A DNA stretch of 64,000 nucleotides, taken from contig NZ_LGQZ01000141.1 of the NCBI RefSeq assembly GCF_003116015.1, forward strand, positions 1-64,000, in the 5' to 3' direction. The notes beneath the pieces are model-generated. The model saw nothing but the letters and a program-made list of their open reading frames with translations, searched no databases and was not told the origin of the DNA. Each line of letters opens with the position of its first letter. Within the stretch, counting starts at the first letter, position 1. This stretch comes from Azospirillum sp. TSO22-1. GTDB lineage: Bacteria > Pseudomonadota > Alphaproteobacteria > Azospirillales > Azospirillaceae. The position numbers and the translations under genes are program-made. Shown one piece after another: positions 1 through 64,000 of the stretch.

Positions 1-89
1 TCGTCTTCGTCGGCGCCAACGCCCTCATCGCCGCCGTCAGCTACCTCCTCGTCGTCGGCGACATCAAGCGTATGGAACTCAAGAAGTGA
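1..89 (+). CDS. MFS transporter, C-terminal fragment
   Basis: The reading frame enters from the left edge and stops at a TGA at 87-89. The visible 28 residues form a hydrophobic helix (FVGANALIAAVSYLLVVG) followed by a short basic/acidic tail ending MELKK. This is how the last helix of anion:cation-symporter MFS permeases usually ends. The next gene follows directly, a mannonate-dehydratase-family enzyme and then gudD, so a hexuronate or aldarate permease is the natural reading. Only the C-terminus is present, so family and substrate are inferred mainly from context. Confidence 0.6.
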   Translation, partial: VFVGANALIAAVSYLLVVGDIKRMELKK

Positions 90-106
90 GTGGCGGGAGA
101 TCCTCC

Positions 107-1183
107 ATGTACATCGGCGAACAACTCATCAACCCGACGGCCGAGCGCCTGACGCTGTCGCAGCAGCTGGGCTGCAAGGGCATCGTCATCGACAGCCGCC
201 CCAACCGCGACGTGATGGGCGAGGACGGACTGTGGGACGGCCGCAAGGTCGCCGCGCAGCGCCAGTGGATCGAGAGCTTCGGTATGAGCCTCGACGGCAT
301 GGCGATCGACGTCGGCGCCATCCTGCTCGACAGCCTGCGCGACCGCGCCAGGGCCGAGGCGCGGGCCGAGCAGCTGCGCCACAACATCCGCGCCGCCGCC
401 GAGGGCGGGGTGCCGATGGTGAAGTACACCGTCGCCATGGTGGGCATCACCCGCACCGGCATGGTCGAGGGCCGCGGCGGCATGAAGTGCAGCACCTTCA
501 AGGCGGCGGAGTACCAGCCCGACGCCGACGCCCGCTTCTCCTACTGGGGCGTGGTGCTGCCGGAGGACGGCTCGGGCAAGGGCCACTCGCCGACCGCCGC
601 TAAGGGCACGGCCGAGACCTGCGGGCAGGTGACGGCGGCGGAGGCCGGCGGCATCAGCGAGGCCGACGGCTGGAACGCCATCGAGTACCTCGTGGAGTCC
701 ATCCTGCCGACCGCCGAGGCGGCGGGCGTCAAGCTCGCCTGCCACCCGCACGACCCGGCCTACCCGCCGGGCGGGCTGAACGGCGTGCACCACGTGCTGG
801 GCTCGCTGGACGGGCTGCGCCGCTTCGTCGCCCTGGCGCCGGGCAGCGCGTCGCACGGCTTCAACTTCTGCCAGGGCACCATCGCCGAGATGTCGCCCAA
901 CCCGACCGAAACGGTGCTGGAGGCGATCCGCACCTTCGGGCCGCAGAAGCGCATCTTCATGGTCCACTTCCGCAACATCAAGGGCGGCTACCTCGACTTC
1001 CGCGAGGCAATGCCGGACGAGGGCTCGGTCGACATGGCGGCGTGCATCCGCGCGTACCGCGAGGTCGGCTACAGCGGGATCCTCTGCCCCGACCACGTGC
1101 CGCTGTCCGAGGTCGATCCCGGCCGCGAGCGCTTCTTCTCCTTCTGCCTCGGCTACACGCAGGGCCTGCTGCAGGCCGCCTGA
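107..1183 (+). CDS. Mannonate dehydratase family protein (UxuA-like)
   Basis: The 358-residue product looks like a UxuA/sugar-phosphate-isomerase TIM barrel. Family-like blocks are [14 protein letters not shown] (the position of the UxuA FMPVLDWTRT block), the metal-site block [22 protein letters not shown] and [21 protein letters not shown] near the C-terminus. UxuA dehydrates D-mannonate to 2-keto-3-deoxygluconate in hexuronate breakdown; related barrels act on other sugar acids, so the substrate is not certain. The ATG at 107 is chosen because GGGAGA lies at 95-100. A GTG at 86, overlapping the upstream stop, is possible but has a poorer context. It lies between a permease end and gudD, consistent with one sugar-acid operon. 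Confidence 0.75.
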
Positions 1184-1232
1184 CTCCCTTCATAACGTGG
1201 CCGCGGGACCTCCCGCGGCCTGGAGACCCATC

Positions 1233-2561
1233 ATGACGTCCTCCCCGAAAGTCACCGAGATGCTGGTCGTGCCGGTCGCCGGCCACGACGACATGCTGCT
1301 CAACCTGTCAGGCGCGCACGCGCCGTTCTTCACCCGCAACGTGGTGGTCCTCAAGGACAGCGCCGGCAACACCGGCGTCGGCGAGGTCCCGGGCGGCGAG
1401 AAGATCCGCAAGACTCTGGAGGACGCCCGCGCGCTGGTCGTCGGCCAGCCCGTCGGTGCCCACAACGCCATCCTCAACGCCGTGCGCAAGCAGTTCGCCG
1501 ACCGCGATTCCGGCGGGCGCGGCCTGCAGACCTTCGACCTGCGCATCACCATCCACGCCGTCACCGCGCTGGAGGCGGCGCTGCTCGACCTGCTCGGCCA
1601 GTTCCTCGGCGTGCCGGTTGCCGCCCTGCTCGGCGAGGGCCAGCAGCGCGACGCGGTGGAGATGCTGGGCTACCTGTTCTACGTCGGCGACCGCCGCAAG
1701 ACCGCGCTGCCCTACCGTTCCGAGCCGAACGCCAAGGACGACTGGTTCCGCCTGCGCCACGAGGTGGCCTTGACGCCCGAGGCCGTGGTGCGCCTCGCCG
1801 AGGCGGCGCACGAGCGCTATGGATTCAACGACTTCAAGCTGAAGGGCGGCGTGCTGGCCGGCGAGGACGAGATCGAGGCGGTCACCGCGCTCGCCCGCCG
1901 CTTTCCCAAGGCGCGCATCACGCTGGATCCCAACGGCGCGTGGTCGCTGGAGGAGGCGATCCGGCTGTGCAAGGGCAAGGGCGATGTGCTGGCCTACGCC
2001 GAGGACCCCTGCGGGGCCGAGCAGGGCTATTCCGGGCGTGAGGTGATGGCAGAGTTCCGCCGCGCCACCGGGCTGCCGACGGCGACCAACATGATCGCCA
2101 CCGACTGGCGGCAGATGGGCCACGCGATCCAGCTGCACTCGGTGGACATCCCGCTGGCCGACCCGCATTTCTGGACCATGCAGGGCTCGGTGCGGGTGGC
2201 GCAGATGTGCGACGCGTGGGGGCTGACCTGGGGTTCGCACTCGAACAATCACTTCGACATCTCGCTGGCGATGTTCACGCACGTGGCCGCGGCGGCGCCC
2301 GGCAGGATCACCGCCATCGACACGCACTGGATCTGGCAGGACGGCCAGCGCCTGACCAAGGAGCCGTTCCGGATCGAGGGCGGCCTGGTGGCGGTGCCGC
2401 AGAAGCCGGGCCTGGGTGTGGAGATCGACATGGCGCAGCTGGAGAAGGCGCACGGGCTCTACAAGGAGTACGGCCTTGGTGCGCGCGACGACGCCGCCGC
2501 GATGCAGTACCTGATCCCGGGCTGGACCTTCGACAACAAGCGCCCCTGCCTGGTGCGTTGA
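1233..2561 (+). CDS. gudD: Glucarate dehydratase
   Basis: This 442-residue enolase-superfamily enzyme dehydrates D-glucarate (and often L-idarate) to 5-keto-4-deoxyglucarate, the first step of aldarate catabolism. The catalytic KxK pair is K202/K204 in FKLKGG. The metal-site strand reads TLDPNGAW, and the [11 protein letters not shown] block carries H336, matching His339 of the E. coli enzyme by constant offset. Length matches the family (about 446). The start is placed at the ATG at 1233 because the conserved N-terminus ([16 protein letters not shown]) follows at once. It lies 49 bp after the mannonate-dehydratase-like gene and before a LacI regulator, probably one regulon. Confidence 0.93.
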
Positions 2562-2573
2562 GGCGGAGACTGT

Positions 2574-2709
2574 CCCTCCCCCAGCTCCGCTGGGGGAGGG
2601 AGGGGCCCGCGCAGCGGGAGGGTGGGGGCAGCGGCGTACTCAAGAATCAACGCCTGCCATGGATGCGGCTGCCCCCACCCAACCCTCCCCCGCCGGAGGC
2701 GGGGGAGGG
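2574..2709. repeat. Family A inverted-repeat element, copy 1
   Basis: Imperfect inverted repeat built from hairpin blocks of the form CCCTCCCCC...GGGGGAGGG, with GGTGGGGGCAGC on one side (about 2611-2622) and GCTGCCCCCACCC on the other (2668-2680). It sits 12 bp after the gudD stop and has no coding potential of its own. Related copies lie at about 9264-9440, 34175-34270 and 45340-45483. Confidence 0.75.
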
Positions 2710-2725
2710 CTTGCAACAGCACAAG

Positions 2726-2818
2726 AAAAAAGGGCCGCCCGGGAAGCCCGGCGGCCCTGGAAGTCTTGGGAGGAAACGCACTCGGCGTATGAACCTGCGT
2801 TCAACGCGTCAGCTGGTG
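2726..2818 (-). ncRNA. Probable small RNA, suhB/alpha-r8 (MmgR-like) type
   Basis: Read on the minus strand, the segment has an unpaired anti-Shine-Dalgarno stretch (TTTCCTCCCAAGACTTCC). It is followed by a strong GC hairpin (2732-2757) and a run of six T (2731-2726), a complete intrinsic terminator. No minus-strand protein gene lies upstream, so the terminator most simply ends a short RNA of about 90 nt. This layout resembles the alphaproteobacterial suhB/alpha-r8 sRNA family; the family call rests on recall of the motif, not a search. A TATAAT-like box at 2821-2828 reads as a -10 on either strand, so the 5' end is approximate. Confidence 0.55.
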
Positions 2819-2828
2819 TCTGTATAAT
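2800..2828 (+). promoter_or_regulatory. Possible sigma-70 promoter for the LacI-type regulator
   Basis: TTCAAC (2800-2805) and a perfect TATAAT (2823-2828) are separated by 17 bp on the plus strand, about 135 bp before the regulator ATG. The -35 is weak. The same -10 box is nearly palindromic and may instead, or also, serve the minus-strand sRNA. Confidence 0.35.
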
Positions 2829-2845
2829 GTCACGGCCCGGCGTCG

Positions 2846-2859
2846 TGGTAGCGCTAACA
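2846..2859. promoter_or_regulatory. LacI-family operator
   Basis: TGGTAGCGCTAACA is a palindrome around a central CG and matches the TGNTANCGNTANCA pattern of GntR/LacI-type operators at every fixed position. It lies just downstream of the plus-strand TATAAT box and in the -35 region of the minus-strand sRNA. A bound repressor there could block both. The regulator encoded at 2964-4046 is the obvious candidate, implying autoregulation. Confidence 0.7.
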
Positions 2860-2963
2860 AAACATGGGTGCCATGCGGCATGGTGCCGTGGCGATCCGGG
2901 CATTCCATGTTGCAATGCGGTAGCGCCGCCCCATCTCCGGTTGTTCGACGAAGGGAATCGCCC

Positions 2964-4046
2964 ATGACCATCACCCCCACCGCCAAGGCCGGCCGCGCCG
3001 CTCCGCGCAAGCGGGCGCGGCGCGCGACGCAGCGGGTGACCATGACCGACGTGGCCGCCGCCGCGGGGGTGTCGGCCAGCACCGTGTCGCTGTACTTCCG
3101 CCGTCCGGAGGCGGTGTCGCCGCACCTCGCCGAGAAGGTGCGCGCGGTGATCGACGAGCTGGGCTACGTCCCCAACCTGGTGGCCGGCAGCCTCGCGGCG
3201 GCGCAGAGCCGGACGGTGGCGGTGATCCTGCCGTCGATCCTCAACTCCTTCTACGCCGAGACCTACAACACGCTGCAGAGCCTGTTCCAGGGCTCGCGCT
3301 ACCAGACCATGCTGGGCGTCACCGAGTTCAGCCCGGAGGTGGAGGAGGATCTGATCCGCGCCTTCCTGGCCTGGTCGCCGGCCGCCATGGTGCTGACCGG
3401 CTTCGACCACACCGAGCGCGCCCGGGCCATGCTGCGCGGTGCCGGCGTACCGGTGGTGGAGATGTGGGACATGCCCGCCACCCCGGACGAGGCGGTCGAC
3501 CTGTCGGTCGGCTTCTCGCACTTCGAGGTCGGGCGGCGGCAGACCGCGCATCTCTACGACCAGGGCAGCCGCAAGGTCGCCTACATCGGCGCCGCCGTGC
3601 ACCAGGACCTGCGCGTGCGCAGCCGCACCGACGGCTACGAGGACGAGGTGCGCCGCCGCGGCCTGCACCCGCCCATCGCGCTGACCGCGCCGGACGCCGC
3701 CTCCACCCCGGTCGGCACTTGGCTGATCGACGAGGTGCTGGCCGCGCACCCGGACATCGACGGCGTCGTGTGCTCCAACGACTATTTGGCGCTCGGCGCG
3801 ATGTTCGAGGCGCGGCGGCGCGACCTGCGCATCCCCGAGGATCTGGCGGTGGTCGGCTTCGGCGACCTGGGGTTTTCCAGGGTGTCGCTGCCGCCGCTGA
3901 CCACCGTGCGCCCGCCGCAGCGCGAGATCGGCCGGCTGGCCGCCATGCAGATCCTCGCCCGCCTGGGCGGCGCCAGGATCCCGCCGAGCCACTTCGCGCT
4001 GGAGTGCGAGCTGGTGGTGCGCGACAGCACGCGTCCAACCCTCTGA
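2964..4046 (+). CDS. LacI-family transcriptional regulator of sugar-acid genes
   Basis: The 360-residue product begins with a basic tail (residues 1-24). A LacI helix-turn-helix follows (VTMTDVAAAAGVSASTVSLYFRRPEAV), then the hinge-helix region (LVAGSLAAAQSRTVAVILPS) and a periplasmic-binding-protein-like ligand domain. The later blocks VVCSNDYLALGAMFEA and VVGFGDLGFSRVSLPPLTTVRPP are typical of the GntR branch of the family. The start at 2964 follows GAAGGGA at 2949-2955; the frame stays open upstream but without family sequence. Its position after gudD and the nearby operator suggest it controls the aldarate/hexuronate genes and itself. It ends exactly where the convergent HD-GYP gene ends (4046/4047). 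Confidence 0.9.
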   Translation: MTITPTAKAGRAAPRKRARRATQRVTMTDVAAAAGVSASTVSLYFRRPEAVSPHLAEKVRAVIDELGYVPNLVAGSLAAAQSRTVAVILPSILNSFYAETYNTLQSLFQGSRYQTMLGVTEFSPEVEEDLIRAFLAWSPAAMVLTGFDHTERARAMLRGAGVPVVEMWDMPATPDEAVDLSVGFSHFEVGRRQTAHLYDQGSRKVAYIGAAVHQDLRVRSRTDGYEDEVRRRGLHPPIALTAPDAASTPVGTWLIDEVLAAHPDIDGVVCSNDYLALGAMFEARRRDLRIPEDLAVVGFGDLGFSRVSLPPLTTVRPPQREIGRLAAMQILARLGGARIPPSHFALECELVVRDSTRPTL

Positions 4047-5942
4047 TCAGCGCGCCGCCAAACGGGCAACGGCGACGGAGGGGGCGCCCCAGTCGACCGC
4101 CGGCAGGGTGTAGCCCTTGTCGCGGAACAGCCGCAGGCAGGCGGCGACCACGTCGGCGTCGAGGCTGACGCCGGCGCAGCGCCCGACCTCCTCCAGCGCG
4201 GCCTCGATGCCGAGCGCGGGGCGGTAGGGGCGGTGCGAGGCCATCGCCTCGATGATGTCGGCGACCGCCAGGATGCGCGCTTCGCGCCGGATGGCGTCGC
4301 CGGTCAGGCCCTGCGGGTAGCCGGATCCGTCGAGCTTCTCGTGGTGCTGCAGGATGATCTCGGCCACCGGCCAGGGCAGGTTGGCCTTGCACAGGATGTC
4401 GTGCCCGGACCGGGCGTGCGTCTTCAGCAGGTTGTATTCCGGCGGCGTGAGGCGGCCCGGCCGGTTCAGCAGTTCCGCCGGGACGGAGATCTTGCCGATG
4501 TCGTGCACGACGCCGGCCAGGTAGATGCCGGTGACCTCCTCTTCGCCCAGCCCCATCTCGCGGGCGATGGCGACGCTGAGGTCGGCGACGCGCTCCTGGT
4601 GGCCGGCGGTGTAGGGATCGCGGATATTGATGATCTGCGCCACCACGGCGATGGTCTCGACCAGCGAGCGCTTCATCGCCTCGGCGTGCTGCGACGCCGC
4701 CGCCTCCAGCGCGCGCCGCGCCGTGACGTCGCGCATCACCACGACCGACGCGTCACCGCCGGTGAGGAACGGACGCACGCACACCTCCAGCACCCGGTCC
4801 GGCGCGGCGATGTCGGGCAGCGGCAGGTCGTAGGCGGCCCCAGCCAGCACGAGCCGCAGCGGCAGCGGCTGGCCGACCGCGAGCCCGAGGCCGTCGAGCA
4901 TGCGTCGCGCCGCGTCGTTGGCGAAGGTCACCCGTCCGCCGCGGTCGACGCACAGGATGCCCTCGCCGACGGCGCCGACGATGGCGGTCTCGCGCGCCCG
5001 CATGGTGTCGAGCGCCTGCCGCGTGCCCTCCAGCTCGGCGTGCCCCTGCTCCAGCTCCGCCTCGGCGGAGAGCAGCTGGAGGTTCTGCCGGTCCAGCTCG
5101 TTGCGCAGGACCTGCCGTTCGTGCTCGATGGCCCAGAACACCAGCTCCTGCGGGCGCTTGATGCCGACGCGGACGAAGGCCGCGAAGACCAGCGCGTCGG
5201 CGGCGGCGACCAGTGCGTGGCCGGCGAAGTTGAGGAAACCGTAGACATCGACGTACAGCGAGAAGGACAGGCTGCCCAGTGCGTTGGCGATGACCGCCAG
5301 CTGGAAGAGGTGGCGGCGGCGCCGTGTGCGCTCGTTCGTCTGGCGCTGGATGCCGACGGCGGCGGCGGCGTAGAGGGCGATGGCCACCGCCTCGCTCGCC
5401 TTCTTGAAGGGGGTGAGGCCGCTTCCCTCGACGTAGCAGGCGGGGAAGACCCCGAGCGCGATGGCGCCGAGCAGGGCGGCCGACACGCCGCCGACCGCCA
5501 TGACGGTCACCCCGGTCGGAAAGCGGCGATTGGGCGTGAAGGCGGCGATGCACAGCGCGGTCGCCTCGACGAGCCGGCTGGCGGTCCACAGCTGGGTCGG
5601 CAGGTCGGTGTCGGCAGCGGGGAACACCCCCATGCCCTTGTAGGCCAGCATGTGCAGCAGTGTGACCACGCCCGTGCAGGCGTAGGTGACGCCCAGGAAC
5701 CACAGGTTTCCCGACTTCAGGTAGCCGCGCGAGTTCCAGGCGATGACGAACACGCACAGCGCGGTGACCGCCCGGAACGACTCCAGGACCGCGTGGAACA
5801 CGAGGTAGTTGGCGCGGCTGACCAGATAAGCGGCGACGAGCGCCGCGGCACCACCCAGCGCCAGCAGCGTGGAGGCCGGCACCCGCAGCGGTGCGGGGTC
5901 CGGTCGGGCGGCGCCCTCGGGGGTGGCCGGGCGGGTGTCCAT
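4047..5942 (-). CDS. MASE3-PAS-HD-GYP cyclic-di-GMP phosphodiesterase
   Basis: The 631-residue membrane protein has a MASE3-like sensor of seven or eight helices (about residues 25-265). A coiled-coil linker (about 270-320) and a PAS domain (about 322-425) follow, then a C-terminal HD-GYP domain. The HD-GYP signatures are intact: AGHQERVADLS, VVHDIGKISVP and LQHHEKLDGSGYPQGL. The family hydrolyses c-di-GMP, so this is probably a phosphodiesterase responding to a membrane or redox cue. The ATG at 5942 is preceded by GGAGGAG. It stands alone with its own promoter side facing the DUF882 gene. Confidence 0.93.
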   Translation of the reverse strand: MDTRPATPEGAARPDPAPLRVPASTLLALGGAAALVAAYLVSRANYLVFHAVLESFRAVTALCVFVIAWNSRGYLKSGNLWFLGVTYACTGVVTLLHMLAYKGMGVFPAADTDLPTQLWTASRLVEATALCIAAFTPNRRFPTGVTVMAVGGVSAALLGAIALGVFPACYVEGSGLTPFKKASEAVAIALYAAAAVGIQRQTNERTRRRRHLFQLAVIANALGSLSFSLYVDVYGFLNFAGHALVAAADALVFAAFVRVGIKRPQELVFWAIEHERQVLRNELDRQNLQLLSAEAELEQGHAELEGTRQALDTMRARETAIVGAVGEGILCVDRGGRVTFANDAARRMLDGLGLAVGQPLPLRLVLAGAAYDLPLPDIAAPDRVLEVCVRPFLTGGDASVVVMRDVTARRALEAAASQHAEAMKRSLVETIAVVAQIINIRDPYTAGHQERVADLSVAIAREMGLGEEEVTGIYLAGVVHDIGKISVPAELLNRPGRLTPPEYNLLKTHARSGHDILCKANLPWPVAEIILQHHEKLDGSGYPQGLTGDAIRREARILAVADIIEAMASHRPYRPALGIEAALEEVGRCAGVSLDADVVAACLRLFRDKGYTLPAVDWGAPSVAVARLAAR

Positions 5943-6187
5943 GGCGTCTCCTCCAGTCCCGGGAGACCAGAGCCTATTCGCATCAGCATACGCTCATCCG
6001 CACATCCCCCAGCAAGGGAAGGGCTGCACGGCAGCCATCGCCGAACGTGACGCCGATTGTGCTTGTCCGCGTGATACGCGCACGCCGCCCCTCGTCGCGC
6101 CGCCCCCGATCCACTATGTTTGCTGCACCGCCGCCACGAGCGCGCGCGCCACACAGCCCCGGGTCAACGTCCGATGTCGCCTGCGCC

Positions 6188-6838
6188 ATGTCCTCGATCC
6201 CTCTGAAGCGCCGCGAGCTGCTGGCCGGCTGCGGCGCGCTGGTGCTGCTGTGCAACGGCGCCCTGGCGCAGACCTCCACGGCGCGGCGGCTGAACCTCAA
6301 GAACGAGCACACGGGCGACGTCTTCAGCGGACCCTACCGCGACGCGGCGGGACCGCTGCCCGACGCCATGACGGATCTCGCCAACGTGCTGCGCGACCAC
6401 CGCGCCAACAAGGCCGGCCCGGTGGACGTGGGCACGCTGGACTTCCTGGCCGACATCATGGAGGCGATCGGGCAGGGCCGGGCCACCGTGCTCTCCGCCT
6501 TCCGCACGCCGGAGACCAACGCCCTGCTGGCGTCCAAGGGCCTCGGCGTGGCCGAGCACAGCCAGCATCTGCTGGGCCGCGCGCTCGACGTCACCTTCCC
6601 GGCGCGCCTGCCGGACGCGCACCGCACGGCGCTGCAACTGAAGCGCGGCGGGGTGGGGTGGTACCCGCGCTCCTCCTTCCTGCACATCGATTCCGGGCCG
6701 GTGCGCAGCTGGGAGATGTTCGGCCGCGGCCTGGAAGGCCTGTTCGCCAAGGGCACCAGCGGCCGGCTGCGCACCGTCGCCGACCGCATGCGTCTGCATC
6801 GCCAGATCGCCCGGCGGCAGGCGTTGGGGCGAAATTAG
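6188..6838 (+). CDS. DUF882/YcbK-type M15-like peptidase, Tat-exported
   Basis: A 216-residue secreted protein. The N-terminus (LKRRELLAGCGALVLLCNGALA) is a twin-arginine signal. The mature part has the peptidase M15-like zinc set: SAFRTPETNALL, an H-x6-D block in SQHLLGRALDVTF, and FLHIDSG. Relatives of E. coli YcbK are murein-associated, so a role in cell-wall remodelling is likely but not shown. The frame is open well upstream of 6188, but the Tat signal fixes the start. It is followed by an 85-bp repeat. Confidence 0.88.
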   Translation: MSSIPLKRRELLAGCGALVLLCNGALAQTSTARRLNLKNEHTGDVFSGPYRDAAGPLPDAMTDLANVLRDHRANKAGPVDVGTLDFLADIMEAIGQGRATVLSAFRTPETNALLASKGLGVAEHSQHLLGRALDVTFPARLPDAHRTALQLKRGGVGWYPRSSFLHIDSGPVRSWEMFGRGLEGLFAKGTSGRLRTVADRMRLHRQIARRQALGRN

Positions 6839-6875
6839 GGCGTTTCACCGATCACCGTCACTGACGCTCTGTCCG

Positions 6876-6960
6876 CGTCATCCCCGCGAAGGCGGGGATC
6901 CATAACTTTCATGGCATCCAGTTTTGGAACGTATGGATCCCCGCCTTCGCGGGGATGACG
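6876..6960. repeat. Family B 85-bp inverted-repeat element, copy 1
   Basis: Two perfect 28-bp inverted arms (6876-6903 and 6933-6960) flank a 29-bp centre. Each arm is itself a hairpin (CCCCGC-GAAG-GCGGGG). The same 85-bp layout recurs at 21760-21844 and 28588-28672. It carries no coding capacity and looks like a non-autonomous or REP/MITE-type element. Confidence 0.85.
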
Positions 6961-6994
6961 AACGGGGGAGGATAAGGTTACTCGGAGATCGACC

Positions 6995-7180
6995 TTAATT
7001 CTTCGGCCGTTCCCGCTCCGCCGGGCGCCAGCCGGCGATGGCGCGCACGGCGTCCAGCGCCCGCGGGTTGCCGTTGAAGCTGGGGAACCGCCGGCGCAGC
7101 TCCGCCACCGCGACCAGTTCGCCACCTTCCAGGTAGGCTTTCCGGATCGCCGCAGCTTCTTCCTCGGTAACCGTGAACAT
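6995..7180 (-). CDS. Small conserved-looking hypothetical protein
   Basis: A 61-residue soluble product starting MFTVTEEEAAAIRKAYLEGG and ending with a basic tail, with the block ELRRRFPSFNGN in the middle. It has no signal peptide, cysteines or membrane helix. The sequence looks like a genuine small alphaproteobacterial protein (balanced acidic/basic helices) and not a shadow frame. The ATG at 7180 is chosen because the upstream in-frame part is low-quality sequence. No function is recognised. It lies between an 85-bp repeat and the end of pbpC. Confidence 0.6.
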   Translation of the reverse strand: MFTVTEEEAAAIRKAYLEGGELVAVAELRRRFPSFNGNPRALDAVRAIAGWRPAERERPKN

Positions 7181-7256
7181 CAAGGCATCCCGTGTTGCGT
7201 GGGCCCCGGATGATGGCCATGCCGCGGCGCGGAAACAAGCCCCAAACGCTGTAATT

Positions 7257-9464
7257 TCAGCGCACCTCGACGGTGGCGCTGTCACTGCGCCCGTCGGCGT
7301 CGATCACGGTGATGCGTGCGAAGCCCGGCCCTTCCGGCCGCCAGACGGCGTCGCGGCGCACCGGCGACACGGCGATGCGCCGGCCGTCCACCATCCATGA
7401 CAGCGGCCGCCGTCCGCCGGACGCCAGCAAGGTCAGCGGCTCCGGCGTTCCGGAGGCAGCGCCGGCCTCGACCACCATGGCCTCGGTCGGGAAGACGAGG
7501 CGCGGCCGTTCCACGGCCTCCGGCGCGCCGGCGGCGACGCGGCGCAACAGATCGGGCGGCGCCTCGGCGACACGCGGGCCGGGAGCGGGTTCCTCCGGCA
7601 GCAGGTCGAAGACGCGCAGCAGCAGCGGCGCCGCGGTGTTGCGGCCGAAGCGGTCGGGGCTGGGCGTGCCGTCCGGCCGGCCGACCCAGACGCCGACGGT
7701 GAAGCGCCCGGTCACCCCGAACGCCCAGGCGTCGCGGAAGCCGTAGCTGGTGCCGGTCTTCAGCGCCACCGGCGCCGAGCGGCGCACCTCCTGCGCCTGC
7801 ACGGCGCCGGGCGGCGGCGGCGCGCCCTCCAGGATGTCGAGCACCTGCCGGGCCGAAGCGGCGGCGAGCAACGGTACCGGCGCCGCTTCCGCCGCGCCGC
7901 GCTCCACCCGCAGCGGCGCCGCCTGCCCGTCGCGGGCCAGCGCGGTGTAGAGCGCCGCCATGTCCCACAGGCTGATCGACGCGCCGCCGAGCGCCACCGG
8001 CAGCCCCGGCGTGACGGCACCGGCCGGCATCACCAGCCGGGCGCCGGCTCGGCGCAACGCGTCGGCGAAGCGCACCGGCCCGACCTTGTCGAGCACCAGC
8101 ACCGCCGGCACGTTCAGCGAGCGCTGCAGCGCGTCGCGGATCGTCAGCTCGCCGGTGAAGCCGCGATCGAAGTTGCGCGGCGCGTAGTCGCCGAAGCGGG
8201 TCGACACGTCGGCGACCAGCGTCGCCGGGTGGATCAGTCCGTCGTCGAAGCCCAGGCCGTAGATGAACGGCTTCAGCGCCGAACCGGGCGAGCGCACGGC
8301 GCGCACCATGTCCACGCGGCCCTCGCGGCGCTCGTCGAAATAGTCCGGCGAACCGAGGTAGGCGAGCACGGTTCGGCGGCTGTTCTCGACCACCAGGACC
8401 GCCAGCCCGGCGCGCTCGTGCAGGTCGGGCAGGGTGCGGCGGGCGAGGTCCTCGACGGCGGCCTGGAGCCGGCCGTCGAGGGTGGTGGGCAGCGTGGTCC
8501 GGCCGGGCTGGCGGCCTCGGAGGGCGTCGGCAAGGTGGGCGGCGAGCACCGGCAGGGGCAGACGCCGGTCGGGCACCGGCTCTGCCTTCGCCTCGGCGAC
8601 CGCGCGCGGGGTGAGGACGCCGGCCTCGGCGGCGCGGTCCAGCACCTTGTCGCGCGCGGCGCGGGCCTGTTCGGCGGCGCGGTCGGGGCGCAGGCGGGTG
8701 GGGGATTGCGGCAGGGCGACCAGCAGCGCCGCCTCCGCTGCGCTCAACTCGGCCGGGCCCTTGCCGAACAGGGTGAGCGACGCGGCCCGGATGCCCTCGA
8801 CGTTGCCGCCGTAGGGGGCCAGCGTCAGGTACATGCCGAGGATCTCGCGCTTCGAGTAACGCCACTCCAGCTGCGCGGCGCGCGCGGCCTCGACCAGCTT
8901 GGCGGCCAGGGTGCGGGGGCGGGGTTCCAGCAGGCGGGCGACCTGCATGGTCAGCGTCGACGCGCCGGACACCACGCGCCCGGCGGCTAGGTTCTGCCCG
9001 ACGGCGCGCAGCACGGCGAGCGGGTCGACGCCCGGGTGGTCGTGGAAGCGGCGGTCCTCGTAGGCGAGCAGCAGGTCGGTGAACAGCGGCGCCACGTCGT
9101 CGGGCGTGGCGGGGAAGCGCCACGCGCCCGCGGCGTTGGTGAAGGCGCGCAGGGGGGCGTCGCGGCTGTCGGTGACGGTGACGGAGAGGTCGCCGAGGCG
9201 GGAGAGGTCCGGCGGGAAGAGGCGGTCGACGGCGAGGAGGGTGAGTACGAGGATAAACAAAATCCCTCCCCCAGCCCCGCTGGGGGAGGTTAGGTGGGGG
9301 CAGCGGCTTCCGGGGGACGCCGTAGCCCCCACCCTCCCGCTCTCGGCGGATCCAAAGGATCCGCCTGTCGCGTCAGCGCAAGCTTCGCTTGCGCGAGAGC
9401 TTCGCGGGTCCCCCCCTCCCCGGCTGGAGGTGGGGGAGGGGGACGATGGATCACTCCGCCGCAT
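7257..9464 (-). CDS. pbpC: Penicillin-binding protein 1C
   Basis: Bifunctional murein synthase: N-terminal anchor, glycosyltransferase GT51 domain (YEDRRFHDHPGVDP, SGASTLTMQVARLLEP, EWRYSKREILGMYL), transpeptidase domain (active serine in RSPGSALKPFIYGL, SLN in QRSLNVPAV, KTGTS near residue 565) and the C-terminal PBP1C-specific domain. It follows the alpha-2-macroglobulin gene, the usual pairing in proteobacteria. The N-terminus is odd. The first 67 or so codons from the ATG at 9464 run through a family A repeat, and the signal anchor (ILFILVLTLLAV) begins right at the repeat edge. A TTG at 9260, preceded by the repeat-derived GGGGGAGGG, would give 667 residues and is a credible alternative start. 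Confidence 0.92.
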   Translation of the reverse strand: MRRSDPSSPSPTSSRGGGDPRSSRASEACADATGGSFGSAESGRVGATASPGSRCPHLTSPSGAGGGILFILVLTLLAVDRLFPPDLSRLGDLSVTVTDSRDAPLRAFTNAAGAWRFPATPDDVAPLFTDLLLAYEDRRFHDHPGVDPLAVLRAVGQNLAAGRVVSGASTLTMQVARLLEPRPRTLAAKLVEAARAAQLEWRYSKREILGMYLTLAPYGGNVEGIRAASLTLFGKGPAELSAAEAALLVALPQSPTRLRPDRAAEQARAARDKVLDRAAEAGVLTPRAVAEAKAEPVPDRRLPLPVLAAHLADALRGRQPGRTTLPTTLDGRLQAAVEDLARRTLPDLHERAGLAVLVVENSRRTVLAYLGSPDYFDERREGRVDMVRAVRSPGSALKPFIYGLGFDDGLIHPATLVADVSTRFGDYAPRNFDRGFTGELTIRDALQRSLNVPAVLVLDKVGPVRFADALRRAGARLVMPAGAVTPGLPVALGGASISLWDMAALYTALARDGQAAPLRVERGAAEAAPVPLLAAASARQVLDILEGAPPPPGAVQAQEVRRSAPVALKTGTSYGFRDAWAFGVTGRFTVGVWVGRPDGTPSPDRFGRNTAAPLLLRVFDLLPEEPAPGPRVAEAPPDLLRRVAAGAPEAVERPRLVFPTEAMVVEAGAASGTPEPLTLLASGGRRPLSWMVDGRRIAVSPVRRDAVWRPEGPGFARITVIDADGRSDSATVEVR
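9264..9440. repeat. Family A inverted-repeat element, copy 2, at the pbpC 5' end
   Basis: Composite of hairpin blocks: CCCTCCCCCAGC...GCTGGGGGAGG at the left, GGTGGGGGCAGCGGC, GTAGCCCCCACCCTCCCGC in the middle, a GGATCC-rich hairpin, an AAGCTTCGCTTGCGCGAG segment and GGGGGAGGGGG at the right. It occupies the whole junction between the alpha-2-macroglobulin stop (9451) and the membrane anchor of pbpC, and is read through in the pbpC frame. Confidence 0.75.
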
Positions 9465-12400
9465 GCACGGTGATCCGCCCGACGCCCTGGCGGGCGAAGA
9501 AGCGGGGCTTGTACATGTCCTCGACCACCGCGCCGGGCAGCTCGTAGCTTCCCGGCGTCACCGCGCGCACCAGATAGGCCAGCTTGAACTTCGGCTCCTC
9601 CTCCGTCAGGTCGAACGCGGCGACGTAGCGGTCGTCGCGGGCTTCGGTCGTGCGGGTGTGGGTGAGGTCGGTCAGCCACGGCATGTCGTTGGTGCCGGCC
9701 GCTCCCAGGCGCGGATTCTCGATCTCCCAGCCCGCCGGCAGCGGGTGGGTGACCACCGCCTGATGGAACAGCTTGGTGCCCGCCTCGCCCTCCAGCACCA
9801 CGACGAACACGTCGTTCTGCCGGATCTGATCGAGGTTCAGCGGCTGGCCGGCGCGGGTGAGGAAGTTGCGCTTGATGCGCAGCCCCTCGCGCGCCGCCGG
9901 CGACGGCTGCGTCGGGATGCCGGACACCGACACCGCCTGCCACACCGCCGCCTTGCCGGCGTTCGACACCTCGATCCCGCGGCCGAGCTGGGCGGCGTCG
10001 GGCAGCAGGTTGAAGGGATCGCGCTTTGGGGCTGGCGCACCGGTGACGGCCAGCTCCAGCGGCGTGCCGCCGTGGCTCAGCGTCTCGGCGGCGAGGACGA
10101 TCCACGCCTTCTCCTGCGTGCTGGTCAGCTTGGCTTCGGTGGCCGAGGCCGGCAGACGGTCGATCAGCGCCGGCAGGCGCTTGCCGGTCATGCCAGCCTC
10201 GCCCAGCAGCGTGACCAGCGCCGCCGCGTCGCGCACGGTGGAGCCGTAATCCTCGTGCCACGGCTCGCGCGCCAGCCGGCCGACGGCGGCCGAGAAGGCG
10301 CTCTCCGCCCGCTCGCGGTCGCCCAGGCGGGCCAGCGCGGCGCCGAGCTGCCCCTTGGCGAGCGGCGTCGGCAACTGCTCCAGGTAGGCGTCGTGGAAGT
10401 AGCGCGCCGGCCCCGGCGTCAATACCCCGGCCAGCGCCAGCACGTGCAGCGCGTAGGCGCGGCTGGCGAGCTGAGCGTTCTCGCGGCCGCCGTCGATGGC
10501 GTGGTGGCGCAGCCACGCCAGCGCGTCGCTCAGCGGCTTCTCCGGCACCGTGTGCCCCTTGGCCTTGGCGCGGGCCAGGAACTCGACCGCGTAGGCGGTC
10601 ATCCACGGCTCGGCCTCGTCGCGGGCGCTCCACAGGCCGAAGGCGCCGTCGTAGCGCTGCTTGTCCAGCGTACGGGCGACGGCGGTGGCGACGCGCGCCT
10701 CCGCCGTCTCGTCCGGCTTCGGCGCGCTTCCGATGGCCGTTTCCAGGTCGCGGACGAACAGCAGGGGCAACGCCCGGCTGATGGTCTGTTCCAGGCAACC
10801 GAACGGGTAGCGGTCGAGCGCCTTCAGCGTCCCCGCCACGTCGAACGGCGGCGCCGTGCCGAAGCTGGCGGCCAGCGTCGCGGTGCCCGGCACATAGGCG
10901 GCGAGGTCGGCGGCGGCCAGCGTCACCTTGGCCCCCGGCGGCAGCTCGCGGGTGAGAAATTGCGTCTCCACCGGGCGCGACGGCCGCACCGTGATGCCGT
11001 AGGAGCGCGTCGCCGACGCCCCGTCCGGCCCGCTCACCGCCAGCTCGACCCGGCCGATGCCGGGGGCGGTGCCCTTGAAGGGCAGGGGGATGGCGCGCCG
11101 CTCGCCGGCCTGAAGGTCGACGGAGAGGCTGCCGTTCTCCACCGCCACCGCGTCCCGGCCGGTCACCGACACCTTGTAGGTGCCGGCGGCGCCGTCCACG
11201 TTGTGCAGCGACAGCGTCAGCCGGCTGTCGTCGCCCGGCGCCAGGAAGCGCGGCATCACCGCCTCCGCCACCAGCGGGTCGCGCACGGTGAGCCGGCCCG
11301 ACGCCGAGCTGACGCGGCCCTTGGACCAAGCCACCGCCATCAGCCGCAGCTCGCCGTTGAAGTCGGGGATGTCGAGCGTGGCGCGCACCTTGCCGTCCGG
11401 CCCGACCTTCAGCGGCCCCTGGAACAGCGAGACCACGGTGAACGGCACGACCGGCAGCGCCGCCCCGCTGGAATCGCCGCCCTCGCGCAGCTTGCCGAAG
11501 GGGCCGTCCAGTGCGTCGATCAGCCGGCCGTAGTCGTCGCGGATGTCGAGGCCGAGCAGGCGCTTGCCGAAGAACTGCTTGCCCGGGTCAGGGGACTGGA
11601 AGTCGGTCAGGCGCAGGATGCCCTCGTCCACCGCGGCGAGCGTGACGTACGCCTCCTCGGCGTCGCCGGCCGCCGGCGTCGCGGCGATGTCCACCGCCAC
11701 CGGGCCGCGCGGGCGCGCCACCGTCGGCGCCGTGAGTGCTACGTCGAGCCGCCGTGTCGCCGGGTCGATCCCCAGCCACGCGACGCCCAGCGCGCGTACC
11801 GGCTGCCGCTCCCGGCCCTTGACCGGCGGGCGGTACAGCGTGGCGGTGACGTAGGCGCCCGGCCCCCAGGCGGCGTCCACCGGCACCTCCACCGTGGCGC
11901 CGCCGGCCGGCACGCTGATCGCGCGGGCGTCGAACAGGCGGTCGGTGGCGACGGTCAGCAGCACCTCACCGGCGAAGGGCGGGGTCAGGCGCAGCTTCGC
12001 CGTCTCGCCGGGGCGGTAGGCGGGCTTGTCGGCGACCAGCTCCAGCTTGTCGGGCGTGTCGGCGGATTCCGCCGCCATCTCCCAGCCCGACAGGAAGCGG
12101 ACCGAACTGGCGACGCCGGTCGCCTTGTCGCTGACCTCCAGCCGGTAGCGGCTGAACGGCTGCGCGCCCAGGTTCAGCACCGCCGGCTTGTCGGCCGCGG
12201 CGTCCAGCGTGCCCGACTTGCGGGGGATGTCGCGGGTGGTGGCGCGGTAGGTGTAGCGGCCGTTGGCCATGTACCACTGGAAGGTCGTGTTCTCCTCGAC
12301 CAGCTCCCAGCTCAGGCCGGGCTTGGCGACCGGCGTGCCGTCGGGGGCGACGGCGATCAGGTCGAAGGCGGCCTCCTGCCCCTCGCCCAGGCGCCCGTCG

Positions 12401-14664
12401 AAGCGCGGGCGGAGGCCGACGGCGAAGGCCTTACTGCGCACCGGCACCGAGATGTTGGCGCGCGCCGGCCGGCCGCCGGGCTCGGACAGGGTGATGCGGA
12501 CCTCGGCGCGCAGCGGGCGCGTGGTGTCCGGCAGCGCCGGCAGCTTGACGTCGACGCGCGCCTCGCCCTTGGCGTCGGTGTCCGGGATCTTCAGCGGCTC
12601 CAGCTTGGCGTTCACCGTCTCGGTGACGAGGCCGAAGCGGAAGCCCTTGTGCTGCGGGTAGGGCGCCGGGTCGGGCTGCACCGACACCTCCGCCGTGCCG
12701 GGCAGGCCGGCGGCCGGCGGGCCGTACAGGAAGCGGCCCTTGACCAGCAGCTCGTACGGCTTGGCCGGGTCGAGGAACGGGGCGGGCGGCGTCAGGTCGA
12801 CGGCGAGCCGCTCCGGCACGAAGTCATCGACCTGGAAGGTGGCGTGGCCGACCGGCTTGCCCTTGGGATCCGTGTACGCCTCCACCGTCCAGCCGCCGAG
12901 CGGTGCGGTGCGGGACAGCGTGACCGGCAGGAAGAAGCCGCCCTGCGGGCCGGCCGGCGCCGGGCCGGACCAGTATTCGGTGCCGCTCGGCCGCAGCACC
13001 TTGACGGTGAGGGGGAAGCTCTCCACCGCCTCGATCTTGTCGTCGCGCAGCAGGACGCCGAGGTTGACCGTCTCTCCCTGCCGGTAGACGCCTCGGTCGG
13101 TGTAGACGAAGGCGTCCATCGGCCCCGGCGGCGTCCGGCCGCCGACGCCGCGGTCGGACAGGTCGAAGGCCGCGGTGGTGAGGTCGAGCACCGCGAAGTC
13201 CGCCCCGGCGTAGGCCATCGCGGCCAGCGGCGCGTTGCCGCCGCTGCCGCGCGCCAGGCCGGGGGCGAAGCGGGCGCGCCCGATGGAATCGGTGGTGACG
13301 CGGGCCAGCTCGGCGTTGTTGCGGGCGACCAGCGCCACCTCGATCCCCGGCAGCGGCTGCGCGGTGGACAGCGAGCGGGCGAACACCGTGATGCCGTCCG
13401 CCCCCTGGAAGCTGGTCAGTGCCACGTCGGTCACCAGCACCCACTGGGTGGCGAGCGGGTAGGGAAGCTCGTGGCGCGGGATGTCCACCGGCTCCGCCAC
13501 CACGGCGTACAGGCCGGGGCGGGGGGAGGGCACCAGCTCGCGGAAGGGGACGGCGGTGGTGGCCTCGCGGTTGCGCCCGCCGGCCACGTCCATGCGCCCC
13601 TTCCACACCAGCTCGCCGTCGTTGTCGGCGAGATCCTCGGTCTGGTAGGAGCCGAGCGATTCCAGCAGGCTCTGGCTGCGGATGCGGGCGGCGAGGGTGC
13701 GGTCGTTGACGCGCAGCACCTTCAGCGCCACCGCCGGCAGGTTGACGGTGACCAGCGGGATGCCCTCGCCGCCGACGCGCGGCAGGATGAAGGCGTTGCC
13801 GCGGAAGACGGCGAAGGGCTTGCGGTCGAAGACGCGGAAGCGCTGCACCGAATCGGCCTTCAGCGCCACCCCGTCGGTGCCGGGCAGGCCCTGGCGCAGC
13901 GTGACCGCGTAGGCGCCGCCGTGCGCGAGGCCGCCGACGCACAGCGTGTCGCCGCGCGCCTCGACCGGGGCCTGCGGCACCGCCGGCTCCAGCGCCACGA
14001 AGTCGCCGAAGCGGATGCCCTTCTGGGTGCCGAGCGTGTCGGAGAAGCGCACGCAGGCGCGCGGCACCGTCTGGTCCGACTCGACGCGCACCGAGCGCAC
14101 GGACAGCCCGACCTTCTGCCGCAGCGCGGTGATGCGGGCGTCGAGCCCCGGCGCGCGGGCGTCGAGGTCGACCGGCGGCTCGGCGTCCTTGACCGCCACC
14201 GTGATCTCGCGCGCCGCCAGCAGCGCCGACTCCGGCTGGTTGAAGACCTCGTCCAGCAGCGTGACGAGGCGCCACAGCGCCGTCGCCTGCTCGGCCGGGG
14301 TGGTCGCGCTGTCGTAGGCGGTGTAGGCGGCGTGCAGGGCGCGGTCGCGGTTCGGCTTGGGCAGCGACAGCCACGCCTCCGACAGCGCCAGCCAGCTGGC
14401 GGGGCCATCCACCCCCAGCGCCACCGCCGCCTCGAAGGCCGCCACCACCTTGGGCCAGTCGCGCTTGGCCAGCGCCTCGCGGGCGTCCCGCTGCGCCTTG
14501 TCGCGCTGCTGCTGGCTGACTTGCGGCGGCGCCTTCAGGCGCAGTTCCGACGCGTAGGCGTTGGCGTCGGTGGCCAGTCCCGGCGGGTCGAAGCGCGCCC
14601 AGGCGCCTGTGGTTGAGACCAGAACGAGCAGGAACAGCCCGAACGATGCGAACACGCGAGCCAT
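9451..14664 (-). CDS. yfhM: Bacterial alpha-2-macroglobulin (YfhM-type)
   Basis: A 1737-residue secreted protein with signal peptide FASFGLFLLVLVSTTGAWA. There are repeated MG beta-sandwich domains with the macroglobulin YTDRGVYRQGETVNLGVLLR block, and an alpha-2-macroglobulin block with AVDEGILRLTDFQSPDP. An intact thioester motif GCLEQ (in RYPFGCLEQTIS) is followed by a helical thioester-containing domain. The family traps invading proteases in the periplasm by covalent capture. No lipobox cysteine is seen, unlike E. coli YfhM, so it may be soluble or anchored otherwise. The start at 14664 follows GGGGAGGG. It is co-oriented with and upstream of pbpC, the standard partner for defence and repair of the cell wall. 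Confidence 0.95.
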   Translation of the reverse strand: MARVFASFGLFLLVLVSTTGAWARFDPPGLATDANAYASELRLKAPPQVSQQQRDKAQRDAREALAKRDWPKVVAAFEAAVALGVDGPASWLALSEAWLSLPKPNRDRALHAAYTAYDSATTPAEQATALWRLVTLLDEVFNQPESALLAAREITVAVKDAEPPVDLDARAPGLDARITALRQKVGLSVRSVRVESDQTVPRACVRFSDTLGTQKGIRFGDFVALEPAVPQAPVEARGDTLCVGGLAHGGAYAVTLRQGLPGTDGVALKADSVQRFRVFDRKPFAVFRGNAFILPRVGGEGIPLVTVNLPAVALKVLRVNDRTLAARIRSQSLLESLGSYQTEDLADNDGELVWKGRMDVAGGRNREATTAVPFRELVPSPRPGLYAVVAEPVDIPRHELPYPLATQWVLVTDVALTSFQGADGITVFARSLSTAQPLPGIEVALVARNNAELARVTTDSIGRARFAPGLARGSGGNAPLAAMAYAGADFAVLDLTTAAFDLSDRGVGGRTPPGPMDAFVYTDRGVYRQGETVNLGVLLRDDKIEAVESFPLTVKVLRPSGTEYWSGPAPAGPQGGFFLPVTLSRTAPLGGWTVEAYTDPKGKPVGHATFQVDDFVPERLAVDLTPPAPFLDPAKPYELLVKGRFLYGPPAAGLPGTAEVSVQPDPAPYPQHKGFRFGLVTETVNAKLEPLKIPDTDAKGEARVDVKLPALPDTTRPLRAEVRITLSEPGGRPARANISVPVRSKAFAVGLRPRFDGRLGEGQEAAFDLIAVAPDGTPVAKPGLSWELVEENTTFQWYMANGRYTYRATTRDIPRKSGTLDAAADKPAVLNLGAQPFSRYRLEVSDKATGVASSVRFLSGWEMAAESADTPDKLELVADKPAYRPGETAKLRLTPPFAGEVLLTVATDRLFDARAISVPAGGATVEVPVDAAWGPGAYVTATLYRPPVKGRERQPVRALGVAWLGIDPATRRLDVALTAPTVARPRGPVAVDIAATPAAGDAEEAYVTLAAVDEGILRLTDFQSPDPGKQFFGKRLLGLDIRDDYGRLIDALDGPFGKLREGGDSSGAALPVVPFTVVSLFQGPLKVGPDGKVRATLDIPDFNGELRLMAVAWSKGRVSSASGRLTVRDPLVAEAVMPRFLAPGDDSRLTLSLHNVDGAAGTYKVSVTGRDAVAVENGSLSVDLQAGERRAIPLPFKGTAPGIGRVELAVSGPDGASATRSYGITVRPSRPVETQFLTRELPPGAKVTLAAADLAAYVPGTATLAASFGTAPPFDVAGTLKALDRYPFGCLEQTISRALPLLFVRDLETAIGSAPKPDETAEARVATAVARTLDKQRYDGAFGLWSARDEAEPWMTAYAVEFLARAKAKGHTVPEKPLSDALAWLRHHAIDGGRENAQLASRAYALHVLALAGVLTPGPARYFHDAYLEQLPTPLAKGQLGAALARLGDRERAESAFSAAVGRLAREPWHEDYGSTVRDAAALVTLLGEAGMTGKRLPALIDRLPASATEAKLTSTQEKAWIVLAAETLSHGGTPLELAVTGAPAPKRDPFNLLPDAAQLGRGIEVSNAGKAAVWQAVSVSGIPTQPSPAAREGLRIKRNFLTRAGQPLNLDQIRQNDVFVVVLEGEAGTKLFHQAVVTHPLPAGWEIENPRLGAAGTNDMPWLTDLTHTRTTEARDDRYVAAFDLTEEEPKFKLAYLVRAVTPGSYELPGAVVEDMYKPRFFARQGVGRITVHAAE

Positions 14665-14842
14665 GATGCGCCCTCCCCAAGGTGCCGGGCACGAGCTTAG
14701 CAGGTCCCGCGCGGGCCAACGAGTGGATACCGGAGCGGGCCCGTTCGCGTGCATTGACGCTCCCGCCAACCAAGCGCAAAAATAGTACGTATGAAAATGG
14801 AGGATCGCCTGATCAATTCATTAGGCAGGCTTTATATTTGAA

Positions 14843-17437
14843 ATGACGAATGTTGCCCGTGGGCAGGGAGGGGACGGACTTTTTTCGCGCCCATACCGGG
14901 TGCGGACCTGGCTCGTCTTGCTGGTCAGCGCCTGTGTCCTGCCGCTGGTGCTGTTCTCCGCGGTCCTTCTCTTGCGCAACATCGCCGCCGACGCCGAGCA
15001 GACCGGGCGGCTGGTCCTCAACCGGGCGCGGCTGCTGGCGGAGGACGTCGATCGCGAGGTGGCGCGGACGATCGCCGCCGCGGAGGTGTTGTCCACCGAC
15101 GATAACCTCGCCCGCGGCGACTTCGAGGCCTTCCACCGGCGCGCCATGCAGGTGCGCCACCAGCTCGAGACCAACGTCGTGGTTCGCGACCGTTCGGGCC
15201 AGCAGGTGGTGAACACCCGCGTGCCGTGGGGAATGGCGCTGCCTCGCACCCCGTCCTACGAAGTCGACGAGCGGGTGATCGGCACCCGGCGGCCGCAGGT
15301 GTCCGGGCTGCTGGGCGGCGACGCGGCGCAGGCGCCGCTGCTCGCCGTGGTGGTTCCGCTGCTGCGCGACGGGGAGGTGCGCCACCTGCTGAGCCTGACC
15401 ATCGCGCCGGAACGCTTGCAGGCCGTCATAGCCTCCGACCGCCAGCCGCCGGGCTGGGCGGTCGGCGTGGCCGACGGCGACGGCGTGATGATCGCGCGGT
15501 CGCGACGTCCCGAGGAGTTCGTCGGCAGCCGCCTGCCGCCTGCGGTATGGGAGCGGGTCCGCACGGCACCCGAGGGCATCCACCGCGTCCCGGACCTGGA
15601 GGGCAACCCGACGCTGCAGGCCTACGGCCGGTCGGAATCGTCCGGCTGGGTGATTGGCGTCAGCGTGCCGGAAGCGCTGGTCGCAGCGCCCGCGCGGCAA
15701 GCGCTGCTGCTTTTCACGGCCGGCGGGCTCGCGCTGTTCCTGCTCGGCGTCGCCGGCGCCTATCGGCTGAGCCGTCGCCTGACCGGCCCGGTTGTCCACC
15801 TCACCGCCGCCGCGAAGGCGCTGGGCACCGGCGAGGCCATCCCGCCGCAGGACGGCGGCGTGGTCGAGCTGGACGCGGTCGATGCCGCCATCCGCGACGC
15901 CGCCCCCCTCATCCAGCAACGCGCCATCGCCCTGCAGGAGAGCGAGAGCCGCTACCGCGCCATCGTCGAGACCGCGGTGGACGCCATGGTGGTCATCGAC
16001 GACGGCGGCATCATCCAGGCCTTCAACCCGGCGGCGGAGCGGCTGTTCGGCTGCACGGCCGAAGCGGTGGTCGGGCGGAACATCCGCACGCTGATGCCGG
16101 AGCCCTACGCGTCGGAGCATGACTCCTATCTGAGAAACTACCGCCGCACCGGGGTGCGCAAGATCATCGGCATCGGCCGCGAGATCATGGGGCGGCGCCA
16201 GGACGGCTCGACCTTCCCGGCCGAACTGGCGGTGACGGAATGGCATGCCGGCGGGCGCCGCTACTACACCGGGATCATGCGCGACGTCTCCGAGCGCCGC
16301 CGGGCCGAGGACGCGCTGCGCGCCTCCAAGGTCGAGGCCGACCGCGCCAACCTCGCCAAGTCCAAGTTCCTCGCCGCCGCCAGTCACGACCTGCGCCAGC
16401 CGGTGCAGGCGCTGGTGCTGTTCCAGGCGACGCTGGCCGAGCGCCTCGCCGGGCATGCGGCGGAGCCGCTGGTGGAGTCCATGGGGCAGGCGCTCGGCAG
16501 CCTGCACATGTTGCTCGACAGCCTGCTCGACGTCTCCCGGCTGGACGCCGGGCTGATCGTCGCGCACCCGGAGGAGGTGCCGCTGATGGCGGTGATCGAG
16601 CGCCTCGCCGCCGAGTACCTCCCGCAGGCCGGTGCCAAGCGGCTGCGCCTGCGCGTCGCCTGCACCGGGATGGTGGTGCGCAGCGACCCGGTGCTGCTGG
16701 AGCGCATCCTGCGCAACCTGATCGAGAACGCGCTGCGCTACACCGAGCGGGGCGGGGTGCTGCTCGGCTGCCGGCGGTGCGGCGACCGGCTGCGCGTCGA
16801 GGTCTGGGACACCGGCGTCGGCATCGAGCCGGACAAGCAGGCGGACATCTTCGAGGAGTTCTTCCAGGTCGGCAACGTCGAGCGCGACCGCAGCAAGGGC
16901 CTGGGCCTCGGCCTCGCCGTGGTGCGGCGGCTGGCCCGGCTGCTCGGGCACGAGGTGACGGTCCGCTCGGTGCCGGGGAAGGGCTCGGTCTTCGCGCTCG
17001 ATATGCCGGTCGTCGTTGCGGCCGCCGACGCCCAGCCGGCGAAGGTGGAAAGCGCCCGACCGCGCGACGGCCTGATCCTGGTGATCGACGACGAGCCGCT
17101 GGTGCGCCTGGGCCTGCAGGCCATGCTGGAGGGCTGGGGCTACCGCGTGCTGTCCGCCGGCTCGGTGGAGGAGGCGGTCCGCCATATCGAGAGCGGCGCG
17201 TGGCCGCACGCCATCCTGGCCGACTACCGGCTGCGCGGCGGCGAGACCGGGCTGGACGCCATCCGCGCCATCCACGGCCGCCTCAACACCGCGGTGCCGG
17301 CCACCGTCATCACCGGCGACACCGCGCCCGAGCGCCTGGTCGAGGTCCGCGAGGGCGGCTACGCCCTGCTGCACAAGCCGGTGGCCGCGCACGAACTGCG
17401 CGCCACCGTCGGCGAGATGCTGCGCGCGGCGGAGTGA
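14843..17437 (+). CDS. Hybrid sensor histidine kinase, Cache-HAMP-PAS-HisKA-HATPase-REC
   Basis: The 864-residue protein has TM1 (about 23-45), a periplasmic Cache-like domain, TM2 (about 288-306) and HAMP. A PAS domain (about 370-490) comes next, then HisKA with phospho-His H515 in ASHDLRQPVQAL, HATPase (NLIENALRYT, DTGVGI, GLGLGLAVV) and a C-terminal receiver with D794 in ADYRL. The PAS domain closely resembles the FixL haem PAS (LFGCTAEAVVGRNI, MPEPYASEHDSYLRNYR, IIGIGR). However, the residue at the FixL haem-histidine position is Lys440, so it should not bind haem in that way. It resembles the hybrid kinases that feed the exa/ped alcohol regulon. The ATG at 14843 lacks a strong ribosome site. 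Confidence 0.9.
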   Translation: MTNVARGQGGDGLFSRPYRVRTWLVLLVSACVLPLVLFSAVLLLRNIAADAEQTGRLVLNRARLLAEDVDREVARTIAAAEVLSTDDNLARGDFEAFHRRAMQVRHQLETNVVVRDRSGQQVVNTRVPWGMALPRTPSYEVDERVIGTRRPQVSGLLGGDAAQAPLLAVVVPLLRDGEVRHLLSLTIAPERLQAVIASDRQPPGWAVGVADGDGVMIARSRRPEEFVGSRLPPAVWERVRTAPEGIHRVPDLEGNPTLQAYGRSESSGWVIGVSVPEALVAAPARQALLLFTAGGLALFLLGVAGAYRLSRRLTGPVVHLTAAAKALGTGEAIPPQDGGVVELDAVDAAIRDAAPLIQQRAIALQESESRYRAIVETAVDAMVVIDDGGIIQAFNPAAERLFGCTAEAVVGRNIRTLMPEPYASEHDSYLRNYRRTGVRKIIGIGREIMGRRQDGSTFPAELAVTEWHAGGRRYYTGIMRDVSERRRAEDALRASKVEADRANLAKSKFLAAASHDLRQPVQALVLFQATLAERLAGHAAEPLVESMGQALGSLHMLLDSLLDVSRLDAGLIVAHPEEVPLMAVIERLAAEYLPQAGAKRLRLRVACTGMVVRSDPVLLERILRNLIENALRYTERGGVLLGCRRCGDRLRVEVWDTGVGIEPDKQADIFEEFFQVGNVERDRSKGLGLGLAVVRRLARLLGHEVTVRSVPGKGSVFALDMPVVVAAADAQPAKVESARPRDGLILVIDDEPLVRLGLQAMLEGWGYRVLSAGSVEEAVRHIESGAWPHAILADYRLRGGETGLDAIRAIHGRLNTAVPATVITGDTAPERLVEVREGGYALLHKPVAAHELRATVGEMLRAAE

Positions 17438-17529
17438 GGGGGCGGTCACAGCGGGCTCATATAGTTTGGATACCACTTTCTGGGATGCTAGATTGCCGCC
17501 GACGGCATTTGAGGCGAAGGCCCGCGGGT

Positions 17530-19392
17530 ATGGTTTCCAGTCCGGTTCGAATGGCAGCGACCGTGTCCCTCAGGGCGGCACGGCCTCGGGTCCGACTGGC
17601 CGGATGTCTGGCGGTGGTGGTCCTGGCCGCCTTGCCCGGCGACGGCGGCGCCCGCGTGCCGCATTCCCCGGCCGGCGACCCGCTGCAGACGCTCTGGCAG
17701 CGTCCCAAGGCGGCGCCCAACCCGAACGCGCCGCCCACCTGCGTCGATGAGGAGCCGCCGGGCCAAGCCGTGCTCGACGCCGCGGCGGGCGGCGAGGAGG
17801 CGGTGGCGCGGCTGGCCCGCGAGCGGCCGGCGGATGCGCTGCGTTGCTCCGACCTGTTTCCCGGCGCCGCCGCCACCGAGGCGCTGCTCGCCGCCGCCCG
17901 CGCCGCGCCTTACGACGCAGTCGGCGCCTTCGAGCGGCTGTCGGTCCGCCCCGGCGGGGCGGCGATCGTCGAGGCGGCGCTCGACCCGGCGTTGCTGGAG
18001 CGCGCGCTCGACAACGGGCTGCCCTTCTACCAGACGCGGCACGAGTTGCGCCGCCGCCTGCAGCCGGCCGCCGTGCGCGCGCTGGAGGGACGGGCGGCCA
18101 GGCTGCTGGCGGGCGCCTTCCGCCAGGACCCGGTGGCGGTGTCCAGCCAGATCGGCATCCTGCTCGACGACATGTCGGAGGACCACCCGGCCGACCGCTT
18201 CCGCGTGGCGCTGGCGCTGCCCGCCGACTCCCTGTTCGAGCTGATCGCCCACGCCGGGCCACTGCTCTACACCTCGTCGCTGGACGGGCTGGTCAACGTG
18301 CTGCGCATCCAGCTGAAGCAGGAGAAGCGCAGCGTCCTCAACCTCGCCAAGGCGCCCGGCACCCGCGCGCTGTGGGCCAAGTTCTTCGTCGCCGTGGTGT
18401 CCAGCGGCCGGGCGCGCGACCTGTTCGACGCGACCGCCGGCGACGTGCGCGAGCTGGCGCGGGTGAGCGTCGCGGCGCTGCTGACGCTCGATCACGGGGT
18501 GGCGCCGCCCATCGTCGCCGGGGCGCTGGCCGACGCGATGACCATCCGCCTGATCCCCGCCCGGACGGCGCTGGAGGATGAGGTGGCGGCCTTCCACCGC
18601 ACCACGCAGGACCCGCAGGCCAAGGCGGTGGCCGGCCTCGCCGGCGGGCTGCACGCGCTGCGGCTGTCCGGCCGTCCGGCCAGCCCGGCCTTCCAGACCG
18701 AACGCTTCGGCGAGCTGTACCGCCTGCCGCCGCCGCCGGCGCTGTCGGAGGAGCGGCTGTTCCAGCGCGGCGTCAACTGGCAGCGCATGACCTTCTACGA
18801 CGACCGCGACGGCCGTGCCTCGTTCCGCGCCTTCGTGCAGCAGCGCCGCGCGCTCGGCTGGGCGATCAACGACCACGGCGGCTTCATCACCGCCGCCAGC
18901 CCGGAGCGGCGCGGCCGGCGCATCGTCATCATCGCCGACGTCCCCGGATCGGGCGAGGCCGGCCGCGCTGCGCTGCGCGCGTGGCTGGAGCAGCACGGGG
19001 TGTCGCCCACCATCGTCGTCCACCGCGGCCACAGCTACCACGAGGACGGCACCATGACGGAGATCGCCGCGGCGACCGCCCTGGTGTTCTGGGGCTCGTG
19101 CGGCGGGCACGTGCGGCTGGGCGCGACGCTGGAGCAGGCGCCGGACGCCCAGGTGCTGGCGACCCAGAACATGGGCATCTCCACCGTCAACCAGGCGCTG
19201 CTGCGCATCATCGAGGAGCGGCTGCTGACCAGCGGCACCATCGACTGGGCGGTGGTGTGGGCCGACGCCCAGGCGCAGATCCACGACCGCCGTTTCGGCG
19301 CCTACAAGCGCCCCGACCAGGATTCCACCAACCTCGCGCTGCGCGGCTGGCGGATGCAGGCCGACCGGGTGGCGAAGCTGCCGCGGAACTGA
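17530..19392 (+). CDS. Secreted protein with a caspase-like His/Cys signature
   Basis: A 620-residue exported protein with a basic N-region and hydrophobic stretch (LAGCLAVVVLAALPGDGGA). No characterised family is recognised for the first 400 residues, which are mostly helical and Ala/Leu/Arg-rich. The C-terminal part alternates strands and helices: RRIVIIADVPG, then IVVHRGHSY with H498/H501, then LVFWGSCGGH with C524. This order (strand-HxGH, strand-GSCGG) is the signature of clan CD cysteine peptidases such as gingipains and caspases. Peptidase activity is an inference from motif order only. The start is the ATG at 17530, nine bases after GAGGCGAAGG. It lies between a hybrid kinase and an outer-membrane protein. 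Confidence 0.7.
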   Translation: MVSSPVRMAATVSLRAARPRVRLAGCLAVVVLAALPGDGGARVPHSPAGDPLQTLWQRPKAAPNPNAPPTCVDEEPPGQAVLDAAAGGEEAVARLARERPADALRCSDLFPGAAATEALLAAARAAPYDAVGAFERLSVRPGGAAIVEAALDPALLERALDNGLPFYQTRHELRRRLQPAAVRALEGRAARLLAGAFRQDPVAVSSQIGILLDDMSEDHPADRFRVALALPADSLFELIAHAGPLLYTSSLDGLVNVLRIQLKQEKRSVLNLAKAPGTRALWAKFFVAVVSSGRARDLFDATAGDVRELARVSVAALLTLDHGVAPPIVAGALADAMTIRLIPARTALEDEVAAFHRTTQDPQAKAVAGLAGGLHALRLSGRPASPAFQTERFGELYRLPPPPALSEERLFQRGVNWQRMTFYDDRDGRASFRAFVQQRRALGWAINDHGGFITAASPERRGRRIVIIADVPGSGEAGRAALRAWLEQHGVSPTIVVHRGHSYHEDGTMTEIAAATALVFWGSCGGHVRLGATLEQAPDAQVLATQNMGISTVNQALLRIIEERLLTSGTIDWAVVWADAQAQIHDRRFGAYKRPDQDSTNLALRGWRMQADRVAKLPRN

Positions 19393-19421
19393 AAAAGGCG
19401 CGCCCCCGGATGGAGGCGCGC
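19392..19421 (-). terminator. Intrinsic terminator of the outer-membrane protein gene
   Basis: On the minus strand GCGCGCC...GGCGCGC forms a stem with an 11-nt loop and runs into five T (19396-19392). It lies 30 bp after the stop of the gene at 19451-20275. Confidence 0.6.
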
Positions 19422-19450
19422 AGTCGCTCGGAGCTGCCAGGGGGATCCCG

Positions 19451-20275
19451 TCAGAACGGCAGGATGATGCGGCCCCAGGCGCGGGTGTCGAGGCCACCGT
19501 AGTTGTTCTCCGCCACTGTGCGGGTCAGGTAGCCCTGCAGGATCAGCTCGGAGAAGCTGTAGCCGACCAGCGCGCCGACGGCGAACTGCTCCTGCTTCTT
19601 GTAGGTCGGGGTGGGCTTGCTGGTGTCGAACGAGGCGAAGGCCACCGGGCCGAGCTGCCACTTGCCGAAGCTCTTGGTGGCGGTGAGGTCGATGTTCAGG
19701 AAGTCCGGATTCAGCGTGCGGGTCGCGTCGCGGGTGTTGATACCGTAGATGAAGTTGCCCGTCAGGTTCCAGCCGTCGGCGGTGTAGCTGATGCCGAGGC
19801 GCTGGTTGATGTCGGTGGTGTCGAAGCCCAGCCGGTTGCCCACCGGCGTGTAGACGCCCAACAGGTAGCTGACGCCCAGGCCACCGCCCAGGTCCCACGC
19901 CAGCTGGGCAGCGAAGAACGGGTTGTACATGCCGGACTTGTAACTGGTGCTGTTGACGCCGACCTCGAGTTCCGGCAACGCGGCCAGCAACTGCAGCCGG
20001 CCGCCGGCGATCTTCGCCGGAGTCGACCAGGCGAGCACCGGAATGTTGACGCCCAGCGTCACGTCCGGATTGGAACCGGTGCCCTTGCGCACGCCCCAGT
20101 CAAAGGTATCGACGAAGTAGAAGCCCTCGGGCAGCGGGGCTCCGGCCGCGAGGCCGATGGTTTCGCCGGGCTGGGTGACCGAACCGGCCAGCGCCGGCGC
20201 CGTGCAGAACGCCGCCGCCGCACCGGCCGCTGCCACCATGGTGCTTCGCAGCTTGGAACCGAAGAATTTCAACAT
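19451..20275 (-). CDS. Outer-membrane transporter-like beta-barrel protein
   Basis: A 274-residue protein with a signal peptide (AAAGAAAAFCTAPALA) and alternating amphipathic strands, ending in Phe (WGRIILPF) as outer-membrane barrels do. Blocks such as YTPVGNRLGFDTTDINQRLGISYTADGW and the C-terminal FSELILQGYLTRTV resemble the Phenol_MetA_deg / SphA-like family of substrate channels found beside aromatic and alcohol catabolism genes. The start at 20275 follows GAAAGGG. It lies at the edge of the alcohol-oxidation island and may admit its substrates. It has a long AT-rich upstream region with paired repeats. Confidence 0.82.
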   Translation of the reverse strand: MLKFFGSKLRSTMVAAAGAAAAFCTAPALAGSVTQPGETIGLAAGAPLPEGFYFVDTFDWGVRKGTGSNPDVTLGVNIPVLAWSTPAKIAGGRLQLLAALPELEVGVNSTSYKSGMYNPFFAAQLAWDLGGGLGVSYLLGVYTPVGNRLGFDTTDINQRLGISYTADGWNLTGNFIYGINTRDATRTLNPDFLNIDLTATKSFGKWQLGPVAFASFDTSKPTPTYKKQEQFAVGALVGYSFSELILQGYLTRTVAENNYGGLDTRAWGRIILPF

Positions 20276-20460
20276 TGTCCGCGCCCTTTCTCGCGATGCG
20301 TTTTTTTCCCATCGGATGCCGGTTGTCGCCCGGCCACCGTTCGGCGCGCGTCGGCGCCGGGCGCAATACGCAGGAAAAGGAGCTTGGGTGGCTATTGAAC
20401 TATCTGACGCCGCGCCCATTCGCACTGGCAATAACTCTCGCGTGCGCGACTCACGTCAAA

Positions 20461-20550
20461 TATTGATAGTCTTTGGCGCGACTCGAGTCGTTTTTAATTG
20501 TGCGATGCAGTAAAAACGATTTGGCGGCATGATACTTTTGTATTGATAGT
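20461..20550. promoter_or_regulatory. Paired TATTGATAGT direct repeats in an AT-rich upstream region
   Basis: TATTGATAGT occurs exactly at 20461-20470 and 20541-20550, 80 bp apart, about eight helical turns. The whole stretch from about 20390 to 20590 is much more AT-rich than its surroundings. It is upstream of the outer-membrane protein gene, whose start is 186 bp to the left, and downstream of the Cache protein terminator. The repeats are likely regulator sites; the regulator is unknown. Confidence 0.4.
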
Positions 20551-20590
20551 ACTTAAGAAGCATGTGGTCATGGCTGCATTTATTGCAACA

Positions 20591-20623
20591 AAAAGGCCCC
20601 GAAGCCGCAATGGCTTCGAGGCC
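20591..20623 (-). terminator. Intrinsic terminator of the Cache-domain gene
   Basis: Minus strand: GGCCTCGAAGCC pairs with GGCTTCGGGGCC around a five-base loop, followed by a run of T. It is 26 bp beyond the stop at 20649. Confidence 0.75.
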
Positions 20624-20648
20624 CATGTCCGGTGCGGAAAACCGGCGG

Positions 20649-21101
20649 TCACTGGCTGTAGGAGCCGGAGCCGACGATGTAATTGCCCTGGCGGATGAGG
20701 TAGGAGTGCTTGTGCTCCACCTTGTTGGTCTGGCGGTTGAGCCAGACATAGTCCAGCGCGGCCTCCGGCGTGTCGCGGGTGCGGGCGATCATCTCCTGCA
20801 CCAGGGGCTTGCCCTCGGCGTCGGTCAGGTCGGAGGCGCTGGAGCCTGCCAGCTTGGGGTTGGCGCCGGAGGCGACGTACTTCCCCGCCGTGTCGAACAC
20901 GAAGACGTACAGGTCCTGGCGCACGAAGGCGCCCTTGGGGTCGTGGAAGGCCTTCACCGCCTCCTCCGGCCCCTTGGCCTTCAGGTAGGCGGCGGCCTCC
21001 TGCACCAGCGCCTTGGCCTGCTCGGGCGTCGAGCGGTCGGCGGCCCCGGCGCCGCCGGCCATCAGGAGGAGGGGGAGGATCAGCGGAACGGCTTTGCGCA
21101 T
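20649..21101 (-). CDS. Periplasmic single-Cache-domain protein
   Basis: A 150-residue secreted protein: signal peptide (ILPLLLMAGGAGAA), then one Cache fold with the typical block LYVFVFDTAGKYVASGANPKLAG, SASDLTDAEGKPLVQEMI and the C-terminal strand HSYLIRQGNYIVGSGSY. Stand-alone Cache proteins of this kind occur beside quinoprotein dehydrogenase genes and may bind a small organic ligand in the periplasm. The ATG at 21101 is preferred to the GTG at 21110 because GAAAGG is correctly spaced from it. It lies 62 bp downstream of the cytochrome c-550 gene and probably shares its transcript. Confidence 0.82.
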   Translation of the reverse strand: MRKAVPLILPLLLMAGGAGAADRSTPEQAKALVQEAAAYLKAKGPEEAVKAFHDPKGAFVRQDLYVFVFDTAGKYVASGANPKLAGSSASDLTDAEGKPLVQEMIARTRDTPEAALDYVWLNRQTNKVEHKHSYLIRQGNYIVGSGSYSQ

Positions 21102-21163
21102 CGCGGGCACCTTTCAGGTCGTCCTTGGGTCGGGTCTTGGTCTTTGGTCGGAGAACGGGAAGG

Positions 21164-21595
21164 TCAGTCCTCGTGCACGGTCTCCAGCCAGGTGCGGATG
21201 GCCCACAGCGCCTCCTGCCCCAGCGCCTCGCCGAACTTCGGCATGTAGGTGACGCCGTTGCGGATCGAGCCGTTGATGACGCGCTCCTTGAACCACTCGT
21301 CGCCGGCGTCGCCCTTCTCCAGGAAGCGCAGGTCCGGGGCGATGCCACCCGACACCGCGCCCAGGCCATGGCAGCGCGCGCAGTTCTGGTTGAAGGCCGA
21401 GGAGCCGATCTCGACGGCCCGCCCGTTGCCGCGGTAGGGGTTGGCCTCGCGCCAGTCCGCGCCGAGCTTGTCCAGGCCGGTGGTGTCCACCGCCTGCGGG
21501 GTGACGTCGCCATGGGCGACGGCGACGGCCGGAACGGCGGCGACGGAACCGAACATCAGGCCGGCCGCCATGAGCCGAAGAAGCCGAGCGTTCAT
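21164..21595 (-). CDS. pedF: Cytochrome c-550 of the PedF type
   Basis: A 143-residue periplasmic class I cytochrome c: signal peptide (LMAAGLMFGSVAAVPAVAVAH), haem site CARCHG near residue 72, distal methionine in GVTYMPKFGEAL. The region before the haem site (GADWREANPYRGNGRAVEIGSSAFNQN) is characteristic of PedF. PedF takes electrons from PQQ-dependent alcohol dehydrogenases. The matching quinoprotein is at 35396. A 21-bp sequence upstream (21697-21717) is repeated exactly before another gene of the island, suggesting co-regulation. Confidence 0.9.
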   Translation of the reverse strand: MNARLLRLMAAGLMFGSVAAVPAVAVAHGDVTPQAVDTTGLDKLGADWREANPYRGNGRAVEIGSSAFNQNCARCHGLGAVSGGIAPDLRFLEKGDAGDEWFKERVINGSIRNGVTYMPKFGEALGQEALWAIRTWLETVHED

Positions 21596-21696
21596 CAGTG
21601 AGCGTCCTCTCTGGGCAAGAAATCAGGGCTCGGATGTGCTGAAACCGAGCGGCTGGATCATCTGGCCGGAAGAGTAACGAGGACGCCGTGGGGCGG

Positions 21697-21717
21697 ATAA
21701 TTGGACGATGGTACAAT
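21697..21717 (-). promoter_or_regulatory. Shared 21-bp upstream element, copy 1
   Basis: Read towards pedF, the site contains ATTGTACCATCGTCCAATTA plus one further T, identical over 21 bp to 32454-32474. TTG and CAA half-elements face each other across 10 bp. It lies 102 bp before the pedF start codon. A LuxR-type response regulator of the island (21878-22528) is a plausible binder; that link is inference. Confidence 0.65.
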
Positions 21718-21759
21718 GAGCGGGTGGTTGAGCTGGGCGCAATCGGCCGCTCTTCACGC

Positions 21760-21844
21760 CGTCATCCCCGCGAAGGCGGGGATCCATAAGTTTCGAAGCG
21801 GCCTGTCATGGGAGTTATGGATCCCCGCCTTCGCGGGGATGACG
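21760..21844. repeat. Family B 85-bp inverted-repeat element, copy 2
   Basis: Perfect 28-bp arms at 21760-21787 and 21817-21844 around a 29-bp centre, with the same length and arm sequence as the copy at 6876. It lies between pedF and the response-regulator gene. Confidence 0.85.
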
Positions 21845-21877
21845 GTCAAGGGAGTGGTCGCGGTTGCTCCGCGCCGC

Positions 21878-22528
21878 TCAGAAGTGGGTGCGCGCCTGTT
21901 CCATCTGCAGGCGGTTGGCGAAGACCACGGCCTGGGTGCGGCTGTAGACCTTCAACTTTTGCAGGATGGCCGAGACGTGGGCCTTCACCGTCGTCTCGGT
22001 GATGCTCAGCTCGTAGGCGATTTCCTTGTTGAGCTTGCCGGTGCCCAGCATCTCCAGCACCCGCATCTGCTGCGGCGTCAGCGTGGCGAGGCGGCGGGCG
22101 ATCTCGGCGGTCTCGCCGTCCTCCGGCTCGTCCTCGCCGGGCAGGTCGGGCACGTAGACGCCGCCCTCCATGACGAGGCGCAGCGCCGCGGCGATGCCGT
22201 CGCGTGGTGTGGATTTCGGGATGAAGCCGGCGGCGCCGCACTGGATCACCTCGCGCACCAGCTTGCGGTCCTCGTGCGCGGAGACCACCACCACCGGCGT
22301 CGCCGGAAACTGGTTGCGCAGGTTGACCAGACCGGACAGCCCGTTCATCCCCGGCATGTTGATGTCCAGCAGCAGCAGGTCCATGTCGCCCTGCTCGCCC
22401 AGCAGGCGCACGGCATCGTCGAGGCAGCCGGCCTCGAAGACCTGCTCGGCCTGACAGGTGTAGCCGACCGCGCTGCGCAGCGCGTCGCGGACCATCGGGT
22501 GGTCGTCGGCGATGAGAATCTTGCTCAT
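21878..22528 (-). CDS. erbR: LuxR-type response regulator of the AgmR/ErbR type
   Basis: A 216-residue protein: receiver domain (ILIADDHPMVRDAL, phospho-Asp in LLLLDINMPGMNGL, conserved Lys in AAGFIPKS) and a C-terminal LuxR helix-turn-helix (LTPQQMRVLEMLGTGKLNKEIAYELS, TVKAHVSAILQKL). It matches the AgmR/ErbR/PedR1 regulators that activate PQQ alcohol-dehydrogenase genes in Pseudomonas. The neighbouring nosP, nahK, cytochrome and quinoprotein genes repeat that arrangement. It probably accepts phosphate from one of the hybrid kinases nearby and activates the island. Confidence 0.88.
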   Translation of the reverse strand: MSKILIADDHPMVRDALRSAVGYTCQAEQVFEAGCLDDAVRLLGEQGDMDLLLLDINMPGMNGLSGLVNLRNQFPATPVVVVSAHEDRKLVREVIQCGAAGFIPKSTPRDGIAAALRLVMEGGVYVPDLPGEDEPEDGETAEIARRLATLTPQQMRVLEMLGTGKLNKEIAYELSITETTVKAHVSAILQKLKVYSRTQAVVFANRLQMEQARTHF

Positions 22529-22655
22529 GGCGTGTTTCCACGCTCGTGGTTGCCAGGGCGTTTCCAGGCGTCATCATGACGCATGGGTGTGGTGTCCGCA
22601 AGAACGGCAACGCGGCCGTGCTGTTCCCGCAACAAGATGTCCATGCCGGCGCGGG

Positions 22656-24281
22656 TCAGAATCGGGCCGTGAGCTGGGTGTTGACGTAGGTGGTGTTCCT
22701 CGCCTGCACCGCCTTCAGCGCGCTGCCGGGGAGGAACTCCGCCACGGTGACGCGCAGGACGAGGTTCGGCAGCGGTGCCCAGGCGACGGTCAGGTTCGGC
22801 AGGCGGCCGATGACCCGGCCGGGCACCAGCGCGGACACCGCCATGGGGTTGGTGCCGTTCGCCCCCTTCCAGTTGCCGCCGTAGACCGCGTCGTCCTCCG
22901 AGTGCCGCCAGAAGAAGCCGTAGGAGAACTCGGCGCTCACCCCCGGCAGCGGCGTCACCCGGACGCGCGGGGCGATGTCGTAGAAGTTGGTGGGGGAGAA
23001 GAAGCTGTTCGGCATGTAGTACAGCGTGTCCGGGAACAGCGGCTGGTAGGTGCCGAGGGTGCCGCGGGCGCGGTCGGCGCCGCCGCTGGCGCCGTCGATG
23101 TGTACGCCGACCCGCGGCCGCCAGGGCTCGGCGGCGAACGTATAGCCGGTGTCGGTGTTGAACGCCCAGGCCCGCACGTCGAACGGGCCGTAGCTGCCGC
23201 GCTGCACCGCCGCGTCCCAGTCGTAGCTGACGTTGCCGAGCGCTCCGAAGGCGCGCAGGCCGACGGTGTGGCGGTGGTCCTGGGCGACCAGGAAGCCGCT
23301 GGTCGCCGACACCGTCGCCGCGGTGCGCAACTCCGCCGCGTTGTACAGCCCGGTGCCGGGGCCGTTGTTGTTCGGCGCGGCGCGGAAGCCGTAGTAGAAG
23401 GCGTCGAGCGTGGCCGTCAGCGGCTCCCCGAACAGCGCCGCCTTCGGCAGGTCGACGCTGGCGTAGACGCCCCAGAGGTTGCGGTGCGGGTTGTCCTCAC
23501 CGGCGAACCAGCCGTCCTTGTAGCGGTAGGCGTTGTAGCCGAAGGCGTCGACGCGCACGCTGCCCCAGTCCGCGTAGGCGCGCACGCCGTCGAAGATCGG
23601 GTCGGGCAGGCTGGTGGCGATGTTGGCGGCGACGTTGTGGCTGTTGCCGAAGAACAGCGCCTGCCGGCCGGCGCGCAGTCCGGCGCGCCCGCCCTCCAGC
23701 GGCAGCATGACCTCGGCGAAGCCGTTGACCAGTTCCAGGTCGTTGCGCTGGCTGGCCGGGATCACCGGGCCGGAGCCGTGGCCGGTCTGCTCGGCGTGCC
23801 ACAGCTCGCCGTAGAAGCGCAGGTACGGGCCGAGGTGCAGGTCGGCGCCGACCATGTAGCGCTGCTTCAGCAGTTCGCTGTCCAGCGGTGGCCGGGCGGC
23901 GCCGAGCACCAGCGGCGCCCCTGGCCGCGTCGGCACGCGCGCCGTCGTGGCGACGCCGAAGTTCTTGTTTTCCGTGTAGTCGAAGCGCAGCCGGGCCTCG
24001 CCGTTCAGCGTCAGATAGACGTCTCCCGCCTCGTCCAGGCGGATGAACTTGAGCGGGGCGAGGGTGGAGGTCGCCTTGGCCGGGTCGCGCAGATGGCCGC
24101 TGTCCTCGTCGTAGCGCGCGATGTGGAAGCCGCCGGTGCCCGGGCTCTTGCCCTTGGTGAAGCGCGGCGCGGCCGGCGCCTCCTCCACCGGCACGGCGGT
24201 CTGCGCCAACGCGCCCGCCGGCGCCAGCAGGCCCAGCAGCAGCAGGCGGCAAAGCGCCTTCCGGCCCGCCCCGCCGCTCAT
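22656..24281 (-). CDS. AlgE-like outer-membrane porin
   Basis: A 541-residue protein with signal peptide (LCRLLLLGLLAPAGALA) and a large beta-barrel rich in aromatic girdle residues, ending TTYVNTQLTARF with a terminal Phe. Blocks such as GEARLRFDYTENKNFG, QRYMVGADLHLGPYLRFYGELWHAEQTG, GRQALFFG and FGYNAYRYKDGWF are those of the alginate-export (PF13372) family. Members outside alginate clusters are thought to be general or alcohol-related channels. Its start overlaps the stop of the upstream cytochrome c gene (ATGA), so the two are translationally coupled. That links it to electron-transfer functions and not to alginate. Confidence 0.87.
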   Translation of the reverse strand: MSGGAGRKALCRLLLLGLLAPAGALAQTAVPVEEAPAAPRFTKGKSPGTGGFHIARYDEDSGHLRDPAKATSTLAPLKFIRLDEAGDVYLTLNGEARLRFDYTENKNFGVATTARVPTRPGAPLVLGAARPPLDSELLKQRYMVGADLHLGPYLRFYGELWHAEQTGHGSGPVIPASQRNDLELVNGFAEVMLPLEGGRAGLRAGRQALFFGNSHNVAANIATSLPDPIFDGVRAYADWGSVRVDAFGYNAYRYKDGWFAGEDNPHRNLWGVYASVDLPKAALFGEPLTATLDAFYYGFRAAPNNNGPGTGLYNAAELRTAATVSATSGFLVAQDHRHTVGLRAFGALGNVSYDWDAAVQRGSYGPFDVRAWAFNTDTGYTFAAEPWRPRVGVHIDGASGGADRARGTLGTYQPLFPDTLYYMPNSFFSPTNFYDIAPRVRVTPLPGVSAEFSYGFFWRHSEDDAVYGGNWKGANGTNPMAVSALVPGRVIGRLPNLTVAWAPLPNLVLRVTVAEFLPGSALKAVQARNTTYVNTQLTARF

Positions 24282-24661
24282 CGCACCGTCTTCAGGTAGG
24301 CGATGAGGTTGGCGCGCTCCTCGGCGCCGGGCACGCCGGCGAAGCTCATGCGGCTGTCGGGGATGACCGCCTTCGGGTTGGTCAGATAGGCGTCGAGCCG
24401 GGTGTCGTCCCAGACGAAGCCGGCGCCCTTCAGCCCCTCCGAATAGCCGGGGAAGCCCGCCGCGCTGCCGGCGGGCCGGCCGACCACGCCGTGCAGCGAC
24501 GGGCCGACGCGGTTCTTGTCCGGCTCGACCGCGTGGCAGGAGCGGCACTGGCGGAACAGCTTCTCGCCCGCCGCCGGGTCGCCGTCGGCGCGGGCCGCGC
24601 CCGACGCCAGCACCGCGGCAGCGGCGGCGAGCGCCAGGAAGGAAGGCGACGGACGCGTCAT
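24278..24661 (-). CDS. Class I cytochrome c
   Basis: A 127-residue periplasmic monohaem cytochrome. Signal peptide (FLALAAAAAVLASGAARA), CRSCH haem site in EKLFRQCRSCHAVEPDKNRVGPSLHGVVGR, methionine ligand in SRMSFAGVPG, and the C-terminal helix ERANLIAYLKTV. The pattern is the mitochondrial-type c2/c550 family. It is coupled to the AlgE-like porin by a four-base overlap and probably carries electrons from the alcohol dehydrogenase system to oxidases. The ATG at 24661 follows GGGAGAA. Confidence 0.9.
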   Translation of the reverse strand: MTRPSPSFLALAAAAAVLASGAARADGDPAAGEKLFRQCRSCHAVEPDKNRVGPSLHGVVGRPAGSAAGFPGYSEGLKGAGFVWDDTRLDAYLTNPKAVIPDSRMSFAGVPGAEERANLIAYLKTVR

Positions 24662-24806
24662 CGGTGGATTCTCCCGTGTCGGATCATTGATACCACTAAT
24701 GATAACCGAACACGCTATGCCGCCGAATGCGACTAAGGACGAACGCGCCCCCGGTTGCCGCCGGCAAAACCTCCAACCAAGGTCCACTGGAGACGGGTTG
24801 GATTTT

Positions 24807-24830
24807 CGCTATGTTTTTTTCGTCATAGCG
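24807..24830. promoter_or_regulatory. Inverted repeat CGCTATG-N10-CATAGCG
   Basis: A perfect 7-bp inverted repeat with a T-rich 10-bp spacer in the gap between the divergent cytochrome c gene and nosP. Spacing of about 17 bp centre to centre suits a dimeric regulator. No regulator is assigned. Confidence 0.45.
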
Positions 24831-24834
24831 CCTG

Positions 24835-24918
24835 CGGGTGGGATGGCGTATAAGGGGCGGGTCATCGCCGGTCCGGGCTTCAGCCCGGCGGGCGGTGCGA
24901 CCAGAAATACCCGCTCTC
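24835..24918 (+). ncRNA. Possible small RNA or structured leader upstream of nosP
   Basis: The segment contains a very stable hairpin (CCGGGC-TTCA-GCCCGG near 24873-24888) and runs straight into an intrinsic terminator at 24919-24950. No plus-strand protein gene precedes it. Either a short RNA starts near 24835-24860 (a TATAAG box lies at 24849-24854) or this is an attenuated leader of nosP. No Rfam family is recognised. Confidence 0.35.
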
Positions 24919-24950
24919 ACGCCCCCCGCCCCGCGGGGGGCGTCTTTTTT
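24919..24950 (+). terminator. Strong intrinsic terminator before nosP
   Basis: ACGCCCCCC pairs perfectly with GGGGGGCGT around a 7-nt loop, followed by C and six T. It lies 160 bp upstream of the nosP start with no coding gene before it on this strand. Confidence 0.85.
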
Positions 24951-25109
24951 GTGGAGCGGTGCCGCGGCATGTGGCGTATCGATGGGCCGATCTGGCGTAA
25001 ACTGGACGAAAGTCGCATGGCCTCGGTGGCGAAGCGCCTTTTGTCGGAAGACGCGGCTGCGCTACGCTCGGTCGCGGGGAATCGCCCCAACGGAACAGGA
25101 GCTTGCGCC

Positions 25110-26270
25110 ATGCCGGCCCAGGCCGACGCTTCAGCGCTGCCGCGCGCCATGTCGACGGCCGAGGACGCCGCCACCGCGGCGCGCGAGCTGCACGAGCGGC
25201 TGTGGCGGCCGGGTCTGGAACTGGTGGTGGTGTTCTGCGCGCCGCGCTACGACACCGCCGAGCTGGGCCGGGAACTGGCCGGGCGGTTCGGCGACACGAC
25301 GGTGATCGGCTGCACCACGGCCGGCGAGATCACGCCCGAGGGCTACGCCTCCGGCACGCTGGTCGGCATCGGCTTCCCGTCCGAGGACTTCTCCATCGTC
25401 ACCGAGCGCATCGACGCGCTGAACGGCTTCGAGGTGTCGGACAGCACGCGGATCCTGCGCTCGCTGTTGTCCAAGCGCGACCGCGCGCTGGCGGCGCGGC
25501 CGGAGCCGTTCCCGGACAAGGGCAGCTTCGCCATGCTGCTGGTCGACGGCATGTCGATGCGCGAGGAGACGGTGGTCAGCGCGCTGCACAGCGTGCTGGT
25601 GGACATCCCGCTGTTCGGCGGCTCGGCCGGCGACGACCTGCGCTTCGAACGGACCTTTGTCCTGCACGACGGGCGCTTCCACGAGAACGCCGGGGTGATC
25701 GCGCTGTTCACCTCGGCCCGCCGGTTCTCGGTCTTCCGCACCGAGCATTTCGTCAGCTCGGACCGCAAGATGGTGGTCACCGGCGCCGACCCGCAGCGCC
25801 GCATCGTCACCGAGATCAACGCCGAGCCGGCCGGGCGCGAATACGCCCGCATGGTCGGGCTGGAGGGCGAGCCGCTGACGCCGATGATCTTCGCCGCCCA
25901 CCCGGTGGTGGTGCGCGTCGGCGGCCAGTACCACGTCCGCTCGATCCAGAAGGTCAACGAGGACGAGAGCCTCACCTTCTTCTGCGCCATCGACGAGGGC
26001 ATCGTGCTGACGGTGGCCGAGGGCGTCGACCCGGTGCGGAACTTCGAGGCGATGATGGCCCGCCTGACCGACGAGATCGGCACGCCGGACCTCGTGCTCA
26101 GCTGCGACTGCATCCTGCGCCGGCTGGAGCTGGAGCAGAGCCAGCTGAAGCGCACCATGTCCGGCCTGATGGCGCAGCACAACGTCGTCGGCTTCTGCGC
26201 CTACGGCGAGCAGTACAACGGCATGCACGTCAACCAGACCCTCACCGGGGTCGCCATAGGTGGCCGATGA
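25110..26270 (+). CDS. nosP: FIST-domain sensor protein of the NosP type
   Basis: A 386-residue soluble protein with FIST_N followed by FIST_C. Blocks include FGDTTVIGCTTAGEITPEGYASGTLVGIGF, MLLVDGMSMREE, PLFGGSAGDDLRFERTFVLHDG and the C-terminal GFCAYGEQYNGMHVNQTLTGVAI. In Pseudomonas and relatives such a protein beside this type of hybrid kinase is the haem-based nitric-oxide sensor NosP. The haem ligand was not identified here. It overlaps the kinase gene by four bases (ATGA), as expected for a sensor-kinase pair. The start at 25110 follows AGGAG; the frame is open far upstream but without family sequence. Confidence 0.88.
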   Translation: MPAQADASALPRAMSTAEDAATAARELHERLWRPGLELVVVFCAPRYDTAELGRELAGRFGDTTVIGCTTAGEITPEGYASGTLVGIGFPSEDFSIVTERIDALNGFEVSDSTRILRSLLSKRDRALAARPEPFPDKGSFAMLLVDGMSMREETVVSALHSVLVDIPLFGGSAGDDLRFERTFVLHDGRFHENAGVIALFTSARRFSVFRTEHFVSSDRKMVVTGADPQRRIVTEINAEPAGREYARMVGLEGEPLTPMIFAAHPVVVRVGGQYHVRSIQKVNEDESLTFFCAIDEGIVLTVAEGVDPVRNFEAMMARLTDEIGTPDLVLSCDCILRRLELEQSQLKRTMSGLMAQHNVVGFCAYGEQYNGMHVNQTLTGVAIGGR

Positions 26271-28516
26271 CCACGCTGCTGGACGAGGGCGCGCGGCTGG
26301 CCGAGCTGGAGCGCGAGAACCAGAAGCTGAAGCGCATCAACAAGGTGCTGATGGACCGCGTCGAGCGGTCGATGGACTTCCAGGGCGGCGCCTTCTCGCT
26401 GTTCCAGACCGCCATCGTGCTGGAGCACAAGGTGCGCGAACGCACCCTGGAGCTGGAAGGGGCACTGCGCGAGCTGGAGGATTCGCACCGCGACCTCGCC
26501 CGCGCCAAGCAACTGGCGGAGACCATGCGCTCCCGCCTGTCCGAGGCCATCGAATCGGTCAACGAAGGCTTCGCGCTGTTCGACGCCGACGACCGGCTGG
26601 TGCTGTGCAACCGCAAGTATCTGTCGTTCTGGCCGTCGGTGGCGGACCGCATCCAGCCCGGCATGCGCTTCCGCGAGATCGCCGAGCTGGTCGCCTCCAC
26701 CCACGCCGCCGGGGAGCCGGACCAGCCGGCCGAGGCCTGGTTGGCGCAGCGCCTGGGCCAGCACCGCAACCTCGGCGGGCCGCACGTGCACCGGCTGGCC
26801 GACGGGCGCTGGATCCAGGTGAACGAGCGGCGCATCCGCGACGGCGGCGTGGTCGGCGTCTACACCGACATCACCGACCTCAAGGAGCACGAGACCCGCC
26901 GGCGCGAGAGCGAGCTGGCGGAGAAGTCGGCGCTGCTCCAGGCCACCCTCGACAACATCGCCCAGGGTGTGGCGGTGTACGACCGCGACGAAAAGCTGGT
27001 GGCCTGGAACGGCCGCTTCGCCGAGTTGCTGCGCCTGCCGACCACGGTGGCGCGCAAGGACGCGCGCTTCGCCGATTTCGTCGCCTTCAACGCGGCGCTC
27101 GGCGAGCGCGGGCTGTCCATGGGCGCCCTGACGCGCCACGCCTGCGTGGTCGAGCAGCCCTGGCTGGACGGCAGCGTGCTGGAGATCAGCCGCTACCCGA
27201 TGCCGGACGGCGGCTTCGTGCTGACCTTCACCGACATCACCGAGCGCCGGCAGGTGGCGCAAGCGCTGGAGGACGCCAAGGAGAGCCTGGAGCGCCGCGT
27301 CGTCGAGCGCACGGCCGAGCTGACCCAGCTCAACCGCAAGCTCCATCAGGAGATCCGCGAGCGTGCCGCGGCCGAGACTGCCGCCCGCGTCGCCCGCGCC
27401 GAGGCCGAGCAGGCCAACCTGTCGAAGACCAAGTTCCTCGCCGCCGCCAGCCACGACCTCTTGCAGCCGCTGAACGCCGCGCGGCTGTTCGTCTCCGCCC
27501 TCGACGACCTGGAGCAGCCGGCGGCCAACCGCACCATGGTCGAGAACATCGACGTGGCGCTGGCCTCGGTGGAGGACCTGCTGGCGGCGCTGCTCGACAT
27601 TTCCAAGCTGGACGCCGGCGCGGTGACGCCGGAGCTGGCGGACTTCCCGGTCAAGGGCCTGTTCGGTTCGCTGGCCACCGAATACGCGCCGGTGGCGCGG
27701 GAGCGCGGGCTGGACCTGCGCGTCGTGGTGTCGGGGGCGGTGGTGCGCTCCGACATCCGGCTGCTGCGGCGGATCGTGCAGAACTTCCTGTCCAACGCGC
27801 TGCGCTACACGGCGCACGGGCGTGTGCTGGTGGGCTGCCGGAGGGTGCCCGAGGGCCTGCGCATCGAGGTGTGGGACACCGGTCCCGGCATCCCGCCCGA
27901 CAAGTTGGACGAGGTGTTCCAGGAGTTCCGGCGCCTCGACACGCCGTGCGCCGCCAGCGACCGGCACCGCGGCATCGGCCTCGGCCTCGCCATCGTCGAG
28001 CGCGTGGCGCGCATGCTCGGCCACCCGATCGGCGTGCGGTCGGAGCCGGGGCGGGGTTCGGTCTTTTCGGTGACGGTGCCCTCCGGCATCCGCCCGCGCC
28101 CGGCCCGCGCGCCGGAGGTGGCGGTGCGGCCGGTGAACGACCGACTGGCCGGCGCGTCGGTGCTGGTGCTCGACAACGAACCGGCGGTGCTGGCGGGGAT
28201 GGAGGCGCTGCTGCGTGGCTGGTCGTGCCGGGTGACCTCCGCCGCCTCGGGCGCGGAGGCGCTGCGCGGGCTGGAGGGGCTGGACCGGCCGCCGGACCTG
28301 CTGATCGCCGACTACCACCTGGACGACGGCGCGCTCGGCGTGACGGAGGTCGAACGGCTGCGCGCGGCCTGCGGCCGGCGCCTGCCGGCGATCATCATCA
28401 CGGCGAACCGCACCGCCGAGCTGGCGGCGGAGGCGCAGGCGCAGGGCTGCATGCTGCTCAACAAGCCGGTCCGCCCGGCGCAGCTGCGCGCGCTGATGAG
28501 CGGGCTGATCGGGTAA
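26267..28516 (+). CDS. nahK: Hybrid sensor histidine kinase of the NahK/ErcS' type
   Basis: A 749-residue cytoplasmic kinase: N-terminal coiled coil (LAELERENQKLKRINKVLMDRV), two PAS domains (about 90-230 and 225-335), a second coiled coil, HisKA with H396 in ASHDLLQPLNAA, HATPase (NFLSNALRYT, DTGPGIPPDK, GIGLGLAIVERV) and a receiver with D682 in IADYHLDD. There is no membrane helix, so input comes from the adjacent NosP. This matches NahK (NosP-associated kinase, also ErcS'), which sits in the exa regulatory cluster of P. aeruginosa. The receiver starts VLVLDNEPAV, an Asn at one of the usual acidic positions. Confidence 0.9.
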   Translation: MTTLLDEGARLAELERENQKLKRINKVLMDRVERSMDFQGGAFSLFQTAIVLEHKVRERTLELEGALRELEDSHRDLARAKQLAETMRSRLSEAIESVNEGFALFDADDRLVLCNRKYLSFWPSVADRIQPGMRFREIAELVASTHAAGEPDQPAEAWLAQRLGQHRNLGGPHVHRLADGRWIQVNERRIRDGGVVGVYTDITDLKEHETRRRESELAEKSALLQATLDNIAQGVAVYDRDEKLVAWNGRFAELLRLPTTVARKDARFADFVAFNAALGERGLSMGALTRHACVVEQPWLDGSVLEISRYPMPDGGFVLTFTDITERRQVAQALEDAKESLERRVVERTAELTQLNRKLHQEIRERAAAETAARVARAEAEQANLSKTKFLAAASHDLLQPLNAARLFVSALDDLEQPAANRTMVENIDVALASVEDLLAALLDISKLDAGAVTPELADFPVKGLFGSLATEYAPVARERGLDLRVVVSGAVVRSDIRLLRRIVQNFLSNALRYTAHGRVLVGCRRVPEGLRIEVWDTGPGIPPDKLDEVFQEFRRLDTPCAASDRHRGIGLGLAIVERVARMLGHPIGVRSEPGRGSVFSVTVPSGIRPRPARAPEVAVRPVNDRLAGASVLVLDNEPAVLAGMEALLRGWSCRVTSAASGAEALRGLEGLDRPPDLLIADYHLDDGALGVTEVERLRAACGRRLPAIIITANRTAELAAEAQAQGCMLLNKPVRPAQLRALMSGLIG

Positions 28517-28587
28517 AAGCCCCTCCCTCGCCTCGGGTATGCACAGAGGTCGCGAACTAGTAAGTCATTGAAAAATATTTATTTCTC

Positions 28588-28672
28588 CGTCATCCCCACG
28601 AAAGTGGGGATCCATAACTCCCAAAGCGAGAGGCTGTGGAACGTATGGATCCCCGCCTTCGCGGGGATGACG
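28588..28672. repeat. Family B 85-bp inverted-repeat element, copy 3, with covarying arm
   Basis: Arms at 28588-28615 and 28645-28672 with a 29-bp centre. The right arm equals the other copies. The left arm differs as CCCCAC-GAAA-GTGGGG versus CCCCGC-GAAG-GCGGGG, a paired change that keeps the arm hairpin. Confidence 0.85.
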
Positions 28673-28747
28673 GTTAAGTTTTTGAATTTGGGGACGCGGA
28701 GCGCCGCAACATGTGCGTATGCGGTGGACCGGAGGCGAAGGAGGGCT

Positions 28748-29539
28748 TCAGGCCCCCGCCTTGGCCGTCATCCCCCGCGCTGGCGAATAGCGCAGGATCG
28801 CCCCCGCCAGGAACAGCGCCGTGGCTCCCAACACCGCCGCCAGCGCCTCGCCCGACACCTGCCCGTACAGGGCGAAGCGCACCAGTTCCACCCCGTGCGT
28901 AAAGGGGTTCAGCCGGCACAGCAGGTACAGCGCCTCGCCGGCCTCCTGCATGCGGTACAGCGGGTACAGCGCCGATGACAGGAAGAAGAGCGGGAACACC
29001 ACGAAGTTCATCACCCCGGCGAAGTTCTCCAACTGCCGGATGGTCGAGGCCAGCAGCATCCCCAGCGCGCCCAGCATCAGCCCGTTCAGCACCAGCGCCG
29101 GCAGCACGGTCAGAGGCGCCCAGGCCGGCAGCTCGACGCCGTACAGTGTGACCACCAGCAGGAACGCGTACACCTGGAGGATCGACACCACCACCCCAGC
29201 CAGCAGCCGGGCGAACAGCAGGAAGCCGCGCGGCAGCGGGCTGGTCAGCAGCACGCGCATGCTGCCCATCTCGCGGTCGTAGACCATGGAGAGCGAGCCC
29301 TGCATGCCGTTGAACAGCTGCACCATGCCGATCAGCCCCGGCACGATGTAGACCTCGTAGGGGATATAGGTCGCATAGGGCGGGACGATGGCGATGCCGA
29401 GCGCGGCGCGGAACCCCGCAGCGAAGACGAACAGCCAGATCAGCGGCCGCACCAGCGCGCCCAGGAAGCGCTCGCGCTGGTGCACGAAGCGCAGCACCTC
29501 GCGCACCACGACGCCGTTCAGCGCGATCCACCAGCTCAT
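28748..29539 (-). CDS. ABC-2 type permease of the quinoprotein alcohol dehydrogenase system
   Basis: A 263-residue membrane protein with six helices in ABC-2 exporter layout (IWLFVFAAGFRAALG, YIPYEVYIVPGLIGMVQLFNG, SMRVLLTSPLPRGFLLFARLLAG, NFAGVMNFVVFPLFFLSSALYPL, LNPFTHGVELVRFALYG). It is the permease of the ABC pair regularly found with PQQ-dependent alcohol dehydrogenases; what it moves is not established. The start ATG overlaps the ATPase stop (ATGA). Transcription runs from the binding-protein gene at 32417 through the propeller, ATPase and permease. Confidence 0.9.
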   Translation of the reverse strand: MSWWIALNGVVVREVLRFVHQRERFLGALVRPLIWLFVFAAGFRAALGIAIVPPYATYIPYEVYIVPGLIGMVQLFNGMQGSLSMVYDREMGSMRVLLTSPLPRGFLLFARLLAGVVVSILQVYAFLLVVTLYGVELPAWAPLTVLPALVLNGLMLGALGMLLASTIRQLENFAGVMNFVVFPLFFLSSALYPLYRMQEAGEALYLLCRLNPFTHGVELVRFALYGQVSGEALAAVLGATALFLAGAILRYSPARGMTAKAGA

Positions 29540-30273
29540 GCCGCGGCCCCTCCGGTCAGGCGGTCGAAGGTCTCCGTGACGGTGGCGGCGCCGGTCGCGC
29601 GGTTGACCTCGGCCACCGGCCCGGCCGCCCGCACCGTGCCGCGGTGGAGCACCACGACGCGGTCGGTCCCGGCGTCGATCTCCTCGATCAGGTGGGTGGC
29701 CCACAGCACCGCGATGCCGTCCTGCGCGCACAGCGCGTGCACGTGCTCGATCAGTTTCCGCCGCGTCGGCAGGTCGAGGCCCACCGTCGGCTCGTCGAGC
29801 AGCAGCAGGGCCGGGCGGTGCAGCAGGGCGCGGGCGATCTCGGCGCGGCGGCGGTGGCCACCGTTCAGGGCGCGCACCTTCTCGTCGCGGCGCCCGAACA
29901 GGTCCAAGCGGGTCAGCTCCACCTCGATGCGGCGGTCGGCCTCGCGGCGGGGGATGCCGTGCAGCGCCGCGAAGTAGCGCAGGTTCTGCGCCACGCTGAG
30001 GTCGAGGTCGAGCGTCGGCTGCTGGAACACCACGCCCAGCCGCGCCAAGGCGGGCCCCGGCGTGCGGGCGAGGTCATGGCCGTGCACCCGGATCCGTCCG
30101 GCCTGCGGGCTCAGCAGCCCGGTGGCCAGGGCGAACAGCGTCGACTTCCCCGCCCCGTTGGGGCCGAGCAGCGCGGTGAACTGGCCCGGCGCCACGCCGA
30201 ACGACACGCCGTCCAGCGCCTTACGCCCGGAGGCGTAGGTGTAGCCGAGGGAATCGACCGACAGGGCGTCCAT
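29536..30273 (-). CDS. ABC ATPase of the quinoprotein alcohol dehydrogenase system
   Basis: A 245-residue nucleotide-binding subunit: Walker A GPNGAGKST, Q-loop VVFQQPTLD, Walker B LLLLDEPTVGLD, switch His in WATHLIEE. The signature motif reads LNGGHRRRAE where LSGGQRRR is usual. It partners the ABC-2 permease through an ATGA overlap and follows the beta-propeller gene by 3 bp. This places it in the exporter associated with PQQ alcohol oxidation. Confidence 0.92.
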   Translation of the reverse strand: MDALSVDSLGYTYASGRKALDGVSFGVAPGQFTALLGPNGAGKSTLFALATGLLSPQAGRIRVHGHDLARTPGPALARLGVVFQQPTLDLDLSVAQNLRYFAALHGIPRREADRRIEVELTRLDLFGRRDEKVRALNGGHRRRAEIARALLHRPALLLLDEPTVGLDLPTRRKLIEHVHALCAQDGIAVLWATHLIEEIDAGTDRVVVLHRGTVRAAGPVAEVNRATGAATVTETFDRLTGGAAA

Positions 30274-30276
30274 GCC

Positions 30277-31236
30277 TCAGCCCTTCACCGCCACGCCCCA
30301 GGGATAGCGGCCGACCTTGACCGTCTTGACGACCGACAGCTTCTCCACGTCGATCACCGACACGTCGCCGCTGACACCGTTGGTGGTGAACAGCGTCTTC
30401 TGGTCGGCGGACAGGTCCATCTGCCAGACGCGGCGGCCGACCAGCAGGTACTGCTTCACCTCGTGGGTCTGCGCGTCGATCACCGCCACGTGGTTGGCCG
30501 GCCCCAGCGCCACGAAGGCGTACCGGCCGTCGTCGGTCAGGCGCACGCCGACCGGCTGGATCTTGTCCTGGGCGATGCCCTTCAGCTTGAAGCCGATGGT
30601 CTTCGTGACCTTGCGCGTCGCCGCGTCGATCACCGCGACGGTGCCGCCGATCTCCGAACTCACCCACAGCTGGCGGCCGTCCTTGCTGAACGTTGCGTAG
30701 CGCGGGCGGGCGCCGACTTGGGTGTGGTCCACCGTGGCGCGCTTCTCGGTGTCGATCCAATGGACCATGTTGGTGGTCTCAGAGGTGTTGACCGCCCAGC
30801 GGCCGTCGGGGCTGACCGCCATGCCCTCCGGCTCGACGCCGACGTCCACCTGGTAGGTGACCCGCCGCGTCGGCACGTCCACCACGGTGACGACGTTGCT
30901 GTCCTCGTTGGCGATGAACAGCTGCCGGCCGTCGGGGTGCAGCGCGAACAGCTCCGGGTCGTGGCCGGAGGGCAGGTCGTGGACGACCTTCTTCGTCGCC
31001 AGATCGACCACCTGCACCGCGTCGTCGTCGCTGGCGCAGACGAAGAGCTGGCCACCATCCTTCGAAAGTGTGATGCCGCGCGGCCGGCGGCCGACCTTGA
31101 TGGTGTCGACCACCTCCAGCGAGCCGCCGTCGATGACGGAGACGGTGTTGTCCTTCTCGTTCGACACGTAGATGGTGCCGGCCGAAGCACCCGGCGCGAG
31201 GCCGAGCAGGAGAAGGGCGGGGAGCAGGCGTTTCAT
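30277..31236 (-). CDS. PQQ-dependent catabolism-associated beta-propeller protein
   Basis: A 319-residue secreted protein: signal peptide (LLPALLLLGLAPGASA) then seven YVTN-like blades with repeats of the form TVSVIDGGSLEVVDTIKVG, VQVVDLATKKVVHDLPSG, VTVVDVPTRRVTYQVDVG and VSVIDVEKLSVVKTVKVG. This is the propeller that accompanies PQQ alcohol dehydrogenases in the quinoprotein relay gene set. A scaffold or binding role in the periplasm is likely; no catalytic residues are evident. The ATG at 31236 is chosen by the signal peptide. It lies 17 bp after the upstream gene. Confidence 0.9.
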   Translation of the reverse strand: MKRLLPALLLLGLAPGASAGTIYVSNEKDNTVSVIDGGSLEVVDTIKVGRRPRGITLSKDGGQLFVCASDDDAVQVVDLATKKVVHDLPSGHDPELFALHPDGRQLFIANEDSNVVTVVDVPTRRVTYQVDVGVEPEGMAVSPDGRWAVNTSETTNMVHWIDTEKRATVDHTQVGARPRYATFSKDGRQLWVSSEIGGTVAVIDAATRKVTKTIGFKLKGIAQDKIQPVGVRLTDDGRYAFVALGPANHVAVIDAQTHEVKQYLLVGRRVWQMDLSADQKTLFTTNGVSGDVSVIDVEKLSVVKTVKVGRYPWGVAVKG

Positions 31237-31253
31237 CGTGGGAATTCCCTCGG

Positions 31254-32417
31254 TCAGTGCGGCTTGCAGCCGGTTTCGGGCTGGTCGAAGCCCAGCGTGT
31301 CCAGATCGGTCTTCGGGTGCAGGAAGCCGTCCTGCGGCGACACCGAGACCAGCGAGCGGTCGGCGGCCAGCAGCACCGGCTGACGCAGCTGCCCGTCCCA
31401 CGGGCGCACGCTCATCGGCACGCCCTTGAACGCCGACATCGCGAATCCGGGGCTGCGGATGTGCGTGGCCAGCGCCGCCGGGTCGGTGCTGCGGGTCTGC
31501 GCCGCCGCCTCGCCGACCAGCCGTACGGCGGTCCAGGCGTCGAGGTCGGCCGGAGTCATCGGCCGGTGCGCCAGCGCCTTGAAGCGGTTCTGCAGCTGCG
31601 ACGCGCCCCATTGCTCGTGCGTGCGGTGCCAGGAGGTCGGCACGAGGCCCTGCGTGCCGGCGACCGGGCGCGCCTCCCAGGTGCGGTAGGGCAGGTACTC
31701 GCCGAATTCGCCGATCTCGTCAGCGACCACCAGCACGTCGTGCGCCCGGGCCTGGGTGAACACCGGCACCTCGGCCTCGGCGGTGCGGTTGACGTCGCTC
31801 TCGGCGGTCCAGCGCTTCTCCTCGACGACGGTGGCGCCGAAGCGCTTGGCGGCGCGGCGGATCGCGGCGGCGTAGAGGGCGTCCTCCGGCCGGCGGCCGA
31901 CGACCAGCAGCCACTTGCTCCAGCGCTTCTTCACGAGGTACTGCGCCAGCGCGTCGGCCAGCATGGCGCGGCTCGGCGCGACGTGCAGCAGGTTGGGCGC
32001 GCAGCCCTCGGCGCGCAGCGAATCGTCCGGCGCCCTGGCGTTCAGCAGCGTGACGCCGGCCGCCTGCGCCGGCTTGGTCAGGCGCGCCACCGCGGCGGCG
32101 GAAAGATTCAGCACCACGAAGCGGTCGCCCTTGGCCGCGAGGTCGCGGAACGCCGTCTCGACGTCACCGTCCGGCGCGACGGTGACGGCGTCCAACTCGA
32201 AGCGCTGCTTGAGGAATCGGCCGGTGGTGGCGTTGTCGGCGATGGCCAGCCTCGCCCCCATCAGCCCGGCGTCCGGCACCGGCTCGTCGGGGGTGGAGAG
32301 CGACGGCGGCGCTTCGACCTCCTGCGTCAGGTAGCCGATTCGCAGCTCCGCCTCCTGGGCGTGCGCCGCCGCAGGCAACAGGAGGGCGAGCAGGAGGGGG
32401 ACGGCGGACGGGCGCAT
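31254..32417 (-). CDS. ABC substrate-binding protein of the PQQ alcohol dehydrogenase system
   Basis: A 387-residue periplasmic protein with signal peptide (VPLLLALLLPAAAHA). The fold is that of a branched-chain-amino-acid-type binding protein: ELRIGYLTQEVEAPPS at the start, GARLAIADNATTGRFLKQ, LLNARAPDDSLRAEGCAPNLLHVAPS, WLLVVGRRPEDALYA. It is the first gene of the minus-strand relay operon. The family is defined by its constant company with PQQ alcohol dehydrogenases; its ligand is unknown. Its start faces the plus-strand binding-protein gene across a short gap holding the 21-bp element. Confidence 0.9.
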   Translation of the reverse strand: MRPSAVPLLLALLLPAAAHAQEAELRIGYLTQEVEAPPSLSTPDEPVPDAGLMGARLAIADNATTGRFLKQRFELDAVTVAPDGDVETAFRDLAAKGDRFVVLNLSAAAVARLTKPAQAAGVTLLNARAPDDSLRAEGCAPNLLHVAPSRAMLADALAQYLVKKRWSKWLLVVGRRPEDALYAAAIRRAAKRFGATVVEEKRWTAESDVNRTAEAEVPVFTQARAHDVLVVADEIGEFGEYLPYRTWEARPVAGTQGLVPTSWHRTHEQWGASQLQNRFKALAHRPMTPADLDAWTAVRLVGEAAAQTRSTDPAALATHIRSPGFAMSAFKGVPMSVRPWDGQLRQPVLLAADRSLVSVSPQDGFLHPKTDLDTLGFDQPETGCKPH

Positions 32418-32453
32418 GACCGCACTGTAACGACCCCGCCCCGGCTGGGGGCT

Positions 32454-32474
32454 ATTGTACCATCGTCCAATTAT
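32454..32474 (+). promoter_or_regulatory. Shared 21-bp upstream element, copy 2
   Basis: Identical over 21 bp to the site before pedF. It occupies the middle of the 89-bp divergent gap between the relay operon (minus) and the binding-protein/SoxYZ/metallohydrolase operon (plus). On the minus strand it ends in TACAAT, a good -10 for the relay operon, so it may serve both directions. Confidence 0.65.
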
Positions 32475-32506
32475 TGACCAGGGCAGCGATGGTTATCCTG
32501 GCGCGC

Positions 32507-33370
32507 ATGAAACTCGCCTCCCGCCGCCAGTTCCTCGCCACGCTCGGTGTCACGACGCTGGGCGCCGCCGCGCTCGCGGCCGGCCCCGCCCGCGCCCGCC
32601 CGCTGGACGAGGTGGTGCAGCGCAACCGGCTGCGCGTCGCCGTCTACCGCGACTTCCACCCCTTCTCCTACCGCGAGGGCGGGGCGCTGAAGGGCATCGA
32701 CGTCGACCTCGCCAACACCATCGCCGAGCGGCTCGGCGTCCGCCCGGACGTGTTCGAGCACACGGCGGGCGAGACGGTGTCCGACGACCTGCGCGTCGCC
32801 GTCTGGCGTGGCAGCCTGTTCGGCGGCGAGCCCGCCGACATCATGATGCACATCCCGCACAGCAAGGATTTCGCGCTGCGCAACCCGGAGGCGGTGCTGT
32901 TCGCCCCCTACCAGCGCGAGCTGTTCGCGCTCGTCCGCGACCCGGAGCGCGTGCCCTTCGCCGATCCCGCCGACCTGCCGGAGGAGCCGGTCGGCGTCGA
33001 GATCGACAGCGTCCCCGACTTCTACCTGCTCGGCCTCGACGGCGGCCGTCTGCGCCGGCACGTGGTGCATTTCCCCGATCCCAGGGCGGCGGTCGAGGCG
33101 CTGGCGCGCGGCGAACTGGCCGCCGTCCTGGCACCGCGCAGCCAGATCGAGGCGGCGCTCGGCGAGCTGCGAGCGCGGTTCCCGGTCGCCGCGGTCCGCC
33201 TGCCCGGGCTGATGGCGTCGAGTTGGGACATCGGCATGGCGGCGCGCGAGAACGCCCGCGACCTCGCCTACGCCGCCGGCGACGTGGTCACGGCGATGGC
33301 GGAGGACGGCAGCCTGGAGGCGCTGTTCCGCCGCCACGGCGTGACCTACGCGCCGATTCCCGTGGATTGA
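32507..33370 (+). CDS. Quinoprotein dehydrogenase-associated periplasmic binding protein
   Basis: A 287-residue amino-acid-type solute-binding protein with a twin-arginine signal (LASRRQFLATLGVTTLGAAA). Blocks RLRVAVYRDFHPFSYREGG, KGIDVDLANTIAERLGV, ADIMMHIPHSKDFAL and VGVEIDSVPDFYLLGLDGG fit the quinoprotein-associated binding-protein family. In methylotrophs the corresponding gene lies with methanol dehydrogenase genes. The ATG at 32507 gives a compact signal; an ATG at 32489 with AGGG upstream is an alternative. It heads a plus-strand operon with the SoxYZ-like and metallohydrolase genes. Confidence 0.88.
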   Translation: MKLASRRQFLATLGVTTLGAAALAAGPARARPLDEVVQRNRLRVAVYRDFHPFSYREGGALKGIDVDLANTIAERLGVRPDVFEHTAGETVSDDLRVAVWRGSLFGGEPADIMMHIPHSKDFALRNPEAVLFAPYQRELFALVRDPERVPFADPADLPEEPVGVEIDSVPDFYLLGLDGGRLRRHVVHFPDPRAAVEALARGELAAVLAPRSQIEAALGELRARFPVAAVRLPGLMASSWDIGMAARENARDLAYAAGDVVTAMAEDGSLEALFRRHGVTYAPIPVD

Positions 33371-33384
33371 GCGGAGGACGCGGC

Positions 33385-34158
33385 GTGCGGACGATCCTGG
33401 CTCTCCTGCTGGTCCTGGCCGTCGCGCCCGCGGCGGCGCAGGACGATCCGTTCGGCTCGCCGATGTGGGAGGTGCTGCGCGGCGAGTATTTCGGCACCGC
33501 GCCGGTGGTCTTCGACGGGCGTGTGGCCGTCACCGCGCCGGCCAGCGCCGAGAACGTCTTCGCCGTGCCGGTGGCGGTGGACGCCCGCGGCCTGGAGGGC
33601 GTGCGCGAGATCGTGCTCCTCGCCGATCTCAACCCGTTCCCGCTGGTGCTGCGCTTCCGTCCCGACGCGGCGGCGCCCTTCGTCGCCACCCGCATCAAGG
33701 TGCAGCAGGCCACCGCCGTGCGCGGCGCGGCGCTGACCGCGGATGGGGTGTGGCACGTCGGCGGAGCGCTGGTCGACGCGGCGGGCGGCGGCTGCGCCGC
33801 GCCGGCGCAGGCCTACGCGGAAAAGGACTGGGCCCAGCACGTCGGCGAGGTGCAGGCGCGCGCCTGGGCGCCCGGTCCGGCCGGCACGACGCGAGTCCGC
33901 CTGCGCATCCGGCACCCGCAGGACACCGGGCTGGTCGCCGGCATTCCCGCCTACTTCATCGAGGAACTGGCGCTGACCGGCGACGACGGCCGCGTGCTCG
34001 GCCGGCTGCAGACCGGCGAGCCGGTGGCGGAGAACCCTGTCTTCACCCTGGAACTCCACCCCGGCGCGACGCGCGCGGTGCGCCTGCGCGGCCGGGACAA
34101 CCAGGCCGGCGAGATCGACGCGACCATTCCGTTGCCGTGGGTGGGGAGGGAAGGGTGA
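33385..34158 (+). CDS. Quinoprotein-associated SoxYZ-like carrier protein
   Basis: A 257-residue secreted protein: signal peptide (ILALLLVLAVAPAAA), a SoxY-like domain with the carrier cysteine in DAAGGGCAAPAQAY, and a C-terminal SoxZ-like immunoglobulin fold (RIRHPQDTGLVAGIPAYFIEEL, GEPVAENPVFTLEL). In the Sox system SoxYZ carries sulfur intermediates on that cysteine; the fused version accompanies quinoprotein dehydrogenases and has no proven cargo. The start is GTG at 33385, placed by GGAGGA at 33373-33378. Its TGA overlaps the next ATG (TGATG). Confidence 0.88.
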   Translation: MRTILALLLVLAVAPAAAQDDPFGSPMWEVLRGEYFGTAPVVFDGRVAVTAPASAENVFAVPVAVDARGLEGVREIVLLADLNPFPLVLRFRPDAAAPFVATRIKVQQATAVRGAALTADGVWHVGGALVDAAGGGCAAPAQAYAEKDWAQHVGEVQARAWAPGPAGTTRVRLRIRHPQDTGLVAGIPAYFIEELALTGDDGRVLGRLQTGEPVAENPVFTLELHPGATRAVRLRGRDNQAGEIDATIPLPWVGREG

Positions 34159-35183
34159 TGCGACGCAAGGTATTGCCCCCACCCCTGACCCCTCCCCCGC
34201 TTCGCAGGGGAGGGGGAACAAGCGGCGGAGTTCCCTCCCCTGCGAAGCGGGGGAGGTTCAGGGTGGGGGCAAGCGTGCTCGCCGCCTTCCTTACCCTTTC
34301 CGCCTCCGCCGCCCCACTTACTTACACCCTCACGCCGATCCGCATCGCCGAGGACACCTACGTCTTCGAGGGCACGCGCGAGCATTTCACCCGCGCCAAC
34401 GGCGGCAACATCCTGAACCCCGGCTTCATCGTCACCGGCGATGGCGTGCTGGTGTTCCAGACCGGCCCGTCGCGCAAGTTCGGCGAGGCGCTGCGGGCGG
34501 CGATCGCCACCGTCACCGCGCAACCGATCCGCAAGGTCTTCGTCAGCAACCTGCACCCCGACTACTGGCTGGGCAACCAGGCCTTCGCCGACGTGCCCAT
34601 CGCCGCCCTGCCCGGCACCATCGAGGGCATCCGGCGCGAGGGCGAGGGCATCGCCGGGAACATGTACCGCCTGATCGGCGACTGGATGCGCGGCACCGAG
34701 CCGGTGCCCCCGACCGAGCCGGCCTACGGCTCCACCGTCGTCTACGGCCGCCACCGCCTGCGCCTGATCCCGCTGGAGGGCCACACCGACGCCGACCTCG
34801 CGGTGCTGGACGAGACCACCGGCGTGCTGTTCGCCGGCGGCGTGGTGTTCTGCGACCGCACGCCGACCACGCCGCACGCCGACGTCGCGAAATGGCTGGC
34901 CGAACTCGATGCGCTGGAGGCGCTGGAGGTGCGCACGCTGGTGCCGAACCACGGCCGCGTTCGCAACGACAAGGCCTGCATCGCCCAGACGCGCGACTGG
35001 CTCACCTGGCTCGACCGCACGCTGCGGGACTCGGTGGAAGCCGGGCTGGACATGACCGAGGCGCTGGAGCTGCCGATCCCCGAGCGCTTCGCCGGCCTGG
35101 GCGTGCTGCGCGAGGAATACCGGCGCTCGGTCGCCCATCTCTGGCCGAAGATCGAACAGGCGGCGCTGCCGCGCGTCAAGTGA
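34158..35183 (+). CDS. Quinoprotein relay system metallohydrolase (SoxH-like)
   Basis: A 341-residue metallo-beta-lactamase-fold protein. The fold is clear (GGNILNPGFIVTGDGVLVFQTGPS, IRKVFVSNLHPDYWLGNQAF, IPLEGHTDADLAVLDETTGVLFAGGVVF, TLVPNHGRV). The usual HxHxDH metal motif is reduced to NLHPDY, so zinc binding may differ. The N-terminus is disrupted: after MRRKVL, 32 codons translate a family A repeat (34175-34270), and only then comes the hydrophobic core SVLAAFLTLSASAA. Removing the 96-bp insert in frame would leave a normal short signal peptide. It is the last gene before the PQQ dehydrogenase. Confidence 0.87.
   Translation: MRRKVLPPPLTPPPLRRGGGTSGGVPSPAKRGRFRVGASVLAAFLTLSASAAPLTYTLTPIRIAEDTYVFEGTREHFTRANGGNILNPGFIVTGDGVLVFQTGPSRKFGEALRAAIATVTAQPIRKVFVSNLHPDYWLGNQAFADVPIAALPGTIEGIRREGEGIAGNMYRLIGDWMRGTEPVPPTEPAYGSTVVYGRHRLRLIPLEGHTDADLAVLDETTGVLFAGGVVFCDRTPTTPHADVAKWLAELDALEALEVRTLVPNHGRVRNDKACIAQTRDWLTWLDRTLRDSVEAGLDMTEALELPIPERFAGLGVLREEYRRSVAHLWPKIEQAALPRVK
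34175..34270. repeat. Family A inverted-repeat element, copy 3, inserted in frame
   Basis: Near-perfect inverted repeat with GCCCCCACCC at the left end and GGGTGGGGGC at the right; inner blocks CCTCCCCCGCTTCGCAGGGG and CCCCTGCGAAGCGGGGGAGG mirror each other. Its 96-bp length is exactly 32 codons. It lies between the start codon and the signal-peptide core of the metallohydrolase gene. Confidence 0.85.
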
Positions 35184-35196
35184 AGGAAACCGGACG

Positions 35197-35262
35197 ATGC
35201 CGCAAGTCGTCTCCTACTATCTGACAATTGCCGTGTCGGAGCCGCTGTCTAGACTACCCTAA
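35197..35262 (+). CDS. Possible 21-residue leader peptide before the PQQ dehydrogenase
   Basis: ATG at 35197, eight or so bases after GAAGGAAA, opens a frame of 21 codons ending TAA at 35260-35262. The peptide begins MPQVVSYYLTIAV. It does not resemble PqqA (no E-x3-Y motif). It starts 13 bp after the metallohydrolase stop and overlaps the likely dehydrogenase promoter. It could be a leader peptide, a gene remnant or chance. Confidence 0.25.
   Translation: MPQVVSYYLTIAVSEPLSRLP
35228..35255 (+). promoter_or_regulatory. Possible promoter of the PQQ alcohol dehydrogenase
   Basis: TTGCCG (35228-35233) and TAGACT (35250-35255) lie 16 bp apart, about 140 bp before the dehydrogenase ATG. Both hexamers are imperfect, as in regulator-dependent promoters. 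GGACGATG at 35192-35199 matches an 8-bp part of the shared 21-bp element. Confidence 0.35.
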
Positions 35263-35395
35263 CGTCGGAGCATAGGCGCTCCGCGTCCAAAGAAAACCAG
35301 TATCGCCTTTCTTTGAAACGCCGCCGGCACCGGCGTGCGGCGGCGACGGGAACGGTGTGCCTGCGCAACCTCTGCCCATGGGAGAAAACCGCATC

Positions 35396-37135
35396 ATGAA
35401 GCGCCTGATCTCAACCTTCGCCCTGGCGGCCGGCCTGGCGGTCTGGGCCGCGGCGGCCGTCGCCGGCCCGGTCTCCAACGACGACATCCTCAAGGACGCG
35501 ACCAGCACCGGCGACGTGCTCAGCTACGGCCTGGGTCCGCAGGGCCAGCGCTTCAGCCCGCTCGCCAAGCTCACGCCCGAGACGGTGGCGAAGCTGGTTC
35601 CGGCGTGGTCCTTCTCCTTCGGCGGCGAGAAGCAGCGCGGGCAAGAGGCGCAGCCGCTGGTGCACGACGGCGTCATGTACGTCACCGGCTCCTACTCGCG
35701 CCTGTTCGCGGTCGATGCGCGCACGGGCCAGAAGAAGTGGCAGTACGATCACCGCCTGCCGGAGGGCATCATGCCCTGCTGCGACGTGGTGAACCGCGGC
35801 GCCGCGATCCACGGCAACAAGGTCTACTTCACCACGCTGGACGCGCGCCTCGTGGCGCTCGACAAGGACACCGGCAAGGTGGTGTGGAACAAGAAGCTGG
35901 CCGACTACCAGGCCGGCTACTCCAACACCGCGGCGCCGCTGGTCGTCGAGGGCAAGGTCATCACCGGCAACTCCGGCGGCGAGTTCGGCATCGTCGGCAT
36001 GGTCGAGGCGCGCGACGCCGAGACCGGCGAGCTGGTCTGGCAGCGCCCGATGGTCGAAGGCCACATGGGCACGCTGAACGGCAAGGAATCCACGATGACC
36101 GGCAAGCTGAACGCCAGCTGGCCGGGCGACCTGTGGAAGACCGGCGGCGGCGCCACCTGGCTGGGCGGCACCTACGACCCGGAGACCCGCACGCTGTTCT
36201 TCGGCACCGGCAACCCGGCGCCGTGGAACTCGCACCTGCGGCCGGGCGACAACCTCTACACCTCGTCCACCGTGGCGCTGAACCCGGACACCGGCGAGAT
36301 CAAGTGGCATTACCAGACCACGCCGCACGACGGCTGGGACTTCGACGGCGTCAACGAGTTCGTCTCCTTCGACCTGAAGAAGGACGGGCAGACCATCAAG
36401 GCCGGCGCCAAGGCCGACCGCAACGGCTTCTTCTACGTCATCGACCGCACCAACGGTAAGCTGCTGAACGCCGCGCCGTTCGTCAGCAAGATCACCTGGG
36501 CCAAGGAGATCGACCTGAAGACCGGCCGCCCGGTCTACATCGACGACAACCGCCCGGCCGACCCGAGCGGCGCCGAGAAGGGCAAGCCGGTGTTCGCCGC
36601 CCCCGCCTTCCTGGGTGCGAAGAACTGGATGCCGATGGCCTACAGCCCGCAGACCGAGCTGTTCTACGTCCCGGCCAACGAGTGGGGCATGGACATCTGG
36701 AACGAGCCGATCACCTACAAGAAGGGCGCGGCGTACCTGGGCGCCGGCTTCACCATCAAGCCGCTGTACAACGACTACATCGGCGCGCTGCGCGCCATGG
36801 ACCCGAAGACCGGCAAGATCGTCTGGGAATACAAGAACCCGGCCCCGCTGTGGGGCGGCGTCCTGACCACCGCGGGCAACCTGGTGTTCACCGGCACGCC
36901 GGAAGGCTTCCTGAAGGCGTTCGACGCCAAGACCGGCAAGGAGGTGTGGAAGTTCCAGACCGGTTCCGGCGTGGTCGGCTGCCCGATCACCTGGGAGATG
37001 GACGGCGAGCAGTACGTCGCCGTGGCCTCCGGCTGGGGCGGTGCCGTGCCGCTGTGGGGCGGCGACGTCGCCAAGCTGGTCAAGGACATCAACCAGGGCG
37101 GCTCGCTCTGGGTGTTCAAGCTGCCGAAGGCGTAG
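35396..37135 (+). CDS. PQQ-dependent alcohol dehydrogenase, lanthanide (XoxF/PedH/ExaF) type
   Basis: A 579-residue periplasmic quinoprotein: signal peptide ([21 protein letters not shown]), eight-bladed PQQ propeller with tryptophan-docking repeats, and the vicinal disulfide pair Cys128-Cys129 in [12 protein letters not shown] over the cofactor. The catalytic aspartate is Asp315 in [12 protein letters not shown]. Asp317 two residues on is the extra acidic ligand that marks lanthanide-dependent enzymes; calcium enzymes such as MxaF and ExaA have Ala or Ser there. Sequence and length fit ethanol-type enzymes (ExaF/PedH) better than methanol-type. It feeds electrons to cytochrome c-550. The start at 35396 follows GGGAGA. 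A strong terminator follows. Confidence 0.93.
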
Positions 37136-37151
37136 CGCAAAAGCCTCTGGA

Positions 37152-37186
37152 AGCCCCTCTCCCCCGACGGGAGAGGGGCTTTTTTT
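37152..37186 (+). terminator. Intrinsic terminator after the PQQ dehydrogenase
   Basis: A perfect 12-bp stem (AGCCCCTCTCCC / GGGAGAGGGGCT) with a 5-nt loop runs into seven T. It begins 17 bp after the dehydrogenase stop. Confidence 0.9.
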
Positions 37187-37198
37187 GCGTCTGAAATG

Positions 37199-38275
37199 TC
37201 AGCGCATGAAGAAGCCGCCGCTCAGGTCGTAACCCGGCTGCGGGGGCTCCACGAGGGCCGACACCGTGTCGAGCGGACTCCGCGGCGTGCCCGGCAGATC
37301 CACCCCGGGAGCGGCCATCAGCGTCGCCCCGTCCTGCGGCAACCCGGGATCCAGCAGGGCCGGCGGGCCGAACAGGTTCGCCACACCCGGATCCGGTTCC
37401 GCCGCCATCGCCGCCCGGACGCCGGTCTGCAGGCTCCAGTCGGTGCCGTTGCCGCGCAGCGTGTTGTTCCGGTAGGTGTTGTTCACGCCGGTGTCGCCGT
37501 TCTCCTCGATTCCCTTGAGGCTGTCGGTGATCGTGTTGTTGCTGACCAGCGAATGGTCGTTCGGACCGCTGCCATGCAGATGGTTGCCGGCGCCGATCAG
37601 GATGCCGGCGCCGTGCACCGCGCGGATGGCGTTGCAGGTGATCGTCAGGTCGGTGGCGTCGTGCCACGAGCTGATGCCGTCGCCGACCACGTCGTGCACG
37701 GTGTTGTTCACCACCCGGCCTCTGGTTCCGATATAGATGCCGTGCACGAGGGTGCTGTGCTCGCCGTTCGGGCCGATGTCGTAGACGAGGCTGCCGGAAA
37801 TGGTGATGTCGGCGTCACCGTTGAAGCCGTCCGCCATGATTCCGGCGCCGCCCTGGCCGCCGGTGTTGGCGGCGGACCACGCCACGGAATCTCGGGCGAT
37901 GTCGTGCACCTTGACGTTGCGCACCGCCGACCCGCTCCCCGACGTGAGCACTCCATACAGCCAGGGCATGCCGCCCTGCGGCTGACTGCCGTCGACCTCG
38001 AAGCCGTCGATCACCACGTGGTCGCCCAGGTTGTTCCAGGCCTCGTGCTCGTTGTCGGCGGATCCCGGCACGATCCTGGCGGCCCATTTCACGTCCGAGA
38101 CGTAGGTGACGCCGTCTGTCTCGGTATGGATCCCGCCCAGGTAAGTCCCCGGTGCGACGTGGACGGTAGTCCCGGCTTTGGCGTGCTCGGCCGCTTCCTG
38201 GATGGTCTTGAAGGGCGAGGATTTGCTGCCAGGATTCGAATCGGATCCGGTCGCCGAGACGTAAAGATCGACCAT
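37199..38275 (-). CDS. Right-handed parallel beta-helix protein
   Basis: A 358-residue protein. It opens with the DUF1565-like block YVSATGSDSNPGSKSSPFKT and IQEAAEHAKAGTTVHVAPGTY. Pectate-lyase-type coils follow with Asn ladders (RGRVVNNTVHDVVGDGIS, NDHSLVSNNTITDSLKGIEENG, GVNNTYRNNTLRGN). This fold serves polysaccharide lyases, epimerases and adhesins; no catalytic set was identified. No N-terminal signal peptide is present, so export, if any, would be by a type I or similar route. The ATG at 38275 follows GAGGG. It stands alone between two strong transcription units. Confidence 0.78.
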   Translation of the reverse strand: MVDLYVSATGSDSNPGSKSSPFKTIQEAAEHAKAGTTVHVAPGTYLGGIHTETDGVTYVSDVKWAARIVPGSADNEHEAWNNLGDHVVIDGFEVDGSQPQGGMPWLYGVLTSGSGSAVRNVKVHDIARDSVAWSAANTGGQGGAGIMADGFNGDADITISGSLVYDIGPNGEHSTLVHGIYIGTRGRVVNNTVHDVVGDGISSWHDATDLTITCNAIRAVHGAGILIGAGNHLHGSGPNDHSLVSNNTITDSLKGIEENGDTGVNNTYRNNTLRGNGTDWSLQTGVRAAMAAEPDPGVANLFGPPALLDPGLPQDGATLMAAPGVDLPGTPRSPLDTVSALVEPPQPGYDLSGGFFMR

Positions 38276-38650
38276 GTTTTGCGAACCCTCATGATCTGTC
38301 CGATGATGAATGGGGTAATCCATTCCGTGAAAGCACCCCAATCGCATCGCTTTCTTTATGGCGCAGCCGAGTAGCGCGCTGTGTCCTGACAATGACGGAG
38401 GAACTACTTACCATCAATGCCAAGTTTTACCTGCGCATGGTATACGCCGCACCGCACACATCAACTATGGCGTTGGGCAAAGCAGGGGCGCACTTGATAT
38501 GGGAATAAATACCTGTTACCGTGATTTGGGTTGAGCCGCAGGCCAGGCCCGACCGGCAACCGGGGGCGTCCAGGCATGAAACACGCCACCGATTCACGTT
38601 TCACGGTGTCGCAAAGCGTTTCATCCGGCACGTCGTCCTCGAAGGATCCG
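38276..38650. other. Intergenic region upstream of the beta-helix gene
   Basis: No credible gene is seen. The stretch from about 38395 to 38530 is AT-richer than its surroundings and presumably holds the minus-strand promoter of the beta-helix gene. No clear -35/-10 pair or palindrome stands out. Confidence 0.5.
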
Positions 38651-39355
38651 CTACGCCAGCACCCGGAACGCCGGTTCCGGCCGCGCGAGCAGCTCGGCGC
38701 GCAAGGCCTCCACCACCTCCGGCCCGCGCTCGGTGCGCGGGATCCGGATCGGCACCTCGGCCACCACCCGGCCGGGGCCCGGCGACAGCACCAGCAGCCG
38801 GTCGGCCAGCCCCAGCGCCTCGCGCAGGTTGTGGGTGACGAACAGCACGGCCACCGGCCGCCGCTCCAGCAGCGTGACCAGCAGCGCGCGCAACCGCATC
38901 GCCGTCGGCTCGTCGAGGGAAACGAACGCCTCGTCCATCAGCAGCAGGTCGGGATCGACCACGAAGGCGCGCGCCAGCGCCACCCGCCGCGCCATGCCCA
39001 GCGACAGCTGCAACGGGTAGCGGTCGCCCATCCCCGCCATCTCCACCGCGGCCAGCGCCGCGTCGGCGCGTGGACCATGCCGCTCCCGCCGCGGCAGCGC
39101 GAGGGCGACGTTCTCGCGCACCGTCCGCCACGGCAGCAGGCGCGGATCCTGGAAGACGTAGCCGAGCGTCCCGTCCGCCCGCTCCACATCGCCGTCGAAG
39201 GCCTGGTCGAGGCCGGCGGCGATGTTCAGCATCGTCGTTTTGCCGCACCCCGACGGGCCGACCAGCGCCACCACCTCGTCCCGCGCGACCTCCAGCCGGA
39301 CCCCGCGCAGGGCCTCGGCGGCGCCGTAGCGCTTGGAGCGGACCTCAAGCCTCAG
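38651..39355 (-). CDS. ABC transporter ATPase, NitT/TauT type
   Basis: About 234 residues: Walker A VGPSGCGKTT, Q-loop YVFQDPRLLPW, Walker B LLLMDEAFVSLDE, switch His FVTHNLREA. The signature reads [14 protein letters not shown] in place of LSGGM. The start is uncertain. The frame is open upstream but that part mirrors the permease end; the first plausible initiation is a CTG at 39355, giving an 11-bp overlap with the permease stop. It completes a transporter with the next two genes. Such a binding-protein/permease/ATPase set often accompanies PQQ alcohol-oxidation genes. Confidence 0.85.
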   Translation of the reverse strand: MRLEVRSKRYGAAEALRGVRLEVARDEVVALVGPSGCGKTTMLNIAAGLDQAFDGDVERADGTLGYVFQDPRLLPWRTVRENVALALPRRERHGPRADAALAAVEMAGMGDRYPLQLSLGMARRVALARAFVVDPDLLLMDEAFVSLDEPTAMRLRALLVTLLERRPVAVLFVTHNLREALGLADRLLVLSPGPGRVVAEVPIRIPRTERGPEVVEALRAELLARPEPAFRVLA

Positions 39356-40100
39356 CGCGCACGTCCCGCCAGCGGAGAAGCCGGGCTTCGGTCGGCTGCA
39401 GGACGGCGTACTCGAGGACCTGGACCACGGCCACGAAGGCAATCGTGTAAGCGAGAATGCCGGCGACATCGAACATCTGGAACAGGAGGTTGATCTGGAA
39501 CCCGACCCCGTCGCTGCGTCCCAGCATCTCGACCACCAGCACGATCTTCCAGATCAGCGCAAGGCCGGAGCGGGCCGCCGCGGCGAAGTACGGCGTGAGT
39601 TGCGGCAGCAGCACGTGGCGCAGCCGATCGAGCGGGCTGAAGCGGTAGACCTGCGCCATCTCGAAATAGCGGGCGTCGGCGGCGCGGGCGCCCTCGCGCA
39701 CCAGCACCACCACGTTGGGGATCTTGTTGACGGCCACGGCGCCGATGGCCGCCGATTCGGTCAGGCCGAACCAGACATAGGCCAGCACGATGACCACCAG
39801 CGCCGGGACGTTGAGGAACAACACCAGCCACGGTCCGAACAGCCGGTCCACCGTCCGCGACCGGCCGAGCAGCAGCCCAACCGCTCCGCCGACCGCCATC
39901 GCCACCACGAAGGCCGCGGCGACGCGCAGCAGCGTGATGCCCAGGTGGTGGACCAGCGCACCCGAAGCCGCCTCGCGCAGCAGTACCGCGAACACCGCGT
40001 CGGGGCCGGGCAGGACGCGGCTGGCCGCCTGCACCGCCGCCGCCTGCCACAGCACCAGCAGCAGCGCGAAGGACAGCAGCGGGAGGGCGGCGCGGCGCAT
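39345..40100 (-). CDS. ABC transporter permease, NitT/TauT type
   Basis: A 251-residue inner-membrane protein with six helices and the binding-protein-dependent EAA loop (EGARAADARYFEMAQVYRFSPLDRLRHVLLPQLTPY). Other blocks, LFGPWLVLFLNVPALVVIVLAYVWFGLTE and IAFVAVVQVLEYAVLQP, fit the SsuC/TauC family. It starts 3 bp after the binding-protein stop and overlaps the ATPase start, one operon on the minus strand. Confidence 0.9.
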   Translation of the reverse strand: MRRAALPLLSFALLLVLWQAAAVQAASRVLPGPDAVFAVLLREAASGALVHHLGITLLRVAAAFVVAMAVGGAVGLLLGRSRTVDRLFGPWLVLFLNVPALVVIVLAYVWFGLTESAAIGAVAVNKIPNVVVLVREGARAADARYFEMAQVYRFSPLDRLRHVLLPQLTPYFAAAARSGLALIWKIVLVVEMLGRSDGVGFQINLLFQMFDVAGILAYTIAFVAVVQVLEYAVLQPTEARLLRWRDVRAEA

Positions 40101-40103
40101 GAT

Positions 40104-41087
40104 TCAATACCGCACGGATGGCCAGAAGGTGCCCTCGGGCAGGGTGGGCGCGTCGCCCACCAGTTCCCGCCCGCCCAGCTTGGCGAGCAGGGCGTAGAGC
40201 GCCGCCCCCTCGGCGCGCTCGGCGTCGCCCCAGTGGGCGGGAATGCCGGCGCGGTAACGGTCGCGCAGGCGTGTCCAGGTGGCGCCGTCCTCCGCCTGCA
40301 TGATCGGCCGCAGCCGTTCCCACGCGGCGTCGGAGGTGGCGAGGATCCGCTTGGCCTTCTCCGACGCGGTGGCGAAGCCGGCGAGCAGTGTCGGGTTGGC
40401 CTTCGCCCACTCCTCGCGGAAGGTGAAGCCGACGGCGGGCACGGCGACCTTGGCGCCCAGCCCCCGCATCAGTTCGTCCACGCCGATCACCGCGCGCATG
40501 CCCTGCGCCTCCAGCCGCGCGGCGTAGGGCCAGAAGTTGAGCACGGCGTCCAGTTCGCCGGACGCGACCTTCTGGTTCAGCAGCGGCGGCGCGGCGAAGG
40601 CCGGCCGGGACTCCGCCTCCAGGTCGAGCCCATGCCGCTCGCGGGCGTAGGCCTTGAGCAGCAGCCAGCTCTTGTCCAGCGGCGTGCCCGCGACGCCGAG
40701 GCGCCGGCCGCGCAGGTCGGCCACATCCTTGATCGGGGAGGAGGCCGGCACCATCAGTGTGCCGACGGCGCTGGAGTGCGGCAGGAACGACAGCGCCTCC
40801 CCGGCCGCGCGCTGGCGCGCCACCCACAGATAGTCGGTGACGATCATGTCCACCGCCTTGGCCTGCAAGGCGACCTGGGTGGCCTGGTTGCTGGCCAGCT
40901 CGACCAGCTTGAGCGCGAAGCCGCCTTCCTCGTCCAGGCGGTTGGCGCGGATGGTGTCCAGCTCCCAGGTGGCGGTGCCGAACTTCAGCACGCCGATGGT
41001 CAGCAGCGGGCGCTCGGCCGCGGCGGGGGAGGCCAGGACCGCGAGCAGCAGCACGGCCGGGACCGTCAGGCGCTTCCAGAAGTTCAT
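40104..41087 (-). CDS. ABC transporter substrate-binding protein, NitT/TauT (NMT1-like) type
   Basis: A 327-residue periplasmic protein with signal peptide (VPAVLLLAVLASPAAA). The binding-protein pattern includes LTIGVLKFGTATWELDTIRAN, MIVTDYLWVARQR, SSPIKDVADLRGRRLGVAGTPLDKSW and SGELDAVLNFWPYAARLEA. Ligand unknown; the genomic setting suggests something related to alcohol oxidation or PQQ. The ATG at 41087 is preferred to the GTG directly before it. Confidence 0.88.
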   Translation of the reverse strand: MNFWKRLTVPAVLLLAVLASPAAAERPLLTIGVLKFGTATWELDTIRANRLDEEGGFALKLVELASNQATQVALQAKAVDMIVTDYLWVARQRAAGEALSFLPHSSAVGTLMVPASSPIKDVADLRGRRLGVAGTPLDKSWLLLKAYARERHGLDLEAESRPAFAAPPLLNQKVASGELDAVLNFWPYAARLEAQGMRAVIGVDELMRGLGAKVAVPAVGFTFREEWAKANPTLLAGFATASEKAKRILATSDAAWERLRPIMQAEDGATWTRLRDRYRAGIPAHWGDAERAEGAALYALLAKLGGRELVGDAPTLPEGTFWPSVRY

Positions 41088-41220
41088 CACGGGCGTTCTC
41101 CCCAGAAGACATCAGGGTATCAGGGCGCGGGCCGGCCGGACATTCGACCTTCAGGCAACTTGACGTTGGGGGACCGGCGCCGGTCTCGTCGGCGTGAACG
41201 TGATTGGAACGGAGGGCGGG

Positions 41221-41769
41221 GTGCGCGGATCCTTCTGGACGGCGATGGCCGTCGTGATGGCGCTGGCTCTGCCGGCCCGGGCGGGCGGGCCGGTGGCCGA
41301 GCCGGCGGGCTACCGCCTCGACGGCTACCGCGCGCCGACGCCGGCGACGCTGGCCGGGGCGATGGCCGTCGACACGGCGGCGGCGCGGCGGCTGGTGGAG
41401 GAGGGGGCGGCGCTGCCGGTCAACGTGCTCAAGCTGGAACGCCGGCCGGGCGGGCCGTGGCTGCTGGCCAAGCCGACGCCGCAAATCCCCGGCGGGGTCT
41501 GGCTACCCAACGTCGGGCTCGGCGAGCCCGGGCCGGAGGTCGAGGCCTACATGGTTCAGGCCCTGGAGCGCCTGACCGGCGGCGAGCGCGGGCGGGGGCT
41601 GCTGTTCTACTGCCTGGCCGACTGCTGGATGTCGTGGAACGCCGCCAAGCGGGCGCTCTCCCTCGGCTACCGCCGCGTCTACTGGTACCGCGACGGCCTC
41701 GACGGCTGGGCGGAGGCGGGCCTGCCGACCCAGGACGGCGGCCCGCTGCCCCTGCTCGACGTGCCGTGA
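41221..41769 (+). CDS. PQQ-dependent catabolism-associated CXXCW motif protein
   Basis: A 182-residue secreted rhodanese-like protein: signal peptide (FWTAMAVVMALALPARA), the family blocks GYRLDGYRAPTPATLAGA and IPGGVWLPNVGLGEP, and the name-giving motif in LLFYCLADCWMSWNAAKRAL, followed by the rhodanese-like GYRRVYWYRDGLDGWAEAGLP. The two cysteines could form a redox or sulfur-carrying site. GTG at 41221 is chosen because GGAGGG sits at 41212-41217; a GTG at 41194 is in frame but lacks this. It completes the quinoprotein relay gene set. Confidence 0.9.
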   Translation: MRGSFWTAMAVVMALALPARAGGPVAEPAGYRLDGYRAPTPATLAGAMAVDTAAARRLVEEGAALPVNVLKLERRPGGPWLLAKPTPQIPGGVWLPNVGLGEPGPEVEAYMVQALERLTGGERGRGLLFYCLADCWMSWNAAKRALSLGYRRVYWYRDGLDGWAEAGLPTQDGGPLPLLDVP

Positions 41770-41948
41770 CCAACACGTCAGTGTTTGCGGATGTACTGGT
41801 TCGATGCGAACAGGCATAGGGAGAGCAAAACCGTACGCTGCATTGTAATTCTCCCCTGAAGCAACATTGCGCCGATTTGCGTATTCTGCGGTGGTGTCGC
41901 GCGCTGTGCTTGCGTTACGCTGGCCCGCAAGCAATGGGGGAGGCCGGC

Positions 41949-43130
41949 ATGGCGGACGAGGATACGGTGATCATCACCGACAGTGACGACACCGTCACCG
42001 AGACGACGCGGCAGGGGTGGCTCGGCCGCCTCGGCGGTTCGGTCGCCGGGGCGTTCATCGGGTTCCTCATGCTGGTCGGCAGCATCGTGCTGCTGTCCTG
42101 GAACGAGGGCCGCGCGGTGGACGCCATCACGGCCCTGAACGCCGGCGCCAAGGCGGTGCAGTCGGTGCCGGCCGACGCCGTGCAGCCGGCCAACGAGGGC
42201 AGGCTCGTCCACGTCTCCGGCCCGGCCACCGTGCCCGGGCGGCTGAACGACCCGGTGTTCAACGTCGGCCACCCCTCGGCCCTGCGGCTGGAGCGCACGG
42301 TCGAGATGTACCAGTGGCGCCAGAACGAGGAGAGCAAGAGCGAGAAGTCGGTCGGCGGCTCCGAGACCACGACGACCACCTACCGCTACGTCAAGGAATG
42401 GTCGGAGCGCCCCATCGACTCCAGCGCCTTCAAGCGCCCGGACGGCCACCGCAATCCCTCCATGCCCTACCGCAGCGCCGCCATTGAGGCGCGCGGCGCC
42501 AGGCTCGGCGCCTTCGCCCTCGACCCGTCGCTGGTCAAGCAGGTGAGCGCCTTCGAGCGGCTGGCGCCGGATTCGTCCGCCGTGCTGCCGCAGGGCTTCT
42601 CGTGGGTGGGCGAGCAGCTGTACCGCGGCGCCTCGCCCGACCAGCCGCAGGTCGGCGACGTGCGCGTCGGCTTCCGGGTGGTGCCGGTGCAGACGCTCAG
42701 CGTCGTCGGCGCGCAGATGAACGGCACGCTGACCGGTTTCCCCGGCGAGCGTGGCCAGACGATCAACCTGGTCGAGACCGGTGCCCGCAGCGCCGACACC
42801 ATGTTCCAGCACGCCAAGTCGGACGAGAACACGCTCACCTGGATCCTGCGCGCGGTGGGTTTCTTCGTGATGCTGTTCGGGGTGCTGTTCATGGCCAGCC
42901 CAATCCTGTGGCTGGCGAGCCTGCTGCCCTTCCTGGAATCGCTGGTGGGGGCGGCGGCCTTCGGCATGGCGGTGGTGGTGTCGGTCCCGCTGACGCTGAC
43001 CGTCGTCGCGGTGGCGTGGCTGGCCCACCGGCCGCTGGTCGGCGCGGGGCTGATCGTCGCCGGGATCGTCCTGGCGGTGCTGATCCGCCGCGTGCTGCCG
43101 TCGCGCAAGCGGGTGGCCGCTACGGCGTAG
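41949..43130 (+). CDS. TMEM43 family membrane protein
   Basis: A 393-residue protein with one N-terminal helix (AGAFIGFLMLVGSIVLLSWNEGRAV), a large extracytoplasmic region (GRLVHVSGPA, RTVEMYQWRQNEES, YRYVKEWSERPIDSSAFK) and three C-terminal helices from about residue 285. The SWNEGRAV and RTVEMYQWRQ blocks are those of the TMEM43/LUMA family, whose bacterial function is unknown. The start at 41949 follows GGGGAGG. The gene ends 11 bp inside the convergent LacI regulator gene. Confidence 0.87.
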   Translation: MADEDTVIITDSDDTVTETTRQGWLGRLGGSVAGAFIGFLMLVGSIVLLSWNEGRAVDAITALNAGAKAVQSVPADAVQPANEGRLVHVSGPATVPGRLNDPVFNVGHPSALRLERTVEMYQWRQNEESKSEKSVGGSETTTTTYRYVKEWSERPIDSSAFKRPDGHRNPSMPYRSAAIEARGARLGAFALDPSLVKQVSAFERLAPDSSAVLPQGFSWVGEQLYRGASPDQPQVGDVRVGFRVVPVQTLSVVGAQMNGTLTGFPGERGQTINLVETGARSADTMFQHAKSDENTLTWILRAVGFFVMLFGVLFMASPILWLASLLPFLESLVGAAAFGMAVVVSVPLTLTVVAVAWLAHRPLVGAGLIVAGIVLAVLIRRVLPSRKRVAATA

Positions 43131-44190
43131 GCTGGGGGAGATTCTCCCGGAAGATCACGTCGATGCGCGGGGCGTCGATGCCGTGCATGGCCTCGCGCCC
43201 GGCGCGCAGGTTGGCGAACACCGCGGCGGCGGCCAGCATGGCGCTCCGGGCGTCCTGGTTGAGCACGGCGTCCAGCGTGCCGTCGATCAGCATGGCGCGC
43301 GTCTCCGCCGTCAGGCCGTGGCCGACGAAGACCACGTCGCGCTCCCGCCGCGCCTCCCTCAGCGCGCGGGCGACGCCGCCGGCCCCGCCGCCGATGTTGT
43401 AGATGCCGGCGAGGTCGGGGTGGTGGGCGAGCAGGGTGCGCGTCTGCCGGTAGCTCTCCCCCTCGTCGTCGTGCGCCTCGCGCAGGCCGAGGACCAGCAC
43501 GTCCGGTGCCGCCTCGGCAAGGTAGGCGAGGAACCCCAGCTCGCGTTCCTCGTGCGCGCGGTAGCTGAGGCTGCCGGCGATCATCGCCACCTTGGCGGGA
43601 CGGCGGCCGGCGAAGCGGGCGATCAGGTGGCCGGCGGTGCGGCCGGCGGCGCGGTTGTCCAGCCCGATGCAGGCGGCGCGCCGGCAGTTCTGCACGTCGG
43701 AGATCAGCGTCACCGTCGGCACGTTGCGCTCCGCCAGCTCGTTCACCGCCTCGCGCACGGCGGGATGCTCCAGCGCCATGAAGGCGACGCCGTCGGCCTT
43801 GCGCCAGTGCTGCAGCAGGCTGCGCGCCAGCAGTTCGGGGTTGAAGCTCTTGATGAACTCGACCTGCGCCTTGATGCCGAGCGGCGCCAGCGCCGCCTCC
43901 GACGCGCGGACCAGCTGGCCGAGGCCGGTGAGGTACCGGTTGGTGCCGGCCGGCAGCAGGAACGCCACCCGCGTCGGCTTCGGCGCCATGGCGGCGCGCA
44001 GGTCGGCCTCGGGCAGATAGTCCAGTTCGGCGGCGGCCTTCAGCACCCGCTGCACGGTGGCCGCCCGCACGCCGGGTCGGTGGTTGAGCACCCGATCAAC
44101 CGTCGCGGTGGACACGCCGGACAGCCGCGCGATGTCCGCGATGCGCGGCAGGCCGCGGGCTTCACCGGCCGTTCCGACATCATCCTGCAT
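43120..44190 (-). CDS. LacI-family regulator of the TRAP/RuBisCO-like operon
   Basis: A 356-residue regulator: helix-turn-helix RIADIARLSGVSTATVDRVLNHRPGV with hinge LDYLPEADLRAAM, then a ligand domain of the sugar-binding type (TRVAFLLPAGTNRYLTGL, GVAFMALEHPAVREAVNELA, GIYNIGGGAGGVARALRE, VVFVGHGLTAETRAML, DAVLNQDARSAMLAAAAVF). It is divergent from the TRAP transporter with 122 bp between starts, so it very likely represses that operon in the absence of its ligand. The ATG at 44190 is preferred to the TTG before it. Confidence 0.9.
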   Translation of the reverse strand: MQDDVGTAGEARGLPRIADIARLSGVSTATVDRVLNHRPGVRAATVQRVLKAAAELDYLPEADLRAAMAPKPTRVAFLLPAGTNRYLTGLGQLVRASEAALAPLGIKAQVEFIKSFNPELLARSLLQHWRKADGVAFMALEHPAVREAVNELAERNVPTVTLISDVQNCRRAACIGLDNRAAGRTAGHLIARFAGRRPAKVAMIAGSLSYRAHEERELGFLAYLAEAAPDVLVLGLREAHDDEGESYRQTRTLLAHHPDLAGIYNIGGGAGGVARALREARRERDVVFVGHGLTAETRAMLIDGTLDAVLNQDARSAMLAAAAVFANLRAGREAMHGIDAPRIDVIFRENLPQPTP

Positions 44191-44199
44191 CAATGATCA

Positions 44200-44300
44200 T
44201 CCATCAAATCACATCAAAAATCACGTTTGACCGAGGAGGTTCGCCGACATACCGTCACGCCAACAATCACGCTATGGCATCAAACTACATCAACGATGCC
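44200..44300. promoter_or_regulatory. Divergent control region with CATCAAA repeats
   Basis: CATCAAA or a close variant occurs at 44202, 44212, 44278 and 44288. GGCATC (44276-44281) and GATGCC (44295-44300) form an inverted repeat just before the TRAP ribosome site, and TCAAA/TTTGA face each other near 44214-44230. These are likely operator parts for the LacI-type regulator. No exact classical LacI palindrome is present. Confidence 0.4.
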
Positions 44301-44312
44301 GGGGAGGAAAGC

Positions 44313-45332
44313 ATGAACCAGCTGTCGCGCCGCACCATGCTCAAGGCCTTCGCCGCCGCTCCGGCCGCGGGGGCGCTCATCGGGATGCCGGGCATCGCCC
44401 GCGCCGCCGAGTTCGAGCTGAAGTACGGCAACAACCTGCCGCTCACCCACCCGCTGAACGTCCGCGCGCAGGAGGCGGCCGAGCGCATCGCCCGCGAGAG
44501 CAACGGGCGCGTCTCCGTCCAGATCTTCCCGAACAATCAGCTGGGCGGCGACACCGACATGCTGAGCCAGGTGCGCAGCGGCGGCATCACCTTCTTCACG
44601 CCGTCGGCGCTGGTGATCGCCACGCTGGTGCCGGTGGCGGCGATCAACGCCGTGGGCTTCGCCTTCTCCGACTACGGGCAGGTGTGGGCGGCGATGGACG
44701 GCAAGCTGGGCGCGCACGTGCGCGGCGCCATCGCCAAGGTCGGCCTCCACGCCTTCGAGAAGATGTGGGACAACGGCTTCCGCCAGATGACCAGCAGCGG
44801 CAAGCCCATCGAATCCGCCGCGGACATGAACGGCCTGAAGATCCGCGTGCCGGTCAGCCCGCTGTCCATCGCCATGTTCAAGGCGCTCTCCGCCGCCCCG
44901 GCCAGCCTGCAGTTCAGCGAGGTGTACTCGTCGCTGCAGACGCGCATCGTCGATGCGCAGGAGAATCCGCTGCCGATCATCCAGGTCGCCAAGCTGTACG
45001 AGGTGCAGAAGTACTGCGCGCTGTCCAACCACATCTGGGACGGCTTCTGGTTCATCGCCAACGGCCGCGCCTGGAACGGCCTGCCGCCGGACCTCCAGAA
45101 GATTGTGGCGGGCGCCATCAACGACGCCGGCATGGCGCAGCGCGAGGACATCAAGGCGCTGAACCAGTCGGTGCAGAAGGACCTGGAGAGCAAGGGCTTG
45201 GCCTTCAACAAGCCCAACCCCGACAGCTTCCGCGCCAAGCTGCGCGACTCCGGCTTCTATTCGGAGTGGAAGGGCCGCTTCGGCGACGAGGCCTGGGGCC
45301 TGCTGGAGGGCGCGGTCGGCAAGCTGGCGTAA
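44313..45332 (+). CDS. TRAP transporter substrate-binding protein (DctP family)
   Basis: A 339-residue periplasmic protein with a twin-arginine signal (LSRRTMLKAFAAAPAAGALIG). DctP blocks: FELKYGNNLPLTHPLNVRAQEAAERI, NGRVSVQIFPNNQLGGDTDMLSQVRSG, MNGLKIRVPVSPLSIAMFKAL, VYSSLQTRIVDAQENPLPIIQ. The conserved arginine of the carboxylate clamp lies in GLKIRVPVS, so the ligand is probably a sugar acid or other carboxylate. The ATG at 44313 follows GGGGAGGAAA. It heads the operon with the fused permease and the RuBisCO-like and kinase genes. Confidence 0.92.
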   Translation: MNQLSRRTMLKAFAAAPAAGALIGMPGIARAAEFELKYGNNLPLTHPLNVRAQEAAERIARESNGRVSVQIFPNNQLGGDTDMLSQVRSGGITFFTPSALVIATLVPVAAINAVGFAFSDYGQVWAAMDGKLGAHVRGAIAKVGLHAFEKMWDNGFRQMTSSGKPIESAADMNGLKIRVPVSPLSIAMFKALSAAPASLQFSEVYSSLQTRIVDAQENPLPIIQVAKLYEVQKYCALSNHIWDGFWFIANGRAWNGLPPDLQKIVAGAINDAGMAQREDIKALNQSVQKDLESKGLAFNKPNPDSFRAKLRDSGFYSEWKGRFGDEAWGLLEGAVGKLA

Positions 45333-45339
45333 TGAATTG

Positions 45340-45483
45340 CCCCCCCCCCCGCCTCCGGCGGGGGAGGGTTGGGTGGGGGCTGCAGCGCGCGCGAAGATCA
45401 CCGCCTGCCACCTCCACCGTAGCCCCCACCTTCCCACGCCTGCGGCGCGGGCCCCTTCCTCCCCCGCCGGAGGCGGGGGAGGG
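45340..45483. repeat. Family A inverted-repeat element, copy 4, with a C11 tract
   Basis: Hairpin blocks CCCGCCTCCGGCGGGGGAGGG at the left and CCTCCCCCGCCGGAGGCGGG at the right, with GGTGGGGGCTGCAGC and GTAGCCCCCACC inside. A run of 11 C opens it (45340-45350). It fills the gap between the TRAP binding-protein and permease genes. Confidence 0.75.
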
Positions 45484-45536
45484 TGTCGCAGAAGCGGATT
45501 AGCGCCATGCACCCCCATACCGAGGAGCACGCGACC

Positions 45537-47417
45537 ATGTCCGGCGAAGCGACCGTGTTCCAGACAACGGCCTCCTCCGGTTCGGCCACCCATCTCGCCG
45601 ACCGGCTGGACCGCGGCCTCGCCTTCACCGTCGAGGCGGTGGCGGCGCTGCTGGTGCTGGTGGAGATCGTCATCCTCTTTGCCGGGGTTGTCGCCCGCTA
45701 CGTCTTCCACGCGCCGCTGGTGTGGTCGGACGAACTGGCCTCCATCCTCTTCCTCTGGCTGTCCATGCTGGGCGCGGTGGTGGCGCTGCGGCGGGGTGAG
45801 CACATGCGGATGACCGGGCTGGTCAGCCGCGTCGGCCCGCAGGCCCGCGCCCTGCTGGAGACGCTGGCGATCACCGCGCCCGTCGCCTTCCTGGCGCTGA
45901 TCCTGCACCACGCCGCCGACTACGCCATGGAGGAGCAGTACATCGTCACCCCGGCGCTGGAGGTCTCCAACGCATGGCGCGCCGCGGCGCTGCCGACCGG
46001 CGTGGCGCTGATGCTGGTGGTGGCGCTGGTGCGGCTGATGCGGCTGCGCTCGCCCCGGCTGGTGCTGGCGGCGGTGGCGCTGACCGCCGGCGTGGTCGGC
46101 GCCTTCTGGCTGGCCGGGCCGGTGCTGAAGCCGCTGGGGCAGGCCAACCTGATCATATTCTTCGTCGGCGTGGTGGCGGCCAACGTCTTCGCCGGGGTGC
46201 CCATTGCCTTTTCCTTCGCGCTGGCCACCTTCGGCTATCTGGCGCTGACCACCACGACGCCCTTGCTGGTCATGGTCGGCCGGCTGGACGAGGGCATGTC
46301 GCACCTGATCCTGCTGGCCGTGCCGCTGTTCGTCTTCCTGGGCCTGCTGATCGAGATGACGGGCATGGCGCGCGCCATGATCCAGTTCCTCGCCAGCCTG
46401 CTGGGGCACGTGCGCGGCGGGCTGTCCTACGTGCTGATCGGGGCGATGTACCTAGTCTCCGGCATCTCCGGCTCGAAGATCGCCGACATGGCGGCCATCG
46501 CGCCGGTGCTGTTCCCCGAGATGAAGAAGCGCGGCGCCGCCCCCGGCGACCTCGTGGCACTGCTGTCCGCCACGGGTGCCCAGACCGAGACCATCCCGCC
46601 CTCCATCGTGCTGATCACCATCGGCTCGGTCACCGGCGTGTCGATCGCCGCGCTGTTCGCCGGTGGGCTGCTGCCGGCGGTGGTGCTGGGCGCGGCGCTG
46701 TGTGCCGTCGTTTGGTGGCGCTACCGGCACGAGGACCTCAGCCACGTCGCCCGCACGCCGAAGAAGGAGATCGCGCGCCTCGCCCTGGTGGCGCTGCCGG
46801 CCATTGCGCTCCCCTTCGTCATCCGCGCCGCGGTGGTCGAAGGTGTGGCGACCGCCACCGAGGTGTCGACCATCGGCATCGCCTACGCGACGCTGATGGG
46901 CCTGCTGGTCTACCGGCAATTCGACTGGGCGCGGCTGCGGCCCATGCTGATCGAGACCGCGTCGCTCACGGGCGCTATCATCTTCATCGTCGGCTGCGCC
47001 ACCGCCATGGCCTGGGGGCTGACGCAATCCGGCTTCTCGCGGGATCTGGCGCGCTGGATGGCCGGCATCCCCGGCGGGGGATACGGCTTCCTCGCCATCT
47101 CCATCGTCGCCTTCGTCATCCTCGGCAGCGTGCTGGAGGGCATCCCCGCCATCGTGCTGTTCGGGCCGCTGCTGTTCCCCATCGCGCGGGCCGCCGGCGT
47201 GCACGAGGTGCACTACGCCATGGTGGTGATCTTCGCCATGGGCATCGGCCTGTTCGCCCCGCCGTTCGGCGTCGGCTACTACGGCGCCTGCGCCATCAGC
47301 AAGGTCCACCCGGACGAGGGCCTCAAGCACATCTGGGGTTACGTCGCCGCCCTGCTCGTGGGCTTGGTCGTGGTCGCCGCCATCCCCTGGATTTCCACCG
47401 GCTTTCTGCCCTTCTGA
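45537..47417 (+). CDS. TRAP transporter permease, fused small and large subunits (DctQM)
   Basis: A 626-residue membrane protein. The DctQ part has four helices and the block VVARYVFHAPLVWSDELASILFLWLSMLGA, with an RRGEHMRM loop. After two linking helices the DctM part follows (VPIAFSFALATFGYLAL, GLLIEMTGMARAMIQFL, SGISGSKIADMAAIAPVLFPEM, TGAQTETIPPSIVLI, GLFAPPFGVGYYGACAI). Natural Q-M fusions are common. It imports the ligand of the upstream binding protein with an ion gradient. The ATG at 45537 follows GAGGAG; in-frame starts at 45507 and GTG 45483 are less well placed. Confidence 0.9.
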   Translation: MSGEATVFQTTASSGSATHLADRLDRGLAFTVEAVAALLVLVEIVILFAGVVARYVFHAPLVWSDELASILFLWLSMLGAVVALRRGEHMRMTGLVSRVGPQARALLETLAITAPVAFLALILHHAADYAMEEQYIVTPALEVSNAWRAAALPTGVALMLVVALVRLMRLRSPRLVLAAVALTAGVVGAFWLAGPVLKPLGQANLIIFFVGVVAANVFAGVPIAFSFALATFGYLALTTTTPLLVMVGRLDEGMSHLILLAVPLFVFLGLLIEMTGMARAMIQFLASLLGHVRGGLSYVLIGAMYLVSGISGSKIADMAAIAPVLFPEMKKRGAAPGDLVALLSATGAQTETIPPSIVLITIGSVTGVSIAALFAGGLLPAVVLGAALCAVVWWRYRHEDLSHVARTPKKEIARLALVALPAIALPFVIRAAVVEGVATATEVSTIGIAYATLMGLLVYRQFDWARLRPMLIETASLTGAIIFIVGCATAMAWGLTQSGFSRDLARWMAGIPGGGYGFLAISIVAFVILGSVLEGIPAIVLFGPLLFPIARAAGVHEVHYAMVVIFAMGIGLFAPPFGVGYYGACAISKVHPDEGLKHIWGYVAALLVGLVVVAAIPWISTGFLPF

Positions 47418-47449
47418 GGCCGCCGGTCCCTCTTTCAAGGAGTGTTCGC

Positions 47450-47989
47450 ATGAGCCGATTCTTCGGCGAGATCCGGCAGGCCGGCTATGTCGTGGACGAC
47501 ATCGAGGCCGCCATGGACTACTGGAGCCGCACGCTCGGCATCGGCCCGTGGTTCTACAACGAGCGCGTGCCCATCAGGAACTACACCTACCGGGGCGAGC
47601 GGTACGAGGTGCACAACTCGGTGGCGCTCGCCAACTCCGGCCCGTTGCAGATGGAGCTGATCCAGACCCGCAACGATGCGCCCTCCATGTACCGCGACTT
47701 CCGGCAGGCCGGGCGCACCGGCCTCCAGCACGTCGCCTACTGGACGCAGGACTACGACGCCGACATGGAGCGGCTGCTCAAACAGGGGTTCAAACCCGTC
47801 ATGAGCGGCGAGGTGGGAGAGCGCGGGCGCTTCGTCTATTTCGACACCGAGTACCACCCCGGCACCGTCATCGAGCTGTCGGAGGTCGCCGGCCCCAAGG
47901 GCAAGATGTTCGACCTGATCCGCGCCGCCTCCGAAGGCTGGGACGGCAGCGACCCGGTGCGCCCGTTCCCCGACCTCAGCCGGCTGTAA
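47450..47989 (+). CDS. VOC (glyoxalase-fold) metalloenzyme
   Basis: A 179-residue protein with two beta-alpha-beta3 modules. The four positions that bind metal in glyoxalase I are all present: Gln10 (RQAGYVV), Glu69 (QMELIQ), His94 (LQHVAYW) and Glu142 (TVIELSE). It should therefore be a metal-dependent isomerase, lyase, epimerase or dioxygenase of the VOC superfamily. In this operon, between a carboxylate TRAP transporter and a RuBisCO-like protein, an epimerase or isomerase step on a sugar acid is plausible but unproven. The ATG at 47450 follows AAGGAG. Confidence 0.88.
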   Translation: MSRFFGEIRQAGYVVDDIEAAMDYWSRTLGIGPWFYNERVPIRNYTYRGERYEVHNSVALANSGPLQMELIQTRNDAPSMYRDFRQAGRTGLQHVAYWTQDYDADMERLLKQGFKPVMSGEVGERGRFVYFDTEYHPGTVIELSEVAGPKGKMFDLIRAASEGWDGSDPVRPFPDLSRL

Positions 47990-48008
47990 GCCGCTTATGG
48001 AGCATATT

Positions 48009-49274
48009 ATGGGGCGCCTGGAAGCCGACTACCTGATCGAGACGCCGCTCGACCCGGCCAAGGTGGCCGAGGTGATGGCCGGCGAGCAGTCCTGCGGCAC
48101 CTTCACCCGCGTGCACGGCGAGACCGACGACCTGCGCGCCCGCGCCCGCGCCGTGGTGGAGCGGATCGAGGAACTGCCCACCGCGCTCACCCCCAGCCTG
48201 CCGAACAGCTGGCTGGAGCGGCAGAGGCGGCCGGGGCCGTGGCGGCGGGCGAAGATCACCATCTCCTTCCCGGTCGCCAACCTCGGGCCCAACCTGCCGA
48301 CGCTGGCGGCGACGGTGGCCGGCAACCTGTACGACCTGGGCGAGGTCACCGGGCTGCGCCTGGAATCGGTGCGCGTCCCCGCTGTCTACCGGGCGCAGTT
48401 CGAGGCGCCGCGGCACGGCGTCGCCGGCACCCGGCGGCTGACCGGCGTCTCCGAGGGCGCGCTGGTCGGCTCGATCATCAAGCCCAACGTCGGCCTGTCG
48501 GCCGAGGAGACGGGGGAGCTGGTCGGCCAGCTCTGCGCCGCCGGTTTGGACTTCATCAAGGACGACGAAATCTGCGCCGACCCGGCGCACGCGCCGCTGG
48601 CCGAGCGGGTGCCGGCGGTGATGCGGCGGGTGCGGGCGCACCAGGACCGCACCGGCAAGCACGTGATGGTCGCGTTCAACATCACCGACGAGACCGACGC
48701 CATGCGCCGCCACGCCGAGCTGGTGGAGCGCGAGGACGGCAGCTGCGTGATGGTCAGCCTGAACTGGTGCGGCTTCTCGGCGGTGCAAACGCTGCGGCAA
48801 AGCACCGGGCTGGTGCTGCACGGCCACCGCAACGGCTTCGGCGCTCTCTCCCGGCACCCGATGCTGGGCATCGGCTTCGATGCCTATCAGGTCCTCTGGC
48901 GGCTGGCCGGCGTCGACCACATGCACGTGCACGGCCTGCAGGGCAAGTTCGCCCAGCCGGATTCGGAGGTGATCGAGGGCGCGCGCGCCTGCCTGACGCC
49001 GCTGGCCGACGGGGCGGACGACCGGGTGATGCCGGCCTTTTCCTCCGGGCAATGGGCGGGCACCGTGCCGGTGACCTGGGACGCCGCGGGCACCGACGAC
49101 CTGCTGTTCATGTCGGGCGGCGGCATCATGGCGCATCCGGACGGCCCGGCGGCCGGCGTCGCCTCGATCCGGCAGGCGTGGGCAGCGGTGCGCGCGGGCA
49201 CCAGCCTGGAGGATGCGGCCAAAGCGCAGCCGGAACTACAACGCGCGCTGGCGTTCTTTGGGGGGAAGGCGTGA
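48009..49274 (+). CDS. RuBisCO-like protein (form IV), OiaX-like
   Basis: A 421-residue RuBisCO large-subunit homologue. The N-domain begins ADYLIETPLDPAKVAEVMAGEQSCGTF. The barrel carries Lys158 in IIKPNVG (RuBisCO Lys175 position) and the carbamate/metal site Lys184, Asp186, Glu187 in FIKDDE, plus a histidine-rich strand LHGHRNGFG. The loop-6 region reads HVHGLQGKF, unlike true carboxylases. RuBisCO-like proteins next to a DUF1537 kinase include OiaX, which decarboxylates 3-oxo-isoapionate 4-phosphate in D-apiose breakdown. Here the rest of that pathway is missing, so the exact substrate is open. The ATG at 48009 has GGAG upstream; ATG 47997 is an alternative. It overlaps the kinase gene. 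Confidence 0.88.
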   Translation: MGRLEADYLIETPLDPAKVAEVMAGEQSCGTFTRVHGETDDLRARARAVVERIEELPTALTPSLPNSWLERQRRPGPWRRAKITISFPVANLGPNLPTLAATVAGNLYDLGEVTGLRLESVRVPAVYRAQFEAPRHGVAGTRRLTGVSEGALVGSIIKPNVGLSAEETGELVGQLCAAGLDFIKDDEICADPAHAPLAERVPAVMRRVRAHQDRTGKHVMVAFNITDETDAMRRHAELVEREDGSCVMVSLNWCGFSAVQTLRQSTGLVLHGHRNGFGALSRHPMLGIGFDAYQVLWRLAGVDHMHVHGLQGKFAQPDSEVIEGARACLTPLADGADDRVMPAFSSGQWAGTVPVTWDAAGTDDLLFMSGGGIMAHPDGPAAGVASIRQAWAAVRAGTSLEDAAKAQPELQRALAFFGGKA

Positions 49275-50551
49275 CGCTCCGGTACGGCTGGTACGGCGAC
49301 GATTTCACCGGCGCCACCGACACGCTGGCGACCCTGGCGAAGGCCGGGCAGCGGGCGCTGCTGCTGCTCGGCGTGCCCGACGCCGGGCGGCTGGCGAACC
49401 TCGGCCCGCTCGACGCGCTGGGCATCGCCGGGGCGGCGCGCGGCATGGATCCGGAGGCCATGCGGGCCGAGTTGGAGCCGGTCGGGCGCTTCTTCGCGGG
49501 CCTGCGCGTGCCGGTGATGCACTACAAGTGCTGTTCGACCTTCGACAGCGCGCCGCACGTCGGCAGCATCGGCGCCGCGGTGGCGGCGCTGCGGCCGTTC
49601 TTCCCGAACCCGTTCCTGCCCATCGTCGGCGGCCAGCCGAATATTGGCCGCTACTGCCTGTTCAGCACCCTCTTCGCCGCCGCCGGTATCGGCGGGACCG
49701 TACATCGCATCGACCGCCACCCGACCATGCGCGCCCACCCGGTCACCCCGATGACCGAGGCCGACCTGCGCCTGCATCTCGCCGCACAAGGGCTGTCCGA
49801 CGTCGCGGCGCTGCACTACCCCGACTACGACCTGGGCGACGCGGCGCTCGACGCGCGGGTGGGCGAAGGGGGCGTGCTGCTCGACGTCGCCCGCCCGGCG
49901 CACCTCGCCCTCATCGGCCGGCTGATCTGGGAGCGCGCCCGCCGGGCGCCGCTGCTGGCGGTGGGGCCGAGCAGCGTGGCGCAGGCGCTGACCGCGCACT
50001 GGTCGCTCGCCGGCCCGGCGGCGTCCCGTCCCATGGATTACGCCCTGGAGCCGGCGCGCGGCCCGGTGTTCGTCATGGCCGGCAGCCTGTCGCCGGTGAC
50101 GCGCCGGCAGGTCGAGGCCGCCGCGTCCTTCGACCGCCTGCACGCCGCCGCCGGCCTGTTGTGCGCCGACCCCGCCTACGCGGCGCGCCTGCGGGAGGAC
50201 GTCGCCACCCGCCTGCGGACCGGACGGCACGTCCTGGTGTGGACCGCGCCGCCGGACGACGCGCCCGACACCGCTCAGGCCGCCGCGGTCGCCGCCGCCA
50301 CCGCGGCCTTCGTCGCCGACGTGGTGCGCGCGGTGCCGGTGCGGCGGTTGGGCATCCTCGGCGGCGACACCTCCAGCCGGGCCGTCGCCGCGCTCGGCTG
50401 CTGGGGGCTATCCTATGCGACCATCCTGGGGCCAGGGGTGACGCTGTGCCGGAGCCACGGCGACGACCCCGCCTGCGACGGCATCGAGCTGATGCTCAAG
50501 GGCGGCCAGATGGGGAGCGAAGATCTTCTGGAACGGCTGGTTCACGGGTGA
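49271..50551 (+). CDS. Four-carbon acid sugar kinase family protein (DUF1537), OiaK-like
   Basis: A 426-residue kinase starting with GTG in a GTGA overlap with the RuBisCO-like gene. Family motifs: YGDDFTGATDTLATL at the N-terminus (substrate side), HYKCCSTFDSAP, FVMAGSLSPVTRRQVEAA, and the nucleotide-binding GGDTSSRAVAALG near the C-terminus, with GVTLCRSHGDDPACDGIELMLKGGQMGSEDLLERL closing the domain as in relatives. Such kinases phosphorylate sugar acids before decarboxylation; OiaK acts on 3-oxo-isoapionate. Together with the decarboxylase-like partner this defines a kinase-decarboxylase pair. Confidence 0.9.
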   Translation: MTLRYGWYGDDFTGATDTLATLAKAGQRALLLLGVPDAGRLANLGPLDALGIAGAARGMDPEAMRAELEPVGRFFAGLRVPVMHYKCCSTFDSAPHVGSIGAAVAALRPFFPNPFLPIVGGQPNIGRYCLFSTLFAAAGIGGTVHRIDRHPTMRAHPVTPMTEADLRLHLAAQGLSDVAALHYPDYDLGDAALDARVGEGGVLLDVARPAHLALIGRLIWERARRAPLLAVGPSSVAQALTAHWSLAGPAASRPMDYALEPARGPVFVMAGSLSPVTRRQVEAAASFDRLHAAAGLLCADPAYAARLREDVATRLRTGRHVLVWTAPPDDAPDTAQAAAVAAATAAFVADVVRAVPVRRLGILGGDTSSRAVAALGCWGLSYATILGPGVTLCRSHGDDPACDGIELMLKGGQMGSEDLLERLVHG

Positions 50552-50558
50552 ACACGAA

Positions 50559-50665
50559 TTTGCAATCTTCGCAAAAACGGAGGAATGGCGGCGTATATCC
50601 TCGCAAGATTGCATGATTTTTCGGCCCAGGGCTTGCGAACCTGCGAAGGATGCGAATAATCGCAT
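50559..50665. promoter_or_regulatory. Three palindromic sites before the carbonic anhydrase gene
   Basis: TTTGC-N7-GCAAA at 50559-50575; TGCAATCTT (50561-50569) mirrored by AAGATTGCA (50605-50613); and the palindrome ATGCGA-ATAA-TCGCAT at 50650-50665. The two outer copies share TGCAATCTT with a following C/G-rich tail, suggesting two inverted binding sites for one regulator. The carbonic anhydrase starts at 50691. Confidence 0.5.
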
Positions 50666-50690
50666 GCGGCATGACTGACGAGGACGCCCC

Positions 50691-51341
50691 ATGCAGACGC
50701 TCATCGATGGTTTCCGGACGTTCCGCGCCACGGCGTTCCAGAATCACAAGGAGCGTTACCGCCACCTCTCCGTCGCCGGGCAGAACCCGCGCGCGGCGGT
50801 GATCGCCTGCTGCGATTCTCGCGTCGATCCGCAGCTGATCTTCGGGGCTGGGCCAGGAGACCTGTTCGTCATCCGCAACGTCGCCAACCTGGTGCCGCCC
50901 TACGCGCCAAGCGCCGACTACCACGGCACCAGCGCGGCGCTGGAGTTCGCGATCCGGCAACTGAGCGTGCCGCAGGTCATCGTCATGGGCCACACCCGCT
51001 GCGGCGGCATCCGCACGCTGCTCGACCGCGGCGCCGATGGCGGCGACTTCATCGGCCCGTGGATGTCCATCGCCGCCGACGTGCGCGCGCGGGTCCTCGA
51101 CGGCGCCGCACATCCGGAACAGGCCTGCGCCGCGGCCGAGCGCGAGGTGATCCGCCAATCCCTCGCCAACCTCATGAGCTTCCCGTGGATCCGCGAGAAG
51201 GTCGAGACCGGCACGCTTGCGCTGCACGGCTGCCTGTTCGACGTGGCGGCGGCCGATCTGCTGCTGCACGACCCGGCCAGCGGCGCTTTCCGCTCCATGG
51301 CCGCGGAGACCGAGCGCCGGCCGCCGGCCGCCTGCGGCTGA
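50691..51341 (+). CDS. Beta-class carbonic anhydrase
   Basis: A 216-residue zinc enzyme interconverting CO2 and bicarbonate. Zinc ligands and the Asp-Arg dyad are in VIACCDSRVDPQLIF and the second half-site in VMGHTRCGGIRTLL. Length and the C-terminal LHGCLFDVAAADL block fit the bacterial beta class. No signal peptide. It lies 139 bp after the kinase gene behind its own palindrome-rich promoter. It could help dispose of CO2 from the neighbouring decarboxylase-like reaction; that link is only positional. Confidence 0.93.
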   Translation: MQTLIDGFRTFRATAFQNHKERYRHLSVAGQNPRAAVIACCDSRVDPQLIFGAGPGDLFVIRNVANLVPPYAPSADYHGTSAALEFAIRQLSVPQVIVMGHTRCGGIRTLLDRGADGGDFIGPWMSIAADVRARVLDGAAHPEQACAAAEREVIRQSLANLMSFPWIREKVETGTLALHGCLFDVAAADLLLHDPASGAFRSMAAETERRPPAACG

Positions 51342-51345
51342 GCGG

Positions 51346-52702
<1,357 letters not shown>

Positions 52703-52710
<8 letters not shown>

Positions 52711-54493
52711 GGGCGGCCTCCGGCAGGATCATCACGAAGGTCGCGCCGGCGTCCGGATTGTTCTCGGCGCGCAGGCTGCCGCCGAAGTCGCGCACGATGC
52801 CGTAGGACAGCGACAACCCGAGGCCCAGGCCCTCGCCGACCTCCTTGGTGGTGAAGAACGGGTCGAACAGGCGGGCCTGATGCTCCGCCGCGATGCCGGT
52901 TCCGATGTCGGAGATCCGCACCTCCCACACCCCGGGACCACGCACGGCCGATACGGTGATGCGGCGGTCCTCCACACCGGACAGGGCGTCGGCGGCGTTG
53001 CGGATCAGGTTGACCAGCACCTGCTCCAGCCGGACCGCGTCGCCGCGCACCAGGGCGTCGTCGGGCACGGCGCGGGTCAGGTCGATGCCATCCTGGCGCA
53101 GCCGCTGGCCGAGCAGCAGCAGCGCGCGATCGAGGGCCTGCCCCACCGGCACCGCCTCCACCCGCGCCGGCCCCTTGCGGGCGAAGGTCTTGAGGTGGCC
53201 GGAGATCACCGCCATGCGCTCCGCCATGTCGGCGATCATGCCCAGGTTGCCGAGCACCGAGGGGGTGTCGCCGCGCTCCGCCAGCAGGCGGGTGGACGCG
53301 ACGAAGGTGCGGATCGCCGCGAGCGGCTGGTTGAACTCATGCGCCAGCGCCGCCGACATCTGTCCGAGCGCCGCCAGCTTGCCGGCCTGCACCAGTTCCT
53401 CCTGCGCGTCGCGGAGCACCTGGTTGGCGGCGGCCAGCTCGTGGGTGCGCTCCTCGACGCGGCGCTCCAGAGTCTCGTGCGCCTCGCGTTGCAGGCGCAA
53501 CGTCTCGGCGCGCTGGCGGGCGAGCAGCAGGCCGGCGGCGAGCAGCAGCACGAGCGCCGCCGCCAGCACCGCGCCGCTGCGCGCCTGGGCCAGCACGGGT
53601 TCGACGTCGGCGAGCAGGCGGATGGTGGCGTCGAAGTCGGGCAGGGCCAGTTCTTGCATCAGGAAGGCGCGGCCCCGCTCATCCGACAGCGTCACCATGC
53701 CGTCCGGCCCGTCACCGAGGCCGAGCGGACGGAGGTCGGCGCCGGCATACTGCCGGGTGGCGGCGAGTTGGGCGCGCACCGGTTCGGCCAGCGGACGCAG
53801 GGGACGGTACTTCCACTCGGCGTGGCTGGCGAGGAAGACGACGCCGTTCCCGTCAGTGACCATCACCCGTTCCCCGGCCGCCTGCCAGTCGCGCTGCAGC
53901 GGCTCCAGGTCGACCTTGACGACGGCGGTGCCGGCCACCCCCTCCGCTCCGAGCGCCGCACGCGACAGGAAGTAGCCGGGCAGGCCGGTGGTGGCGCCGA
54001 TGCCGAAGTAGCGGCCGCTGCCGGTCGCCATCGTCTGCCGGAAATAGGGGCGGAAGTCGTAGCGGTTGCCGACGAGGCTCTGCACCGGGTCACGCCAGTT
54101 GCTGGCGGCCAGCGTCAGCCCGGTGCGGTCGGTGACGTACAACGATGCCGCTCCGGCGGCCTCGTTTGCGTCCTCCAGCAGGCGGTTGGTGGTGTGCCGA
54201 CGGTCGGCGGAAGGATCCTCCAGCAACGCCAGCACGTCCTTGTCGTGCGCCAGCAGGAAAGGCAGGTAGTCGTATCGGCCGACGGCGGTGCGGATGCCGC
54301 TGGCGTACAGGCCCAGGCGCTGGTCGCCGACCCGGCGCAGTTCGGCCAGCCCGCTCGCCTCCACCCAGCGGTGCGTCTGCCAAGGGGCGAGCGTCAGCGC
54401 TGCGACGAACGCCACGGTCCACAGAGCCCGGCGACCGCCGGGGCGCGGGCGGGGCAGGGCGTCCGTCTGCTGGTCGGTGCGGGCAATGGACAT
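52703..54493 (-). CDS. DctB-type sensor histidine kinase
   Basis: A 596-residue kinase: TM1 (LWTVAFVAALTLAPWQTHRW), a double-Cache periplasmic sensor of the DctB type (RYDYLPFLLAHDKDVLALL, ASNWRDPVQSLVGNRYDFRPYF, FLSRAAL), TM2 (VLAAALVLLLAAGLLLA), a coiled coil, HisKA (ALAHEFNQPLAAIRTFV) and HATPase (NLIRNAADAL, DIGTGI, GLGLGLSLSYGI). Relatives sense C4-dicarboxylates. Here the partner operon is a NitT/TauT-type ABC importer, so the ligand may be a different carboxylate or a keto acid. The start at 54493 is set by the basic N-region before TM1. Confidence 0.92.
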
Positions 54494-54590
54494 GGCCTGT
54501 GCCGGGGATTGAGGCGGAAGCGCAGAGTGCTGGGACGGATCGCCCGTGGTCAAGGGGCGCCGGCAAGGCACCGTTCCTCCGGCGGAGGAA

Positions 54591-54657
54591 CGGATTTTCC
54601 GCGGTCGGCGGATTTCCGCCGATTTCACGCGGCGCCTCGGCGGATTTCCGCCGATTT
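54591..54657 (+). promoter_or_regulatory. Tandem palindromic enhancer sites for the DctD-type regulator
   Basis: The palindrome CGGCGGATTTCCGCCG occurs twice (54606-54621 and 54638-54653) within 21-bp direct repeats 32 bp apart, about three helical turns. A weaker partial copy (CGGATTTTCCGCGG) lies at 54591-54604. They are about 45-90 bp upstream of the sigma-54 promoter, typical enhancer positions. Confidence 0.75.
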
Positions 54658-54694
54658 GCCATCGCGAACATCAGCATCCCCAACGGTTGCGCCT

Positions 54695-54711
54695 CCGGCA
54701 CGCTGCTTGCC
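54695..54711 (+). promoter_or_regulatory. Sigma-54 promoter of the NitT/TauT-type ABC operon
   Basis: CCGGCACGCTGCTTGCC has GG at 54697-54698 and GC at 54709-54710 with the canonical 10-bp spacing, and matches the TGGCACGN4TTGC consensus except at the first T and the final position. Transcription should start near 54722, about 40 bp before the binding-protein ATG. Confidence 0.75.
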
Positions 54712-54762
54712 ATAGGGGCCGGCAAACCGCGGCTCCACCGCGGAAGAACCCGAGGAGGATGC

Positions 54763-55737
54763 ATGTCCAAGAAGTTCCTGTTTGCCGCGATGGCGGTGCT
54801 CGCCGCCTTCGTGACCCAGACCGCGCACGCCGACGACGTGGTGCGGCTCGGCAACCTCAAGTTCGCCCATTATGGCGCCGTCTCCTATATGAAGGAGATC
54901 GGGCCGAAGTACGGCCTGAAGATCGAAGAACGGGTGTTTCCCAAGGGCATCGACATCCTGCCGGCCATCGTCGCCGGAGAGATCGACGCCGCCGCGAGCG
55001 CCGTAGAGGCCGCCATCGCCGGCCGCGCGTCGGGCGTGCCGATCTACGCGGTGGCCGGTTTCGCCAAGGGCGGCGTGCGCATCGTCGCCAAGCCCGACGC
55101 CGGGGTGAAGGCCATCGCCGACCTCAAGGGCAAGAAGGTGGGCGTGGCGCGCGGCGGGACGCAGGAACTGGTGCTGCTGGCCGAACTTGCCAAGCACGGC
55201 CTGTCCTGGTCGGATCGCGGCGGCAAGGACGTGCAGATCCTGTACATGGGCTATGCCGACCTCAACCAGGCGCTGGCCGCCGGCAGCATCGACGCCATGT
55301 CGCAGTCGGAGCCGCAGTCGAGCCAGGCCATCAACAAGGGCTTCGGCGTCGAGGTCATCAAGCCCTACGACACCGATCTGGGCGAACCGGTGCGCTCGCT
55401 GGTCGTCACCGAGGACTTCTACACGAAGAAGCCGGAGGTGGCCCAGCGCTTCATCCGCTGCTTCGTCGAGGCCACCGCCATCTTCCTGTCCAAGCCGGAA
55501 CTGGCCGAGAAGTACGTGCGGGAAAACGTCTTCAAGGGCCAGATCACCAGCCAGGACTACCAGGACGCCATCGGCAACTCGCCGTTCAGCACCGACATCA
55601 CGGTCGAGCACGTGCAGACCAGCACCGACATGATGCAGAAATACGGCGTCGGCCGCATGGCCAATCCGCCGAAGGCCGCCGACTGGGTCAAGCCCGACCT
55701 GCTGGCCAAGGCCAAGACCGCCGTCCAGGTGAACTGA
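54763..55737 (+). CDS. ABC transporter substrate-binding protein, NMT1/SsuA type
   Basis: A 324-residue periplasmic protein: signal peptide (FLFAAMAVLAAFVTQTAHA), then VRLGNLKFAHYGAVSYMKEIGPKYGLK, FPKGIDILPAIVAGEIDAAAS, IADLKGKKVGVARGGTQELVLLAELAK and SVVTEDFY-like LVVTEDFYTKKPEVAQRFIR. The SsuA/TauA/NMT1 fold binds nitrate, sulfonates, pyrimidines or aromatic acids; the ligand here is unknown. The ATG follows GAGGAGG. It is expressed from the sigma-54 promoter and is divergent from the DctB-type kinase. Confidence 0.92.
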   Translation: MSKKFLFAAMAVLAAFVTQTAHADDVVRLGNLKFAHYGAVSYMKEIGPKYGLKIEERVFPKGIDILPAIVAGEIDAAASAVEAAIAGRASGVPIYAVAGFAKGGVRIVAKPDAGVKAIADLKGKKVGVARGGTQELVLLAELAKHGLSWSDRGGKDVQILYMGYADLNQALAAGSIDAMSQSEPQSSQAINKGFGVEVIKPYDTDLGEPVRSLVVTEDFYTKKPEVAQRFIRCFVEATAIFLSKPELAEKYVRENVFKGQITSQDYQDAIGNSPFSTDITVEHVQTSTDMMQKYGVGRMANPPKAADWVKPDLLAKAKTAVQVN

Positions 55738-55756
55738 GGACAGGGGAGAGCACGCC

Positions 55757-56587
55757 ATGTCCCGTCCCTCCCGCATCACGCCGGCCGCGCTGGCGCGCGG
55801 CGCTCTGGTGCCGCTGGTCGTCGTCGCCGTCTGGCAGGCGCTGTCCTCGTCCGGCATGGTCAACCCCACGGTGCTGCCGTCGCCGGGCGCGGTGCTGGTG
55901 CGCTGGTGGCACTATCTGCTGCCGGCCGACCCGTACGATCCGGCACAGTCCGGCTGGCTCGCCTGGGCGCTGTCGGGCGAGATGCTGACCGACGCCTACT
56001 CCAGCCTGTACCGCGTCGTGCTCGGCTTCGTGGTGGGGGCGGGGCTGGCGCTGCCGCTCGGCCTGCTGATGGGCACCAGCGAGCGCGTCTACGGCCTGAT
56101 GGACCCGCTGGTCCAGGTGCTGCGCCCGATCCCGCCGATCGCCTACATCCCGCTGGCGATCCTGTGGTTCGGCCTGGGCAACCCGCCGGCGGTGTTCCTG
56201 ATCGCCATCGGCGCCTTCTTCCCGGTGCTGATGAACACCATCGCCGGGGTGCGCCACGTCGACGGCATCTATCTCCGCGCCGCGCGCAACCTGGGGGCCG
56301 GCAAGCTGACCATGTTCGTGCGTGTCATCCTGCCGGCGGCGACGCCGTACATCCTGGCCGGAGCGCGCATCGGCATCGGCACCGCGTTCATCGTGGTGAT
56401 CGTGTCGGAGATGATCGCGGTCAACGCCGGCCTCGGCTTCCGCATCCTGGAGGCGCGCGAGTTCATGTGGTCGGACAAGATCATCGCCGGGATGTTCACC
56501 ATCGGCTTCCTCGGCCTGGGCATCGACATCGCGATGAACCGGCTGAACACCCATCTGCTGCGGTGGCACCGCGGCCTCGACAGCTGA
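55757..56587 (+). CDS. ABC transporter permease, NitT/TauT type
   Basis: A 276-residue membrane protein with six helices (LVPLVVVAVWQALSS, VVLGFVVGAGLALPLGLLMG) and the conserved cytoplasmic loop EAA-like DGIYLRAARNLGAGKLTMF before VRVILPAATPYILAG. It is the SsuC/TauC relative of the operon, 19 bp after the binding-protein gene. Confidence 0.93.
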   Translation: MSRPSRITPAALARGALVPLVVVAVWQALSSSGMVNPTVLPSPGAVLVRWWHYLLPADPYDPAQSGWLAWALSGEMLTDAYSSLYRVVLGFVVGAGLALPLGLLMGTSERVYGLMDPLVQVLRPIPPIAYIPLAILWFGLGNPPAVFLIAIGAFFPVLMNTIAGVRHVDGIYLRAARNLGAGKLTMFVRVILPAATPYILAGARIGIGTAFIVVIVSEMIAVNAGLGFRILEAREFMWSDKIIAGMFTIGFLGLGIDIAMNRLNTHLLRWHRGLDS

Positions 56588-56601
56588 GCGGAGGCGTCCC
56601 C

Positions 56602-57441
56602 ATGATCACCGCACTCAAATCCGTCCCCGCCTCCGTTCCCGAGACCGCCCCCGTGCAGATCGAGGTGCGCGGGGTGGACAAGGTGTTCGCCACCGGCGGC
56701 CACGAGGTCGTCGCGCTGAAGGGCATCGACCTGGAGGTCCGCCACGGCGAGTTCATCTGCCTGCTCGGCCCCTCGGGCTGTGGCAAGTCGACGCTGCTCA
56801 ACGCCGTCGCCGGCTTCCAGCCGCCGTCAAGGGGCGTGGTGCTGGTGGACGGCCAGCCGATCACCGCGCCCGGCCCCGACCGCGGCATGGTGTTCCAGGA
56901 ATACGCACTGTTCCCCTGGATGACGGTCGCCGAGAACATCGCCTTCGGCCTGCAGATCAAGCGCATGGGCAAGGCGGAGATCGCCGAGCGGGTGGAGGTG
57001 CTGCTGCACAAGCTGCATCTGCAGGACTTCCGCAACCGTTTCCCGAAAGACCTCTCCGGCGGCATGCGCCAGCGCGTCGCCATCGCCCGCGTGCTGGCGC
57101 TGGACAGCCCGATCCTGCTGATGGACGAGCCGTTCGGCGCGCTCGACGCGCTGACCCGCCGCACCCTCCAGGACGAGCTGCTGCGCATCTGGGAGGAGGT
57201 CGGCAAGACGGTGCTGTTCGTCACGCACTCGATCGAGGAGTCGATCTATCTGGCCGACCGCATCGTGGTGATGACCTACCGGCCGGGCACCATCAAGCAG
57301 GAGGTCCGGGTGGAGATGCCGCGCCCGCGCGACGGCGCGTCGGCGGAGTTCAACCGCCTGAAGCGCGACCTCGCCCAGATGGTGATGGAGGAGCAGCAAC
57401 GCTTCAACGCCGACGAGATCCACTCGGTGACGGCGGACTGA
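56602..57441 (+). CDS. ABC transporter ATPase, NitT/TauT type
   Basis: A 279-residue ATPase: Walker A LGPSGCGKST, Q-loop VFQEYALFPWMTV, intact signature LSGGMRQRVAIARVLA, Walker B ILLMDEPFGALD, switch His FVTHSIEES. The first 20 residues are a non-conserved tail. Last gene of the sigma-54-controlled operon, 14 bp after the permease; a hairpin follows its stop. Confidence 0.94.
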   Translation: MITALKSVPASVPETAPVQIEVRGVDKVFATGGHEVVALKGIDLEVRHGEFICLLGPSGCGKSTLLNAVAGFQPPSRGVVLVDGQPITAPGPDRGMVFQEYALFPWMTVAENIAFGLQIKRMGKAEIAERVEVLLHKLHLQDFRNRFPKDLSGGMRQRVAIARVLALDSPILLMDEPFGALDALTRRTLQDELLRIWEEVGKTVLFVTHSIEESIYLADRIVVMTYRPGTIKQEVRVEMPRPRDGASAEFNRLKRDLAQMVMEEQQRFNADEIHSVTAD

Positions 57442-57444
57442 CGC

Positions 57445-57479
57445 GAAAGCCCCTCTCCCGTCGAGGGAAAGGGGCTTTC
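57445..57479. terminator. Hairpin between convergent ABC operons
   Basis: GAAAGCCCCT...AGGGGCTTTC with CTCCC/GGGA extensions forms a long stem between two convergent genes. It can act in both directions, with the A/T-rich stem ends serving as short U-tracts. Confidence 0.65.
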
Positions 57480-57486
57480 CGCATGA

Positions 57487-58537
<1,051 letters not shown>

Positions 58538-58545
<8 letters not shown>

Positions 58546-60205
58546 GGTGATGCTTCCTGAAAGAGGTCATCAGCAGCAGACCGAGACCGATCAGCGCGAT
58601 GTTGACGGTGGAGAGCGCGGTCACGGTGTCCACGGCACCCGTGCCCCACAACGAGACCAGCAGCGAGCCGATGACCTCCGTGCCGGGGCTGAGCAGGTAG
58701 ACGGCGGTCGAGTACTCGCGCATGTAGGTGACGAAGATCAGCAGCCAGCTGCCGATCAGGCCGACCTTGATCAGCGGCAGCGTCAGATCGCGGCTGACCC
58801 GCCACGGGCTGGCGCCGACGACGCGCCCCGCCTCCTCCAGCTCCGGCCCGACCTGGAGCAGCGCGCCGCTCACCAGCCGCATGCCGTAGGCCAGCCAGAC
58901 CAGCGTGTAGGCGGCCCAGATGCTCAGCAGCGTCTGGCGCAGCGGGGCCAGCGGGGCCACGAACAGGAACACCCAGAAGATGGCGAGGCCGGCGATCAGC
59001 CCCGGCATGGCGCGCGGCAGCAGGACCAGATAGTCCATCACCCGCGTCCAGCCCGAGTTCCAGCGGTGCGCGGCGAGGTTGACCAGCGTGTACACCGCCA
59101 CCGACGCCGCCCCGCCGACCGCCGCCATCAGCACCGTGTTGACGATGCCGCGCACGAGGTTCGGGTAGTTCAGCAGCTCCTTGAAGTGGTGCAGGGTGAA
59201 GGACCCGGCCAGCGACACGCCCTCGCCCCAGCTGGTCACGAAGGACCGCAGCACGAGACCCGACACCGGCAGGACCACCGTCACCAGCAGCCACAGCCCG
59301 ATCAGCGTCACCGCCGGCCAGCGCCACGCGCCGATGGACACCGGCCGCACCGCGCTCGCCTTGCCCTTCACCGCGACGTAGCGGTTGGCGGTCTTCAGCA
59401 GGGTGCGTTGCAGCCAGACCAGCGGCAGGGCGATGCAGACGATGGCGACCACCACCACGGCCATCAGCTGGTAGGACGGCGTGCCGAGCTTGACGGTCAG
59501 CTTGTAGAGATAGGTGGCGAGCACCAGGATGCCCTCCGGGTCGCCGAGCACCAGCGGCAGGCCGAACAGCTCGAAGCCCAGGAAGAACACCAGCACCGCG
59601 GAATAGAGGATGCTGGGCATGATCATGGGGAGGCTGACGGTCAGCGCCACGCGCAGCGGCCCGGCGCCGGTGGAGCGCGCCGCCTCCTCGACGTCGGAGC
59701 CCAGGCTGCGCAGCCCGGACGAGGCGTAGAGGAAGACGTGCGGCACGTGCGTCAGCCCGGCGATCACCATCAGCGACGGCTTGGAGTAGAGGTACCACGG
59801 CACCTCGCCCAGCCAGCCCTTCACCCACAGGCTGACCAGCCCGACCGGCCCGAAGGTGACGACGAAGCCGAAGGCCAGCACCACCGACGAGATGAACATC
59901 GGCACCAGGATCAGCGGCTCGATCCAGCGGCGGCCGGGCAGGTCGGTGCGGACCAGCAGGAAGGCCAGGATCGCCCCCAGCGGCACCGCGATCAGCGTCA
60001 TGCCGAAGGCGATCATGGCGGAGTTGCCGAGCGCCTCGAAGAAGTCCTCGTCGTCGAGCACGAACTCGTACGCCGACAGGCTGAAGGTGGTCTGCGGCTG
60101 GAAGAACGGTCCGTCGAGGAAGCTCTGGTAGGCCACGAGGCCAACCGGAGCCAGCACGGCCAGCGCCATGGCGACGATGACCGCGATGCGCAGGGGGCGG
60201 TTCAT
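58538..60205 (-). CDS. ABC transporter permease, fused double domain (FbpB/AfuB type)
   Basis: A 555-residue protein with twelve helices in two homologous halves, each with a permease loop (SDVEEAARSTGAGPLRVALTVSLPMIMPS and ELEEAGRVVGASPWRVSRDLTLPLIKVG). Fused permeases of this kind occur in ferric-iron (FbpB) and hexose-phosphate (AfuB) systems. It lies between the binding-protein gene (4-bp gap) and the ATPase gene (8-bp overlap). Confidence 0.93.
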
Positions 60206-60209
60206 GGGG

Positions 60210-61265
60210 TCACTTCCCCTGCATGGCGCGCTGGAAGTCCTTCAGGAACTTCAGGCGCTTGGTCTGGTCCATGTAGGCCAGCAGCTCGGGGCCGATGGCG
60301 ATCGGCCTGGCCGAGGCCGGCACCAGCTCGGCGTCCGCCGCCATGTCGGTGCGCACCGGGCCGATGGAGCGGTTGGCGAGGTGCTTCTGCCCCTCGGCCG
60401 AGAGCATGTAGTCGAGGAACAGCTTCGACGCGTTCGGATGCTTCGCGGCCTTCGGGATGAAGGCGATGCGCGACATCACCACCGTGTAGTCGCTGGGCGC
60501 CACCAGACCCATGGAGGGATCGCGCTTCTGCCGCTCGCGCACGTAGGAGCCGATCATGTTGTAGCCGATGGCGTGCTCGCCCGACGCGATGCGCTCCAGC
60601 ATGGTGCCCGACGAGGTGTAGAGCTTGGTGCCGCTCTTCCCCAGCGCCTTGATCAGGTCCATGGTGCCCTTGTCGGCCTGCATGTCCTGGGTAATGTAGA
60701 GAAAGCCGACGCCACTGCGCTCCGGGTCGTAGGTGGCGACCTTGGCCTTGTAGGCGTCGGTCTTCTCCGCCAGCAGCTTCGCGAGGTCGGCGTGCGTCTT
60801 CGGCACCTCGGCCTCGGGCACAATGCGCTTGTTGTAGGCGAAGACGATGGGCTCGGCGGTGATGCCGTAGGCCTGGTCCTTCCAGTTCGCCCAGGCGGGG
60901 ATGTTGGCGCGCTCGGGCGAGGCGTAGGGCTGTGCGTAGCCGTCGTTGACCAGCTTCATCTGCAGGTCCATGGCCGAGCTGAACATCAGGTCGGTGGACC
61001 CGCCGCCGGCCGCCGCCTCGGAGATGAAGCGGTTGTACAGCTCGGTGGTGGAGAGGTCGTTGTAGTCGACCTTGACCTTGGGGTAGCGCGCCTCGAAGCC
61101 GCGAACCAGCTCCAGCGCCTCGCTGGCGTCGAGCGCGGCGTAGATGGTGACCGAGCCTTCCCGCTCGGCCGCCGAGACGATGGAGGCGTCGGTGCCCTGC
61201 GCCCACACGGGCGCGGCGCCCAGCAGCAGGGTGGCGGCAAGGACGGATGACAGATGGCGCTTCAC
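60210..61265 (-). CDS. ABC transporter substrate-binding protein, AfuA/FbpA-like
   Basis: A 351-residue periplasmic protein: signal peptide (SVLAATLLLGAAPVWA), then EGSVTIYAALDASEALELVRGFEARYPKVKVDY, STDLMFSSAMDLQMKLVNDGYAQ, GITAEPIVFAYNKRIVPEAEVP and MGLVAPSDYTVVMSRIAFIP. The FbpA iron-binding double-tyrosine is not evident, so an organic or phosphorylated ligand (as in AfuA) is more likely than iron. It is clearly paralogous to the C-terminal half of the kinase encoded just upstream. Confidence 0.92.
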   Translation of the reverse strand: MKRHLSSVLAATLLLGAAPVWAQGTDASIVSAAEREGSVTIYAALDASEALELVRGFEARYPKVKVDYNDLSTTELYNRFISEAAAGGGSTDLMFSSAMDLQMKLVNDGYAQPYASPERANIPAWANWKDQAYGITAEPIVFAYNKRIVPEAEVPKTHADLAKLLAEKTDAYKAKVATYDPERSGVGFLYITQDMQADKGTMDLIKALGKSGTKLYTSSGTMLERIASGEHAIGYNMIGSYVRERQKRDPSMGLVAPSDYTVVMSRIAFIPKAAKHPNASKLFLDYMLSAEGQKHLANRSIGPVRTDMAADAELVPASARPIAIGPELLAYMDQTKRLKFLKDFQRAMQGK

Positions 61266-61357
61266 GGTGGCGTCTCCTCAACGGATTGTTCGTTGGGGCC
61301 ACAATGCCGGATGGACCTGTCATGAAGCTGTCGGTGGGGCGGACAATTCGACAGGCC

Positions 61358-63823
61358 CTACGGCCGCTCGATCACCATCTGCCACTGCTTGACGAAGCGC
61401 CCGCGCTTGAGGTCGTCGAGGAAGACCAGCAGCGCCGGCCCGACGACGATGCGCTGCGCCGGGCCACCCAGGTCGGTGGTCAGGCGCTCGGTCGACATCG
61501 GTCCCTGCGCCAGCGGCGACACGGCGTAGAAGGTCGGGCCGGCGGCGATCACGCTCTGGCCCCGCTCCGACAGCAGATGGTCGATGAAGCGCCCGGCCAA
61601 CGCCGGCTGCGGCGCGGTGCGCGGGATCAGCGCGACGCGCGACATCACCAGCGTGTAGTCGCTGGGCAGCACGATGCCGAGCGGCGACCCCGCCGCCTGC
61701 CGGGCCCGCGCGTAGGAACCCAGCAGGTTGTAGCCGATCAGCGCCTCGCCGCGCTCGATCAGGTCCATCATGTCCGGCGTGCAGCAGGCCAGCTTCACAC
61801 CGAGATCCCCCAGGGAATCGGTGAGCTGCCAGAACTGGCTCGACGCCACCGAATCCTGCGTGGCGAACAGGTAGCCGATGCCGCTGGACGCCACGTCGTA
61901 GGTGGTCAGGCGACCGCGGTAGCGCTCCGGCCGGTCGTGCAGCAGGCGGATCAGCTCGTCGCGCGAGCGCGGCACCTCCGCCTCCGGCACCAGGGCGCGG
62001 TTGTAGACGATGACCGCCGGCTCCTGGGTGAAGCCGAACGCCTCGTCGCGCCAGTTCGCCCAGTCCGGTAGCGATGCGGTCGCCGGCGAGCGGTGGCGCT
62101 GCGCGTAGCCGTCGTTGACCAGCTTGGTCTGCAAATCCACCGCTGAGCTGATGGCAAGGTCGGGCAGGGGGCCGCCCTTCGGGCTGACGATGCCGGCGTA
62201 CAGCTCGGCCGTGTTCATGTCGAGGTAGTCGATGGCAACGTCCGGGTTGGCGTCCTGGAAGTCGCGGATCAGCGCGTCCATGGCCGGCTGATCGGTCGCC
62301 GCGTGGACGCGCAGCCGCGCCGCCTCTGCCCGCGGCGCCGGATAGAAGGTGGCCTCCGTCGCCAGCCCGGCGCCGGGCACCAGCAGCAGCACGACAAGCG
62401 CCAAGGCCGCCAGTCCGGCGACCGGTTCGGTGGACGGTGTGCTCGGTTCGGGGAACTCCAGCCGGGCGATCAGGCCGCCGCCGGGACGGTCGAGCAGGCG
62501 GAAGACGGCGCCGTGCGCGTCGGCCACCGCGGCGACGATGGCGAGGCCGAGGCCGCTGCCGGTGGTGCCGGCGGCGGTGCTGCCGCGGCCGAAGCGGCGC
62601 AGCACGGCCTCCTTCTCCGCGTCGGCGATCCCGGGGCCGTGGTCGGCGACCTCCAACACCGGGCCGCGGCCGGAGGAGGCCGGGTGTAGGCGCACCTCCA
62701 CCGGGCTCTGGCCGCCGTACTTCACCGCGTTGTCCACGAGGTTGGCGAGCGCCTCGCGCAGGCTCACCGGGTCGCCGGAGACCTGAACGGTCTCGGTCGG
62801 GCGCTCGATGGTGATGGGCGTGTCCTCGGCCACCGCCTCGGCGCGGTGGGCGACCTGGGCAGCCAGTGCCGCGAGGTCGACGTCCTGGCTCTGCATCGCC
62901 TCGCCGCGGTGCACCACCATGGCGTGGCTGAGCAGCTGGCTGGTCAGCTGGCTGGCCTCGACGGCGTTGCGGTGGATGCGCTCCACCATGCGGCGGCGGG
63001 TCGCGTCGTCGGTCTCCTCCACCGCCAGCTCGGCCTGGGCGCGGAGTGCGGCCAACGGCGTGCGGATCTGGTGGGCGGCGTCGGCGAGGAAGACGCGCGT
63101 GGTGTCCAGGTTGCCCTTGAGGCGCGCCATCAGGTGGTTGATGGCGCCCAGCAGCTGGCTGACCTCGGCCGGGGCGGCGGCCTGGATCGGGCTGAAGTCG
63201 TTGGGGCGGCGGGCGCGGATCAGCTTCTCCAGGAAGCCCAGCGGCGCCAGCGCCTGCCGCACGCCGATCCACAGCAGCGCGGCACCCGCCAGCACCGCCA
63301 GCACGATGGGCGCGAAGGCGTTGGCGAAGATGTCAGCGGCCAGGGTGTCGCGCTCCTCGCGCGTCTGCGCCACCACCACGGTGCTCCAGCCGGTGCGCCG
63401 CGCCTGTGCGACGAAGCGGCCGAGCACGGCGACGCGCACCGCCGCTCCGCGGTACTCGGCGTCGGCGAACACCGGCGCCACGGCGCGCGCCGGTTGCCCG
63501 GCGAGGTCGGCGTAGCCGGTGATCAGCTCGCCGTCCGGCCCCAGCACCTTGTAGAAGACGCGGTCCCGCCGCGCCATACCGAGGATGCTGAGTGAGGAAT
63601 AGGGCAGGTCCACGGTGACCGCGCCATTCTCCGCGCGCACGGTGTCGGCGATCGCGAGCGCGGCGGCGGAGAGCAGCTGGTCGTAGGCGCTGTCGGCGGC
63701 GCGCTTGGCGTAGGCGCGCACGAAGACGAACGCCACCACCGCGACCACCAGCAGCAGCACGAACAGGCGGACCAGCAGGCGCCGCCGCAGCGACGGCCCG
63801 TTCGCCGGGGCCTCACCGAGCAT
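61358..63823 (-). CDS. TctE-like sensor histidine kinase fused to a periplasmic solute-binding protein
   Basis: An 821-residue protein with an unusual order. TM1 (about 17-36), a 2CSK_N-type periplasmic domain (about 40-165), TM2 (about 170-190), HAMP, HisKA with H251 in DAAHQIRTPLAAL and HATPase (NLVDNAVKYG, DHGPGI, GSGLGLAIVAAV, to about 458) come first. Then follow a third helix (468-487, LAALALVVLLLVPGAG) and a full solute-binding domain (about 495-821). The last part is paralogous to the transporter's binding protein (SSAVDLQTKLVNDGYAQ versus SSAMDLQMKLVNDGYAQ). Topology predicts it in the periplasm, tethered to the kinase. It overlaps the response-regulator gene by 11 bp. Confidence 0.9.
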   Translation of the reverse strand: MLGEAPANGPSLRRRLLVRLFVLLLVVAVVAFVFVRAYAKRAADSAYDQLLSAAALAIADTVRAENGAVTVDLPYSSLSILGMARRDRVFYKVLGPDGELITGYADLAGQPARAVAPVFADAEYRGAAVRVAVLGRFVAQARRTGWSTVVVAQTREERDTLAADIFANAFAPIVLAVLAGAALLWIGVRQALAPLGFLEKLIRARRPNDFSPIQAAAPAEVSQLLGAINHLMARLKGNLDTTRVFLADAAHQIRTPLAALRAQAELAVEETDDATRRRMVERIHRNAVEASQLTSQLLSHAMVVHRGEAMQSQDVDLAALAAQVAHRAEAVAEDTPITIERPTETVQVSGDPVSLREALANLVDNAVKYGGQSPVEVRLHPASSGRGPVLEVADHGPGIADAEKEAVLRRFGRGSTAAGTTGSGLGLAIVAAVADAHGAVFRLLDRPGGGLIARLEFPEPSTPSTEPVAGLAALALVVLLLVPGAGLATEATFYPAPRAEAARLRVHAATDQPAMDALIRDFQDANPDVAIDYLDMNTAELYAGIVSPKGGPLPDLAISSAVDLQTKLVNDGYAQRHRSPATASLPDWANWRDEAFGFTQEPAVIVYNRALVPEAEVPRSRDELIRLLHDRPERYRGRLTTYDVASSGIGYLFATQDSVASSQFWQLTDSLGDLGVKLACCTPDMMDLIERGEALIGYNLLGSYARARQAAGSPLGIVLPSDYTLVMSRVALIPRTAPQPALAGRFIDHLLSERGQSVIAAGPTFYAVSPLAQGPMSTERLTTDLGGPAQRIVVGPALLVFLDDLKRGRFVKQWQMVIERP

Positions 63824-64000
63824 CGGTTACGTCCGCCACGTAGCCCTGGCCGTGCACCGTGCGGATCGTCACCGAGGCGCCGTCCAGCTTGCGGCGCAGG
63901 CGGGAGACGTACAGCTCGATGGCGTTGGGCGCCACCGCCTGGTCGAGGCTGAACAGGCGGTTCATCAGCGCCTCCTTGCTCATCACCTTGCCCAGGTTGG
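63813..64000 (-). CDS. OmpR-family response regulator, C-terminal part
   Basis: The frame enters from the right edge and stops at 63813-63815. The visible 61 residues are a winged-helix effector end: KEALMNRLFS, VAPNAIELYVSRLRRKLDG and the final wing VTIRTVHGQGYVADV. This is the TctD/QseB type of OmpR regulator. It overlaps the kinase gene and is its evident partner, controlling the transporter operon downstream. Confidence 0.88.
   Translation of the reverse strand, partial: NLGKVMSKEALMNRLFSLDQAVAPNAIELYVSRLRRKLDGASVTIRTVHGQGYVADVTDAR

Follow-up and report, generated by a model that had tools for sequence, protein, structure and literature searches.

Which compound is taken up and broken down by an operon that joins a RuBisCO-like protein (RLP) and a DUF1537 kinase to a VOC enzyme, and by which steps? 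The operon lies in the window, a stretch of 64,000 nt from Azospirillum sp. TSO22-1. A sequence-only reading of this DNA had likened the RLP and the kinase to the OiaX/OiaK pair of D-apiose breakdown and proposed that they act on a related but different sugar acid.

Layout and conservation of the operon

The genes of a LacI-family regulator, a TRAP importer, a VOC enzyme, an RLP and a DUF1537 kinase form a single unit at positions 43120–50551, in which every gene is open and intact. The tight unit described earlier is thus confirmed, and the Pfam families, all assigned above the gathering scores, agree with it. lacI (43120–44190, minus strand; Pfam LacI and Peripla_BP_4) is divergent from the operon; its listed open reading frame begins one codon upstream, at TTG. 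The plus strand carries dctP, encoding the TRAP solute-binding protein (44313–45332; Pfam DctP), dctQM, encoding a fused TRAP permease (45537–47417; Pfam DctQ and DctM), the gene of the glyoxalase-fold VOC enzyme, which we propose to be an isomerase (47450–47989; Pfam Glyoxalase_4, 91 bits against a cut-off of 27), the RLP gene (47997–49274, alternative start 48009; Pfam RuBisCO_large, N-terminal and catalytic) and the acid-sugar kinase gene (49271–50551; Pfam SBD_N and NBD_C). The reading frames of the RLP and the kinase share the four bases GTGA, the overlap noticed before.

The region between lacI and dctP (44191–44312) holds ATCA-rich repeats and is a candidate operator. Of 89 distinct orthologous lacI-dctP regions, 68 contain a 16-base element with at most two mismatches, and none of 20 shuffles of each region does; the element was derived from the regions in which it was counted, and the copy in the window has four mismatches. 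Between dctP and dctQM lies a GC-rich inverted repeat (45342–45483; 44-nt arms, 80% complementary), which is dispersed, with 63 matching pieces genome-wide, and is not regarded as a functional part. A carbonic anhydrase gene (50691–51341) lies just downstream of the operon. As it has no match at any fetched locus of another organism, we rejected it as an operon member and place it outside the conserved unit.

The solved structure nearest to the DctP of the window is 4oan (E 1.9e-132, about 62% identity), whose ligand we take to be 2-acetolactate. This ligand was rejected as the operon substrate: the gene of 4oan itself (100% match in genome G304) is a paralogue with other neighbours, namely dctQM and a gene named by eye as CoA-ligase-like, and neither the VOC nor the RLP was found in the 19.5 kb read around it. 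A literature search found no paper naming entry 4oan.

A scan of GTDB genomes gave 430 VOC relatives, of which the best 80 were examined as named loci. All 80 carry lacI, and 72 have the fixed order lacI/importer/VOC/RLP/kinase with no other enzyme in common, which supports a self-contained pathway. As the same order recurs across numerous alpha- and betaproteobacterial genera, the gene set is beyond chance. At four further loci, all from Bradyrhizobium, an RLP-kinase pair from another branch occupies the same slot. Absence of the VOC gene from homologous operons would have spoken against the sequence-only reading; when the loci are reached via the RLP itself, this gene adjoins every RLP of the VOC-linked clade described below (30/30, 18/18 and 8/8, the sets of 30 and 18 having at least four loci in common). 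Median identity across the 80 loci is 85.5% for the VOC, 76.8% for the RLP and 56.3% for the kinase, a biased comparison because these loci were chosen by VOC similarity, and the high conservation of the VOC was therefore rejected as evidence. Literature searches returned nothing on this combination of genes.

In A. thermophilum the VOC gene stands beside the importer, and the RLP and kinase genes are not adjacent. The same is seen in M. aerilata, where an RLP and a kinase of another branch are found elsewhere beside apiose-type genes. Thus, the VOC stays with the importer where the RLP and the kinase are exchanged or apart, which fits the VOC as the first step.

A pyruvate kinase gene, in keeping with 3-phosphoglycerate as a product, is found near four RLPs without a VOC (L032, L033, L182 and L184, with L032 and L184 nearly identical) and near none of the 80 VOC loci. 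We count this observation against the explanation favoured below.

The RuBisCO-like protein and the kinase in relation to OiaX/OiaK

The best family matches of the RLP and the kinase are the NCBIfam models of OiaX (NF042437; 414 bits) and OiaK (NF042436; 284 bits), both below the cut-off of 700. The RLP is also below the cut-offs for RuBisCO proper (229 bits on the form III model, cut-off 497; 223 bits on PRK04208, cut-off 438). A tree was built from 191 RLP rows (190 and PDB 3nwr), reduced to 95 by removing near copies at 90% identity; left out beforehand were incomplete rows, rows outside 380–470 residues and duplicates of the window RLP. The tree comes from a quick search, its branch support is limited to SH-aLRT values, and long branches were flagged for RuBisCO, L182 and L049. 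In this tree 47 of the 49 VOC-linked RLPs form a single clade with 3nwr, which is also the solved structure nearest to the window RLP (E 7.6e-208), and this clade and the 23 OiaX proteins are separate groups with an SH-aLRT support of 100 each. Membership of OiaX/OiaK was therefore rejected, and the interpretation of the sequence-only reading, which such membership would have undone, survived.

The carbamate-type KDDE site noted earlier in the RLP is present, with K188, D190 and E191 unchanged across all 47 clade rows. In RuBisCO numbering, the residues that mark the carbamate-activated type of the superfamily (K201, D203, E204 and K175) are invariant in these 47 rows, and the RLP belongs to this type. 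Relative to the RuBisCO active site the RLP has the changes W66F, K177N and H298F, and it retains 15 of the 22 positions examined, K334 among them together with E60, N123, H327 and S379. The last four, which are E30, N110, H310 and S349 in the RLP's own numbering, are all changed in 23 of 23 OiaX proteins, to D60, G123, Q327 and G/C379. A plain OiaX-type decarboxylase is therefore not the best guess, and the earlier proposal of a kinase followed by a decarboxylase is not supported as it was written; judged by these residues, hydrolytic or oxygenase-type cleavage appears at least as likely as decarboxylation.

Position 177 is N in the VOC-linked clade vs. S, or A/S, in the other branch and OiaX, and position 298 is F/Y vs. 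W. The RLP in the Bradyrhizobium VOC operon is of the W298 type despite this pocket difference, which we count against our preferred explanation.

The retained N123, H327 and S379, more than a simple OiaX-kind decarboxylase keeps, also argue against a linear four-carbon route, in which the VOC would convert 2-oxo-tetronate to 3-oxo-tetronate, the kinase would phosphorylate it and the RLP would decarboxylate the product to dihydroxyacetone phosphate. The kinase does match the 3-oxo-tetronate kinase (OtnK) model NF043035, but with 143 bits it is far under the cut-off of 350 and nearer to OiaK; it is also below the NCBIfam D-threonate kinase cut-off. To our knowledge, the known RLP substrates are branched or RuBP-like. 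They have been described as related to RuBP (PMC10176493). In favour of the four-carbon route, its order of steps would be that of the L-threonate route, which runs from the isomerase OtnI over the kinase 3-OtnK to the decarboxylase 3-OtnC (PMC12540250). All in all, we regard the four-carbon route as improbable.

The lack of apiose genes claimed earlier is supported. Three Shinella probes (lactonase, apiose dehydrogenase and oxidoisomerase), taken from a single apiose-type cluster, have no match within the 64-kb window, so that the RLP-kinase pair is not part of a D-apiose pathway cluster of this kind, and they have none near any of the 80 VOC loci. An ApnO-like (oxidoisomerase) probe has no match in the genome of the window and matches in 5 of 5 control genomes; a search of the same genome with the ApnL model gave no match, and neither did its controls.

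The lack of such genes near the 80 loci argues against a side route into the known apiose pathway, in which 3-oxo-isoapionate or its ketol isomer would be imported and the kinase and the RLP would carry out the known 3-oxo-isoapionate steps. So do the place of the RLP outside the OiaX clade, its difference at four RuBisCO positions, and its distribution: two genomes (G929 and G872) encode a VOC-linked RLP as well as an OiaX that passes the cut-off, and five others (G757, G800, G815, G892 and G934) encode a VOC-linked RLP and a second RLP scoring 421–431 bits. Across 297 genomes of the family to which Tianweitania populi (G665) belongs, 59 have an OiaX-model match over the cut-off (731–800 bits), the other matches among those listed reaching at most 454 bits; in 289 genomes of the class only two had a match, none over the cut-off. 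The Bradyrhizobium operons point the other way. The pairs that replace the native RLP and kinase there belong to the branch that includes apiose-type clusters, which suggests that the phosphorylated intermediate is identical or closely similar. In M. aerilata, too, the importer and the VOC occur apart from such a pair, and OiaX and OiaK are the best family matches, though below cut-off. Weighing both sides, we consider the side route unlikely. That the acid is a different one, as proposed earlier, is plausible, yet the Bradyrhizobium exchange speaks for the same or a similar intermediate.

The VOC enzyme and the proposed pathway

The four glyoxalase metal ligands read earlier from the VOC sequence hold up: Q10, E69, H94 and E142 do not vary in any of the 18 sequences aligned, and the structure model (pLDDT 86.3) places all four on predicted strands. 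Fold and ligands together put the protein in the VOC/Glyoxalase superfamily. The nearest fold is 3gm5; the closest structural relatives are methylmalonyl-CoA epimerases, and the relatives also include dioxygenases. With 25 bits on the methylmalonyl-CoA epimerase model (NCBIfam TIGR03081), against a cut-off of 115, assignment as such an epimerase was rejected. These epimerases as nearest folds are counted against the isomerase reading of the VOC.

The sequence-only reading had named an isomerase or an epimerase. C2 of 3-oxo-isoapionate bears no hydrogen, so we rejected the VOC as a C2 epimerase of this compound, and an isomerase is the better guess.

VOC dioxygenases have a three-ligand pattern, glyoxalases and epimerases four protein ligands. 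The four invariant positions (Q, E, H, E) thus speak against a scheme in which the RLP is an oxygenase, or the VOC a dioxygenase or a clean-up enzyme after the RLP, and the VOC is not the first step; so does its staying with the importer where the RLP and the kinase change. The dioxygenases among the VOC folds and the retained E60, N123 and K334 of the RLP would fit such a scheme, as would the RLP oxygenase of the D-hamamelose pathway that Kim et al. (2018) reportedly describe. We think it has little chance of being right.

The explanation we favour, at roughly even chances, is that the operon is a LacI-controlled, self-contained system that imports and degrades a single oxo sugar acid, oxygenated and probably branched, which the VOC isomerises, the kinase phosphorylates and the RLP cleaves. 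The substrate, the sequence of reactions and every enzyme activity are inferred, as follows. The TRAP importer would take up the acid. The VOC, with its glyoxalase-I-type metal site, would isomerise the imported oxo acid to a 2-hydroxy-3-oxo acid, either by 2-oxo/3-oxo interconversion or by a ketol-acid shift of the sort that apiose oxidoisomerase performs in its isomerase half. The kinase would phosphorylate the terminal hydroxyl of this product. The RLP, activated by carbamylated K188 and Mg, would then carry out a RuBisCO-like cleavage of the 3-oxo phosphate, for which hydrolysis to 3-phosphoglycerate and a small acid is more likely than a simple decarboxylation as in OiaX.

More tentatively, the VOC-linked clade may have a function that is novel for the RuBisCO superfamily, although we would not expect this to be the case. 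As a catabolic enzyme it would carry out the latter half of RuBisCO catalysis, hydrolysing a branched 2-carboxy-3-keto phosphate to 3-phosphoglycerate. The intermediate would be supplied by the VOC as a novel type of ketol-acid isomerase, and the pathway would degrade an acid from plants or soil by a route as yet undescribed.

RLPs show the re-use of RuBisCO chemistry, and those characterised so far are few (PMC10176493). With 430 VOC relatives in the GTDB scan, the VOC-linked clade is widely distributed, and since it comes with a solved structure, its own importer, a regulator and two partner enzymes, the search for its substrate is a short, well-defined experiment. Through the four-position contrast with OiaX, one can test directly which residues of RuBisCO are needed for hydrolysis and dispensable for decarboxylation.

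Comparison with known systems

The window operon resembles OiaX/OiaK (3-oxo-isoapionate-4-phosphate decarboxylase and 3-oxo-isoapionate kinase of D-apiose breakdown) in its adjoining RLP and DUF1537 kinase genes and in the KDDE site shared by both RLPs. The two differ in clade and at the four positions given above, and the VOC and LacI are constant in the VOC-linked operons; OiaX is found near apiose-type genes at some loci, the VOC-linked clade at none of 80. The clade member 3nwr, presumably from a Burkholderia, is recorded as a rubisco-like protein with no function given, and a literature search found none in print. The reported D-hamamelose oxygenase is likewise an RLP in the breakdown of a branched sugar.

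An RLP from Xanthobacter autotrophicus, presumably named OiaT, has a reported activity on a 3-oxo acid phosphate, the chemistry that we consider most likely here. It is described as a 3-oxo-isoapionate-4-phosphate transcarboxylase/hydrolase, and both decarboxylation and transcarboxylation/hydrolysis of this compound by RLPs have been reported (PMC6302742). Such cleavage supports the proposed RLP step. OtnI-OtnK-OtnC shares with the window operon an isomerase, a DUF1537-type kinase and a subsequent cleavage of a 3-oxo-4-phosphate, although its isomerase and decarboxylase are from other families and the window kinase is below the 3-oxo-tetronate kinase cut-off. This order supports the same logic here, with other enzyme families for two of the steps.

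Gene content and conservation of the operon

The minus-strand gene of the operon is lacI (43120–44190). Its plus-strand genes (44313–50551) are, in order, dctP, a fused dctQM and those for the VOC enzyme, the RuBisCO-like protein (RLP) and the DUF1537 kinase. All families are backed by Pfam above gathering scores, and the gene set described in the sequence-only reading was recovered in full, as was the four-base overlap between the RLP and kinase genes, seen in the gene coordinates. The genome (7.35 Mb, 250 contigs) has its nearest named relatives in Azospirillum, with an RLP identity of 92% in A. rugosum and A. canadense, in agreement with the tree. Beyond the operon come a gene resembling beta-carbonic anhydrase and a minus-strand, DctD/DctB-like two-component pair (50691–54628; named by eye). 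The carbonic anhydrase gene is not conserved beside the operon in the other organisms' loci compared.

Between dctP and dctQM there is an inverted repeat, GC-rich and ∼145 bases long (45342–45483). It has a second copy in the window (2574–2709) and 63 matching pieces across the genome, and resembles dispersed elements of the REP or MITE type. In three Azospirillum relatives (L030, L031, L062) the RLP match is broken near residue 336–342; the sequence that breaks it in L062 is a further palindromic repeat, also GC-rich. Similar repeats are found between VOC and RLP at loci L059 and L067, and the operon seems to gather such elements.

The gene set is more than a chance arrangement. The RLP was found at 69–91% identity in 31 of 44 other same-genus genomes searched, and VOC adjoins it in all 30 loci read (30 of these 31 genomes). 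In the plasmid comparison, covering 60 of 347 and 60 of 75 records, VOC is adjacent to all 18 RLPs of at least 58% identity among the matches listed, the next listed RLP has 53% identity, and none of the 42 other listed RLP records is among the 60 listed VOC records. In the family of Tianweitania populi (G665), presumably Rhizobiaceae, VOC accompanies 8/8 RLPs that match the window RLP best and 0/8 RLPs read that match another branch better. These three sets were reached via RLP, not via VOC, and at least four plasmid records share coordinates with same-genus genomes, leaving at least 52 of 56 RLPs distinct. Thus, the neighborhood survey proposed in the sequence-only reading places VOC in the homologous operons of all three sets.

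A VOC-alignment scan of GTDB genomes yielded 430 relatives, of which the best 80, all at least 83%, were examined. At 72 of these 80 loci, VOC is found with kinase and an RLP of the VOC-linked clade. At four loci, all Bradyrhizobium (L097, L104, L126, L127), this slot is filled by an RLP–kinase pair from another branch; three (L091, L119, L121) have the RLP but sit on short contigs that end before any kinase; and one, in Microvirga aerilata (L130), has neither. LacI is present at 80/80 and DctP of at least 60% identity at 77/80. Permease identity is at least 60% at 59 loci, 40–60% at 16 and below 40% at 2, with no match at 3; the Microvirga permease gene lies on the opposite side of lacI. The same trio is served by other TRAP systems (∼30% identity) at loci L042, L050–L054, L109, L129 and L221–L222. 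Based on these counts and the divergent TRAP systems, the constant core comprises the regulator, VOC, RLP and kinase, and the transporter can be swapped.

Relation to OiaX/OiaK and to apiose genes

The sequence-only reading had compared the RLP and kinase with the D-apiose enzymes OiaX (3-oxo-isoapionate-4-phosphate decarboxylase) and OiaK (3-oxo-isoapionate kinase), and suggested a related but different sugar acid as substrate. On the OiaX model the RLP reaches 414 bits, and on the OiaK model the kinase reaches 284 bits, against a cut-off of 700 in both cases. Across 297 genomes of the G665 family, the OiaX model gave matches over the cut-off in 59 (731–800 bits), all other listed matches being at most 454 bits. 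We built a tree of 95 RLPs and one form I RuBisCO, a phylogeny suggested by the earlier reading. In this tree 47 of 49 VOC-linked RLPs cluster with PDB 3nwr, and 23 OiaX make up a separate cluster (SH-aLRT 100 each); the two outside the clade are Bradyrhizobium copies. The sub-cut-off scores and the RLP tree position rule out OiaX/OiaK membership.

Two genomes (G929, G872) carry OiaX over the cut-off together with a VOC-linked RLP, and five (G757, G800, G815, G892, G934) carry a VOC-linked RLP and another RLP, identified by its score of 421–431 bits. This coexistence in single genomes suggests separate roles. RLPs of 45–49% identity (H35, H37, H41, H42, H49, H50, H54) are also found on haloarchaeal plasmids, for example in Halomarina, Halalkalicoccus, Natronosalvus and Haloterrigena.

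In L183, a cluster on a Shinella plasmid, the genes beside RLP and kinase encode an ApnL-like lactonase (at 313 bits, short of the cut-off of 750), an oxidoreductase of the Gfo/Idh/MocA family and a protein whose C-terminal domain is of the phosphogluconate-dehydrogenase type. From the ApnL match and the known pathway, we infer that these are apiose enzymes. Probes made from the three find matches close to many RLPs without VOC and to some OiaX. They match nowhere in the 64-kb window and near 0/80 VOC loci (flanks of up to 10 kb, shorter at contig ends), in line with the reported absence of apiose genes. The oxidoisomerase-like probe among them has no match in the genome of the window, but a single one in each of five control genomes. 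Four RLPs from a branch with apiose-type or oxidoisomerase-like neighbors (L181, L224, L226, L227) lack a DUF1537 kinase match within the sequence read, and perhaps represent another branched-sugar route with a different kinase.

The pairing of RLP and DUF1537 kinase is already known. A search for this gene combination, with most subscription papers outside its scope, found no VOC-linked RLP described, and within that literature the clade appears undescribed.

Candidate operator and substrate lead

A 16-base ATCA-rich element in the lacI–dctP intergenic region occurs in 68 of 89 distinct regions if 2 mismatches are allowed; under the same limit, 20 shuffles of each region never yielded it. As it was derived from the same regions in which it was counted, and the window copy has 4 mismatches and no better, we define it only as a candidate operator.

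The nearest solved structure to the window DctP is 4oan, a paralogue whose gene (100% match in G304) stands with dctQM and a CoA-ligase-like gene. We take 4oan to be modelled with 2-acetolactate; it is named in no paper within the literature searched. If this ligand is right, the branched 2-hydroxy-3-oxo skeleton common to acetolactate and 3-oxo-isoapionate is a useful substrate lead. A TRAP review counts 2-acetolactate among newly found ligands and gives no structure entry at that point (PMC5812351).

Active sites and order of steps

The four glyoxalase metal ligands previously assigned to VOC correspond to Q10, E69, H94 and E142. They are invariant in 18/18 aligned sequences, each on a predicted strand of a confident model (mean pLDDT 86.3, 14 sequences). 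This pattern is that of human glyoxalase I and differs from methylmalonyl-CoA epimerase at two of the four ligands. The nearest folds are 3gm5, a putative epimerase, and true epimerases. Because glyoxalase I and epimerase-type enzymes transfer protons through an enediolate or enolate, an isomerase role suits VOC.

For the RLP, 22 active-site positions were compared with the genome's own form I RuBisCO. Fifteen are identical (E60, T65, N123, K175, K201, D203, E204, H294, R295, H327, K334, S379, G381, G403, G404), and each of these is kept by 46 or all 47 of the clade rows. The changes are W66F, K177N, H298F, L335F, G380S, Q401M and E336Q, the last unsure since column 336 adjoins an alignment gap. 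OiaX, a known decarboxylase family, has changed four of the RuBisCO residues that the window RLP keeps: its 23/23 rows carry D60, G123, Q327 and either G or C at 379. Since E60, N123, H327 and S379 are retained, hydrolytic or gas-adding chemistry would be preferred over plain decarboxylation, making the decarboxylase proposed earlier less favored, as judged from these residues. The other non-VOC RLPs keep all four residues in 22/22 rows and have S177 and W298 in 22/22. Both decarboxylation and transcarboxylation/hydrolysis of 3-oxo-isoapionate-4-phosphate are reported for RLPs of two organisms (PMC6302742). Four non-VOC RLPs in gene sets of the LysR-RLP-kinase-TRAP type (L032, L033, L182, L184; L032 and L184 are near-identical) have pyruvate kinase nearby, indirect evidence that fits 3-phosphoglycerate as product there; it is near 0/80 VOC loci.

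In the four Bradyrhizobium, RLP and kinase are exchanged as a pair and the importer and VOC stay. The A. thermophilum unit (L055, plasmid) stops after VOC, and RLP was not found in that plasmid record. In M. aerilata no RLP adjoins the importer and VOC, and a pair from the other branch sits elsewhere, beside apiose-type genes. As all three keep importer and VOC without the native RLP-kinase, VOC travels with uptake and probably acts ahead of the kinase. Just upstream of the importer–VOC unit in L055, the annotated genes are those of PdxA, a class II aldolase and a DUF1537 kinase of a different kind.

The Neorhizobium operon includes an SDR gene, and 5/80 VOC loci have a homologue of it within 10 kb, at L125 between lacI and dctP; in strains having it, this SDR may oxidise a hydroxy acid into the pathway. 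The L-threonate route comprises a dehydrogenase, the isomerase OtnI, 3-OtnK and 3-OtnC (PMC12540250). Its step order is the same as that proposed here, with isomerase and cleavage enzymes from other families.
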